Shown here piece after piece: positions 1 through 43,717 of a DNA stretch of 43,717 nt; within the stretch, counting starts at the first letter, position 1; every line of letters begins with the position of its first letter. This DNA comes from Candidatus Dormiibacterota bacterium (GTDB lineage Bacteria > Chloroflexota > Dormibacteria > Aeolococcales > Aeolococcaceae). The notes beneath the pieces were generated by a model. That model did not search any database and was not told where the DNA came from. It saw only the letters and a list, made by a program, of their open reading frames with translations. Position numbers and translations under genes: made by a program. The stretch is from assembly GCA_036495095.1 (NCBI GenBank), contig DASXNK010000117.1:1-43717 (forward strand). The letters are read 5' to 3'.

Positions 1-583
1 GGGCCAGCGCCGCGAGGTGGTCGAAGTGGATGCCGGCGCCGTCGCCGGTGAGCATCGCGGTGTCGCTGACGGTGCAGTCGTACGGCGGCACGTCGCTGAG
101 CGGGCCGTTCTCCACGGGGTGGAAGGGTTGGGTGGTGGGACAGGCCATCAGGCTCACCGAGGGCGGCTTCACGCCGCCGCCCAGGCCGAGGGTCAGGGTG
201 CCCACCTGCGCTCCAACGGCGACCGGGAAGCTCAGCGCCGCCACCGCCAGCGCGCCGGGAGGCGCGCCCCCGGCCGAGACCGGCGGCGGGGGGGCCGGCG
301 GAGGCGGCGGTGCGGGTGCGGCCGGGGGCGGCGGCAGCGGGGCGGGCAGCGGCGCGGGCGGCGCCGGGACGGCCGGCGCCCCACCCCCGGCCGCGCCCTC
401 GACCAGCAGGTCGCCGGTCTGCACGTCCGGCGGCGGCGGCACCGCCCCGCCGGGGGCTCCGGCCACCGACCACCAGGCGGTGCTGCCCGGCGCCTCCGCC
501 GCGGCATGGTGGACGCCTCCGGCCGACAGCGCCAGCCCGGTGGCCAGGGCGGCCACGGCGATCAGGGTGCGAGCCCCCCTCAT
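1..583 (-). CDS. secreted proline-rich protein, C-terminus beyond window
   Basis: Not recognised as a named family. The start is ATG at 583, overlapping the TGA of the upstream transporter gene as ATGA, so it is probably translationally coupled and the last visible gene of that operon. The product opens with MRGART and a hydrophobic stretch ending in an Ala-rich cleavage region, so it is likely exported by Sec. A proline/alanine/glycine linker follows at about residues 45-105. A more ordered part comes next with two cysteines, in MACPTT and PPYDCT, and a WxP-like spacing that suggests a disulfide-stabilised beta module. The gene runs off the left edge of the window, so total length and domain are unknown. 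From its position it may be an extracytoplasmic accessory of the transporter, but that is inference. Confidence 0.75.
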   Translation of the reverse strand, partial: MRGARTLIAVAALATGLALSAGGVHHAAAEAPGSTAWWSVAGAPGGAVPPPPDVQTGDLLVEGAAGGGAPAVPAPPAPLPAPLPPPPAAPAPPPPPAPPPPVSAGGAPPGALAVAALSFPVAVGAQVGTLTLGLGGGVKPPSVSLMACPTTQPFHPVENGPLSDVPPYDCTVSDTAMLTGDGAGIHFDHLAALA

Positions 584-3500
584 GCCGGCACCGCCGCGGC
601 GCCGAGGTAGGCGGTCACCACCCTCGGGTCCGAGAGCACCGCGGCCGGAGGGCCGTCGGCGATGACCCGGCCGAGGTCGAGCGCCACCAGCCGGTCGCAG
701 ACCGCCTTGATCAGCGGCATGTCGTGGGCGATCACCAGCATCGCGCACCCGGTCTCGGCGCGCACCCGGCGGAGCAGCGGGGCGAGCGCCTCGGTCTCGC
801 GCTGGGCGATGCCCGACGACGGCTCGTCGAGGAGCACCACCGAGGGGTTGTGGGCGAGGATCATGGCGAGGTCGACCACCCGGCGCGTCCCCGTCGACAG
901 CTCGCGGACGAAGCTGTCGCGGTGGGCGCCGAGGTTCATGAGCTCGACCAGGTCGGCGACCGTCCAGCCGACCTCGTCCTCCTGCTCCCAGACCGCGGGC
1001 AGCCCCAGCGCGGCGCTCAGGGGGTCGCGGACCTGGAGGTGGCGCTCCAGCCCCTGGGCGAGGTTCTCGGCGACCGTCAGGGAGGGGAAGATGCGCGCGT
1101 CCTGGAAGGAGCGGCCGAGCCCGGAGCGGGCGCGGCGGTCGGGCGACCAGCCGGCCACCTCGACGCCCTCGAGCTCGATGCCGCCCTCGTCGGGCTCGAG
1201 GAAGCCCGAGACCAGGTCGCAGAGGGTCGTCTTCCCCGAGCCGTTGGGGCCGATCAGGCCGAGGATCTCGCCGTCCCGCAGCCCCATGTCGACGCCGTCG
1301 ACGGCGTGGATGCCGCCGAAGGAGCGGCGCAGGGCGCGCACCCGCAGCACCGTGGCGCGCTCCGCCGGCACCGGCTCCGGGGCGGCCGGTGCGACGACCG
1401 CCGGCGCGCGCTCGGCGAGGAAGACGGAGCGCACCAGGTCGTCGCGCTCGGCGAGCGAGTCGGGGGTGCCCTCGAAGCGCACCTCGCCCTTCTCCATGAA
1501 GTAGGCGCGGGAGGCGAGCGCCAGGCTGATGTCGAGCGACTGCTCGACGACCACCACCGTGGTGCCCTGGGCGTGGAACTCGCGCACCTGGTCGAGAAGC
1601 TGTGCCACCACCACCGGGGCGAGGCCGAGCGACAGCTCGTCGACGATGAGCAGCCGCGGCGAGGTCATGAACGCCATCGCGAGGGCGAGCTGCTGCTGCT
1701 CGCCGCCGCTGAGGTCGCCGGCGCGCTGGCCGAGTCGCTCACCCAGGCGGGGGAAGCGGTCGAGCACCCGGGTCCGGGCGGTGGCGGCGGCGGTGCGGTC
1801 GCCGCCGAGCAGCCACCCGGCGAGCCGGAGGTGGTCGGCGACGCTCACCGTCGGGAAGACCCCCCGCCCCCCCGGCACCAGGGCGATGCCCAGCCGGGCG
1901 GCGACCTGGGGGCCGGCGCCGGTGATGTCGCGGCCGTCGAGGAGGATGCGCCCGGCGAGCGGCTCCATGAGCCCGCAGACGGCGCGGAGCAGGGTCGACT
2001 TCCCCGCGCCGTTGGTGCCGAGCAGCGCCACCACCTCACCCTCGCGCACCTCGGCGCTCACCCCGAAGAGCACCTGCACGGAGTCGTAGGCGACCTCGAG
2101 CCCCTCGCAGACCAGCAGCGGCACGGTGCCGCCGGCGGCCGGCGCCGGGGCGTCGGCGCGGCGGTGGTGGCGGCGGCGGCGGCGCACCCGGCCCCGGCCG
2201 CCGCCGCCACCGCCGTCGCCCTCGCCCGCCAGGCTGGGCACCTCGATGCCGTGGCGCCGCGCCACCGCCCGGAGCAGCCGGTCGCGCAGCCCGTACAGCC
2301 CCGAGGCGAGCCCCCCGGGTGCGGCGAGCAGGAGCAGGAGCACGCCGACCCCGCTGGCGAGCACCTGGAGGTCGCCGAGCCCGATCGCCGGCCCGACGTA
2401 GCGGAGCCCCTCGTAATAGAGGGCGCCGAGCAGGGCCCCGGGCAGCGAGGTGAGGCCGCCGACCACCACGAACACGAAGACCTCGAGGCTGGTCAGCACG
2501 CCGAAGGTGGGACGGTCGACGGCCTGCTGCTGGTAGGCGAGCAGCGCTCCCGCCACCGCGGCGATGAACCCGGAGATCGCGAAGGCGGCGAGCCGGGCGC
2601 GGGTGGCGCTGGTGCCCACCGCCTGGGCGGCGGCGACGTTGTCGCGCACCGCGATCAGCGAGCGGCCGGCGTGGCTGGCGCGCAGCGACCGCGCGCACAG
2701 CCAGGCGAGCCCCAGCACGCCGAGGCAGACGTAGTAGAAGGCGACGTCGCCGCGGACGTCGACGGCTCGATAGATGATCGGCCGCAGCACCGGCACGTCC
2801 AGCCCGGGCAGCAGCCACGACGTGTACTGGCGGTCGAGGACCACGTTCTGCACGGTCACCGCGAAGGCGAGGGTCACCACCGCGAGGAAGAGGCCCTGCA
2901 CCCGCAGCGCGGGCAGGCCGATGAGCAGTGCGGCGGCGGCGCCCGCCAGCCCGGCGGCGAGCAGGGTGACGAAGAAGTCGGCGTGGTGGTTGACGGCGAG
3001 GCCGCCGGCCACCGCCGCGCCGATCCCGCAGAAGGCGAACTGCCCCAGCGAGACCTGCCCCGCCCAGCCACTCAGGATCACCACGGAGATGCCGACGATC
3101 GCGAAGATGACCACCAGGGAGGCGAAGTTCGCGCGCACGCTGCCCACCACCAGCGGCAGGGCGACGAGCAGCGCGCAGACCGCGATGCGCAGACCGATGC
3201 GGCCCCAGCGCACCTCCGGGGTGGCGCGCAGCTCCAGGGGGATGGGGCGGAACTCGCGCAGGGTGCGGAAGGTGGAGACGCCGGTGTCGAAGGCGCGGCT
3301 CACCGTGCCCCGGCGCAGCAGCAGGGCGCCGAGGATGATCGGGAGCATGAGCGCGGCGCTGAGGTCGGGCTTCGAGGTGCCGAAGAAGGCGCTCTGGTCG
3401 ATGACCCCGATGCCCATGCCCGCGAGCAGCGCCAGCGGCAGGCTCTCCATCCCCGCCACCACCGCCGCGGCGAGACCGTAGAGCAGCACCGTGGGGCTGA

Positions 3501-4308
3501 CGCTCGCGCCGGGGGAGAGCCCGGTCACCGGCGCCCGCATGAAGACCGCGATCGCCGAGCAGACCGCGGCCACCACCCAGACCAGGGTCGAGAGCCGGCG
3601 CACCGGGATGCCGAGCAGCGCGGCGCGGTCGGCGTTCTCGGCGGCGGCGCGTACCGCGACCCCGTAGCGGCTCAGCCGCAGGAAGCCGGCGAGCCCGAGC
3701 ATCAGCGCCACCGCGACCACGAGGATCGCGATGTGGTCGCCGTCGAAGATCACCCCGCCGAGCTCGAAGCGCAGCCCGCGGAAGGGGGTGGGGAACTCCG
3801 GCGGCGCCAGCGTCCGCCCCGACACCAGTGCGGGCATCGCGATCTCGAGGACGGCGAGCACCTGGGCGAGGCCGATGGTGGCGACCGTGGCCACCAGCCG
3901 CGGCGAGCGGCGGAACCGCCGCATCACCACCACCTCGACGAGCGCTCCGGTGAGCGCCGCGCCGCCCAGCATCACCCCGGCGGCGACCCAGTAGGACACG
4001 TGGCGGTCGGTGACGAGCAGCAGCGCCAGCACCGCGGGCACCGCGCCCAGCCCCACCTGGGCGAAGCTGATCAGCCGGTCGGCCCGGTAGACGAGGATCA
4101 GCCCCAGCGCCACCAGCGCGTAGAGGGTGCCGATCACCATCCCGTTGGCGAGGATGCCGAGGGGAATGCCGGTGGGCAGCGGGAGCACCCCGACGTGGGT
4201 GATCCGCCCGCGGCCGAAGAGCAGCTCGTCGGCGGCCACCAGCGCGACCGCGGCGGCGGCGATCCGCAGCCCGGTGCGCAGCCCGGGCAGGCGCACGGGC
4301 ACGCTCAC
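580..4308 (-). CDS. four-domain branched-chain amino acid-type ABC transporter (LivH-LivM-LivF-LivG fusion)
   Basis: One uninterrupted frame encodes 1242 aa holding every membrane and ATPase part of a HAAT-family importer. Residues ~1-335 are a LivH permease and ~360-690 a LivM permease (GWAGQVSLGQFAF, and the EAA-like region around RDNVAAAQAVG). Residues ~693-726 are a Gly/Arg/His-rich linker. Residues ~730-965 are a LivF ATPase (Walker A GTNGAGKS near 762, signature LSGGEQQQ, Walker B LLIVDE). Residues ~985-1242 are a LivG ATPase (Walker A GPNGSGKTT near 1018, degenerate signature LSTGTRR, Walker B VVLLDEPSSG). The start is GTG at 4308, overlapping the TGA of the binding-protein gene as GTGA. 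Fusions of two of these parts are familiar in high-GC bacteria; all four in one chain is less usual. The substrate could be an amino acid, amide, urea or another small solute and cannot be read from sequence. Confidence 0.93.
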   Translation of the reverse strand: MSVPVRLPGLRTGLRIAAAAVALVAADELLFGRGRITHVGVLPLPTGIPLGILANGMVIGTLYALVALGLILVYRADRLISFAQVGLGAVPAVLALLLVTDRHVSYWVAAGVMLGGAALTGALVEVVVMRRFRRSPRLVATVATIGLAQVLAVLEIAMPALVSGRTLAPPEFPTPFRGLRFELGGVIFDGDHIAILVVAVALMLGLAGFLRLSRYGVAVRAAAENADRAALLGIPVRRLSTLVWVVAAVCSAIAVFMRAPVTGLSPGASVSPTVLLYGLAAAVVAGMESLPLALLAGMGIGVIDQSAFFGTSKPDLSAALMLPIILGALLLRRGTVSRAFDTGVSTFRTLREFRPIPLELRATPEVRWGRIGLRIAVCALLVALPLVVGSVRANFASLVVIFAIVGISVVILSGWAGQVSLGQFAFCGIGAAVAGGLAVNHHADFFVTLLAAGLAGAAAALLIGLPALRVQGLFLAVVTLAFAVTVQNVVLDRQYTSWLLPGLDVPVLRPIIYRAVDVRGDVAFYYVCLGVLGLAWLCARSLRASHAGRSLIAVRDNVAAAQAVGTSATRARLAAFAISGFIAAVAGALLAYQQQAVDRPTFGVLTSLEVFVFVVVGGLTSLPGALLGALYYEGLRYVGPAIGLGDLQVLASGVGVLLLLLAAPGGLASGLYGLRDRLLRAVARRHGIEVPSLAGEGDGGGGGGRGRVRRRRRHHRRADAPAPAAGGTVPLLVCEGLEVAYDSVQVLFGVSAEVREGEVVALLGTNGAGKSTLLRAVCGLMEPLAGRILLDGRDITGAGPQVAARLGIALVPGGRGVFPTVSVADHLRLAGWLLGGDRTAAATARTRVLDRFPRLGERLGQRAGDLSGGEQQQLALAMAFMTSPRLLIVDELSLGLAPVVVAQLLDQVREFHAQGTTVVVVEQSLDISLALASRAYFMEKGEVRFEGTPDSLAERDDLVRSVFLAERAPAVVAPAAPEPVPAERATVLRVRALRRSFGGIHAVDGVDMGLRDGEILGLIGPNGSGKTTLCDLVSGFLEPDEGGIELEGVEVAGWSPDRRARSGLGRSFQDARIFPSLTVAENLAQGLERHLQVRDPLSAALGLPAVWEQEDEVGWTVADLVELMNLGAHRDSFVRELSTGTRRVVDLAMILAHNPSVVLLDEPSSGIAQRETEALAPLLRRVRAETGCAMLVIAHDMPLIKAVCDRLVALDLGRVIADGPPAAVLSDPRVVTAYLGAAAVPA

Positions 4309-5966
4309 ACCCCCGGGGGCAGGTTCGGCTCTCCGGCGGTCCACTCGCCGGTGACGTAGCGCTGGCCGCCGTTCAGCTGGACGTAGGCGCCCGGCTTGCC
4401 GTCGAACTCCGAGGTCGCGGAGGCGCTCCAGTAGATCTCGCGGGCGTCGCTGATCCAGGTGTACTTGCCCGGGGCGAAGTGGAGGTAGGGGATGTGGGGG
4501 TCGTGGGTGGTGCGCCAGCCGCCGTACGACGGGCTGGTGAGGGTGGCGCGCTCGAAGGTCAGCGGGGTGAGCGCCGGCCCCGCCAGCTGCAGCGAGTTGG
4601 CGATCACCGCGTAGCCGGTCCACCCGAAGGCGGCGAGCGGGACCGGCCCGGTGCCGCCGGTCGCCCGGTAGACCTTCGCCCCGTCGGAGTGGTCGACCGA
4701 CTGGAACGCCGGCAGGTCGCCGATGCCGAAGGCGTGCTGCCACTGCTGGGTGTCGTAGGCGCGGCCGAGGATGTCGATGTCCATCAGGAAGCCGCCCTCC
4801 ATGACGTTCTCGGGGAAGTACGCCTGCGAGGTGGCGGCGTGGGTCCCGAAGACCGGGAAGATCGGGTCGCCGGCCCACATGATGGTGGTGACGTTCGAGC
4901 TCTTCAGCTTCGCCATCAGGGTCGTCGACTGGGCCACCGCGGTGCTGGTGTCGAGCGAGTACAGGGCCATCTGCGCCCCGTTGCGATCGCAGCGCTGGAT
5001 GCCCGCCTGGAGCTGCTCGAGCGCGGGACGGAGGATGTCGAGGTCGTCGGCGACGATCGCCACCTTGCGCGGCAGCCGCTGCAGGAGGGGATCGCCGGCG
5101 AAGCGCGCCGGCAGGTTGGCGAGCTTCTTGCACCAGTACTCGGAGGCGAGGACGGCCTGCTCGTCCTGGCCCATGAGGAGGCCGTAGAGGTAGGGCCGGT
5201 GGGCGATGCTGAAGGCGTTGCTGAGGCCCCCGAAGCTGATGATGCCCTTGCGTGCGAGCTCGTCGTAGACCTCGCCGGCAACGCCGAACCACATCGCCGC
5301 GAAGGGGTGGTAGGTGGCCGCCGCGGTGTCGACCTCGTTGCGCAGGCAGGGAATGTCGGGTGGCGCGAACTCGCACTGGCCCTGGAAGACGTCGAAATGG
5401 ACCTTCCGGCCGTAGAGCTCGTAGCGGGTGTTGATGAAGGTGGCGGCCCGATCGCGGAAGTCCTGCTCCTGCTGCGGGCTGCTGCTGAGCCCCTGCGACG
5501 CGATGATGGCGTCGACGGCCGCGTTGCGCTTGGGCCGGTAGAGCACCACCTCGATGCTGGTGCGGGTCACCCCCTGCGAGGTGGCGCCACCGTTGTCGCC
5601 GCCGCCCCAGGTGGGGGCGCAGGGCGGGGCCACGAGCAGCCCTCCGAACTGCAGGCCGCCGGCGCAGTGACGGGTGTCGCCGCCGGCATGACCGGTGCCC
5701 GGCAGCGCCGCCGCCGCCCCGACGCCGGCGCCGGGGCCTCCCGCGGTCGCCGGCCGGGTGCCACCCGGGCCCGTGGCGCCGGTGCCGGTGGTCGGGTCCG
5801 CCGCGCCTCCCGAGTCCGCGCCGGGGTCGGCGCCGGGCGTGGCGAGGGCGGCCAGCGGCGGCGGCGCCGCGGCGGGCGCGGGCGCGCGCGACGGCAGCGC
5901 GATCGCCAGCACCAGCTGGGCGATGGCAAGCAGCAGCAGAGGTGAGTAGCGCCGGACTGGGATCAC
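4305..5966 (-). CDS. periplasmic-binding-fold substrate-binding protein of the ABC importer
   Basis: This 553-aa exported protein is the likely solute receptor for the fused transporter encoded directly downstream, with which it shares a GTGA overlap. The start is GTG at 5966 with a GGGAGGG Shine-Dalgarno about 9 nt upstream. Residues ~8-25 form a hydrophobic signal or anchor, without a lipobox cysteine. An Ala/Pro/Gly-rich spacer runs to about residue 100. The rest matches a type I periplasmic-binding fold of the Leu/Ile/Val-receptor kind: an early strand with SIEVVLYRP, then KVAIVADDLD, then TTIMWAGDP. It is longer than a typical LivK (about 370 aa) because of the N-terminal spacer and a longer first lobe. 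The low-complexity spacer suggests tethering at a distance from the membrane. Substrate unknown. Confidence 0.85.
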   Translation of the reverse strand: MIPVRRYSPLLLLAIAQLVLAIALPSRAPAPAAAPPPLAALATPGADPGADSGGAADPTTGTGATGPGGTRPATAGGPGAGVGAAAALPGTGHAGGDTRHCAGGLQFGGLLVAPPCAPTWGGGDNGGATSQGVTRTSIEVVLYRPKRNAAVDAIIASQGLSSSPQQEQDFRDRAATFINTRYELYGRKVHFDVFQGQCEFAPPDIPCLRNEVDTAAATYHPFAAMWFGVAGEVYDELARKGIISFGGLSNAFSIAHRPYLYGLLMGQDEQAVLASEYWCKKLANLPARFAGDPLLQRLPRKVAIVADDLDILRPALEQLQAGIQRCDRNGAQMALYSLDTSTAVAQSTTLMAKLKSSNVTTIMWAGDPIFPVFGTHAATSQAYFPENVMEGGFLMDIDILGRAYDTQQWQHAFGIGDLPAFQSVDHSDGAKVYRATGGTGPVPLAAFGWTGYAVIANSLQLAGPALTPLTFERATLTSPSYGGWRTTHDPHIPYLHFAPGKYTWISDAREIYWSASATSEFDGKPGAYVQLNGGQRYVTGEWTAGEPNLPPGV

Positions 5967-6006
5967 CCCCCAAGTCCCTCCCTTCCCCGTCTCGGGTCGT
6001 GGCGGG

Positions 6007-6036
6007 AGGATTGCACGGGCCCGTCGCTTGCGTCAA
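6007..6036 (-). promoter_or_regulatory. candidate promoter for the ABC importer operon
   Basis: On the minus strand TTGACG is followed after 18 bp by AATCCT, about 40 nt upstream of the GTG start at 5966. The -35 is good and the -10 is weak (only A2 and the final T match). Called by eye. Confidence 0.4.
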
Positions 6037-6045
6037 CTTCGCCGA

Positions 6046-6068
6046 ACGGGGGCGGACTCCGCCCCCGT
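6046..6068 (-). terminator. hairpin directly after the G1 peptidase stop
   Basis: A perfect 10-bp stem (ACGGGGGCGG with CCGCCCCCGT) and a 3-nt loop abut the TGA at 6068-6070. There is no T-tract. It separates the peptidase gene from the promoter of the ABC importer operon. Confidence 0.6.
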
Positions 6069-6871
6069 CAGCGCACGCTGACGCTGAAGGAGGCGCCGTC
6101 GGCGCTGACCGGCGACGGCTGGGCCAGCACCGACCCGTTGGAGCGGACCATCGTGATCAGGTCGGCCGCCCAGGTGGGTGCCGTGATCGTCCCCGAGCCG
6201 CCGCCGGCGTCGGCGCTGCACATCGAGAAGGACACGTAGCCGAAGTTCGCGAGCGGGAGCACGTTGCAGCTGCTTCCCGAGCACGCCGACGGCGCCTCCG
6301 CGATCCACTCCGCCGACGTCAGCGGGCCCGAGGGCCCACGCCGCACCGTCGAGAAGCTGCGTCCGCTGGTGACGTCGCGCAGGGTGAGCGTGGTGCCGGC
6401 GGCGATGGAGTCGACCACCGCCTCGATGTGGTCGCCGGGCCGGATCACCAGCGCGATGCGCACCCGGGCGGCCGGATAGAGCTCGTACCAGGCGTAGTAC
6501 GCCGGCTGGTTGGTCTGGCTGCAGTCGGCGCCGGTGCCGATCTGCTCGACATAGTTGGAGACATAGCCGTCGAGCCCGATCCAGAAGCTCGAGTAGGTGC
6601 CTCCGTTGGGACAGCTCACCGCCGGCTGGACCCAGGCGCCGCGCACGCCGGTGAACTGCATCCCGGTGCGGTGGACGGCGTAGCCGGCCCAGTTCGGGCT
6701 CGACATCGACGCGCTCGCCGCCGGCGCCTCGTGGATCTGCGGCGGCGCCGGTGACCCCGCGCCGACCATCGCGGCCGCCGTCGCCAGCGCCGCCGCCAGC
6801 CTCCGCGCGCGCCGACGCCGGGTCGCGACCTCGCCCACGCCGCGACCGGACTCTCCGTGCTGAAGGTCCAC
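6068..6871 (-). CDS. secreted G1-family (eqolisin-like) glutamic endopeptidase
   Basis: This 267-aa protein is predicted to be an exported acid-type peptidase. An Arg-rich n-region and a hydrophobic stretch (residues ~17-38) form a signal peptide. The mature part carries the landmarks of Peptidase G1: NWAGYAV (60-66), FWIGLDGY (96-103), EQIGTG with Q110 at the place of the catalytic glutamine, AYYAWYELYP (124-133), and AEWIAE (187-192) supplying the catalytic glutamate (E188 most likely). Both members of the Gln/Glu dyad are therefore present. The family was first known from fungi such as Scytalidium and also occurs in bacteria and archaea. The start is GTG at 6871, with GGAGG 7 nt upstream. 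Four cysteines in the mature part could form disulfides. The gene stands alone, divergent from the acyl-CoA synthetase. Confidence 0.88.
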   Translation of the reverse strand: MDLQHGESGRGVGEVATRRRRARRLAAALATAAAMVGAGSPAPPQIHEAPAASASMSSPNWAGYAVHRTGMQFTGVRGAWVQPAVSCPNGGTYSSFWIGLDGYVSNYVEQIGTGADCSQTNQPAYYAWYELYPAARVRIALVIRPGDHIEAVVDSIAAGTTLTLRDVTSGRSFSTVRRGPSGPLTSAEWIAEAPSACSGSSCNVLPLANFGYVSFSMCSADAGGGSGTITAPTWAADLITMVRSNGSVLAQPSPVSADGASFSVSVR

Positions 6872-7021
6872 CCCGAAACCTCCGCGCCACCCCTGGCACC
6901 CTTCCGCCCACGCGGTCAGGATGGTACTGCTCCGCCGCGCATTTTGGGGAGACCGAAGCCGCGGAGGAAATCGTGGCAGTGGTTGTGTATCCTCGGCCCG
7001 CGCCCGAGCAGGAGGAGCACC

Positions 7022-8626
7022 ATGCCTCTGTCCACGTCGTACTGGCCCGCGGACACCAGCGTCCCCGTGCTCGAGACCACCGTCGGCGACATCCTGCGCG
7101 CGGTCGCCGCCGAGCGGCCCGACCAGGACGCGCTGGTCGAGGGCATCCCCGACCCGGGCGCGCGGCGGCACTGGACCTACGAGCGGCTGCTCGACGACGC
7201 CGAGCGGGTGGCGCGGGCGCTGCTCGGCCGCTTCGCGGTCGGGGAGCGGATCGCGGTGTGGGGTCCGAACACCAGCGAGTGGGTGCTGCTGGAGTACGGG
7301 GCCGCGCTGGCGGGGATGGTGCTGGTCACCGTCAACCCCGCCTACCGTCCCGCCGAGCTCCGCTACGTGCTCGAGCAGTCGGGGTCGGCGGGCATCTTCC
7401 TCCTCCCGGAGTTCCGCACCAACCCGATGGAGCGGTCGCTCGCCGAGGTGCGCTCCGAGCTGCCCGGGCTCCGCGAGTCCATCCTCTTCACCGAATGGGA
7501 GGAGTTCTGCGCCACCGGCTCGCCCACCGAGCCGCTGCCGGTGGTCGCCCCCGGCGACCCCGCCCAGATCCAGTACACCTCGGGCACCACCGGCTTCCCC
7601 AAGGCGGCGCTGCTCCACCACCGCGGGATCACCAACAACGCCCTGCTGATGACCCGGCGGATGGGATGGGAGCCCGGCGACGTGGCGGTCAACCCCTTCC
7701 CCCTGTTCCACACCGCGGGCTGCGTGCTCGGCGTGCTCGGGGCGGCGCAGAGCCGGGCCACGCTGATCCCGGTGGTGGCCTTCGACCCCGCCCTCTACCT
7801 CGAGCTGCTGGAGACCCACCGCGCCACCGTCACCTGCGGCGCCCCCACCATGCTGATCGCCGCCATGGAGCACCCCGACCGGGCCCGGCGCGACCTCTCG
7901 GCGCTGCGCATCGTCACCTCCGGCGGCGCCACCGTTCCCGTCGAGCTCGTCCGCAACGTCGAGGCCACCCTGGGGGTGCGCTTCACCATCATCTTCGGGC
8001 AGACCGAGTCATCGCCCTGCATCACCGCCACCCACCTCGACGACACCGACGTCGACAAGGCGGAGACCCTGGGGCAGCCGCTGCCCCAGACCGAGGTGAG
8101 GATCGCCGACCCCGCCACCGGCGAGACCCTGCCCTGCGGCGGCGTCGGCGAGCTCTGCTGTCGCGGCTACCTGGTGATGACCGGCTACTACAACATGCCC
8201 GAGGCCACCGCCGAGGCGATCGACGCCGAGGGCTGGCTGCACACCGGCGACCTCGCCTCCATGGACGAGCGCGGCTACTGCCGGATCGAGGGCCGGCTCA
8301 AGGACATGATCATCCGAGGTGGCGAGAACATCTATCCGCGGGAGATCGAGGAGCTGCTCTTCAGCCATCCCGCGGTCGGCGACGTCGCCGTGGTCGGCAC
8401 GCCCGACCCGAGGTGGGGTGAGGAGGTGGTCGCCTTCGTGCGCCCCGCCCCGGGGATGTCGCCCACCGGCGAGGAGCTCGCCGCCTTCGTGCGCGCCCGC
8501 CTCGCCGCCTACAAGACGCCGAAGCGCTGGATCCTCTGCGACACCTTTCCCACCACCCCGTCGGGCAAGGTGCAGAAGAACGTGCTCCGCGGCCGGCTCA
8601 CCGGGGAGGCACTGACGGGGCGGTAG
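7022..8626 (+). CDS. acyl-CoA synthetase (AMP-forming), fatty-acyl-CoA ligase type
   Basis: This 534-aa cytoplasmic enzyme of the ANL superfamily activates a carboxylic acid to acyl-AMP and then transfers it to CoA. Visible motifs are the P-loop YTSGTTGFPKAA, the A5-type GQTESSP, the GWLHTGDLA and DERGYCRIEGRLKD hinge region, RGGENIYPREIEE, and the C-terminal PSGKVQK bearing the adenylation lysine. The start at ATG 7022 has AGGAGGAG 5-10 nt upstream; an in-frame ATG at 6857 has no such site. The best family fit is medium- or long-chain fatty-acyl-CoA ligase, but the substrate is not determined by these motifs. The gene is monocistronic: the next gene is convergent. Confidence 0.92.
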   Translation: MPLSTSYWPADTSVPVLETTVGDILRAVAAERPDQDALVEGIPDPGARRHWTYERLLDDAERVARALLGRFAVGERIAVWGPNTSEWVLLEYGAALAGMVLVTVNPAYRPAELRYVLEQSGSAGIFLLPEFRTNPMERSLAEVRSELPGLRESILFTEWEEFCATGSPTEPLPVVAPGDPAQIQYTSGTTGFPKAALLHHRGITNNALLMTRRMGWEPGDVAVNPFPLFHTAGCVLGVLGAAQSRATLIPVVAFDPALYLELLETHRATVTCGAPTMLIAAMEHPDRARRDLSALRIVTSGGATVPVELVRNVEATLGVRFTIIFGQTESSPCITATHLDDTDVDKAETLGQPLPQTEVRIADPATGETLPCGGVGELCCRGYLVMTGYYNMPEATAEAIDAEGWLHTGDLASMDERGYCRIEGRLKDMIIRGGENIYPREIEELLFSHPAVGDVAVVGTPDPRWGEEVVAFVRPAPGMSPTGEELAAFVRARLAAYKTPKRWILCDTFPTTPSGKVQKNVLRGRLTGEALTGR

Positions 8627-8639
8627 CCCACACCTCTAT

Positions 8640-8663
8640 CCACAGGTCATCCACAGCCTGTGG
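8640..8663. terminator. hairpin between convergent genes
   Basis: CCACAGG and CCTGTGG form a 7-bp stem around a 10-nt loop, in the 54-bp gap between the acyl-CoA synthetase (+) and the propeller protein (-). It could serve both. The sequence also contains two DnaA-box-like nonamers, discussed under rejected items. Confidence 0.5.
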
Positions 8664-8680
8664 GAAACGGGCGTTCCCCC

Positions 8681-9721
8681 TCAGGCGGCCCAGGCGGGGC
8701 GCGAGGTGGCGTCGAGCTCGGCGCCCTCGAGCACCTGGCGGGGCGCCGAGGGCGAGCTGCCGCCGGCTCCCGCCAGCCACCAGAGGGTGAAGTCGCCGGC
8801 GCCCGCCCCGGGGGCGAGGTAGGCAAGCCCGCCGCCGTCCGGCGCCCAGGTGGGGAAGGCGCAGAGCGCCCCGCCGGCGAGCGCCCGCGGGGTGCCGAGG
8901 GTGCTGCCGTCGAAGCCGGCCACCGCCAGGTGGGCGGCCTGGCCGCCCCCGGTGCAGACCATCGCGAGCATCCCGCCACCGGGGGCGAGGTCGGGCTGGC
9001 CGCAGTCGTCGCCGGCGCTGGTGAGCGCGTGACCGGCATCGCGCGGGCCGGTCTGGAGCCAGAGCTGGGAGTGGATGTGGGACTGGCCGTCGATCGCGTG
9101 GCGCACGAAGATGACCGCGCCGGAGCCGAGCGGCAGCGGCTCGACGTCGCCGCCGGTGTACCCCACCGGGGACGACCAGCGGGTCGCCACCCCCGCCGCC
9201 GGCCGGCTCCACACCGCAAGGTCGACGCGGAAGCCCGCCTTGGGGGCGTCGTAGCTGTACCAGAGCCGGCCGTCGGCGCCGCCGCGGGGATGGAAGGCCC
9301 AGTGGTCGCGCTCCAGCGACCCGTCGCCCAGCGGCGCCGCGGCGTTGTCGCTGAGGCGGCGCAGCCCATCGCCGCCGGCGCCGGCGCTGTAGAGGTCGGA
9401 GCTCTGGGCGCCGCGGCCGACCACCAGCAGCGAGCCGTCCGCCAGCACCGCGGGCTGCATCCAGCGCCGGCCCGCGTCGTGGGTGAGCACCCTGGTCACG
9501 GTGTCGCCCCGCAGCCGGAGCAGGTCCCCGGCGGAGGCGACGTACACGCTGCCGGGAAGCTGGAGCAGCGGTCGCACCTGGGAGGGGTCGACGGCGGCTC
9601 CGGCGGCCGCGGTGCGCCCGTCGTGGAGGTGGCGCAGCACCCCGAGCCCGGTGTAGACGGCGAGCCCGAAGCCCGCCATCAGGGCCACGAGCAGGATCGA
9701 CAGGGCGACTCGGCTCCGCAT
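8681..9721 (-). CDS. secreted or membrane-anchored beta-propeller (PD40/TolB-like) protein
   Basis: This 346-aa protein has an N-terminal membrane segment (residues ~6-27) and then repeated blades of about 40-50 residues with aspartate/glycine turns and aromatic strands, for example DGSLLVVGRG, DGRLWYSYDAP, PLPLGSGAVIFVRH, GGGMLAMVCTG and DGGGLAYLAPG. The PDLAPGGG and PTWAPDGG turns are typical of PD40/TolB-like propellers. No catalytic motif is visible, so a binding or scaffolding role outside the membrane is the reasonable reading. The start is ATG at 9721, overlapping the stop of the LCP gene by one base (TGATG), so the two are co-translated and the product may act in the same cell-wall process. 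Exact ligand unknown. Confidence 0.75.
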   Translation of the reverse strand: MRSRVALSILLVALMAGFGLAVYTGLGVLRHLHDGRTAAAGAAVDPSQVRPLLQLPGSVYVASAGDLLRLRGDTVTRVLTHDAGRRWMQPAVLADGSLLVVGRGAQSSDLYSAGAGGDGLRRLSDNAAAPLGDGSLERDHWAFHPRGGADGRLWYSYDAPKAGFRVDLAVWSRPAAGVATRWSSPVGYTGGDVEPLPLGSGAVIFVRHAIDGQSHIHSQLWLQTGPRDAGHALTSAGDDCGQPDLAPGGGMLAMVCTGGGQAAHLAVAGFDGSTLGTPRALAGGALCAFPTWAPDGGGLAYLAPGAGAGDFTLWWLAGAGGSSPSAPRQVLEGAELDATSRPAWAA

Positions 9722-10737
9722 CAGGGGAAGCTCTGCGCCACCCGGGCGTGGATGCGGTCCCAGTCGGGCTCGAGCACCGACTGGCCGTCGATGGTGGCGT
9801 CGCGGGTGAACGGGGGCAGCAGCAGCACCCGCTCGACGTTGCCGAGCTGCAGGCCGGAGGCGATCGGCAGCAGGTCGGCGACCTCGGTGAGGCTCATGTC
9901 GGTGAGGATCTCGCCGTTGAGCGCCGACGCGATGTCGGGCAGGTCGGTGAGGCTCACCGAGTGGGCCCGGGTGCGCAGCGCGAGCAGCACCTGCTGCTGG
10001 CGCTCGGAGCGGCCGAAGTCCTCGCGGAGGTCGTCGTGCCGGGAGCGCACGTACTCCATCGCGGTGAGCCCGTTCATGTGCTGCGCCCCCGGCATCACCG
10101 CCACCCGCTGGAACGCGTAGGGGTTGCCGCCGGCGAGGTCGGCGGGATAGAAGTCGTCGAGCACCGGGTTGGTGGTCACCAGGTCGACGCCGCCGAGGCG
10201 GTCGATGAGGTTGACCAGGCCGCGCAGCCCGATCCACACGTAGTGGTCGATCTGGACGTTGAAGTCTCTCTGCACGGTGTCCACCGCGGCCGACGCGCCC
10301 CCGTTGGCGTAGGCGGTGTCGATCTTCGCCGAGCCGCCGCCGGAGATCGGCGCGTAGAGGTCGCGGGGGATGGAGAGCATGGTCACGTGCCCGCTGCCGG
10401 GGTCGACCCGCACCAGGATCATCGACTGGGTCAGCAGGTGCCCGGGGACGAACTTGGCGTCGTCGTCCGACCCCAGCAGCAGCACCGTGAAGGGCTGGTG
10501 GTCGGCCGGGGACCGGTGGGTCAGCGAGGTCACCACCGACTGGCCGGTGGCGCCCAGGCCGGTGGCGAGCACCGGCAGGAAGAACGCGACGGCGCCGGCG
10601 AGGCCCGCGGCGGTGAACCCGATGACGAGCAGGAGGGCGACCAGGACGCGGCGGTGGCGCCCCCGCGCCGGACCCACCCCGGCCGTCACCGGCCGTCCCG
10701 GCCCCGAGCGCCGTGGCCGGCGCTGCTTGGTCGCCAT
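9721..10737 (-). CDS. LytR-CpsA-Psr (LCP) family cell-wall glycopolymer ligase
   Basis: LCP enzymes transfer lipid-linked glycopolymers to peptidoglycan on the outer face of the membrane. This 338-aa protein has an Arg/Pro-rich cytoplasmic tail (1-30), one transmembrane helix (~31-53) and an extracellular LCP domain from ~80. Conserved marks are FTVLLLGSD, LTQSMILVRVDP, TMLSIPRDLY, KIDTAYANGG and MEYVRSRHDD followed by FGRSERQQQ, which supply the Asp/Arg residues that bind the pyrophosphate lipid. There is no Shine-Dalgarno before ATG 10737. Instead a TACCAT hexamer lies 7 nt upstream, suggesting a leaderless transcript. It overlaps the downstream propeller gene by one base. Confidence 0.9.
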   Translation of the reverse strand: MATKQRRPRRSGPGRPVTAGVGPARGRHRRVLVALLLVIGFTAAGLAGAVAFFLPVLATGLGATGQSVVTSLTHRSPADHQPFTVLLLGSDDDAKFVPGHLLTQSMILVRVDPGSGHVTMLSIPRDLYAPISGGGSAKIDTAYANGGASAAVDTVQRDFNVQIDHYVWIGLRGLVNLIDRLGGVDLVTTNPVLDDFYPADLAGGNPYAFQRVAVMPGAQHMNGLTAMEYVRSRHDDLREDFGRSERQQQVLLALRTRAHSVSLTDLPDIASALNGEILTDMSLTEVADLLPIASGLQLGNVERVLLLPPFTRDATIDGQSVLEPDWDRIHARVAQSFP

Positions 10738-10750
10738 CGTGCGGATGGTA
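10738..10750 (-). promoter_or_regulatory. TACCAT -10 element for a leaderless LCP mRNA
   Basis: On the minus strand TACCAT (10750-10745) is followed by 7 nt and then the ATG. No purine-rich ribosome site lies between. The spacing places the transcription start at or next to the A of ATG. Confidence 0.45.
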
Positions 10751-10768
10751 CGGGGAGGGGGATGCGGC

Positions 10769-10799
10769 ACGGGGCGGGACCACGTTGGTCCCGCCCCGT
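10769..10799 (-). terminator. perfect 14-bp hairpin after the repeat-protein gene
   Basis: ACGGGGCGGGACCA and its exact reverse complement flank a 3-nt CGT loop. It lies 39 nt past the stop of the secreted repeat protein and just upstream of the LCP promoter. There is no T-tract on either side. Confidence 0.65.
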
Positions 10800-10838
10800 C
10801 CGAGAGGCTCGCCCTGCTCCGGGCGCCGGTGCGCCGGG

Positions 10839-11792
10839 CTAGCAGTGGCTGAGCAGCGAGGTGATGCAGGAGAGGGAGGGGAGGCCGGGGAGCCCGGGGA
10901 GGCCCAGGTGCAGGCCGCCGCCCGAGGCGGAGACGCTCGGGGCGGTCGCCGAGACCGAGCCGCCGCCCAGGTTCAGCGCGCCGCCGGCGACGTTGACCGC
11001 GGGCTGGGTGACCGAGGGGACGATGCCGCCGGCCAGGCCGGTGGCGGTGCCCACCACCGAGCCGAGGGTCGAGGGGAGGCCGTTGACCAGCGACCCGGCG
11101 GTGCCCTGGACGGTGCCGGTGAGCGAGCCGGCGACGCCGGTGACCGAGCCGATCGCGGAGGGCACCGAGCCGGCCAGCGACTGCACCGGGGCGGTCAGCG
11201 AGCCGATCGCGGGCAGGCCGGGGACCGCCGGCAGCGCGCCGGTCAGCGAGGAGAGGCTGGGCAGGCCGGGGAGCAGGCCGGTGACCGAGGAGACGTCGGG
11301 CAGGAGCCCGGTCACCGAGGAGAGGCCGGGAAGGCCGGGCAGAAGGCCGGTGACCGAGGAGAGGCCGGGAAGGCCGGGCAGGAGGCCGGTGACCGAGGAG
11401 AGGCCGGGCAGGCCCGAGGCGCTGCCGCCGCCGCTGGCGCCGGCGCCGGCCCCGGAGACCGAGAGCGAGCCGGCGGCGCCGTTGCCGCCGATCCCCAGGT
11501 GGCCGCCGGTGATGGAGGAGAGGCTGGGGAGGCCGGGCAGCAGGCTGGTCACCGAGGAGAGCCCGGGCAGCGCCGGCAGGGAGGACACCAGGCCGCCGGC
11601 GCCGCCGAGGCCGCCGAGGTCGGCGGCGGCGGTCAGCGGACCTGCGCTGGCGGTCATCGAGCCGGAGTCGCCGGAGAACAGGGCCTCGGCGTGGGTGCCA
11701 CCCAGGCCGAGGGCGGAGGCGACGGTGGCGGTGACCACACCGGCGGCGGCGGCGGACCCGATGGCGGCGAGGACGAGCTTGCGAGCGGTCAT
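10839..11792 (-). CDS. secreted 13-residue-repeat protein of unknown function
   Basis: This 317-aa protein begins with a signal peptide (MTARKLVLAA to about residue 35), followed by a low-complexity body almost without charged residues. Its core is a tandem repeat of period 13, with unit GLPGLSSVTGLLP. There are three near-perfect copies plus a shortened one (DVSSVTGLLP), with diverged copies on both sides (GLPSLSSITG, GLPSLSSLTG). Further along the sequence drifts to a related pattern (SLAGSVPSAIGSVTG, SLTGTVQGTAGSL). It ends in LPSLSCITSLLSHC, with two cysteines. The composition (Gly, Leu, Ser, Val, Pro, Thr) suggests an extracellular structural or amyloid-like protein. The start at ATG 11792 has AAGGA 7-8 nt upstream. 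The gene is monocistronic and ends in a 14-bp hairpin. No homologous family can be named from sequence alone. Confidence 0.82.
   Translation of the reverse strand: MTARKLVLAAIGSAAAAGVVTATVASALGLGGTHAEALFSGDSGSMTASAGPLTAAADLGGLGGAGGLVSSLPALPGLSSVTSLLPGLPSLSSITGGHLGIGGNGAAGSLSVSGAGAGASGGGSASGLPGLSSVTGLLPGLPGLSSVTGLLPGLPGLSSVTGLLPDVSSVTGLLPGLPSLSSLTGALPAVPGLPAIGSLTAPVQSLAGSVPSAIGSVTGVAGSLTGTVQGTAGSLVNGLPSTLGSVVGTATGLAGGIVPSVTQPAVNVAGGALNLGGGSVSATAPSVSASGGGLHLGLPGLPGLPSLSCITSLLSHC
11251..11414 (-). repeat. 39-bp tandem repeats coding for the 13-residue unit
   Basis: The period is exactly 39 bp and keeps the reading frame. The copies centred near 11320, 11360 and 11400 are almost identical at DNA level, including the recurrent block GGTGACCGAGGAGAGGCCGG read on the + strand. 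This suggests recent expansion or gene conversion. Confidence 0.85.
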
Positions 11793-11935
11793 GTGAGCAT
11801 CCTTGCGGTGGGCTGCACCCCACCTGGGTCATCGGGTGAGAGAGGAACCCGAATCACACCTGGAGACGACCGCGGCGGCGCTGCCCTTGTGGCTCTCGGC
11901 GATTCGTTACAGGAGCGATCGAACCGCCACGACCG

Positions 11936-12403
11936 TCACTGCGATGACGTCGTGATCGGGCCGTCGGCCTCGATGCGGAAGACCGGGTACGCGGGCGCGA
12001 TCCGGATCAGCTCGGCGTCGGGCGCAGCGGGGCCGACGCCCTCGAGGGTGCTGCTGCCGTCGAGGCGCCACTGCCGCATGTAGGCGCGGAGCAGCGCCGG
12101 CCGCTCGGCGACCGGGACCTCGACGGCGAGCACCGGCTCGGTGCGCTTGCCCAGGCGCAGCTCGGCCCGGCCCGCGGTGCGCAGGTTGCGCACCCACTGG
12201 GTGGTGCCCCGCGACGAGACCAGGTAGCGGTGGCCGCGGTGGCGGAGCACGTTGACGACCACGATGCGGGTGCGGCCGCCGGTCCGGCTCCGCACCGCCA
12301 GCAGGTGGGTGCCGAGCACGCTGACACCGGCGATCGCCAGCACCGCCGGCGCCTGGCCGAGCAGCCGGCGCGCCAGCGGGGCGCGGAGGAGATAGCGCTC
12401 CAT
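11936..12403 (-). CDS. F420-dependent nitroreductase-family (DDN-like) oxidoreductase
   Basis: This 155-aa protein belongs to the deazaflavin (F420)-dependent nitroreductase family with a split-barrel fold. The marks are GGRTRIVVVNVLRHRG, the segment RYLVSSRGTTQWVRNLRTAGRAEL, which matches the conserved WxRNLRA region, and the C-terminal APAYPVFRIE strand. The first ~35 residues are hydrophobic or basic and may sit on the membrane, as in mycobacterial Ddn. The start at ATG 12403 lacks a good Shine-Dalgarno but has TACGCT 6 nt upstream, so the mRNA may be leaderless. The family uses F420H2 to reduce quinones or other acceptors; the substrate here is unknown. It implies that the cell makes F420. 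Confidence 0.8.
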   Translation of the reverse strand: MERYLLRAPLARRLLGQAPAVLAIAGVSVLGTHLLAVRSRTGGRTRIVVVNVLRHRGHRYLVSSRGTTQWVRNLRTAGRAELRLGKRTEPVLAVEVPVAERPALLRAYMRQWRLDGSSTLEGVGPAAPDAELIRIAPAYPVFRIEADGPITTSSQ

Positions 12404-12415
12404 GGCCTCAGCGTA
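12404..12415 (-). promoter_or_regulatory. TACGCT -10 element for a leaderless DDN-like mRNA
   Basis: TACGCT (12415-12410 on the minus strand) lies 6 nt before the ATG. The intervening GAGGCC could instead act as a very close weak ribosome site. Confidence 0.35.
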
Positions 12416-12493
12416 CCGTGCCGGACGGCACCTCATGGTGGCGCGACCGGGAGGTTCGGTGGCACCCGGGGCGATTCGACACGTCTCGGGGGC

Positions 12494-12522
12494 TTGGCGC
12501 GGGGGGTTGCTTCGGATATGGT
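12494..12522 (+). promoter_or_regulatory. sigma-70-type promoter for the DUF3052-like gene
   Basis: TTGGCG, 17 bp, TATGGT. This is one of the clearest -35/-10 pairs in the window. It implies a 5' untranslated region of about 150 nt before ATG 12681; no clear reading frame or conserved RNA fold was recognised in it. Confidence 0.6.
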
Positions 12523-12680
12523 TGTGGTGCAGCCCGCACCACCGAGCGGCCGGCCGAGCAGGCCAGGCAACGGTTCCTCGACCACTCTTCAGCGTGAGTT
12601 TCTGCCAAGTCGGGTGTCAGCTCGGGGCGGGTGGTTCGGGGGTGGGCGTGGCGCCTGGGGGGAACGGAGGCGGGAGACGG

Positions 12681-13319
12681 ATGGCCGGACGCGAGGCACC
12701 CTGCACGCTGCGCTTCGGTGAGCGGGTGGGCGAGGGCACCGCATACCTGGACACCGACGAGCTGGTCCTGCGCCAGGAGCGCCGGTTCGCCGTCCCGGTG
12801 AGCGACCTCACCGTGGTTGAGACCGCCGACGGCCGCGTCGAGGTCACGTTCCCCGGCGGCACCGCGGTGCTCCACCTCGACGCCGCCTCGCACCGCTGGG
12901 CGGAGACCCTGGGCCGCGGGCCCCGGAGCCGGCTCGACCGGCTCGGGGTCAAGCCCGGCCAGTGCGTCGCCGTGGTGGGCACGGTGGAGGAGGGCTTCCT
13001 CGGGGAGCTCCGCGGCCGCGCCGCCGTGGTGGTGACCGGCCGGTCGGTTCCTGCCGGAGCTGACATCATCTTCCTGGCCGCGACCCAGCGGGAGGAGCTG
13101 GGCCGGGTTCCGGGCCTGGCCCACTGCCTCGCCTCCGGCGGGGTGCTGTGGGTGATCCGTCCCCGCGCCGGGCGGGAGATCGGCGAGCAGGACGTGGCGG
13201 TCTCCTGCCGGGCCGCGGGGATGACCGCCGGCCGGGCGGTGCGCTTCACCGCCACCCATACCGCCGACCGGCTGCTGCCCCAGCGGGTGAGCGGGGGCTC
13301 GCGCCGCCGGACCCGCTGA
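12681..13319 (+). CDS. two-domain protein with a DUF3052-like C-terminus
   Basis: This 212-aa cytoplasmic protein has an N-terminal beta-rich part (residues ~5-75: TLRFGERVG, AYLDTDELVL, RFAVPVSDLT, VEVTFPGGTAVLHL), likely a small PH-like barrel. The C-terminal part (from ~80) follows the DUF3052 pattern: RLGVKPGQCVAVVG, then GADIIFLAATQREELGRVP, then LASGGVLWVIRPRAG. The conserved features are the LGxKPG loop, an acidic residue before a hydrophobic strand, and the LWV strand. The function is not established. The start at ATG 12681 has GGAGG/GGGAG 5-10 nt upstream. It is convergent with the PadR gene, whose stop lies only 10 nt away. Confidence 0.72.
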   Translation: MAGREAPCTLRFGERVGEGTAYLDTDELVLRQERRFAVPVSDLTVVETADGRVEVTFPGGTAVLHLDAASHRWAETLGRGPRSRLDRLGVKPGQCVAVVGTVEEGFLGELRGRAAVVVTGRSVPAGADIIFLAATQREELGRVPGLAHCLASGGVLWVIRPRAGREIGEQDVAVSCRAAGMTAGRAVRFTATHTADRLLPQRVSGGSRRRTR

Positions 13320-13334
13320 GGCCGCCGGCTCAGC
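13315..13334. terminator. weak hairpin between convergent DUF3052-like and padR genes
   Basis: GCTGAG and CTCAGC form a 6-bp stem with an 8-nt GC loop spanning the 10-bp gap and both stop codons. It could end both transcripts. It is short, so confidence is low. Confidence 0.35.
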
Positions 13335-13920
13335 CGCTCGCGCGGCTCAGCGGATGGGCCGCGACCACCTCGAGGAAGCGCACCACCGCCCGCGCCGACT
13401 CCAGGCGCCAGACCAGCAGGGTGTGGTCGAACGCCTCGGCGGTGGCCAGCCGGGCCTCGAGGGCGGCGAGCAGCGGGGCGAGCCGCTCACGCTGGGCGGT
13501 GAGCAGGGGGGCGGCGTCGCCACCGGTGCGGGCGAGCAGGGCGAGCTTCAGCATCAGCTGGGAGCGCACCTCGCGGAGGTGGTCGACCGGGGTGGCCAGC
13601 CACGCGCGCAGCGCATCCTCGCCCTCCGCGGTGGCGCTGAGCAGGGTGCGGTGAGGACCCCGCTCGCCCGGCTCCTCGCCGGCGGTGGCGACCATGCCCC
13701 GGTCCTGCAGGGTGGTGAGGGCGCGGTAGACCAGCGGCTTGGGCAGCGCCCAGACCTGGCCGACCTCGCCCTCCGGGGCCATCAGCCGGGCGAGGGCGAA
13801 GCCGTGGCGGGGCCGCTCGGTGACCAGGCCGAGCACCGCCCACTCGCCGCAGGAGAGCGGGGGCGGGGACGGGGAGGCGGGCATCCCCGGACGGTAGCGC
13901 AGCGCGGGGGCGGGTTCCAT
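13330..13920 (-). CDS. PadR-family transcriptional regulator
   Basis: This 196-aa protein has a winged-helix PadR domain near residues 20-95: LSCGEWAVLGLVTERPRHGFALARLM, then the recognition region VYRALTTLQDRGMVAT, then a wing with RTLLSATAEGEDALRAWLATP. A C-terminal helical part (100-190) suits the dimerising Vir-like domain. The ATG at 13920 has GGGAG 7 nt upstream. An internal Met at residue 13 would still keep the full DNA-binding domain. It is divergent from the proline-rich surface-protein gene, with an inverted repeat between them, and PadR proteins often control a divergent neighbour. The effector is unknown. Confidence 0.9.
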   Translation of the reverse strand: MEPAPALRYRPGMPASPSPPPLSCGEWAVLGLVTERPRHGFALARLMAPEGEVGQVWALPKPLVYRALTTLQDRGMVATAGEEPGERGPHRTLLSATAEGEDALRAWLATPVDHLREVRSQLMLKLALLARTGGDAAPLLTAQRERLAPLLAALEARLATAEAFDHTLLVWRLESARAVVRFLEVVAAHPLSRASG

Positions 13921-13965
13921 GGCGAAGCTCCCATTTTCCGCGACTTCGGCGACAATGGGCTCTCG

Positions 13966-13982
13966 GGCCGCCCCGGGCGGCC
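13966..13982. promoter_or_regulatory. palindrome between padR and the surface-protein gene (possible operator)
   Basis: GGCCGCCC-C-GGGCGGCC is a perfect dyad around one central base. It lies in the divergent intergenic region just before the start of the proline-rich gene. It could be a PadR operator or only GC-rich chance. Confidence 0.3.
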
Positions 13983-14021
13983 GGGAGGGACATGTCGCCC
14001 CGCGGGGCAGGGAAGGGAGAG

Positions 14022-14798
14022 ATGCGCGAGGTCACACCTCGTCACCGGGCCGCCACCGGGCTGCTGGTCGCGGCCGCCGCGCTGCTGGCCGGCGCCGTCG
14101 AGGCCGCGCCCGGACCGCTGACCACGCTCGCCGCGACGGTCGCGCCCCAGCAGGCGGCCGCGACCCACACGCCGAAGCCGAGCCGCACCCCGAAGCCGAC
14201 GCCGACGCCGAAGCCGCCGAAGCCGACTCCGGCTCCGCCACCACCGCCACCACCGCCGCCACCGCCGCCGCCGCCGCCGCCACCGCCACCGCCGCCGACC
14301 AAGAAGCCGGCCCCGGCGCCGCTGCCGCCCCCGCCACCGTCGCCGAAGGGGGCGCCCGCGCCCGCCGCGCCGGTGGCCGCCGCACCGGCGCCGCCGGCCC
14401 CGCCGCCGCCGGCTCCCGCGGTCGCCGTGCCGGCGATCCCGGCGACGCCGCCGACCCCGCCGCCCACCCCGGCGGCCGCCGAGCCCAGCTCCTCGTCCGG
14501 GCCGGTCGCCGCGCTCCCCGCCAGCGGCATCGGCCAGGGCGGTGCACCCCCCGGCCCCGAGGGCGGCGGCGGGCCGGCGCCGGTGATCGCGCTCGCCGGC
14601 CTGCTCATGATCGGCGGCACCGGGGTGGCGTTGACCCTCCGCAACCGTCCCCGTGCCGCGGCCCCGGCCGGCGCCGCCGCCGGCCCCGCCATCGCGGTCA
14701 CCGCCGCGGCGCCGTCCCACGCCTTCGAGCGCCTTCCCGACCACATCCAGCGGGACCTGGTCGAGATCAGCGACATCCTGAAGGGGATGGGCGAGTAG
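14022..14798 (+). CDS. exported proline-rich protein with a 21-proline run and C-terminal membrane segment
   Basis: This protein is 258 aa from ATG 14022; an alternative ATG at 13992 would add 10 residues. The later start gives a compact signal peptide and has AGGGA 8 nt upstream. After the signal come Thr/Pro/Lys repeats (TPKPSRTPKPTPTPKP), an uninterrupted run of 21 prolines (14235-14297), then more Pro/Ala blocks. Near the end ALPASGIGQGG precedes a hydrophobic helix (VIALAGLLMIGGTGVALTL) and a basic residue cluster. LPASG resembles a sortase signal, but the tail after the helix is about 50 residues, longer than usual, and ends in a helical, charged segment (LPDHIQRDLVEISDILKGMGE) that would be cytoplasmic. 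A wall-spanning stalk is likely. The function is unknown. Confidence 0.78.
   Translation: MREVTPRHRAATGLLVAAAALLAGAVEAAPGPLTTLAATVAPQQAAATHTPKPSRTPKPTPTPKPPKPTPAPPPPPPPPPPPPPPPPPPPPPTKKPAPAPLPPPPPSPKGAPAPAAPVAAAPAPPAPPPPAPAVAVPAIPATPPTPPPTPAAAEPSSSSGPVAALPASGIGQGGAPPGPEGGGGPAPVIALAGLLMIGGTGVALTLRNRPRAAAPAGAAAGPAIAVTAAAPSHAFERLPDHIQRDLVEISDILKGMGE
14235..14297 (+). repeat. CCG/CCA tract coding for 21 consecutive prolines
   Basis: 21 proline codons in a row, a mixture of CCG and CCA. Such runs stall ribosomes and depend on elongation factor P. Confidence 0.95.
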
Positions 14799-14812
14799 CG
14801 CCGGCGGAGGCC

Positions 14813-15265
14813 CTACTTGACGGTGAAGACGATCTGCTTGGAGTAGACCCTCGGGCTGAAGGGGAAGTGGTCGGAGGCCACGAACTCGGCCTTGATGGTG
14901 TAGACGCCGGGATGGACGGGGAAGTCCTGGGCGAGGGTGTACTGCATGTACTGCAGGTTGCCGTCGATGTAGAGGTGGACGTGGCCCTTGTCGGGGCTGA
15001 TGTTCGAGCTGGTCGCCTGGACCACCTGGGCGCCCTGCAGGTCGACGGCGACGTGGACCGTGCTTCCGGTCACCGTGCTGCCGTCGGCGGGCGAGGTGAT
15101 CGACAGTGTCGCCGGCGACGAGGGGCGGGTCCCCGAGGGGGTGCCCGGGGGGAGGCTCGCGGCGGCGGTCGGACTCGACGTCGCCGGGACCCCGCTGCCA
15201 CCACCGCATGCCGCGCAGGAGATGGTCGGGATGGCCAGGATCGCGGCGATGCGGGCGGTTCTCAT
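14813..15265 (-). CDS. lipoprotein with an Ig-like/copper-locus-associated domain
   Basis: This 150-aa predicted lipoprotein has the signal MRTARIAAILAIPTIS, then CAAC with a cysteine before GGGSG as the lipidation site. A Ser/Pro/Thr linker (~25-58) leads into a single beta-sandwich domain: LSITSPADGSTVTGSTVHVAV, GHVHLYIDGN, and the closing VYSKQIVFTVK. The start at ATG 15265 has GAGGA 8 nt upstream. Another in-frame ATG at 15280 overlaps the CopC-CopD stop as ATGA but has no room for a ribosome site. It is the last gene of the four-gene operon beginning at 18663. The HVHLYIDG segment and His-containing loops would suit metal or membrane-surface binding, but that is inference. Confidence 0.78.
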   Translation of the reverse strand: MRTARIAAILAIPTISCAACGGGSGVPATSSPTAAASLPPGTPSGTRPSSPATLSITSPADGSTVTGSTVHVAVDLQGAQVVQATSSNISPDKGHVHLYIDGNLQYMQYTLAQDFPVHPGVYTIKAEFVASDHFPFSPRVYSKQIVFTVK

Positions 15266-15276
15266 GGGTCGGATCC

Positions 15277-17235
15277 TCATCCTTTCACGACGATGTCGAT
15301 GTGGGAGCTCAGCTGCTGGCAGCCGCTGACGGCGGCGATGTCGAAGCTGTTGGTCCCCCGCTTCACGGTGGCGTCTGCGACATAGTGTCCTGGACCGAGC
15401 TGGCGGAGGGGGAGGTCGCCGCCGGTGCCCGCCTGCTTGATCGAGCTCACGGTCGCGTCCAGGCCGTTGCCGCCGGCGTCGAAGTAGGTGGCGTGGAACT
15501 CGACCTTCCCGGCGGTCTCGGGGTCGACGTAGATCTGCAGTTTCCCCACCGGGAGCACGATGTTGTAGAGGGTGGGCAGCCCGTTGCCTCCGGGCTGCAC
15601 GGTGAAGGTCTGCGGCGGCACCCGCGGGGTCACCGTCACCGGGATCTCCACCGACGCGCTGCCCCGGTTCACCAGCGCGGTGACCTGCCAGGCGGTCCCG
15701 AGCGCGAGGTTGCTGCCGGTCGCCGTCCAGGTGCCCGGGGCGGTGCGGGTCAGCGGCAGGGTGGTGGGGCCCAGGCTCTGGCAGGACGGGGCGGCGAACC
15801 CCAGCTGCACCCCGGTGGCGTCGAGCGGCCGGCCGGTGTCGTAGTCGGTGAGCACGGCGGAGAAGCGGTTGGGCCCGGTCGACCCCGGGGTGACGGTCAG
15901 CCGCATCCGCACGCTGGTGCCGTAGTCGTGGGCGTCGAGCACCAGCGACGGCGGTGCCTGGGCGGCGGCCCGGGCGACCTCCGAGGTCGGTGGTGCCTCG
16001 TTCACCAGCCCGGCGGCGACGAGCAGGGCGGCGACCGCCACCATCACCTCGACGCCGGCGACCCGCCGCAGCCCGCCCACCCCCCGCGCCGCCACCGGCA
16101 CATTGCGGAAGCGGTTGACGGCGCCGAGCCCGGCGAGCAGCAGCAGCAGCCCGACCTTGACCAGCACCAGGATGCCGAAGGTGGTGCCCCACAGCCGGTC
16201 CCAGGCGCCGATCTCGATCACCGCCCGCACCGTCCCGGTGGCGGCGACGGCGAGCAGGGCCACCCCCGCCAGGGTGCTGAACCGGCGGACGGCCCGTCCC
16301 CTCGCCTCGCCGGCCAGGCCCCGGATGCCCAGGAGCAGGGCGAACAGCCCCCCCACCCAGAGGGCGCCGGCGGCGATGTGCACCCACTGCATCGCGGCGT
16401 TCACCGCCACCGCCGACCCCGCCGCCGCGTGGCTGTTGAGCACGTCGGCGAGCATCGCCAGGGCGCCGGCCGTCCCGGCCACCCCCACCGCGGTGCGGCG
16501 CCGGGTGTCGCCGCCGCGGAAGGCGAGCACCAGCGCGGCGCCCGCGATCGCCAGCGGGATCGAGCGCTCCACCACGGTGCGGCCGATCGAGGTGGAGAAC
16601 ACGTCGCCCAGCCCCGCCCCGGCGTTCCTCGCCTGGGAGGCGATCACCGTCGCCGTCCCCACCACCGCGAGCCCCCATGCCACCGGCAGGGTGCGCACCA
16701 CCGCGCGGGCGGGCCGGGGCAGCACCATCGTCGCCACCCCGGCGCCGCCGACCAGCCCCACCAGTCCGAGGAAGAGCACGGCGCGCCCGGCGATGTCGGC
16801 GGCGCTGGGGCCGGGCGGCCCCGCCACCGACGCTGGGATCGACACCGAGCTGGGGTCCTTCCGCACCCCGAAGGCGAAGGCGCCGCCGGCGACGTGGCCG
16901 TCGACGTGCGAGAAGGTCCGCCAGCTGACCGTGTAGACCCCGGTGGGGAGGGGCTTCAGCGCGACCCGGAGCTGCAGCGGATTCCCCGGCACCGCCTGGG
17001 CGGCCCCCTGCTGGTACGGCTGGCCGCCGGTGGACAGCACCTCGATCGAGGAGAGCCGGGGGTCCGGCTCCTCGCCGAAGGTGATGATCACGTCGGCCGG
17101 CGGCTGGGGGAGGTCGGCCCCGCTGTCGGGCACGGAGCTCTGCCGCAGGGCGTGCGCGGAGGCGTGGAGCGGCAGCGCCGCCACCGCTCCGAGTGCCACC
17201 AGCAGGGCGACCAGCCCCAGGATCAGGCGCCGCAC
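15277..17235 (-). CDS. CopC-CopD fusion protein (copper import/handling) with C-terminal beta domain
   Basis: This 652-aa membrane protein joins a signal peptide (1-27), a CopC copper-binding domain (28-~125) and a CopD-type multi-helix membrane domain (~150-430), followed by an extra extracytoplasmic beta domain (~440-652). Cleavage after ASA leaves His28 as the first residue, the classic CopC Cu(II) ligand. FSHVDGHVAGGAFAFGV supplies the second histidine/aspartate cluster. The membrane part has HIAAGALWVGGLFAL, typical of CopD. The start is GTG at 17235, only 4 nt after the stop of the upstream gene. Fusions of this type are known as YcnJ-like proteins. The additional C-terminal domain resembles YtkA/FixH-like beta sandwiches. 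Confidence 0.88.
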   Translation of the reverse strand: MRRLILGLVALLVALGAVAALPLHASAHALRQSSVPDSGADLPQPPADVIITFGEEPDPRLSSIEVLSTGGQPYQQGAAQAVPGNPLQLRVALKPLPTGVYTVSWRTFSHVDGHVAGGAFAFGVRKDPSSVSIPASVAGPPGPSAADIAGRAVLFLGLVGLVGGAGVATMVLPRPARAVVRTLPVAWGLAVVGTATVIASQARNAGAGLGDVFSTSIGRTVVERSIPLAIAGAALVLAFRGGDTRRRTAVGVAGTAGALAMLADVLNSHAAAGSAVAVNAAMQWVHIAAGALWVGGLFALLLGIRGLAGEARGRAVRRFSTLAGVALLAVAATGTVRAVIEIGAWDRLWGTTFGILVLVKVGLLLLLAGLGAVNRFRNVPVAARGVGGLRRVAGVEVMVAVAALLVAAGLVNEAPPTSEVARAAAQAPPSLVLDAHDYGTSVRMRLTVTPGSTGPNRFSAVLTDYDTGRPLDATGVQLGFAAPSCQSLGPTTLPLTRTAPGTWTATGSNLALGTAWQVTALVNRGSASVEIPVTVTPRVPPQTFTVQPGGNGLPTLYNIVLPVGKLQIYVDPETAGKVEFHATYFDAGGNGLDATVSSIKQAGTGGDLPLRQLGPGHYVADATVKRGTNSFDIAAVSGCQQLSSHIDIVVKG

Positions 17236-17239
17236 GGTG

Positions 17240-17899
17240 CTAGAGCCCCGAGCTCCGCCGCCGCGCGCTCAGCCCGAGGCCGATGCCTGCGCCGCCGAGG
17301 ACGAGGGCGGCGAGCAGCGCCACCAGCGCGGTGGGCAGCGCGTCGGGCCTGCTCTCGACCCTGTCGACCCGGGCGCTGACCCGGTCGAGCTTGGTCGAGA
17401 TGTCGGTGACGCTCGGCACCCTGGCCGGGAACTCGACGCCGGCCGGGTTGTCCACGGTGGCGAAGGTCTTGTCGCTGGCCGTCGCGGTCTCGTCGACCGG
17501 GGTGTCCTTGATCTTCCCGCTGATGTGGAAGGTGTAGTTGCCCGGGGCGGTCGGGATGAAGTGCATCTGGTACTCGCCCGGCGTGCCCAGGCCGGTGTCG
17601 GGGTCGGCGGTGGGCACCAGCGGCATCGCGTCCATCCTCTGGCCGCCCAGGCTCACCTCCACCTTGAGGTCCTTGTCGGTGATGTCGGTGACCGGGGTGG
17701 TGTCCTGCTTGACGATCACCTGGACGGCGTTGTCGAAGCCCACGTACGCGGGCTCATGGAGCCAGCCCAGCGCGATCGTGTAGGGACCGAAGGGCTTGAC
17801 GATGTGGGCGAGGGCGGGATGGACGGCGCCGAGCGCCAGTGCCCCGGCGGCGAGCGCGGCGACGCCGGCGCGGGCTGTTCTGGATGTGGTGACTGTCAC
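17240..17899 (-). CDS. exported, C-terminally anchored beta-sandwich protein of the copper-type operon
   Basis: This 219-aa protein has a signal peptide ending ALA and a mature N-terminus [15 protein letters not shown]; a histidine at the first mature position recalls CopC-type copper binding. A beta-sandwich of about 130 residues follows, with an Ig/YtkA-like pattern ([21 protein letters not shown]). Then come a short predicted coiled region ([19 protein letters not shown]) and a C-terminal transmembrane helix with a basic end (SARRRSSGL). The start is GTG 17899 with AGGAG 7 nt upstream. It sits between the polytopic membrane gene and the CopC-CopD fusion, which starts 4 nt downstream, so the two are coupled. 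It probably presents metal to, or receives it from, the fusion protein (inference). Confidence 0.75.
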
Positions 17900-17976
17900 G
17901 GAAGGGCTCCTCTCGGGGATCGACGGTTGACGGCGCGGGATCGCGCCGGCGGGCAGGCACGCCCGGGTCGTGTCGG

Positions 17977-18663
17977 TCAGTCCGGGAGGAGCAGCGGGGG
18001 AGGGCGGCGCCAGAGCTCGCGGCCGAAGCGGTCGAGCGGCGAGGCGACGGTGGCGCGCGCCGACTGCGGGGCTGCGGCGGCGCGGCCGAGATGGCGGAGC
18101 AGGGCGAGGAGCAGCCGCTCGCAGGCGGCGACGACGCCGCGGCGCTCGCCCAGCCGGCGGAGCACCAGCAGCACCGCCCAGGCGAGCGCCCAGGCGACCA
18201 GCACGAGCACGGCGAGGACCGGCGCGTGGACGCCGGTCACGGCGCCCAGTCCCGGCGGCGGCCGGCCGGCGGCGAGCGCCTCGGCGTTCTCCTGGAGGAG
18301 GTAGAGGCCGGCCTGGAGCAGGCTGAGCGGCAGCCAGAGGGCGAGAAGCTGGGCGCCCTCCGAGGGTCGCCGGGGCACCGGCGCGGCGGGGCGCCAGCCC
18401 GGTTCCCGGCCCCGCCAGCCGCCGGCGAGGGCGGCGCGGGTCTGCTCGAGGCGGCGGCCCAGTCTCCACCACGCCCGCCAGCAGCGCACCCCGAGCAGGG
18501 CGGCGCCAAGGGTGAGCAGCGCTCCCACCGGCAGCATGTACGCGTGCACCGGGGCGAGCACGACCGCGGAGAGCCGGGCGGCACCGGAGACTCGCGCGTA
18601 CTCGAGCGTATGGGTGAGCCAGACCCCGACGAGAGCGATGAGGATGACGCCGGGGGCGAGCAT
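17977..18663 (-). CDS. polytopic membrane protein, first gene of the CopC-CopD operon
   Basis: This 228-aa protein has about four to five hydrophobic helices (near residues 3-22, 30-60, 100-125 and 140-170), a basic cytoplasmic loop with RRLEQTR, and an Arg/Pro-rich tail ending PPPLLLPD. No known family was recognised. The start is taken at ATG 18663, which has GAGG 6 nt upstream. In-frame ATGs at 18687 and 18699 lack a ribosome site. A conserved-looking THTLEYARV segment follows the first helix. Gene order and same-strand spacing (77 nt to the next start) put it in the CopC-CopD operon, so an auxiliary membrane role there is plausible. Confidence 0.7.
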
Positions 18664-18786
18664 CCGCGGCCTCGCGGGAGGAAGCATGGCGGGGAGCATA
18701 GCGCGCAGATGCGCCCGAGGCTGTCAGACTACTCCGGTTCGGGGACCCGTCCTGCGCAGCGCAGTGACGCCGGGCGGGAGGAACTC

Positions 18787-19902
<1,116 letters not shown>

Positions 19903-19919
19903 TCCCACACCTCCGCGGT

Positions 19920-19945
19920 ACCGGCGTGTCATAAAGACGGCCGGT
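19920..19945 (+). terminator. weak hairpin after rpoD
   Basis: ACCGGC and GCCGGT form a 6-bp stem with a 14-nt A-containing loop, 18 nt past the stop. It could be a weak terminator or may lie inside the leader of the next gene. Confidence 0.3.
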
Positions 19946-19969
19946 GTCCGAGTCCTGGAGGGAGTGACC

Positions 19970-20848
19970 GTGGCTGCGCAGTCCTTCATCGACCGGCTCA
20001 TCCGCCAGCAGGGGTGGATGGACGGCGTCGCCGAGGCGGTGCAGGGCGCCGTCGGCAAGGCGTACGAGGCGCTGGGTCCGCGCGGTCGCGTCGTGAAGAA
20101 CGTCCTCCACGGCACCGCCGTGCTCGGCCACCCCCTCCACCCCGCGGTCACCGACGTGCCCATCGGCGCCTGCCTGGTCGGGCTGGTCGCCGACGCCACC
20201 GGCCAGCCGCGGGCGGGCGACACCGCCCTCGCCGTGGGGGTGGGGGCGTCCGCGCTGGCGGCGCTGAGCGGGTACACCGACTTCCACGAGACCTTCGGTC
20301 ACGAGCGCCGGGTGGCCCTCGCCCACGGTGCCGCGATGACCACCGCCCTCGGCCTCCAGCTCACCTCGCTGCTGCTCCGGGTGGCCGGCGGCGAGGGCGC
20401 GCGCCGCACCGCGGTGGGGCTCTCGACCGCGGGCTTCGCGGTGGTCGCGGCCAGCGCCTACCTCGGCGGCGACCTCGTCTACGGGATCGGCACCGCGGTG
20501 AACCGCAACGCGTTCCTCGAGGCCCCCGAGGACTTCGTCGACGTCGGCGCCTCGGGCGACTTCCCCGAGGGCGCCATGCGCCGGGTGCAGGCGGGGGCGG
20601 CGCCGGTGCTGCTGGTGCGGGTGAGCGGCCGGCTCCAGGGGATCAGCGCGGTCTGCTCCCACGCCGGCGGCCCCCTCGACGAGGGCGAGCTGGACGGCGA
20701 GTGCGTCACCTGCCCCTGGCACGGGTCGCGCTTCCGGGTCACCGACGGCACGGTGGTCGACGGCCCCGCGACCTTCCCGCAGCCCCCCTTCGTGGTGCGT
20801 GAGCACGACGGCCGGGTGGAGGTGAGGGTGGCGGTCCCGCTGCATTGA
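19970..20848 (+). CDS. DUF2231 membrane domain fused to a Rieske [2Fe-2S] domain
   Basis: This 292-aa protein has a DUF2231 part (~45-190) with four hydrophobic segments, opening HGTAVLGHPLHPAVTDVPIG. The C-terminal Rieske domain (~200-290) has ligands CSHAGG and CPWHGSRF, the full Cys-X-His...Cys-X2-His pattern. The GPATFPQPPF segment is typical of ferredoxin-like Rieske domains. The start is GTG 19970 with GGAGG 8 nt upstream; GTG 19964 is too close to that site. It is probably a membrane electron carrier or the redox part of an oxygenase-like system. The SDR-like gene overlaps its stop by TTGA, so the two may act together. Confidence 0.87.
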   Translation: MAAQSFIDRLIRQQGWMDGVAEAVQGAVGKAYEALGPRGRVVKNVLHGTAVLGHPLHPAVTDVPIGACLVGLVADATGQPRAGDTALAVGVGASALAALSGYTDFHETFGHERRVALAHGAAMTTALGLQLTSLLLRVAGGEGARRTAVGLSTAGFAVVAASAYLGGDLVYGIGTAVNRNAFLEAPEDFVDVGASGDFPEGAMRRVQAGAAPVLLVRVSGRLQGISAVCSHAGGPLDEGELDGECVTCPWHGSRFRVTDGTVVDGPATFPQPPFVVREHDGRVEVRVAVPLH

Positions 20849-21528
20849 GCGGCGAGCGCCGCCTGGTCGTCGTCGGCGGGGGCGGCGGGTCGCTGGGCCG
20901 CGCGGTGGTGACCCGGCTGCTCGCCGACGGCTGGCCGGTGGTGGTCGCCGCCCGGCACCTCCCCGACCCGGAGATCCCCGGGGCCCTCGTCGCCGCCTGC
21001 GACCTGGGCGACCCCGCGTCGGTGGCGGCGCTGGCCGAGCGGGTGCGCGCCGAGGGCGAGTGGGCGGGGGTGGTCAACTGTTCCGGCGGCTTCGCCGGCG
21101 ACCTCGGCCACCGGGTGTCCGAGGACGACCGCGCCGCCCGCCTCGACCTCAACCTGCTCGGCCCCTGGCGGCTGGCGGCGGCGGGGGCGCGGGCCATGGA
21201 GGAGCAGGGGGGCGGCGGCCGCATCGTCAACGTGCTCGGCCGCGCCGCCGTCGAGGTGGCCTCCGGGCAGGCCGTGTACCAGGTCGCGAAGGCGGCGCTG
21301 CTGCGCCTCACCGAGGTGATGGCCGCCGAGCTGCGCGAGGGCGGGATCACCGTCAACGCCGTCCTCCCCAGCGTCATGGACACCCCCGCGAATCGCGCCG
21401 GCATGCCCGACGCCGACTCCTCCCGCTGGGTGCCGGTCGACCGGGTCGCCGCCGCGGTGGCCTGGCTGCTCTCCCCGGACGCCGACCTGGTCAGCGGCGC
21501 GGCAGTGCCGGTGTACGGACGGGCCTGA
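20845..21528 (+). CDS. short-chain dehydrogenase/reductase-like protein lacking the usual catalytic serine
   Basis: This 227-aa single-domain Rossmann protein has the nucleotide-binding loop VGGGGGSLGRA near the N-terminus, NCSGG at the NNAG position, and the active-site YQVAK (YxxxK). The residue 13 positions before this tyrosine, where SDR enzymes normally have serine (in ISS), is glycine, in NVLGRAA. Either catalysis is altered or a nearby serine (VASGQ) substitutes. The C-terminus keeps NAVLPSVMDTPAN and the final SGAAVPVYG. It starts with TTG at 20845, overlapping the stop of the Rieske gene (TTGA), an unusual start supported by coupling and by in-frame homology from the first residues. 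Substrate unknown. Confidence 0.85.
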   Translation: MSGERRLVVVGGGGGSLGRAVVTRLLADGWPVVVAARHLPDPEIPGALVAACDLGDPASVAALAERVRAEGEWAGVVNCSGGFAGDLGHRVSEDDRAARLDLNLLGPWRLAAAGARAMEEQGGGGRIVNVLGRAAVEVASGQAVYQVAKAALLRLTEVMAAELREGGITVNAVLPSVMDTPANRAGMPDADSSRWVPVDRVAAAVAWLLSPDADLVSGAAVPVYGRA

Positions 21529-21644
21529 CCCGGGGCGGCGGTTTGACTAGGTGCGCACGGTCCATTGTGGCCTGGCGGTCAGGACTCCGTGCTGCGGGCA
21601 CAAACCGAAGGTTCCAGCTGCTGTGCGCGCCATGGCGACGCCCC

Positions 21645-21656
21645 CGACCACGGTCG
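21645..21656. promoter_or_regulatory. CGACC-AC-GGTCG palindrome upstream of the PucR-like gene
   Basis: A short perfect dyad about 40 bp upstream of the candidate -35. It is a possible operator for autoregulation; it could be chance in GC-rich DNA. Confidence 0.25.
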
Positions 21657-21697
21657 TTTGTCCCAAGTCCACGCCGGTTCACCCCCATGGGTGTCCG

Positions 21698-21726
21698 GTG
21701 ACTCGCCTGTCCAGGCCCGATACGGT
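21698..21726 (+). promoter_or_regulatory. sigma-70-type promoter of the PucR-like regulator gene
   Basis: GTGACT, 17 bp, TACGGT, about 27 nt before ATG 21753. Both hexamers match consensus in most of the important positions. Confidence 0.45.
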
Positions 21727-21752
21727 GGCGGAAATTGCGACGAAGGGGACGG

Positions 21753-23429
21753 ATGACAACTGTGCTGCCCGCACGCGAGGACGATACCGCCACCGCCGAG
21801 GAACCGCGTGTCCTCAACCTTCGCGGCCGTCCTGCGACCGCGTCCGCTTCGCGCCGGCGCGCCGCCGCGGTGACCGTGGCCGACTGCCTGCGCCTGCCCG
21901 CGCTGCGCGGCAGCGAGGTGGTCGCCGGCGCCGCCGGGCTCGACGCCCCCGTCCATCGCGCCTCGACCGCGTCGCAGACCCATGGCTGCGTCCCCGGCGA
22001 GCTCCGGCTGCTGGGCCGGCTGCTCACCGCCGACGCCGTCCACATCGCCCACGAGCGCGGCGCCGCCGCCCTCGCGGCCGCGGTGGTGTCGGCGGAGGCG
22101 GCCGCGGCGGCCGGCCTGCTGGGGACGCCGGTGATCCGGCTCGCCCACCACGTCGACCTCGAGCTCATCGCCACCGAGCTCACCGACTTCATCGTCCGGG
22201 CGCTCGAGGAGAGCCTCGCCGAGCTCGGGCGAGTCAGCTCGCGGCTCGCCGCCGCCGGCGCCTCCGACCTGCGGATGGAGAGCCTGAGCGAGGCCCTCGC
22301 CTCGGCGCTCGGCGCCACCGTGCTGATCGAGGACGCGGAGTTCCGGGTGCTCTACGCGGCCGGTCCCGGCGCCGCCGAGCGCACCCGCATCGACGCCGCG
22401 CGGGCGCGGGGGAACGCCGCCGACGAGCACGGCTCGATGGCGCTCCGCGACTTCTACCGCACCCTGGTCAAGACCGGGCGGCCCGCCTGGCTGCACCCCG
22501 ACCCGCGGCTCGGCGTGCTGGTGCCGCGGCTGGTGGCGCCGATCGTCGCCTCCTGCGAGGTGCTCGGATACTGCAGCGTGTTCTTCCCCGACAAGACCCC
22601 CGACCAGCGGGTGGTCACGGTCGCGGTGGAGCAGGCCTCGAACCTGCTCGGCCTGGCGCTGCTCCACGAGCGGGTCATCGGCATGAGCCGCCGGACCGCG
22701 TGCGCGAGCATGCTCGTCGACCTGCTCGACGGCCGCATGTCGGCCCAGCTCCTCCGCACCCGGGCGGGGCAGCTCGGTGTCGACCTCAGCGCCGGACTGA
22801 CGGTGGCGCTCTTCGAGGGGCCCCCCGACCAGCGCCCCGAGGCCTGGCTGCGCCACGCGCTGACCACGCTCAACGGCCAGCGCGACTCCCTGGTGGACGT
22901 CGTCGCCGGGACGGTCGTGGCCCCGCTCGCCGGCTGCGACCGGCCCAGGGCGCTGCGCTGGCTCCGTGGCCTCTGCGTCGCCTGCGGCGGCGGCGCCGCG
23001 GTGCTCGGCCGCGCCACCGACGTCGACGGCGTGCCCACCGCCTACGCCGAGACCCGGCGGGTCCTCGACCTGGTGGGCCGCTCCGAGGCCGCGTCGCGCG
23101 GCGCCGTCGTCGACGTCGAGGACCTCGGCCTCCTCGGTGTGCTCATCGACTCCTCCGCCAGCGGAGCGCTGGAGCGCTTCTGGCAGCGGCGGCTCGCCCC
23201 CCTGCGCGAGTACGACTCCCGCGAGCGCAGCGACCTCTGCGGGTCCCTGGCCGCGTTCTTCGAGGAGGGCGGCCTGCGCCGCGCCGCCCGGCGGATGAAC
23301 CTCCATCCCAACTCGTTCAACTACCGCCTGCGGCGCGCCGAGCAGATCGGCGGCTTCTCGCTCGCCGACCCCGACGCCCGCCTCGAGCTCCAGCTGGCGC
23401 TGCGCTGCCAGCGCCTTCTCGGCCGCTGA
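21753..23429 (+). CDS. PucR/CdaR-family transcriptional regulator
   Basis: This 558-aa cytoplasmic regulator has an N-terminal PucR-type part (~40-160: VTVADCLRLPALRGSEVVAG, STASQTHGC) and a middle sensor-like region (~180-300: LIEDAEFRVLYAAGP, VAPIVASCEVLGYCSVFF). A CdaR/GGDEF-like region (~310-430) follows. The C-terminal helix-turn-helix ends LCGSLAAFFEEGGLRRAARRMNLHPNSFNYRLRRAEQIGGF, the classic HTH_30 signature. The start is ATG 21753, with AGGGG 4-7 nt upstream. Such regulators control catabolism of purines, sugars or amino acids. The only same-strand neighbour is the LivM-like permease 25 nt downstream, which makes that gene a candidate target. Confidence 0.9.
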   Translation: MTTVLPAREDDTATAEEPRVLNLRGRPATASASRRRAAAVTVADCLRLPALRGSEVVAGAAGLDAPVHRASTASQTHGCVPGELRLLGRLLTADAVHIAHERGAAALAAAVVSAEAAAAAGLLGTPVIRLAHHVDLELIATELTDFIVRALEESLAELGRVSSRLAAAGASDLRMESLSEALASALGATVLIEDAEFRVLYAAGPGAAERTRIDAARARGNAADEHGSMALRDFYRTLVKTGRPAWLHPDPRLGVLVPRLVAPIVASCEVLGYCSVFFPDKTPDQRVVTVAVEQASNLLGLALLHERVIGMSRRTACASMLVDLLDGRMSAQLLRTRAGQLGVDLSAGLTVALFEGPPDQRPEAWLRHALTTLNGQRDSLVDVVAGTVVAPLAGCDRPRALRWLRGLCVACGGGAAVLGRATDVDGVPTAYAETRRVLDLVGRSEAASRGAVVDVEDLGLLGVLIDSSASGALERFWQRRLAPLREYDSRERSDLCGSLAAFFEEGGLRRAARRMNLHPNSFNYRLRRAEQIGGFSLADPDARLELQLALRCQRLLGR

Positions 23430-23454
23430 CCTGAGGGCCGGTCCCCGCCTCGCC

Positions 23455-24594
23455 GTGGGGGCGGTGGTGGCGTTCGTCGCACTCCTCGCGACCCTGATCG
23501 TCCCCGTCGTCCAGGCCGACAGCCGGTACGAGCCGGTGGTGCTCACCGGGGTGGCCGCGGGCCTGGCGGCGGCGCTCGGGGTGCTGGGGACGCGCCGCCT
23601 GGTGGCCGTGCTCGGCGCCGCCGCGGTGGTCGCCATCCTGCTGTCGCCGCAGCTCGCCGCACCGGGGCCGCTGCTGCGCAGCGCCGACCTGGGCGCCGTC
23701 CTCGCCATCTCCGGGCTCGGCGTGGTGGTGCTCGGCGGCTGGGCGGGCCAGCCCTTCCTCGCGCCGCTCGCGGTGACCGGCCTGGGGGCGTACACCGTCA
23801 CCTGGGTTGTCGCCGGCCTGGGACAGCCCGCGGTCACCGGTGTCTGCTGCGCCCTGGCGGTGAGCCTCGGTCTCGGCCTGCTGCTCTGGGCGGTGTGCAC
23901 CGGGCGCGGCCAGACCGCGGTCGCGGTGGTCACCCTCGGCCTCGCCGCCGTGCTCGACGCCGCCGTGTTCCGCAGCGACCGGGCCGGCGGGGTGCGGCTC
24001 ATGCCCGGCGATCCCGCGCCGGCGTCGCTGCGCCACTACGCCCTGCTCGCCGTGCTCGGCGTGTGCATCCTCGGCGTGGCGGGGATGCGCCGCGGCGGCA
24101 CCCGCCTCGCCCTGGTGGCGGCCCGCTCCGAGGCCGCCGCCGCCGCGCGTGGCGTCGACGTCGCCCGGGCCCGGCGCACCGCCTGGACTTCCGCCTGCCT
24201 GCTCGCCGGGATCGCGGGATGCGCGCTCGCGCTGGTCGAGGGGGGCGCCGCCCCCGCACTCCTCCACCCCCTCGACTCGCTGCGGCTGGTGGGCCTCGTC
24301 ATGGTCCTCGGCCGCACCCGGATCACCGCCGCGCTGGTCGCCGGGGCGGTCTGCGGCCTCGCCGCCGCACCCCCCCTGACCGCCGGTGCGCTGTCGGGAG
24401 GGGAACCCACCTGGCTCGACCTGGCGGTTGGGACGTCCGTGGTGGTCGGGGTGCTCGGCCGCGAGTGGTGGCGCCGCGATCACAAAACCCTGCGTGCCCT
24501 GGTTGGGCCCGCCGCCGCAGGGGCGGTCGGTGCAGTGAGTCCATCCCGGAAGCCCGGTACCTGGTTCGGAGCGATGTCCGGTGACGCTGAATGA
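23455..24594 (+). CDS. orphan LivM-like branched-chain amino acid permease-type membrane protein
   Basis: This 379-aa protein with about 9-10 hydrophobic segments has the LivM hallmarks in diverged form. GGWAGQPFLAPLAVTGLGAYT corresponds to the GWAGQ-S-GQ-F region, and ARSEAAAAARGVDVARARRTAWTSACLLAGIAGCAL is the EAA-like loop that contacts the ATPase. No cognate ATPase, LivH or binding protein lies beside it; it could pair with components elsewhere or be a specialised transporter remnant. The start GTG 23455 is 25 nt after the regulator's stop and has no clear ribosome site; an upstream non-ATG start cannot be excluded. The C-terminal tail is hydrophilic. Confidence 0.72.
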   Translation: MGAVVAFVALLATLIVPVVQADSRYEPVVLTGVAAGLAAALGVLGTRRLVAVLGAAAVVAILLSPQLAAPGPLLRSADLGAVLAISGLGVVVLGGWAGQPFLAPLAVTGLGAYTVTWVVAGLGQPAVTGVCCALAVSLGLGLLLWAVCTGRGQTAVAVVTLGLAAVLDAAVFRSDRAGGVRLMPGDPAPASLRHYALLAVLGVCILGVAGMRRGGTRLALVAARSEAAAAARGVDVARARRTAWTSACLLAGIAGCALALVEGGAAPALLHPLDSLRLVGLVMVLGRTRITAALVAGAVCGLAAAPPLTAGALSGGEPTWLDLAVGTSVVVGVLGREWWRRDHKTLRALVGPAAAGAVGAVSPSRKPGTWFGAMSGDAE

Positions 24595-24845
24595 GGCGCT
24601 CCATACGCTTCTCCTCATGGATCTGACGGAGTTCCCTGTGTCCGCGCGTGACGAGTGCAGCCCTCGTCGCGGGTGGCCGAGGTATCGCTTCCCCGGCGCG
24701 GCGGCCGTCGCCTGCCCGCCAGGCGGATGTGATGAAGGAGTAGTCAAGGAGGTGCCCATACGCCGAGCCTGAACGTGGCAATTGGGTGTGTGAGATCGAT
24801 GGCGGGCACGGAGAAACCCTGCCCGCACTTAGAGGAATTCACTGT
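24595..24845 (+). promoter_or_regulatory. 250-bp leader region of the cupredoxin-propeller gene with a hairpin
   Basis: This is less GC-rich than its surroundings and contains no convincing gene. A 7-bp stem (GCGGGCA 24802-24808 with TGCCCGC 24820-24826, 11-nt loop) ends 4 nt before the AGAGGA ribosome site. It could control access to that site or contribute to mRNA stability. No known riboswitch class was recognised. A weak ATGAGG/CCTCAT repeat (about 24596-24617) follows the permease stop. Confidence 0.35.
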
Positions 24846-26918
24846 ATGGCTGCAGGTACAACAAGAGGGAGACGCTTGAAGCGTCTGCTCCCGATGCTGT
24901 TGGTTCCCGCGATGCTCGGGGCCGTCGCCCTGGGCGGGACACGCATCTCCTCGAACAAGCCGGTGTCGGCGGCGGGCGAGCTGCCGCTCGTTCCGCCGAT
25001 CTTCCACCTCAACGACGGACCGACGTGGTTCGACACCGGCGTCGACGTCGCCGGCTCCCACTCGCTGGCGGTGGCGCTCACCGGGACCACGGTGAAGTTC
25101 ATCGTCGGTCCCCCCGACACCCTCAGCGACCACGATCCCGACAGCGTGATCTGGCCGACCGGCGCAGCCGGCATGCCCTTCCATAACGATGGTGGCTTCA
25201 TCGGGGAGAAGTCGGTCACCCTGACCACCCCCGGTCTGTATGCATTCCAGTGCACCATCCATCCGTACATGCTCGGCGCCGTGCTGGTCATCGATCCCGC
25301 CTCGGCGGCCGATGGGACCCTGGTGCCCGACTTCGGCAAGATGCTGAGCGTCCGGGGCGTCGACAAGCCGATCCCCTCGGCGTCGGACTACATCTACCGG
25401 CTGGTCCGCACCTTCTTCATCATCACCAATGCTGAGAACTGGAAGCGGTACTACCCGGACAAGTCCGGCTCGTGGATGCCGCGCTACGCGCCTGCTCCGA
25501 TCATCGTGCACGACGCGAGCGGAACGCCGAACCTGATCCCGAACCTCGAGGCGTTCTTCCATCAGTACTTCCATGAGCCCATCGCGATCCCCGCGATCAC
25601 GGATGCAAGCCATCCGAAGGTCCCGGGGGTGGGTGAGGTGATGCAGTCCACCCAGATGGAGGAGCTGAACGAGAAGGCCTACCCGGGAACCGTGTCCTTC
25701 ATCGACACCAACTCCTGGCAGGTGGTTCGCAAGTTCGGCCTCCCCTCCATCAACAACGGCGGCGGCCTCGACAACCCCCACAACCAGTGGGTCAGCCGCG
25801 ACGAGAACACGGTCTACGCCGATGAGTGGTTCTCCAACAAGACCACGGCGTTCGACCGCTTCACCGGCCAGTTCCTGCGCCAGACGGTGGTGGGCCTCTC
25901 GCCCGCTCACGTCATGACCCGCAGCCAGACCGACGAGCTCGTCGTCGGCATCAACGGCGAGAACAAGCTGACCGAGGTCGCCCCTGGCGACAACGGCGTC
26001 GAGAAGAACTTCTCCGCGGTGCTCCCCGGTGAGGGCATCGCCCATCCGCACGCGCACTGGCTGAGCGCCGACGGCAACACCGCGGTCGCTCCGAACGCCA
26101 ATTTCGACAGCGCGTCGCTGTTCAACCTGAACGCCAGTGATCCGAACCTCTCGATCACCAAGCGGGCGTTCGTGGGCAGCGTCCCGATCGCGACGGCAAT
26201 GAGCTCCAACGCCGACCGCGCCTACTCGGCCGGTCTGATGAGCAACAACATCGTCTGCATCTCGACCGCCGGCCGCGCCTGCCACAGCGGCGGCAGCCTG
26301 GTCGACACCAAGAACATCTCGCTGACCAAGGGCTACGACTACGTGACCGGGTCGCAGGGCGGCGCCGGCACGGGTCTGCCCATCGTCTTCCCGCCGTTCA
26401 GCTCCGACGCGGGGCCCGCGGCGCCGGGCATCCTGCCCATCCAGAACGCGGTCAGCCCTGACAACAAGGTCATGGTCGTGGCCAACGCGGTCTCGGGCAA
26501 CATGGACGTCATCGACATCTCCAAGGACGAGGTCGTCAAGGTCCTGCCCTGCGATCCCGGCTGCCACGGTGTGAACTGGGGCGCCAAGAAGGGCGGCGGC
26601 TACTACGCCTACGTGACCAGCAAGTTCGCCAACGTCACCTCCGTGGTCGATCCCGATCCGGCCGGCACTGGCGACATCTCCGCTGCCACGGTCGTCGGCA
26701 AGGTCCTCACCGACATCGGGCCGAGCACCAAGACCGACGTGTCCCCGAAGAAGCTCCAGGGCCTGCGCGGGCAGTACACCCTGGACGGCATGGGTGGCCA
26801 GGGCGTGCTCGCTCTGCCGCTCGTCTACAACGGCTGGGTCCAGAGGCTCCCCGCGGGGCTCCGGGCCGGCCTCACCTGCCAGCAGCTGGATCCTCTGAAT
26901 CCCAGAGCCTGCGGCTGA
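24846..26918 (+). CDS. exported cupredoxin-beta-propeller copper protein
   Basis: This 690-aa extracytoplasmic protein has a signal peptide (basic RGRRLKRLL then a hydrophobic run to ~30). A plastocyanin-like domain (~45-150) carries type 1 copper ligands: C136, H139 and M142 in FQCTIHPYM, with H96 or H113 as the fourth. From ~275 the protein is a YVTN-type beta-propeller (GTVSFIDTNSWQVVRKF, NKVMVVANAVSGNMDVIDI). Histidines cluster at blade-like positions: H312 (PHNQW), H355 (PAHVM), H400/H402/H404 (AHPHAHW) and H574 (GCHGVNW). The histidine-lined propeller recalls the copper site of nitrous oxide reductase, although the cupredoxin is at the other end and no CuA pair is seen. The start is ATG 24846 with AGAGGA about 9 nt upstream. 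Early codons are unusually A-rich. The likely partner is the multicopper oxidase downstream. Confidence 0.8.
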   Translation: MAAGTTRGRRLKRLLPMLLVPAMLGAVALGGTRISSNKPVSAAGELPLVPPIFHLNDGPTWFDTGVDVAGSHSLAVALTGTTVKFIVGPPDTLSDHDPDSVIWPTGAAGMPFHNDGGFIGEKSVTLTTPGLYAFQCTIHPYMLGAVLVIDPASAADGTLVPDFGKMLSVRGVDKPIPSASDYIYRLVRTFFIITNAENWKRYYPDKSGSWMPRYAPAPIIVHDASGTPNLIPNLEAFFHQYFHEPIAIPAITDASHPKVPGVGEVMQSTQMEELNEKAYPGTVSFIDTNSWQVVRKFGLPSINNGGGLDNPHNQWVSRDENTVYADEWFSNKTTAFDRFTGQFLRQTVVGLSPAHVMTRSQTDELVVGINGENKLTEVAPGDNGVEKNFSAVLPGEGIAHPHAHWLSADGNTAVAPNANFDSASLFNLNASDPNLSITKRAFVGSVPIATAMSSNADRAYSAGLMSNNIVCISTAGRACHSGGSLVDTKNISLTKGYDYVTGSQGGAGTGLPIVFPPFSSDAGPAAPGILPIQNAVSPDNKVMVVANAVSGNMDVIDISKDEVVKVLPCDPGCHGVNWGAKKGGGYYAYVTSKFANVTSVVDPDPAGTGDISAATVVGKVLTDIGPSTKTDVSPKKLQGLRGQYTLDGMGGQGVLALPLVYNGWVQRLPAGLRAGLTCQQLDPLNPRACG

Positions 26919-26949
26919 CAACCTAGAATTTTAAACACCTGATCGCCTC

Positions 26950-26979
26950 GGGTGCCCGTCCCCGCCGGGACGGGCACCC
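26950..26979 (+). terminator. 13-bp hairpin after the cupredoxin-propeller gene
   Basis: GGGTGCCCGTCCC pairs exactly with GGGACGGGCACCC around a 4-nt loop, 31 nt past the stop. It is preceded by a short AT-rich stretch (GAATTTTAAAC) but has no T-tract after it. It may end the upstream transcript or protect its 3' end while allowing read-through to the oxidase gene. Confidence 0.65.
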
Positions 26980-27054
26980 AGACCCGCCGGGAAGACTTCC
27001 GCACCGGCTGCCCGGACGGAAGCCTTCAGACGGCCAGTACCAGCGAGGACGGAG

Positions 27055-28779
27055 ATGACGCGAATCCAGAGCACTGTCGACGCGACCTGCCGCAGATCAC
27101 CGCGGCGCGTCGCAGTCTCCCTGATGCTGATCGCCCTCATGGCCGTGGTCGCCGCAGCGGTGCGGCTGGCGCCCAGCCGCGCTCGGGCAGCCACGGCGGC
27201 GGTCACCATCATGGGCTTCAGCTACAAGCCCCAGGAGATCAAGATCAGCAAGGGCGACACGGTCACCTGGACCAACACGGAGACCAACCGCCAGAGCCAC
27301 ACCGTGATCCAGGACGACGGCGCCTTCAGTTCGGACGGACGCAGGACCAACGATCCCAACGCCGAGATCAAGCCCGGCTCGTCGTTCACCCACACCTTCG
27401 ACAGCGACGACACCACCTACGGGTACCACTGCCGGCTGCACACCTACATGACCGGCAAGGTGATCGTCGGCAAGGGCTCGCCCCCGGGCGCGCCGCCGCC
27501 GACCGAGGAACCCGCACCATCGCCCACGCCGGAGTCGGGGCCGCTGCCTCCGCTGCCGAAGCTGCCCCTGCCGCCGGGCTCCAGGCCTGCGAACCGCACC
27601 GCCGCGGCACCGGCGGTCGCGGTGCCGGTGGGCCGTCCGCAGCAGGCCGCCGCGCCTGCTGCGCAACCCGCCGCCTACCAGCCCACCGAGCTGCCCCAGG
27701 GCGTGTCCGGACCGGGCACGCTCGGTGACGGCACCCGCCTCGCCCCCTACACCACCGACAAGGACGGGGTGAAGGAGTTCAAGCTCCGGATGGCGCCGAT
27801 CACCTGGACAACGGCGCCGGGCAACACCCAGACCGCGTACGCCTTCAACGGCACCATCCCCGGCCCGGTGATCCGGGTCAACGAGGGCGACAAGCTCCGG
27901 CTGCTGGTGACCAACCAGCTGCCGGTGGCGACCAGCGTCCACTGGCACGGGATGATCCTGCCCAACGAGATGGACGGGGTCCCCGGCATCACCCAGCCGC
28001 TGATCTCACCCGGCGCCACCTACACCTACGTCTGGACGGCGGTGGCGACGGGCTCGCACTGGTACCACACCCACACGTCGGGCAGGGACGAGGGCCTCGG
28101 CCTCTACGGCTCGCTGGAGATCGTCCCCCGGACCGGCGACTTCCCCGCCGACCACGACTACCGGGTGATGATCGGCGACACCTACCTGGGCCTGGTGCTG
28201 AACGGCAAGGGCTTCCCGTACACCTACCCGCTCAGGGCCAAGGTCGGCGAGAAGGTCCACATCCGGGTCATCGACACCGGTGACCAGATCCACCCCATCC
28301 ATCTCCACGGCTTCCCCTTCCAACTGGTGGCGAGGGACGGGATACGCCTGGCCGTACCGGAATGGATGGACACCACGCTGATCGGCACCGGCCAGACCCT
28401 GGACCTCCTCTGGACACCGATGACGGCGGGCAACTGGCTGATGCACTGCCACATCTTCGCCCACGCCCACGACGACGCCGGGATGATGGGGCTGGTCACC
28501 GTGCTCGAGGTGGCTCCCTCCGACAAGCCGGTTGCGGGCGTTCCCCCGGCGCTGCCGGCGCTGCCGACTCCGAGCGCGATGCAGCCCTACGCTCCGCCCG
28601 CCGCTCCGGCTCAGCTGCCCCCCACCGGCCTGCCGCTGCTTCCCACGGGGACGCAGCTGGCGCCGCAGTCGGGCGGCATCCTCGGTGGCAACGAGACCAC
28701 CGTGCTCATCGCCGTCGGGCTCCTGGTCGCCTTCCGCCTCGGCGGGCGGTATGGCCGGCCACGCCGCGGCCAGGACTGA
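27055..28779 (+). CDS. cupredoxin-multicopper oxidase with LPXTG wall-sorting signal
   Basis: This 574-aa exported oxidase has a signal region (~18-46) and a plastocyanin-like domain (~48-138; H82, C126, H129 and M132 as type 1 copper ligands). A Pro-rich linker (~141-215) follows, then two multicopper-oxidase domains (~235-358 and ~370-487). The multicopper motifs are complete: HWHG (296-299), HWYHTH (335-340), HPIHLHG (413-419) and HCHIFAHAHDDAGMM (464-478). The domain count resembles two-domain laccase or copper nitrite reductase types with an added electron-entry cupredoxin. The end has LPPTG (521-525), a hydrophobic segment (~548-561) and a basic tail, which fits sortase anchoring. The start is ATG 27055, with GAGGA upstream. 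Probable roles are cuprous or metal oxidation, or a laccase-like activity. Confidence 0.88.
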   Translation: MTRIQSTVDATCRRSPRRVAVSLMLIALMAVVAAAVRLAPSRARAATAAVTIMGFSYKPQEIKISKGDTVTWTNTETNRQSHTVIQDDGAFSSDGRRTNDPNAEIKPGSSFTHTFDSDDTTYGYHCRLHTYMTGKVIVGKGSPPGAPPPTEEPAPSPTPESGPLPPLPKLPLPPGSRPANRTAAAPAVAVPVGRPQQAAAPAAQPAAYQPTELPQGVSGPGTLGDGTRLAPYTTDKDGVKEFKLRMAPITWTTAPGNTQTAYAFNGTIPGPVIRVNEGDKLRLLVTNQLPVATSVHWHGMILPNEMDGVPGITQPLISPGATYTYVWTAVATGSHWYHTHTSGRDEGLGLYGSLEIVPRTGDFPADHDYRVMIGDTYLGLVLNGKGFPYTYPLRAKVGEKVHIRVIDTGDQIHPIHLHGFPFQLVARDGIRLAVPEWMDTTLIGTGQTLDLLWTPMTAGNWLMHCHIFAHAHDDAGMMGLVTVLEVAPSDKPVAGVPPALPALPTPSAMQPYAPPAAPAQLPPTGLPLLPTGTQLAPQSGGILGGNETTVLIAVGLLVAFRLGGRYGRPRRGQD

Positions 28780-28801
28780 GCGGCGGGGCCGCTCCCTTCA
28801 C

Positions 28802-30298
28802 GTGACGCCCTCCTTCCTCGCTGTGGACGGCGCGGACCAACGGGTCCGCGCCGTCCCGAAACCCTGGCGGGTGGCGCTGGTGGCGCTCGCCCTCGCTGTG
28901 CTGGGCAGCCTCCTGACCCCGCTGCACGCCAGCGCCCACGCCTACCTGGCGGTGAGCAACCCGCGGACCGGCCAGCGGCTCGACACCGCTCCGACCGGGC
29001 TGCAGCTGCTCTTCACCCAGCCGGTGGCGCTCGCCCACAGCGGCGTGCAGGTGTTCACCGGGAGGTTCGAGCTGGTGCCCGGCGCGGTGGCGCGGGTCAG
29101 CCCCACCGGCACCAGCATCTCGGTCACCCTTCCGTCGCTGACGAACGGCGACTACGCCGCGATCTGGACGGTGATCTCCGCCGACGACGGACACCTCACC
29201 GACGGCACCATCGCCTTCTCGGTCGGCCCGGCACCCCCGCCCGGCAGCGCCGCCCCCGCGAAGGTGCTCGGCGTCGGCGGCCTGCCGACCACCGGCGGCG
29301 ACGAGCAGCGGCGGGACTGGCCCGGCACCCTGGCCAGCTGGCTCCTCCTCATCGGCCTCGCGATCGCCGGGGGCGGTCTCGCCGCCGAGCGCGCCCTGGC
29401 CGGGCCCGGCGGGGGCCGTCCCAGCTTCCGCCTCTCCACCCGCCACCTCGCCATCGCCATGCTGGTCGCGCTCGCCGGGTCGGTGCTCGCCTTCGCGGCC
29501 ACCGCGGGCCGCCTCCACGACGGCAGCGTGCTCGGCGGTTTCCAGCCGAGCACGTGGGGCGCCGCCTTCGCGGTGCGGGTCGGCCTCGAGAACCTCGCGA
29601 GCATGGCCCTCGTGCTCAACGCGCTGGGCGCGCTGATCCTCCTCCGCGACCGCCTCGTCTGCCTCGGGTCGGTGGTCGGCGCCATGGTCCTGGTGGGCAT
29701 GCGTGCCCACCCGGCGAGCGCATCGCCCTGGGGCGAGGCGGCGATCGTCCTCCACGTGGTGGTGGCGCTGACCTGGGTGGGCGCCCTCGGCTACCTGGCG
29801 ACGATGCTATGGACCCGCCGCGGGACCGCGCGCGACCCCGAGGTCGCGAGCGTGCTCAGCCGCTACGGGCGCCTCGCCCTGCTCTCGGTGCTCGCCATCG
29901 TGCTCACCGGCAGCGCCGCCGCGCTCACCCAGATCGGTTCGCCGGGACAGCTGCTCTCCACCACCTACGGGCGGCTGCTCACCCTCAAGGTGGCGCTGGT
30001 CGCGTGGACCATGCTGGTCGCAACCCTCGGTCGCTGGCACGGCCTGCGCCCCGGACGCGTCGACGCCGTCGCGGTGGGCACCGTGCTCCGCGCCGAGGTG
30101 GCCGGCGTGCTCCTGGTGCTGTTCACCACCGCGGCGCTCGCCAACGTGGCCCCGCCGCCGCCGCTGGCCGCGGCGCCGGCGGTCGCCGCCGGAGGCGTCG
30201 CGACGGTGGTGCTGCTGCTGGTCGGCGCCGCGATGGCCGCGGCGGTGGCGCTGGTGACCGTGCCGATGCTGCGCGGCCAGGCCCGCGCGGGGATCTGA
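28802..30298 (+). CDS. second CopC-CopD fusion protein
   Basis: This protein is 498 aa from GTG 28802. Alternative GTG starts at 28871 or 28880 would remove about 25 residues. A signal peptide (ALVALALAVLGSLLTPLHASA) is followed by mature HAYLAV, with histidine first as in CopC. The CopC domain (~45-145) has SADDGHLTDGTIAFSV, the second copper-ligand region. About eight hydrophobic helices form the CopD part (HVVVALTWVGALGYLATMLW). It lacks the C-terminal beta domain of the fusion at 15277-17235. No clear ribosome site precedes any of the candidate starts. A perfect hairpin overlaps the first codons of the longest version, which favours a later start or a regulated one. It is the last gene of the cupredoxin cluster. 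Confidence 0.82.
   Translation: MTPSFLAVDGADQRVRAVPKPWRVALVALALAVLGSLLTPLHASAHAYLAVSNPRTGQRLDTAPTGLQLLFTQPVALAHSGVQVFTGRFELVPGAVARVSPTGTSISVTLPSLTNGDYAAIWTVISADDGHLTDGTIAFSVGPAPPPGSAAPAKVLGVGGLPTTGGDEQRRDWPGTLASWLLLIGLAIAGGGLAAERALAGPGGGRPSFRLSTRHLAIAMLVALAGSVLAFAATAGRLHDGSVLGGFQPSTWGAAFAVRVGLENLASMALVLNALGALILLRDRLVCLGSVVGAMVLVGMRAHPASASPWGEAAIVLHVVVALTWVGALGYLATMLWTRRGTARDPEVASVLSRYGRLALLSVLAIVLTGSAAALTQIGSPGQLLSTTYGRLLTLKVALVAWTMLVATLGRWHGLRPGRVDAVAVGTVLRAEVAGVLLVLFTTAALANVAPPPPLAAAPAVAAGGVATVVLLLVGAAMAAAVALVTVPMLRGQARAGI
28825..28856 (+). terminator. perfect 14-bp hairpin after the multicopper oxidase gene
   Basis: GGACGGCGCGGACC pairs with its exact reverse complement around an AACG loop, 46 nt past the oxidase stop. 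It falls within the 5' end of the longest CopC-CopD reading, so it may terminate, attenuate or simply mark a wrong start for that gene. Confidence 0.6.
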
Positions 30299-30318
30299 GG
30301 AGGAGGCTCCTCCTCCTC
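30297..30318. terminator. bidirectional hairpin between convergent genes
   Basis: GAGGAGGAG and CTCCTCCTC form a 9-bp stem with a 4-nt loop. It begins inside the stop codon of the CopC-CopD gene and ends at the stop codon of the convergent lipoprotein gene. The symmetry suits termination in both directions. Confidence 0.6.
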
Positions 30319-31163
30319 TAGGTCCCGACGTTGCCGCAGAGCACCGGGTCGAGCACCGCGGGCTGTTGCGGGGTCATCCCGATGAACCACTGGTTGAGCG
30401 GGATGCCGGCGATGCCGGGGATCATCGTGGTGCTCACCGCATGCCCCCTGGCGTCGGCGGTCAGCGCCGCCAGGGGGTGCAGCACCGGACCCTCGCCCTC
30501 GCAGTTGCCCTTGCGGAGCTGTGCGTCGCGGGTGCTCCCCGGGGTGAGCCCGGTGGCGTCGAGAACCACCTTCAGCTGGTCTCCGGCGACGGTGAGGGTG
30601 GCCGCCCCCGCCGCCTGGGCGTCGGGGCCTCCGGGCGGCACCACCACGCTGAGCCCGGCGGTGATGACCCCCTGGCTGACCGGGTTGTCGAGGTCGCCGC
30701 AGAGCACCTCGACGTTCTGGTCGGCGGCGGCGGTGCCCCGGTAGACGGCCAGGTACCAGCCGGTCGCCGGGATCTCCGTCTCCCTGGCGTTGTTCACCGT
30801 GGTGGTGGTGTCGGCGATGCTGTTGGCGGCGAACACCAGCGGGTCCAGGGGGTGGACGACGGTGCCGGCGTGGGCGCAGCTCCCGCTCATCAGCCGGGCG
30901 GGACGGGTGCTGCCCGGCGCCAGTCCGGCCACCCTGATCTCGACGGTCAGCTGCTTGGCCGCGGGCTGGATGCCGATCACCGCCAGCCCCGCGGGGAAGT
31001 GGCGCAGCTTCACCGGGACCGGCCCGCCGGTGGTCGGGACCGGGGTGTTCGTGGCCGCCGCCGGGGCGGTGCCGGTCAACGGGGCGGCCCGCTGCGAGCC
31101 GTCGCTGCAACCGGTGGCGAGGCCGCTGAGGAGGGCGAGGGCGACGGGCAGGGGGAGACGCAT
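30318..31163 (-). CDS. lipoprotein with two internal repeats
   Basis: This 281-aa predicted lipoprotein has a signal with the lipobox LATGC (Cys19). After a Thr/Pro linker the protein consists of two related halves of about 110 residues. Corresponding segments are LAPGSTRPARLMSGSC...VVHPLDPL and LTPGSTRDAQLRKGNC...VLHPLAAL, each followed by a Thr/Val strand region and a cysteine-containing end (VLCGDL, VLCGNV). This CHRD-like layout, a duplicated beta domain with one disulfide each, suggests a binding protein at the cell surface; ligand unknown. The start at ATG 31163 has no ribosome site, and GACACT lies 6 nt upstream. It is divergent from another lipoprotein gene 97 bp away. Confidence 0.75.
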   Translation of the reverse strand: MRLPLPVALALLSGLATGCSDGSQRAAPLTGTAPAAATNTPVPTTGGPVPVKLRHFPAGLAVIGIQPAAKQLTVEIRVAGLAPGSTRPARLMSGSCAHAGTVVHPLDPLVFAANSIADTTTTVNNARETEIPATGWYLAVYRGTAAADQNVEVLCGDLDNPVSQGVITAGLSVVVPPGGPDAQAAGAATLTVAGDQLKVVLDATGLTPGSTRDAQLRKGNCEGEGPVLHPLAALTADARGHAVSTTMIPGIAGIPLNQWFIGMTPQQPAVLDPVLCGNVGT

Positions 31164-31248
31164 CCGACCAGTGTCGCCACCCCGACCCGGCGGCGTCATT
31201 GTGCGGGGCGCCACAGCCGGGGCCCCGACGGGCGCGGTGCGGCGGCAC

Positions 31249-31260
31249 TAGACTGGGGCC
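31249..31260 (+). promoter_or_regulatory. TAGACT -10 element for a leaderless lipoprotein mRNA
   Basis: TAGACT is followed by GGGGCC and then ATG 31261. The divergent gene has the similar GACACT at the same 6-nt distance from its own ATG. Confidence 0.4.
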
Positions 31261-31845
31261 ATGACCGTGGTCAGATGGGGGGTGGTGACGGCTGTGGCCG
31301 CGCTCACCGTGGCGCTCACCGGGTGTGGCCAGGCCGCGGCCAGCCCGCCGTCGAGCAGCGCCGTGCCCGCCGCCGTCGGCAGCGCCTCGGTGCCGGTCGC
31401 CGTGGCCCCATCCGCCACCCCGTCGCCGGCGGCGCCGACCTCGCCCGGGGCGGCGTCGCGATGCACCGCGGGGGAGGTGACCGCCGGCGCGTCGACCGAC
31501 CGCTCCGCCTACCGCGCCGGCGACCCGATCACCCTCACCACCACCCTCACCAACCACTCCGCCCAGCCCTGCAGCCTCGACGTCAGTCCCCGCGACCCCC
31601 AGTTCACGGTGAGCGGCGGCGGCGGCGAGGTGTGGCGCACCTGCGGGCCCGGCCAGAGCTGCCCGCTCTACGAGCGGCTCGTCGTCCTCCCCGCCGGGGG
31701 GAGCCGCACCGAGACCACCTCGTGGAACCAGCACACCTGCGACGCCTCGAGCTGCCAGGGCCCGCCGCCGCCCGCGGGCGCGTACCACGAGACCGCCACC
31801 TGGGGCGACCTCGGCTCGGCGTCGGCCCCCTTCACCGTCGGGTAG
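31261..31845 (+). CDS. lipoprotein with BsuPI-like (intracellular proteinase inhibitor) domain
   Basis: This 194-aa predicted lipoprotein has signal MTVVRWGVVTAVAALTVALTGC with Cys22 for lipidation. A Ser/Pro/Ala-rich spacer runs to ~65. The C-terminal domain (~68-194) has the BsuPI pattern: TLTNHSAQPCSLDVSP, then PQFTVSGGGGEVWRTC, LPAGGSRTETTSWNQ, and the final PAGAYHETATWGDL. Six cysteines in this domain could form disulfides. BsuPI domains inhibit serine proteinases in some bacteria, but many relatives have only a structural role, so inhibition here is not shown. The start lacks a Shine-Dalgarno and probably gives a leaderless mRNA. It is convergent with egtD, 6 nt between stops. Confidence 0.78.
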   Translation: MTVVRWGVVTAVAALTVALTGCGQAAASPPSSSAVPAAVGSASVPVAVAPSATPSPAAPTSPGAASRCTAGEVTAGASTDRSAYRAGDPITLTTTLTNHSAQPCSLDVSPRDPQFTVSGGGGEVWRTCGPGQSCPLYERLVVLPAGGSRTETTSWNQHTCDASSCQGPPPPAGAYHETATWGDLGSASAPFTVG

Positions 31846-31851
31846 CCGTCG

Positions 31852-32829
31852 TCACACCCCCGATGCCAGCGCCAGCGCGAAGCGTTCGGCGGGGTCGGTG
31901 AACCAGGCGGCCAGCCGCATCGACGACTCGCCGAGGCACGTCTCCACCACCGCGCGGGTGAACTTGGCGCTGATCTCGGTGCGCAGGGTCTCGCCGGCCT
32001 CGAAGTCGACGCGCATGGCGGCGGCGGGGATGTCCACGGTCTGGGCGCCCTCCGAGCGCAGGTGCATCTCGATGCGGTCGAGGACCGGGTCGTAGAGGGC
32101 GACGTGGGTGAATGCCTCGGGGTCGAAGTCGGCGCCGAGCTCGCGGTTGATGACGTGGAGGACGTTGCGGTTGAAGGCGGCGGTGACCCCGGCGGCGTCG
32201 TCGTAGGCGGCGATGAGCTCGGCGCGGTCCTTGACCAGGTCGAAGCCGCAGAGGAAGGTGTCGCCGGGCTCGAGCAGGGCGCGCACCTCGTCGAGGAAGC
32301 GGCGCCGGTCGTCGACCTCGAGGTTGCCGATGGTGCTGCCGAGGAAGAGCACCAGCCGGCTGCCCAGCCGGGGGATGTGCCCGAGGTGGCTGCTGAAGTC
32401 GCCGACCATGCCGTAGACGGTGAGCCCCGGGTACTCGTCGACGAGCTCCCGGGAGGTGCGCTGCACCACCGTGTCGGAGACGTCGAACGGGGTGAAGCTG
32501 CGCAGCGTGCCCAGGCGGCGGCAGGCGTCGAGGAGCAGCCGGGTCTTGCTGCAGGAGCCCGCGCCGAGCTCGACCAGCGCCTCGGGCCGGGTGAGGGCGG
32601 CGATCTCGGCGGCGCGGTCACGGAGGATCGCGCTCTCGGTGCGGGTCTGGTAGTACTCGGGCAGCTCGGTGATCAGGTCGAAGAGGCGCGAGCCCTCCTC
32701 GTCGTAGAACCAGCGCGGGGGCAGCCGGCGCGGGCGCCGGGCCAGTCCCTCGCGGACGTCGGCGATCAGCTCGTCGCGGGCGTTGCGGCCCACCGTGTGC
32801 ACGGCGACGGTCAGCGGGGCGAGCACCAT
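31852..32829 (-). CDS. egtD: L-histidine N-alpha-methyltransferase EgtD
   Basis: EgtD trimethylates histidine to hercynine with S-adenosylmethionine, the first dedicated step of ergothioneine synthesis. The 325-aa length equals that of mycobacterial EgtD (about 321). Motifs: RWFYDEEGSRLFDLITELPEYYQTRTE, LVELGAGSCSKTRLLL (SAM-binding glycine loop), FLGSTIGNLE (the Asn-containing histidine-binding segment) and, near the end, ISAKFTR. The start is ATG 32829, two bases after the stop of egtB, so the genes are coupled. Cytoplasmic. It is the last gene of the operon. Confidence 0.95.
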   Translation of the reverse strand: MVLAPLTVAVHTVGRNARDELIADVREGLARRPRRLPPRWFYDEEGSRLFDLITELPEYYQTRTESAILRDRAAEIAALTRPEALVELGAGSCSKTRLLLDACRRLGTLRSFTPFDVSDTVVQRTSRELVDEYPGLTVYGMVGDFSSHLGHIPRLGSRLVLFLGSTIGNLEVDDRRRFLDEVRALLEPGDTFLCGFDLVKDRAELIAAYDDAAGVTAAFNRNVLHVINRELGADFDPEAFTHVALYDPVLDRIEMHLRSEGAQTVDIPAAAMRVDFEAGETLRTEISAKFTRAVVETCLGESSMRLAAWFTDPAERFALALASGV

Positions 32830-32831
32830 GG

Positions 32832-34124
32832 TCACGTCTCCTCGCCGCCGGCGGCGCAGCGGAAGCCGGCGAAGATCTGCCGGCGGATCGGGTGATCCCA
32901 GTTGCGGAACGCGGCGCGGCCGATGCTGGGCCGGGCCGCCCAGGACGCCCCGCGCAGCACCTTGTAGTCGCCGCCGAAGAACACCGCCGAGTACTCGGGA
33001 TAGGGGAAGGCCTCGAAGTCCGGGTAGGCGAGGAAGTCGCTCGAGGTCCACTCCCAGACGTCGCCCACCATCTGCTCGCAGCCGAGCGCGCTGGCTCCGC
33101 GCGGATAGGCGCCGAGCGGGGCGCAGCCGAAGAGCCGCTGGTCGAGGTTGGCGTGCTCCGGGGTGGGCGGCGTGTCGCCCCAGGGGTACCGCCGCATCGT
33201 CCCCGTCTCCGGGTCCCAGCGCGCCGCCACCTCCCACTCGAACTCGGTGGGCAGCCGGCGTCCCGCCCAGCGTGCCCAGGCGTCGGCCTCGTGCCAGCAG
33301 ACGTGCATCACCGGCACGTCCGCGTCGACGCCCACGGTGTGGCCGAACCGGTCGGTGACCCAGCCGCCGGCCTCGCGACGCCAGTGCTTGGGCGCGATCG
33401 CGCCGCTGCCGGCGAGCCACTCACGACCGCCCTCGCCCCAGAGCTCGGGGCGCCGGTAGCCGCCGTCCTCGATGAAGGCCAGGTACTGGCCACAGCTCAC
33501 CGGGAAGCGGTCGATGCGGAAGCCGGCGAGGTCGACCTCGTGGACGCCGCGCTCGTTGTCGTAGGGATGGTGGCCGGGGGTGCCGACCGGGTACCGCCCC
33601 GCGGGCACGGCGACGCTGTCGAGGCTGACCGGCCGTGCCGCCGGGGGTGGCGGCAGCGCCGGCCGGTAGCCGCTCGCGACCAGCTGGAGGGTCTGCAGGA
33701 TGGTCTCGGTGTGCTGGTGCTCGTGCTCGATGATCATCTCGTGCACGAAACCGTCGCGGAGCAGCGGGTCGTCGCCGTCGAGGTCGGCCTCGGCGAGCAG
33801 GTCGAGGGCGCGCCCGTCGACGGAGTCGCGGTAGGCGGCCACCTCCGCGCGCGCCATCAGCGGCAGGGTGCCGCGCACCCCGCGGGGATTCTCGAAGGCG
33901 TCGTAGCGGCGCATCAGCTCGTCGTCGGGGGGTTCGACCCCGCTGAGCCGGTGCACCAGCCACAGCTCCTCGAACACCGCGATGTGCCCGTAGTCCCAGA
34001 CCAGGGGGCTCTGCAGGGGGTCGTGCTGCGCCATCACCGCGCTGTCGTCGAGGGGGGCGAGCAGCGCCTCGGTGCGCCGGCGTGCCTCGCCGAGCCGCTC
34101 GGCGATGCCCTGCTTCACGTCCAT
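32832..34124 (-). CDS. egtB: hercynylcysteine sulfoxide synthase EgtB
   Basis: EgtB is the non-heme iron enzyme that uses O2 to join hercynine to a cysteine donor. The 430-aa length matches actinobacterial EgtB. The N-terminal DinB-like half supplies the iron ligands: H47 (WDYGH) and the H134-X3-H138 motif (IEHEHQHTE). The C-terminal half (~170-428) is an FGE-sulfatase domain with FRIDRFPVSCGQYLAFI, PVMHVCWHEADAWARWAGRRLPTEFEWE and MVGDVWEWTSSDF, ending IRRQIFAGFRCA. With EgtA encoded upstream, the sulfur donor is probably gamma-glutamylcysteine. The start at ATG 34124 overlaps the end of egtA by 10 nt. Confidence 0.95.
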   Translation of the reverse strand: MDVKQGIAERLGEARRRTEALLAPLDDSAVMAQHDPLQSPLVWDYGHIAVFEELWLVHRLSGVEPPDDELMRRYDAFENPRGVRGTLPLMARAEVAAYRDSVDGRALDLLAEADLDGDDPLLRDGFVHEMIIEHEHQHTETILQTLQLVASGYRPALPPPPAARPVSLDSVAVPAGRYPVGTPGHHPYDNERGVHEVDLAGFRIDRFPVSCGQYLAFIEDGGYRRPELWGEGGREWLAGSGAIAPKHWRREAGGWVTDRFGHTVGVDADVPVMHVCWHEADAWARWAGRRLPTEFEWEVAARWDPETGTMRRYPWGDTPPTPEHANLDQRLFGCAPLGAYPRGASALGCEQMVGDVWEWTSSDFLAYPDFEAFPYPEYSAVFFGGDYKVLRGASWAARPSIGRAAFRNWDHPIRRQIFAGFRCAAGGEET

Positions 34125-35365
34125 GTGCTGAGCTCCTCGGGTCGGTCGGTGTACCGCTCCAGCATCTCGTCGGCGGGGCAGCGACCGGCGGCGACGAAGC
34201 GCTCGCGGTACTCGGCCACCAGCGCGGGAGCCGAGGCGGGGAGGTAGCCGCGGTCGAGCCGGGTCATCCCCGCGAGCGCGGCGTCGAAGAGGGCGAGGGC
34301 GGTGCCCCGCAGCTCCGGGTCGGTGGTCGACTGCCGCGCCGCCCGCCACCAGTCGTCGCCGGTGGGGTCGGCCTCGAGCAGCTCGAGGGCGCGGCGGCGG
34401 GCGCCCGGCTCGCCGGTGAGGGTGGCGAGGACGCAGACCGGGACCGGCAGCCACCGGGCGGGGAGGGCGTCGAGGTAGCGCACCTCGAGGTAGCCGCGCG
34501 GCCGCACCGGCGGGAAGAGGGTGGTGAGGTGATGGTCGAGGTCGTCGCCGTCGGGACGGGCGCCGGCGACCGACAGCCAGCGCCGCATCGGAAGCCGGGC
34601 GGGGAGCCGCTCGCCCTCGGCGCGGGCCAGGGGGATGGCGTGCGCGCCCAGGGCGAGCTCGTGGTAGCCCGCGACCGGATCGCCGCCGAGGTGGCGGCCG
34701 TCGAAGCCGGTGCGGTCGGGGTCGACGCCCTGCCAGATCGCGGTGCGGGTGCTGCGCAGCCCGCTGGGGCTGCCGTCGAGCAGCGGCGAGGCGGCGAAGG
34801 CGGCGGCGAGCGCGGGCCCGGCGCGGTTGAGCAGCCGCCACCGCTCCCCGCCGTCGAGGTCGAGACAGACCTGGGTGGCGGTGGTCTGCCGCATCATCCG
34901 GCGCCCCCAGGGGCCGATCGCGTCGAAGTGCGCCTGCATGGCGCGGTACCGGGGGGCGGAGTTCTGCAGCCCGATGGTGTCGAGGTCGTGCCACGGCGAG
35001 ACCGCGGCGCTGACCAGGCTGATGCCCTCCCGATCGGCGCACCGCCGCAGCCGCTCGACGAGGACGGAGGCCGCCTCCAGCGCCCCGGCGGCGCTGGCCG
35101 CGGGGGCGGGGCTGAGCTCCACCTGGCCGCCCGGCTCGAAGCTGAGGCGGGCCAGGCCGCTGAGGCCGGGATCGTGGGCGAGTGCCCGGCGCATCGCGTC
35201 GATCGAGACCGGGGTGGGGGTTCCCTCCTCGATGCGGACCGGGAGCAGCTCGATCTCGACGCCGACCCGTCCCGGCCCACCCGGTGCCCTCCCCGCGGGG
35301 AGGAAGAGGGCGTGCACCCTTCGTTCCAGGGCCGGCGCCCTGGTGACCCTCTGGGCGACGGTCAC
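34115..35365 (-). CDS. egtA: glutamate-cysteine ligase EgtA
   Basis: EgtA makes gamma-glutamylcysteine, the sulfur donor for actinobacterial-type EgtB. From GTG 35365 the protein is 416 aa, close to mycobacterial EgtA (about 430). It belongs to the GCS2 family of ATP-grasp-like ligases: GRVGVEIELLPV near the N-terminus, LSFEPGGQVELSP, then TATQVCLDLDGG and YLEVRYLDALP. The GTG overlaps the stop of a small upstream reading frame (GTGA), which has a strong ribosome site; translation is likely coupled. An alternative in-frame ATG at 35458 has no Shine-Dalgarno and would add 31 residues unlike the family. First main gene of the egtA-egtB-egtD operon. Confidence 0.9.
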   Translation of the reverse strand: MTVAQRVTRAPALERRVHALFLPAGRAPGGPGRVGVEIELLPVRIEEGTPTPVSIDAMRRALAHDPGLSGLARLSFEPGGQVELSPAPAASAAGALEAASVLVERLRRCADREGISLVSAAVSPWHDLDTIGLQNSAPRYRAMQAHFDAIGPWGRRMMRQTTATQVCLDLDGGERWRLLNRAGPALAAAFAASPLLDGSPSGLRSTRTAIWQGVDPDRTGFDGRHLGGDPVAGYHELALGAHAIPLARAEGERLPARLPMRRWLSVAGARPDGDDLDHHLTTLFPPVRPRGYLEVRYLDALPARWLPVPVCVLATLTGEPGARRRALELLEADPTGDDWWRAARQSTTDPELRGTALALFDAALAGMTRLDRGYLPASAPALVAEYRERFVAAGRCPADEMLERYTDRPEELSTWT

Positions 35366-35442
35366 GTCGGGACCGCCGGGGCCCGGCGGCGGTGTCGCGC
35401 CATCGTCGTGGCGCGATCGCACGCGATCAGCAGGACCGGCAT
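35362..35442 (-). CDS. 26-residue upstream peptide preceding egtA
   Basis: A small frame starts with ATG 35442, preceded by GGAGGAG at 3-nt spacing, the best ribosome site in the operon. The peptide begins MPVLLIACDRATTM, contains one cysteine and a His-Arg-Arg-Arg run, and ends PAVPT. Its TGA overlaps the egtA GTG as GTGA. It may be a leader that couples or attenuates egtA translation; cysteine and histidine are both ergothioneine precursors. It is not recognised in any family and may only serve as a translational ramp. The EgtA frame itself is also open across this stretch, which is the alternative explanation. Confidence 0.5.
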   Translation of the reverse strand: MPVLLIACDRATTMARHRRRAPAVPT

Positions 35443-35467
35443 CGTCTCCTCCAGGCATTCGGGACCG

Positions 35468-35487
35468 GCCGGGTGAGAGGGCCCGGC
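35468..35487 (-). promoter_or_regulatory. small hairpin in the egt leader
   Basis: A 6-bp stem (GCCGGG with CCCGGC) and 8-nt loop lie between the candidate promoter and the upstream peptide. A role in attenuation is possible but unproven. Confidence 0.25.
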
Positions 35488-35502
35488 GACGACTTCTCAC
35501 GA

Positions 35503-35531
35503 ATGATAGGCAGACGTACCTTTCCGTCCGA
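35503..35531 (-). promoter_or_regulatory. candidate promoter of the egt operon
   Basis: On the minus strand TCGGAC is separated by 17 bp from TATCAT, which is a good -10. The -35 match is partial. The predicted transcript starts about 50 nt before the upstream peptide. Confidence 0.45.
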
Positions 35532-35684
35532 TGAAGAAGTTGGTCTGCGGACCACGGCCGCGCCCGGCCTGCTGCTGGCGGCGGCCACCGCCGCCCGGCT
35601 CGCGCCCGGCTGATCCGCCGCTGGTGGAGACCCTCGGAGTTGCTGGGGTGATCTGACACCGACAGAACAGCCGGACGCACGGCC

Positions 35685-35720
35685 GCCGCCGCGACGGGCC
35701 ACTGGACCCGTCGCGACGGC
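35685..35720 (-). terminator. hairpin after the acidic repeat protein
   Basis: GCCGCCGCGACGGG and CCCGTCGCGACGGC pair over 14 positions with one mismatch around an 8-nt loop, 22 nt past the stop of the acidic protein on the minus strand. No T-tract. Confidence 0.55.
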
Positions 35721-35742
35721 CGGCCGCCCCCCTCGCCCCGCG

Positions 35743-36003
35743 CTACTCGGCCGCGACCGGCTCCTCGGTCTCGGACTCCTCAGCCCCGGACTCGGACGCG
35801 GGGGCCTCAGCCTCGCCCTCCGCCTCGGGGGCCCCAGCCTCGCCCTCCGCCTCGGGCGCCTCAGCCTCGGACGCCGCCTCGGGGGCCTCCGCCTCGCCCT
35901 CCGCCGCGGGCGCCTCGGCCTCGGGCTCGGCAACCGCGACCGTCCCCTCCTCCGTGCCCTCCTCCTCGGACTCCTCGGCACGCGCGTCGACGTCGTCGGT
36001 CAT
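35743..36003 (-). CDS. small acidic Glu/Ala-repeat protein
   Basis: This 86-aa protein opens MTDDVDARAEESEEEGTEEG and continues as a degenerate repeat of about 12 residues built on EAPEAEGEA, to the end EETEEPVAAE by composition. Roughly a third of the residues are Glu or Asp, with almost no positive charge after residue 8. It has no signal peptide or membrane segment and is predicted to be disordered. The start is well supported by GGGAGG 7 nt before the ATG, and a clear TTGCGG/GATAAT promoter lies upstream, so it is probably a real and well-expressed gene. Function unknown; an acidic chaperone-like or nucleic-acid-mimic role is speculation. Confidence 0.75.
   Translation of the reverse strand: MTDDVDARAEESEEEGTEEGTVAVAEPEAEAPAAEGEAEAPEAASEAEAPEAEGEAGAPEAEGEAEAPASESGAEESETEEPVAAE
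35778..35930 (-). repeat. in-frame tandem repeats in the acidic protein gene
   Basis: Degenerate units of about 30-36 bp rich in GCCTCGCCCTCCGCCTCGG (read on the + strand) code for the EAPEAEGEA-type blocks. Confidence 0.75.
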
Positions 36004-36072
36004 GTTCCCACCTCCCAGTCCCCCCGTCCGTCGACGCTGCAACGCCATGCGGAGAGGGAGAGCCGCCGGGAC

Positions 36073-36101
36073 ATTATCGCCCCGTCCGGACGGCTCCGCA
36101 A
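36073..36101 (-). promoter_or_regulatory. strong sigma-70-type promoter of the acidic protein gene
   Basis: TTGCGG, 17 bp, GATAAT on the minus strand, giving a 5' untranslated region of about 60 nt. It is the best consensus promoter in the window. Confidence 0.65.
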
Positions 36102-36156
36102 GTATCTGCCGGGGTTGGCGTGAACCTGGGGTGTCCGGCGGGCCGCCGTCGAGGGA

Positions 36157-36182
36157 GCCCCGCTCCAGCGGTGGAGCGGGGC
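36157..36182. terminator. 11-bp hairpin in the gene-free region
   Basis: GCCCCGCTCCA and TGGAGCGGGGC with loop GCGG. It is perfectly paired and has no T-tract. It could block read-through in either direction, but no gene ends close to it. Confidence 0.45.
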
Positions 36183-36588
36183 CCTGGACGGATGGTGGGA
36201 TGCGGAGGTGAACCGGACGCGGCCGGGGTGGAGGAGGGGCGACTGCCCGATGGCTGTGGCTGAAAGTGTTGACAGGGCTGGGTTTTCCAGCGCCCGAGCA
36301 GTCGGTGCGCGGGCGCCGGTCGGCGCCCTCGTCAGCCGCACGCTGCGGGCGGTGGTGCCCGGGTCGCCCGCGGCGATGCGCCGCGACAGCGCTCGCCGGT
36401 GCGGGCCACCGTGTCCTGTCTCAGCCTGGCTCCGGCGCGCCGCCACCGGTGACGGCCTGCGCCCTGATCATCGTTCCCTTCCTCGTCTGCCCGCCATGGG
36501 CATGCCGTTGAAACGCGGGATTGCCGCAGGTATTGCACCGCCGGGGGAATCGACCTCCGGGAAGCCAACACAACCTCCAAGGCCAACG

Positions 36589-36606
36589 CCGCCGCACCGG
36601 CGGCGG
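36589..36606 (-). terminator. hairpin after glcF
   Basis: CCGCCGC and GCGGCGG form a 7-bp stem with a 4-nt loop about 40 nt past the glcF stop on the minus strand. Modest support. Confidence 0.4.
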
Positions 36607-36645
36607 ACGCCGGCGGCGGAACAGTCGCGGCCGCACCGCGTGCAC

Positions 36646-38007
36646 TCAGCGGCCGGCCGGGAGGCCCATCGTCGACCAGCGCTCGGCCCGAGCGCGAAGC
36701 ATGGCGAGGGCGTCCTCACCGCGGATCGAGGCGTCGAGCAGCTCGACCGGGTGGAAGAGCGGCAGCGGGGTGCGGCGGGCGCCGAGGTGGCTGCCGATCT
36801 GCAGCAGGCAGCCGGGGTTGGCGGCGGCGACCGCCTCGGGCGCCGCCTCGTGCAGCCGGGCCGCGGTGCGCCGGCCCAGCTCGCCCGCGGCCTCGGGCTC
36901 GACCAGGTTGTAGATCCCGGCGCTGCCGCAGCAGGCCTCGCCGGGCGCGACCGCGACCAGCTCGAGGCCGGGGATCGCGGCGAGCAGCGCGCGGGGCTGC
37001 TCACGCACCCCCTGGGCATGGGCGAGGTGGCAGGCGTCGTGGTACGCGAGCCGCACCGGCAGCGGTGACAGCGGCGGCGGGTTCCCCAGCTCGGCGAGCA
37101 GCTCGCTGATGTCGCGGACGGAGGCGGCGAGCCGGGCCGCCCGCGCCGCCCACAGCGGGTCGTCGGCGAGCAGCTCGCCGTACTCCTTGAGCGTCGACCC
37201 GCAGCCCGCCGAGGTGACCGCGAGCCGGTCGGCGCCGGTGTGCTCGAGCCGCTCGATCAGGGTGCGCGCCCGCCGCAGCGCCGCGGCCTCCCGCCCGGAG
37301 TGCATCTCCAGCGCGCCGCAGCAGGGCTGCGCCGGCGGGGTGACCACCTCGCAACCCCAGGCGGCGAGCACCCGGGCGGCGGCGGCGTTCACCTCGGGGA
37401 AGAAGGCGTGCTGGACGCAGCCGCTGAGCATCGCCACCCGCATCCGCGGCGCTGCCCGCGCGGGCAGCCGCGCCGGAGGGTCCGCACCCAGCGCGGCGGC
37501 GTCGAGCGGCGGCGCCAGCGCCTCGATCAGGCGCAGCCGGCGGGGCAGCCGGGCGAGCACCCCGCTGCGGCGCAGCCGGTCGCGGACACCGCTGCGCTGG
37601 TACAGGAGGAGCCCGCGGGCGAGCACCCGCATCCGGCGCGGGTGGGGAAGGAACGCGAACAGCGCGTCGCGGAGCAGGCGGTCGGCGGTGGGGCGCCGCC
37701 AGCGCCGCTCCACCTGCTGCCGGGTCTGCTCGATGAGCCGGTCGTAGCGCACCCCCGACGGGCAGGCGGGCACGCAGGCCATGCAGCCGAGGCACCGGTC
37801 CCAGTGCCGCACCAGGCCGGCGGTGAGGTCGACGGTGCCGGTGAGCGCGGCGTCCATCAGCAGGATGCGTCCCCGCGGCGAGTCCGCCTCCTCGCCCCAG
37901 AGCTGGTAGGTGGGACAGGCCTGGAGGCAGAACCCGCAGTGCACGCAGTCGTCGAGCAGCGCGCGCGCCGGCGGATGGTGGGCGTCGAAGGCGCCGGTGA
38001 CGGTCAC
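36646..38007 (-). CDS. glcF: glycolate oxidase iron-sulfur subunit GlcF
   Basis: This 453-aa protein transfers electrons from the flavin subunits of glycolate oxidase to the membrane quinone pool. Two 4Fe-4S binding motifs are near the N-terminus: C21-X2-C24-X2-C27-X3-C31 (CVHCGFCLQACP) and C72-X2-C75-X2-C78-X3-C82 (CLGCMACVPACP). Two CCG-type cysteine-rich domains follow (QPCCGALEMHSG and EACCGSAGIYNLVEP). The start is GTG 38007, overlapping the glcE stop as GTGA, with AGGAG 5 nt upstream. It is the last gene of glcD-glcE-glcF. Related lactate or glycerol-3-phosphate Fe-S subunits share the motifs, but gene order fixes the glycolate assignment. Confidence 0.93.
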   Translation of the reverse strand: MTVTGAFDAHHPPARALLDDCVHCGFCLQACPTYQLWGEEADSPRGRILLMDAALTGTVDLTAGLVRHWDRCLGCMACVPACPSGVRYDRLIEQTRQQVERRWRRPTADRLLRDALFAFLPHPRRMRVLARGLLLYQRSGVRDRLRRSGVLARLPRRLRLIEALAPPLDAAALGADPPARLPARAAPRMRVAMLSGCVQHAFFPEVNAAAARVLAAWGCEVVTPPAQPCCGALEMHSGREAAALRRARTLIERLEHTGADRLAVTSAGCGSTLKEYGELLADDPLWAARAARLAASVRDISELLAELGNPPPLSPLPVRLAYHDACHLAHAQGVREQPRALLAAIPGLELVAVAPGEACCGSAGIYNLVEPEAAGELGRRTAARLHEAAPEAVAAANPGCLLQIGSHLGARRTPLPLFHPVELLDASIRGEDALAMLRARAERWSTMGLPAGR

Positions 38008-39248
38008 GCCGTCTCCTCGTCGCCGAGGGCGCGACCCGGGGCGAGCACCCCGGCGGGGTCGAGCGAGCGCTTGAGCGCGCGCATCAGCGCCACCTCGGGG
38101 CCGTCCCCGGCAGGCAGGGCCACGCCGGCGAGCCCGGGGCCGCCGCGGTGCAGCACCAGGTGGCCGCCGAGCCGCTCGACTGCGGCGCGCAGCTGCGCCA
38201 CCACCTCCGGCCGCTCGGGCAGGCGCGCCTCCGCCACCCCGAGCGGGGCCCGCACCACCATCTCCACGGCGTACGCGGAGGCGAGCTCGAGCAGCTCGGC
38301 GAGCCGGGTGCGCGGCACCGCCAGCCCCGCCACCGCGCCCTCGCCGCGCCACGGCCGCACCGCGAGCGCGGCATCGAGCGCCTCCGCCTCGGCGCCGTCG
38401 AGGACGCGCGCGCCGGTGAGCCCGGCGAGTGCCGCGGCCTGCTCGTCGACCGCCTCCTCGGTCCCGTCGACGCGCAGCCGGGCGGTGGCGTCGGGCCAGC
38501 AGACGTCGGCGGCGCTGAGCACCACCGGCGCGGTGCGCAGCAGGTCGGACAGCGCCGCCAGCCGCGCCGGCGAGGCGCGCTCGAGCAGCAGGCTGCGGCT
38601 GGCCGGTGGCAGCGGGTGGAGGCGCACGGTCACCTCGGTGATCACCGCCAGCGTGCCCAGCGACCCCACCAGCAGGCGGGTGACGTCGTAGCCGGCGACG
38701 TTCTTCACCACCCGTCCGCCGCTGTGCCCCACGGTGCCGTCGCCGAGCACGAAGCGGGCGCCGATGACCAGGTCGCGGGCGGTGCCGTAGCGCACCCGCA
38801 GGGGGCCGGCGGCGGCGGTGGCGACGAGGCCGCCGACGGTCTGGGCGCCGGGCTGCGGGGGGTCGAGCGGCAGCCACTGCCGGTGCCCGGGCGCGGCGGC
38901 GAGGACCTCGCGCAGCTCGTCCAGCGGCGTGCCCGCCCGCACCGTGCAGACCAGGTCGCCGGGGGCGTGCTCGACCACGCCGCGCAGCCGTGAGGTGTCG
39001 AGGACGGCGTCGCAGCGCCGCGGCGTCCGTCCCCAGCCCTGCCGGGTGCCGGCGCCGCGCACCACCAGGGCGAGGCCGGCGCGATGCGCCGCGGAGCAGA
39101 CCGCGGCCACCGCGGCCTCGTCGACGGGGCTCACCACCGCGGCCGGGACGAGGCCGCCCACCGCGTCCGCGGCCGTCCCCTCGCGCACCGCGTCCTCGCC
39201 GGCGGCGCGCTCCAGCAGGGTCCGCGCCGGTGCCGCGGCGGTGCTCAC
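38004..39248 (-). CDS. glcE: glycolate oxidase FAD-binding subunit GlcE
   Basis: This 414-aa protein is the smaller FAD-binding subunit. Its PCMH-type FAD domain shows LVVRGAGTRQGWG, TVGGLVATAAAGPLRVRYGTARDLVIG and the strongly conserved GGRVVKNVAGYDVTRLLVGSLGTLAVITEVTVRL. The C-terminal half is the oxidase-type substrate domain. The start is GTG 39248, overlapping the glcD stop as GTGA, and the end overlaps glcF the same way, so the three subunits are made together. Length is slightly above E. coli GlcE (350). Confidence 0.93.
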   Translation of the reverse strand: MSTAAAPARTLLERAAGEDAVREGTAADAVGGLVPAAVVSPVDEAAVAAVCSAAHRAGLALVVRGAGTRQGWGRTPRRCDAVLDTSRLRGVVEHAPGDLVCTVRAGTPLDELREVLAAAPGHRQWLPLDPPQPGAQTVGGLVATAAAGPLRVRYGTARDLVIGARFVLGDGTVGHSGGRVVKNVAGYDVTRLLVGSLGTLAVITEVTVRLHPLPPASRSLLLERASPARLAALSDLLRTAPVVLSAADVCWPDATARLRVDGTEEAVDEQAAALAGLTGARVLDGAEAEALDAALAVRPWRGEGAVAGLAVPRTRLAELLELASAYAVEMVVRAPLGVAEARLPERPEVVAQLRAAVERLGGHLVLHRGGPGLAGVALPAGDGPEVALMRALKRSLDPAGVLAPGRALGDEETA

Positions 39249-40693
39249 AGCCGCTCCGCCAGGCCGGCGGTCTCGATGGGATGGGCGCGGTAGGGGCCGG
39301 GCACCTCGCCGCAGAGCCGCGGCGTGGGCAGCAGCTTGCCGGGGTTGCAGAGGCCCTCCGGGTCGAAGGCGTCGCGCACCCGGGCCATCACCGCGAGCGC
39401 ATCGGCGCTGAACATCCGGGGCATGTGGCAGGCCTTGTCGAGACCGACGCCGTGCTCGCCGGTGATCGATCCGCCCTCGGCGAGGCAGAGGTCGAGGATG
39501 CGGCCGGCCAGCTCCAGCGCCCGCTCCGACTGGCCGGGCACGTTGCCGTCGTAGCAGACCAGGGGGTGGAGGTTGCCGTCGCCGGCGTGGAACACGTTGC
39601 CGACGCGCAGCCCGAACTCGAGCTCGAGCTCGCGGATGCCGCGGAGCACCGGTCCCAGCCGGGTGCGCGGGATCACGCCGTCCTGCACGTAGTAGTCGGG
39701 GCTCACCCTGCCCATCGCGGCGAAGGCGGCCCGCCGCCCCTTCCAGAGCAGGGCGCGCTCGGCGGCGGTGGTGGCCACCCGCGCCCCCGATCCTCCCGCC
39801 TCCCGGCAGATCCGGTCGACCGCGGCCAGAACCGTCCGGCACTCGGCCTCGGGACCGTCGATCTCGACCAGCAGCAGCGCCTCGCAGTCGGGATAGCCGG
39901 CGTTGACCGCGGCCTCGGCGGCCTCGATGGTGAGCCGGTCCATCATCTCCACCGCGGCCGGGAGGATGCCCTCTGCGACGATCGCCGAGACCGCGGCGCC
40001 CGCCGCCTCCATGGAGTCGAAGGCGGCGAGGGTGGTGATGCAGGCGGGCGGGCGGGGCACCAGCCGGAGGATCACCTCGGTGACGATGCCGAGCGTCCCC
40101 TCGCTGCCCACCACCACCCCGAGCAGATCGTACCCGGGCGGGTCGGCGACGGCCCCGCCGAGCCGGACCACCTCGCCGCCGGGGCAGACCATGGTCACCC
40201 CGCAGACGTGGTGGAGGGTGAAGCCGTACTTGAGGCAGTGGGCGCCGCCGCTGTTCTCGGCGACGTTGCCGCCGATGCTGCAGACCGCGCCGCTGGAGGG
40301 GTCGGGGGCGTAGAAGTAGCCGTGCCCGGCCACCGCCTCGCTCACCGCGAGGTTGGTCACCCCCGGCTGCACCGTCACCCGCTCGTTGGCGATGTCGACG
40401 GCGAGCACCGAGCGCATCCGCGCCAGGCAGATCACCACCCCGTCGGAGATCGCCACCGCGCCGCCGCTCAGGCCGGTGCCGCTGCCCCGGGCGACGTACG
40501 GGATGCCCGCCCCGTGGAGGATGCGCACCGCCGCCGCGGTCTCCTCGGTGGTGAGCGGCAGCACCACCGCGGCGGGGACGGCGCGGTGGCCGGTGAGGCC
40601 GTCGCACTCGTAGGCGCGCACCGCCGCCGGCTCGGTGAGCACCGCGCCGGCCCCCACCGCGGCCCGCAGCCGGGCGATCACATCGGGATCCAT
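39245..40693 (-). CDS. glcD: glycolate oxidase catalytic subunit GlcD
   Basis: This 482-aa FAD enzyme oxidises glycolate (or D-lactate) to glyoxylate. The FAD-binding loops are ARGSGTGLSGGAV (68-80) and the region DPSSGAVCSIGGNVAENSGG. The C-terminal domain shows GNVFHAGDGNLHPLV and GSITGEHGVGLDK, the conserved histidine motifs of the D-2-hydroxyacid dehydrogenase group. The start at ATG 40693 has no Shine-Dalgarno; TACCAT lies 8 nt upstream, suggesting a leaderless mRNA for the whole glc operon. It is divergent from the amidohydrolase gene, whose own element lies at the same distance from its ATG. Confidence 0.95.
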   Translation of the reverse strand: MDPDVIARLRAAVGAGAVLTEPAAVRAYECDGLTGHRAVPAAVVLPLTTEETAAAVRILHGAGIPYVARGSGTGLSGGAVAISDGVVICLARMRSVLAVDIANERVTVQPGVTNLAVSEAVAGHGYFYAPDPSSGAVCSIGGNVAENSGGAHCLKYGFTLHHVCGVTMVCPGGEVVRLGGAVADPPGYDLLGVVVGSEGTLGIVTEVILRLVPRPPACITTLAAFDSMEAAGAAVSAIVAEGILPAAVEMMDRLTIEAAEAAVNAGYPDCEALLLVEIDGPEAECRTVLAAVDRICREAGGSGARVATTAAERALLWKGRRAAFAAMGRVSPDYYVQDGVIPRTRLGPVLRGIRELELEFGLRVGNVFHAGDGNLHPLVCYDGNVPGQSERALELAGRILDLCLAEGGSITGEHGVGLDKACHMPRMFSADALAVMARVRDAFDPEGLCNPGKLLPTPRLCGEVPGPYRAHPIETAGLAERL

Positions 40694-40763
40694 GGGACGG
40701 GATGGTAGGCATCGCCCCCGGCCGGCGCCATCGCGCGCGATCACCGCGCTACCCTCCGCCGCC
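40694..40763. promoter_or_regulatory. paired leaderless promoters between glcD and the amidohydrolase gene
   Basis: In 70 bp there are TACCAT (minus strand, 8 nt before glcD ATG) and TACCCT (plus strand, 40750-40755, 8 nt before ATG 40764). Neither gene has a ribosome site. No good -35 is visible for either. Confidence 0.5.
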
Positions 40764-41813
40764 ATGGGTCCCGACCGCTGGCACCTCCACGCCGTGCTCC
40801 TCCCCGGGGGCGCGGATCCGGTCGACCTCTGGGTCGACGGCGGCCGGCTGACCACGGCGCCGCAGGACGGGGCCGAGACCCTGCCCGGCGGCTGGGCGCT
40901 GCCCGGGCTGGTCGACGCCCACGCCCACCTCAGCATCGACATCGCCGGAACCGGGCTGGGGCGCGGCTCGCCGGAGCTGATCGACGCCAACCTCCGCGCC
41001 CACCTCGAGGCCGGGGTGCTGCTGGTGCGCGACGTCGGCGCCGTGCCCGGGGCCACCCTGCCCGAGGGCGGCGGCCACGGTCCGCGGCTGCTCCGCGCGG
41101 GCCGCTTCCTCGCCCCTCCGGGCCGCTACATCCCCGGTCTGTACGAGGGCGTCGAGGCGGCCGGGGTGGTCGAGGCTGGGCTCGCCGAGGTGGCCGCCGG
41201 CGCCACCTGGGTCAAGGTGATCGCAGACTTCCCCGAGCGCTTTCCCGACGGCGGCCCGGCGATGCCGAACTACGACCTGGAGACGCTCACCCGGCTCGTC
41301 GAGGCGGTGCACGCCGCCGGGGCGCGGGTGGCCGCCCACGTCACCGGGCGGGCGCTCGCCGACGTGGTCGCCGCGGGCGTCGACTCGATCGAGCACGGGA
41401 TCCGGATGGACGGGGACGCGCTGACCGCCCTCGGCCGCCGCGGCGGCGCCTGGACACCGACGCTCGCCACCACCGCCGAGATGCTCGGCGAGGAGCGGTT
41501 CGCACGCCTGGTCGAGCGCCTCATCCCGATGCTGGCGGGCGCCGCGGCGGCGGGGGTGACCGTGCTCGCCGGCACCGACACCCGCCCCGCGGGCTCGCTC
41601 GCCGCCGAGGTGGCGCTGCTCCGGCACTGCGGGCTGCCGCCGGTGGACGCCATCGCCGCCGCCTCCACCGCGGCGAGGCGCTACCTCGGCCTGCCCGGCC
41701 TGGAGGGCGGCGCCGCTGCCGACCTGGTGTGCTACGCGTCCGATCCGCGCGACGACCCCGAGGTGCTGGCCACGCCCTCGGCGGTGCTGGTGCGAGGACG
41801 GCGGGTCCCGTGA
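40764..41813 (+). CDS. amidohydrolase (imidazolonepropionase-like metal-dependent hydrolase)
   Basis: This 349-aa cytoplasmic amidohydrolase has the metal-site motif LVDAHAHLS, a conserved lysine region ATWVKVIADF, two further histidines in VAAHVTGRA and DSIEHGIRM, and LAGTDTRPAGS with the catalytic aspartate. The C-terminal part has AADLVCYASDP, a usual end of the beta domain. All five canonical metal and catalytic positions seem present. The start ATG 40764 has no Shine-Dalgarno (leaderless). The stop overlaps the TDO start as GTGA, so it probably acts with tryptophan catabolism, for example on N-formylkynurenine or a related amide. That substrate is inference; related enzymes act on varied cyclic or linear amides. 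Confidence 0.85.
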   Translation: MGPDRWHLHAVLLPGGADPVDLWVDGGRLTTAPQDGAETLPGGWALPGLVDAHAHLSIDIAGTGLGRGSPELIDANLRAHLEAGVLLVRDVGAVPGATLPEGGGHGPRLLRAGRFLAPPGRYIPGLYEGVEAAGVVEAGLAEVAAGATWVKVIADFPERFPDGGPAMPNYDLETLTRLVEAVHAAGARVAAHVTGRALADVVAAGVDSIEHGIRMDGDALTALGRRGGAWTPTLATTAEMLGEERFARLVERLIPMLAGAAAAGVTVLAGTDTRPAGSLAAEVALLRHCGLPPVDAIAAASTAARRYLGLPGLEGGAAADLVCYASDPRDDPEVLATPSAVLVRGRRVP

Positions 41814-42559
41814 GCAGCACCGAGTACCACTCCTACCTGCTCATCGACGACCTGCTGAAGCTGCAGCGGCCGCTGACCGAGGGCGCACCCGACGAGCTGC
41901 TCTTCATCGTCGTCCACCAGGTCTACGAGCTCTGGTTCCGGGTGGTGGTCGACGAGCTGGTCCGCGCCCGCGACGAGCTCCTCGCCGGCCGCGCCCACAC
42001 CGCGGTGAAGCCGCTGCGGCGGGTGCTCGCCGTCGAGGGCCTGCTGGTCGACCAGCTGGGCGTGCTCGAGACCATGGGCCCGGAGGACTTCCTCGCCTTC
42101 CGCGACCCCCTGGCCCCGGCGTCCGGCTTCCAGTCGGCGCAGTTCCGGGCCATCGAGAGGCTCAGCGGCGGGGTCGCCGGGGCGTCGTCGACGGCGGCGG
42201 GCGCGGGCGGCGACCCTGGCGGCCCCTCGCTCTGGGAGGCGTACTGCGGGTGCGCCCGGGCCCAGGGGCTCGACCTCCCCGAGGGCGAGGCGGCCCGCGA
42301 GCGGCGGCTCGCCGTGCTCGCCGAGCTCTACCGCGACCACGCCGGCACCGCCGACCGCAGCGCTCTGCACGGCGTCGCCGAGCTGCTCTGCGACCACGAC
42401 GAGGCGGTCGCCACCTGGCGCTTCCGCCACGCGCTGATGGCGGCGCGCACCATCGGCGCCCGCCCCGGCACCGGCGGCTCCGCCGGGGTCGAGTACCTGC
42501 GCTCCACCGTCGAGCGCCGCTTCTTCCCGGAGCTCTGGGAGGTGAGGACCCGGCTGTGA
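41810..42559 (+). CDS. kynA: tryptophan 2,3-dioxygenase
   Basis: This 249-aa heme enzyme converts L-tryptophan to N-formylkynurenine, the first step of the kynurenine route. The N-terminus has YHSYLLIDDLLKLQRP and DELLFIVVHQVYELWF, then SGFQSAQFR. The heme-ligand histidine lies in WRFRHALMAARTIG, followed by the substrate-binding GTGGSAGVEYLR. Length is near the bacterial norm (about 280). The start is GTG 41810, overlapping the amidohydrolase stop. The enzyme needs O2, in keeping with an aerobic cell. Kynureninase and a classical formamidase gene are not in the window. Confidence 0.93.
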   Translation: MSSTEYHSYLLIDDLLKLQRPLTEGAPDELLFIVVHQVYELWFRVVVDELVRARDELLAGRAHTAVKPLRRVLAVEGLLVDQLGVLETMGPEDFLAFRDPLAPASGFQSAQFRAIERLSGGVAGASSTAAGAGGDPGGPSLWEAYCGCARAQGLDLPEGEAARERRLAVLAELYRDHAGTADRSALHGVAELLCDHDEAVATWRFRHALMAARTIGARPGTGGSAGVEYLRSTVERRFFPELWEVRTRL

Positions 42560-42572
42560 GGAGGCACGGCTG

Positions 42573-43124
42573 ATGGAGGCCAACGAGGCGATGGAGCACG
42601 CCCAGCGGACCGGGGAGCAGGCGGCCCGCGGCAATTTCGGGCGCCACGTCGCCATCCTCGTCGCGGTCCTCGCCGCGCTCCTCGCCATCGCCACGCTGCT
42701 CGGCAACCAGGCGACCGCCGACGCCATCCTCTCCCAGGAGCGCGCCACCGACACCTTCAGCGAGTACCAGGCCGACTCGGTGAAGGAGAAGGTGAGCGCC
42801 GACTCCGCCCTCATCCTCCGCCAGCTGGGCGGGGAGGCGGCGGCGAGGGCGGCGGCCGACCTGGAGCGGACCGCGGCGAGCGAGGCGGCGAAGCGGCGGC
42901 CGCTGCTGCCCCTGGCGCGCTCGCTCGAGGCCCAGCGAGACACCGCGGAGCACCGCCACCACGGCTACCAGTTCGCCGAGGCGGCGCTCCAGATCGCGAT
43001 CGTGCTCGCCTCGGTCTCGATCGTCGCGCGGTCGCGTCCGCTGGTCTGTGGAAGCCTCGGCCTGGGGGTGCTCGGGGTGCTGTTCATCCTCGACGGCGCC
43101 ACCCAGCTGGTCTGGCTCGGCTGA
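42573..43124 (+). CDS. DUF4337-family membrane protein
   Basis: This 183-aa protein has an N-terminal transmembrane helix (~22-43: GRHVAILVAVLAALLAIATLLG), a long charged helical middle (NQATADAILSQERATDTFSEYQADSVKE onwards), then two further hydrophobic segments near the C-terminus (AALQIAIVLASVSIVARS and LGLGVLGVLFILDG). This layout is that of DUF4337, a family of unknown function. The start at ATG 42573 has GGAGG 8 nt upstream and lies 14 nt after the TDO stop, so it is likely co-transcribed, but no functional tie with tryptophan catabolism is known. Confidence 0.85.
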   Translation: MEANEAMEHAQRTGEQAARGNFGRHVAILVAVLAALLAIATLLGNQATADAILSQERATDTFSEYQADSVKEKVSADSALILRQLGGEAAARAAADLERTAASEAAKRRPLLPLARSLEAQRDTAEHRHHGYQFAEAALQIAIVLASVSIVARSRPLVCGSLGLGVLGVLFILDGATQLVWLG

Positions 43125-43141
43125 ACCGTCCGGCCGCGACC

Positions 43142-43717
43142 TCAGGCGTCCTTCCACCCCCCGCCGCCGCCGCGCCGGGCCGCGACCAGGCCGGCGACGA
43201 TCGAGAGCGCGATCTCGGGGGCGGTGCGGCCGCCGAGGTCGAGCCCCACCGGGGTGCGGATCGCGGCCACCTCCGCGTCGCCCAGGCCGCGGGCGCGCAG
43301 CGCCTCGAGGTGGTGGGAGGTGTGGCGGCGGCTGCCCATCAGCCCGAGGTAGCGGGGACGGTGGGGGAGCAGCTGGGCGCAGAGCTCGACGACGTCGGGG
43401 GCATCGTGGTCGGTGAGCACCGCGTAGATCTCGTCGCCGGCGAGCGCCGCGTCGAGGGCACCGGGCCGGTCGACCACCGCGTCGGCGTCCCAGAGGCTGC
43501 CGCGGAGCCGCTCGGCGCGGCTCTCCACCAGCACGGTGCGAAAGCCGACCGCGGTGGCCCACTCCAGCACCGCCGCCGCCACCGGGGTGGCGCCGCCGAC
43601 CACCAGGGTCGGCCGGGCCGGATAGGGCTCGAGGTGGACCTCGATGGTGCCGAGGTCGTGGGTGTAGGTGCGCAGCCGCGGGGCGCCCTCGTCGAGCGCG
43701 GCGCCGGCGTCGTCGAG
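43142..43717 (-). CDS. XdhC-family molybdenum-enzyme maturation protein, N-terminus beyond window
   Basis: The C-terminal 191 residues are visible. The Rossmann domain of XdhC/CoxI proteins starts at PTLVVGGATPVAAAVLEWATAVGF, followed by the characteristic LTDHDAPDVVELCAQLLPHRPRYLGLMGSRRHTSHHLEAL, then TPVGLDLGGRTAPEIALSIVAGLVAARRG at the end. XdhC-like factors insert or sulfurate the molybdenum cofactor of xanthine dehydrogenase or CO dehydrogenase type enzymes. The frame is open to the right edge, so the N-terminal cysteine-containing domain and the partner enzyme genes would lie outside. It is convergent with the DUF4337 gene. Confidence 0.88.
   Translation of the reverse strand, partial: LDDAGAALDEGAPRLRTYTHDLGTIEVHLEPYPARPTLVVGGATPVAAAVLEWATAVGFRTVLVESRAERLRGSLWDADAVVDRPGALDAALAGDEIYAVLTDHDAPDVVELCAQLLPHRPRYLGLMGSRRHTSHHLEALRARGLGDAEVAAIRTPVGLDLGGRTAPEIALSIVAGLVAARRGGGGGWKDA

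Follow-up and report, generated by a model that had tools for sequence, protein, structure and literature searches.

A gene on the minus strand of the window, by which we mean the whole stretch of 43,717 nucleotides that was analyzed, encodes both permeases and both ATPases of a Liv-type ABC importer in one open reading frame, and sequence comparison confirmed this four-domain fusion gene as real and conserved. The product is most probably the complete core of a binding-protein-dependent Liv/HAAT importer in one chain, which would most simply have arisen by in-frame joining of a LivHM gene and a LivFG gene. Translation from the GTG at 4308 to the TGA at 582-580 found 0 internal stops across the 1242 amino acids, and Pfam placed PF02653 twice and PF00005 twice in that frame in the order LivH-LivM-LivF-LivG (whole-protein scores of 172 and 195 bits, respectively), with the LivG tail PF12399 at residues 1214-1239, at the C-terminus. 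The original prediction, LivH, LivM, LivF and LivG in a 1242-aa frame without an internal stop, was borne out by the translation and the Pfam matches. Its interval and length were correct, and translation of 4308 to 580 fixed the strand as minus. The domain content and the open frame also support its broader claim that a complete Liv-type ABC importer core is encoded in a single polypeptide-coding frame. Two marks of a HAAT-type importer were present, namely two BPD_transp_2 (PF02653) domains, each scoring above the curated cut-off, and LivF- and LivG-like ATPases with Walker A/B and the PF12399 tail. Table 1 lists the coordinates.

Table 1. Features of the four-domain gene, its neighbors and related fusion loci. 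Positions are those of the window unless a locus is named.
Feature	Position	Strand	Remarks
Four-domain fusion gene LivH-LivM-LivF-LivG	580..4308	-	1242 aa, GTG start, TGA stop
LivH-like permease domain (PF02653)	3325..4152	-	84 bits, above curated cut-off
LivM-like permease domain (PF02653)	2377..3132	-	104 bits, above curated cut-off
Flexible Gly/Arg/His-rich linker, membrane half to ATPase half	2128..2232	-	residues ~693-727, pLDDT ~30
LivF-like ATPase domain (PF00005)	1636..2064	-	Walker A GTNGAGKST, LSGGEQQ
Ala/Pro-rich linker, LivF to LivG domain	1348..1416	-	residues 965-987
LivG-like ATPase domain (PF00005)	817..1299	-	Walker A GPNGSGKTT, signature LSTGT, switch His present
Binding-protein-like gene, upstream	4305..5966	-	553 aa in longest frame; putative role
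Secreted Pro-rich protein gene, downstream	1..583	-	truncated by contig end; signal peptide by eye
MFS-LivF fusion loci	L123:4127-7342(-), L125:5965-8505(+), L126:1757-4132(+), L130:3378-5726(+)		G010 and Embleya

The window has a GC content of 75%, and in such DNA a long stop-free frame alone is weak evidence. A chance open frame was set aside because of a paralogue and an orthologue. The paralogue, encoded elsewhere in the same genome on contig C45 (C45:11105-14689), is full-length, shares 49% identity with the window protein over residues 12-1237, lies in one open frame and has the same four-domain architecture according to Pfam. In the orthologue, an 85%-identical copy in a genus mate (G002), LivH, LivM and LivF lie in one open frame that crosses the junction between the membrane and ATPase halves. 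The linkers of the window and G002 proteins differ in length by whole codons and share 50% identity. Nucleotide change between the two genes was dominated by the third codon position on both sides of the linker (0.058/0.031/0.294 in LivM and 0.107/0.064/0.291 in LivF) and amounted to 0.286/0.405/0.452 in the linker itself. In genome G001 the LivHM part is 97% identical and the Gly-rich linker is interrupted by the contig edge; G001 and G002 both have C45-like genes that run off the ends of their contigs at or near the linker.

One gene could nevertheless give rise to two proteins, separate LivHM and LivFG halves produced through an internal start or by cleavage of the linker, which would form a two-part importer like that of a genome of the same family (G010), where the halves are encoded by two genes. 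We consider this rather unlikely. A disordered, Arg-rich linker that changes as fast as the comparison with G002 indicates may be cleavable, and GTG codons are found at residues 690, 708 and 729; however, the linkers of the window, C45 and G002 genes have no conserved start codon, inspection by eye revealed no clear ribosome-binding site before the candidate starts in the linker, and in none of the three genes is LivHM ended by a stop codon. A stop or frameshift hidden at the junction and internal starts were the weak points named in the original prediction; both were looked for at the sequence level and neither was found. The cell would be expected to contain one polypeptide. That a base lost or gained in the G-rich linker during sequencing or assembly has joined two separate genes is very unlikely. 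The G001 contigs do end in the G-rich stretch, which indicates that it is hard to assemble, and the G002 copy has a small apparent disruption of the frame elsewhere, at the start of LivG, beyond which the sequence is conserved in a neighboring frame (this assembly is 67% complete and contains N runs). Against such an error, linkers of different sequence are read through in the same open frame at two loci of one genome and in another species, whose genome was assembled independently.

The four-domain gene overlaps both of its neighbors. The upstream binding-protein-like gene and the transporter start share 4 bases (GTGA), and the four-domain gene of C45 also starts on a GTGA, where its own upstream gene ends, as read from the sequence. 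Homologues of the upstream protein, 22-35% identical with the exception of close orthologues, precede the LivHM genes of C45, G001, G002 and three G010 loci; the binding-protein-like genes found before several LivHM loci of these genomes make up a family that has no match in Pfam. For the protein of the window, no Pfam match was obtained and the profile search returned a non-significant hit (3td9, E 0.66). Its predicted structure is a low-confidence model (pLDDT 48.6), the top fold matches of which were periplasmic proteins that bind Leu/Ile/Val and aromatic acids (1z15, E 3.5e-8, TM 0.31). We infer from these data that the upstream gene encodes a divergent binding protein. A single chain that exports its substrate or serves as a channel regulated by the ATPases, a reading favored by the lack of a recognized family for the partner binding protein, is scarcely credible: both permeases and ATPases belong to the families found in Liv importers, the gene immediately upstream is coupled and binding-protein-like, as it is at related loci, and the weak model of its product matches periplasmic binding proteins. 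Transport by the single-chain Liv importer would be directed inward. On the other side, the start of the downstream gene overlaps the transporter stop by 4 bases (ATGA) at 583, and its product has an apparent signal peptide followed by a Pro-rich stretch. A comparable frame lies downstream of the G002 orthologue.

The structure of the fusion protein was modeled from 11 sequences (pLDDT 76.5, pTM 0.67), and the model predicts two helical membrane domains, a disordered linker and two ATPase domains. A linker had been claimed at residues ~693-726, in agreement with the stretch of pLDDT ~30 at residues 694-727 (model numbering + 42). The top structural matches were the fused importer ATPase pairs DppD and OppD from M. 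tuberculosis; in a PDB search that covered mainly the ATPase part, the ATPase pair aligned to DppD across both domains (Z 28.9, rmsd 6.0 over 466 residues). In the proposed mechanism, the LivH and LivM domains would form the membrane path, the flexible linker of ~35 amino acids would let LivF and LivG pair head-to-tail beneath them, and the separately encoded upstream binding protein would deliver the substrate.

The Walker A motifs of the fusion protein are located at residues 764 and 1020, the Walker B motifs at 886 and 1157, and the ABC signatures at 866 (LSGGEQQ) and 1137 (LSTGT). The claim of two intact Walker A/B sets was right, but the remaining ATPase motifs are partly non-canonical. 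The LivF domain keeps LSGGEQQ and Walker A/B, has Gly at the Q-loop position where 1ji0 has Glu, and carries Gln in place of the switch His. The LivG domain keeps the Q-loop Gln and the switch His, and its signature is LSTGT. Since LSTGT and the Q-loop Gly are also present in the C45 and G010 relatives, they are features of the subfamily and not of the fusion. ABC ATPases pair head-to-tail, and this geometry combined with the asymmetry of the motifs would produce one near-canonical ATP site, in which Walker A/B and the His of LivG face the LSGGE of LivF, and one degenerate site, in which Walker A of LivF faces the LSTGT of LivG.

The best alignment of the first ATPase domain was to the LivF-like 1ji0 (3e-50); the second has the LivG tail and matched, among others, LptB and the branched-chain amino acid ATPase 1g6h. 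Scores against the E. coli LivF and LivG equivalogs, NF008626 and NF008449, were below the NCBIfam cut-offs (250/441 and 273/362 bits, respectively). Judged by these scores, the two ATPases are of the same broad type as E. coli LivF and LivG without belonging to either equivalog. The UrtE cut-off was nominally passed (288.5 vs 285.8 bits), but that score sums two ATPase domains, and the protein was therefore not assigned as a urea transporter.

The simplest origin of the fusion would be the in-frame joining of LivHM and LivFG genes like those of G010. On contig C28 of that genome, genes for LivHM (789 aa) and LivFG (576 aa) overlap by ATGA, and their products share 43% and 60% identity, respectively, with the window protein. 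This is exactly the kind of half-fusion that the original prediction had described as familiar, and the pair likely represents a precursor-like state of the fusion. In a LivHM tree, the C28 half-fusion was sister to the window clade (98/96), C19 of G010 branched next (89/89) and C45 fell outside; the LivFG tree agreed, with moderate support. The position of the C28 half-fusion between the window clade and C45 means that the fusion occurred twice or that a later split took place in G010. Because of this branching of the half-fusion LivHM between the C117 lineage, that of the window, and the C45 lineage, we tentatively suggest that single-chain importers are a lineage-specific class that may have arisen two or more times within a single genus, although the opposite is somewhat easier to believe. 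If they did, complete fusion would have been favored repeatedly in this group. The window genome has, on contig C77, another frame (L030:1652-5287(+)) that joins LivM to two ATPases and belongs to a different Liv system, whose LivH is separate, indicating that fusions of Liv domains are frequent here. The arrangements found among relatives, LivHM + LivFG, LivHMG, LivM-ATPase-ATPase and LivHMFG, can be viewed as steps from a multi-subunit transporter to one protein.

Other fused frames were observed. An MFS domain is joined in frame to a LivF ATPase at three G010 loci and in Embleya sp. NBC_00888 (PF07690 in G010, our own MFS profile in Embleya). These genes adjoin LivHM or LivHMG genes, and one of them is MFS-LivF-LivG. 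It is odd for an MFS carrier to be fused to an ABC ATPase, and no paper on such a fusion was found in the literature searched. Within the window, CopC and CopD domains share one frame at 15280-17268 (-), and a 431-aa frame at 23299-24591 (+) has a BPD_transp_2 match below the cut-off (22.4 bits).

The four-domain form was seen only in the genus of the window, across a class sample of 110 genomes and a phylum sample of 181. In the class sample, 4 of the 110 genomes gave matches at E<=1e-90, and one of these four was G010, which has the half-fusions; in the phylum sample, matches were confined to G000 and G010. Another class of the same phylum gave 0 matches in 158 genomes at E<=1e-90, in a search that had no positive control in that class. 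Among the best 80 loci listed from named public genomes there was no four-domain frame; these included 1 permease-permease-ATPase, 3 permease-ATPase and 12 ATPase-ATPase frames. In plasmids, no place covers 80% of the query. Bacterial importers are usually presented as complexes of separate subunits, and none that carries all four core domains in a single chain was found in the part of the literature that was searched.

LivHMGF/HAAT-type importers are made as four separate subunits. Those for branched-chain amino acids and the urea transporter UrtBCDE share with the window system the four domain families, the LivF/LivG-like ATPases and an adjoining binding-protein-like gene; the window system differs from them in having a one-chain core, LSTGT as the LivG signature and Gly at the Q-loop of LivF. 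The Liv core is a 1:1:1:1 heteromer, with one each of H, M, F and G, so that the idea that fusion fixes the subunit ratio is true and adds little. In a natural single-chain Liv importer, each ATP site and each permease could be altered independently by mutation while the assembly stays fixed. The C28 pair of G010 has the same domain order and a binding-protein-like gene upstream, but consists of two overlapping genes instead of one. In the LivH-LivM-LivG fusions of Acidimicrobiales JOPF271, Embleya NBC_00888 and C16 of G010, both permeases and one ATPase are in one chain and LivF is separate, joined to MFS in Embleya and in G010 C16. ABCB full exporters also have four core domains in one chain of ~1250 aa. 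However, the exporter order is TMD-NBD-TMD-NBD, while that of the fusion protein is TMD-TMD-NBD-NBD with BPD_transp_2 permeases, and in a whole-model comparison ABCB chains fitted poorly (TM 0.17-0.32, rmsd 23-30 A); the proposed layout of an ABCB-type exporter did not hold. M. tuberculosis DppD and OppD and B. subtilis RbsA and NupO likewise have two ATPase domains in one importer chain, but their permeases are separate proteins, unlike those of the fusion chain. ATPase-ATPase (NBD) fusion is relatively rare among prokaryotic transporters, and degenerate sites have been noted in RbsA and NupO (PMC11466899).
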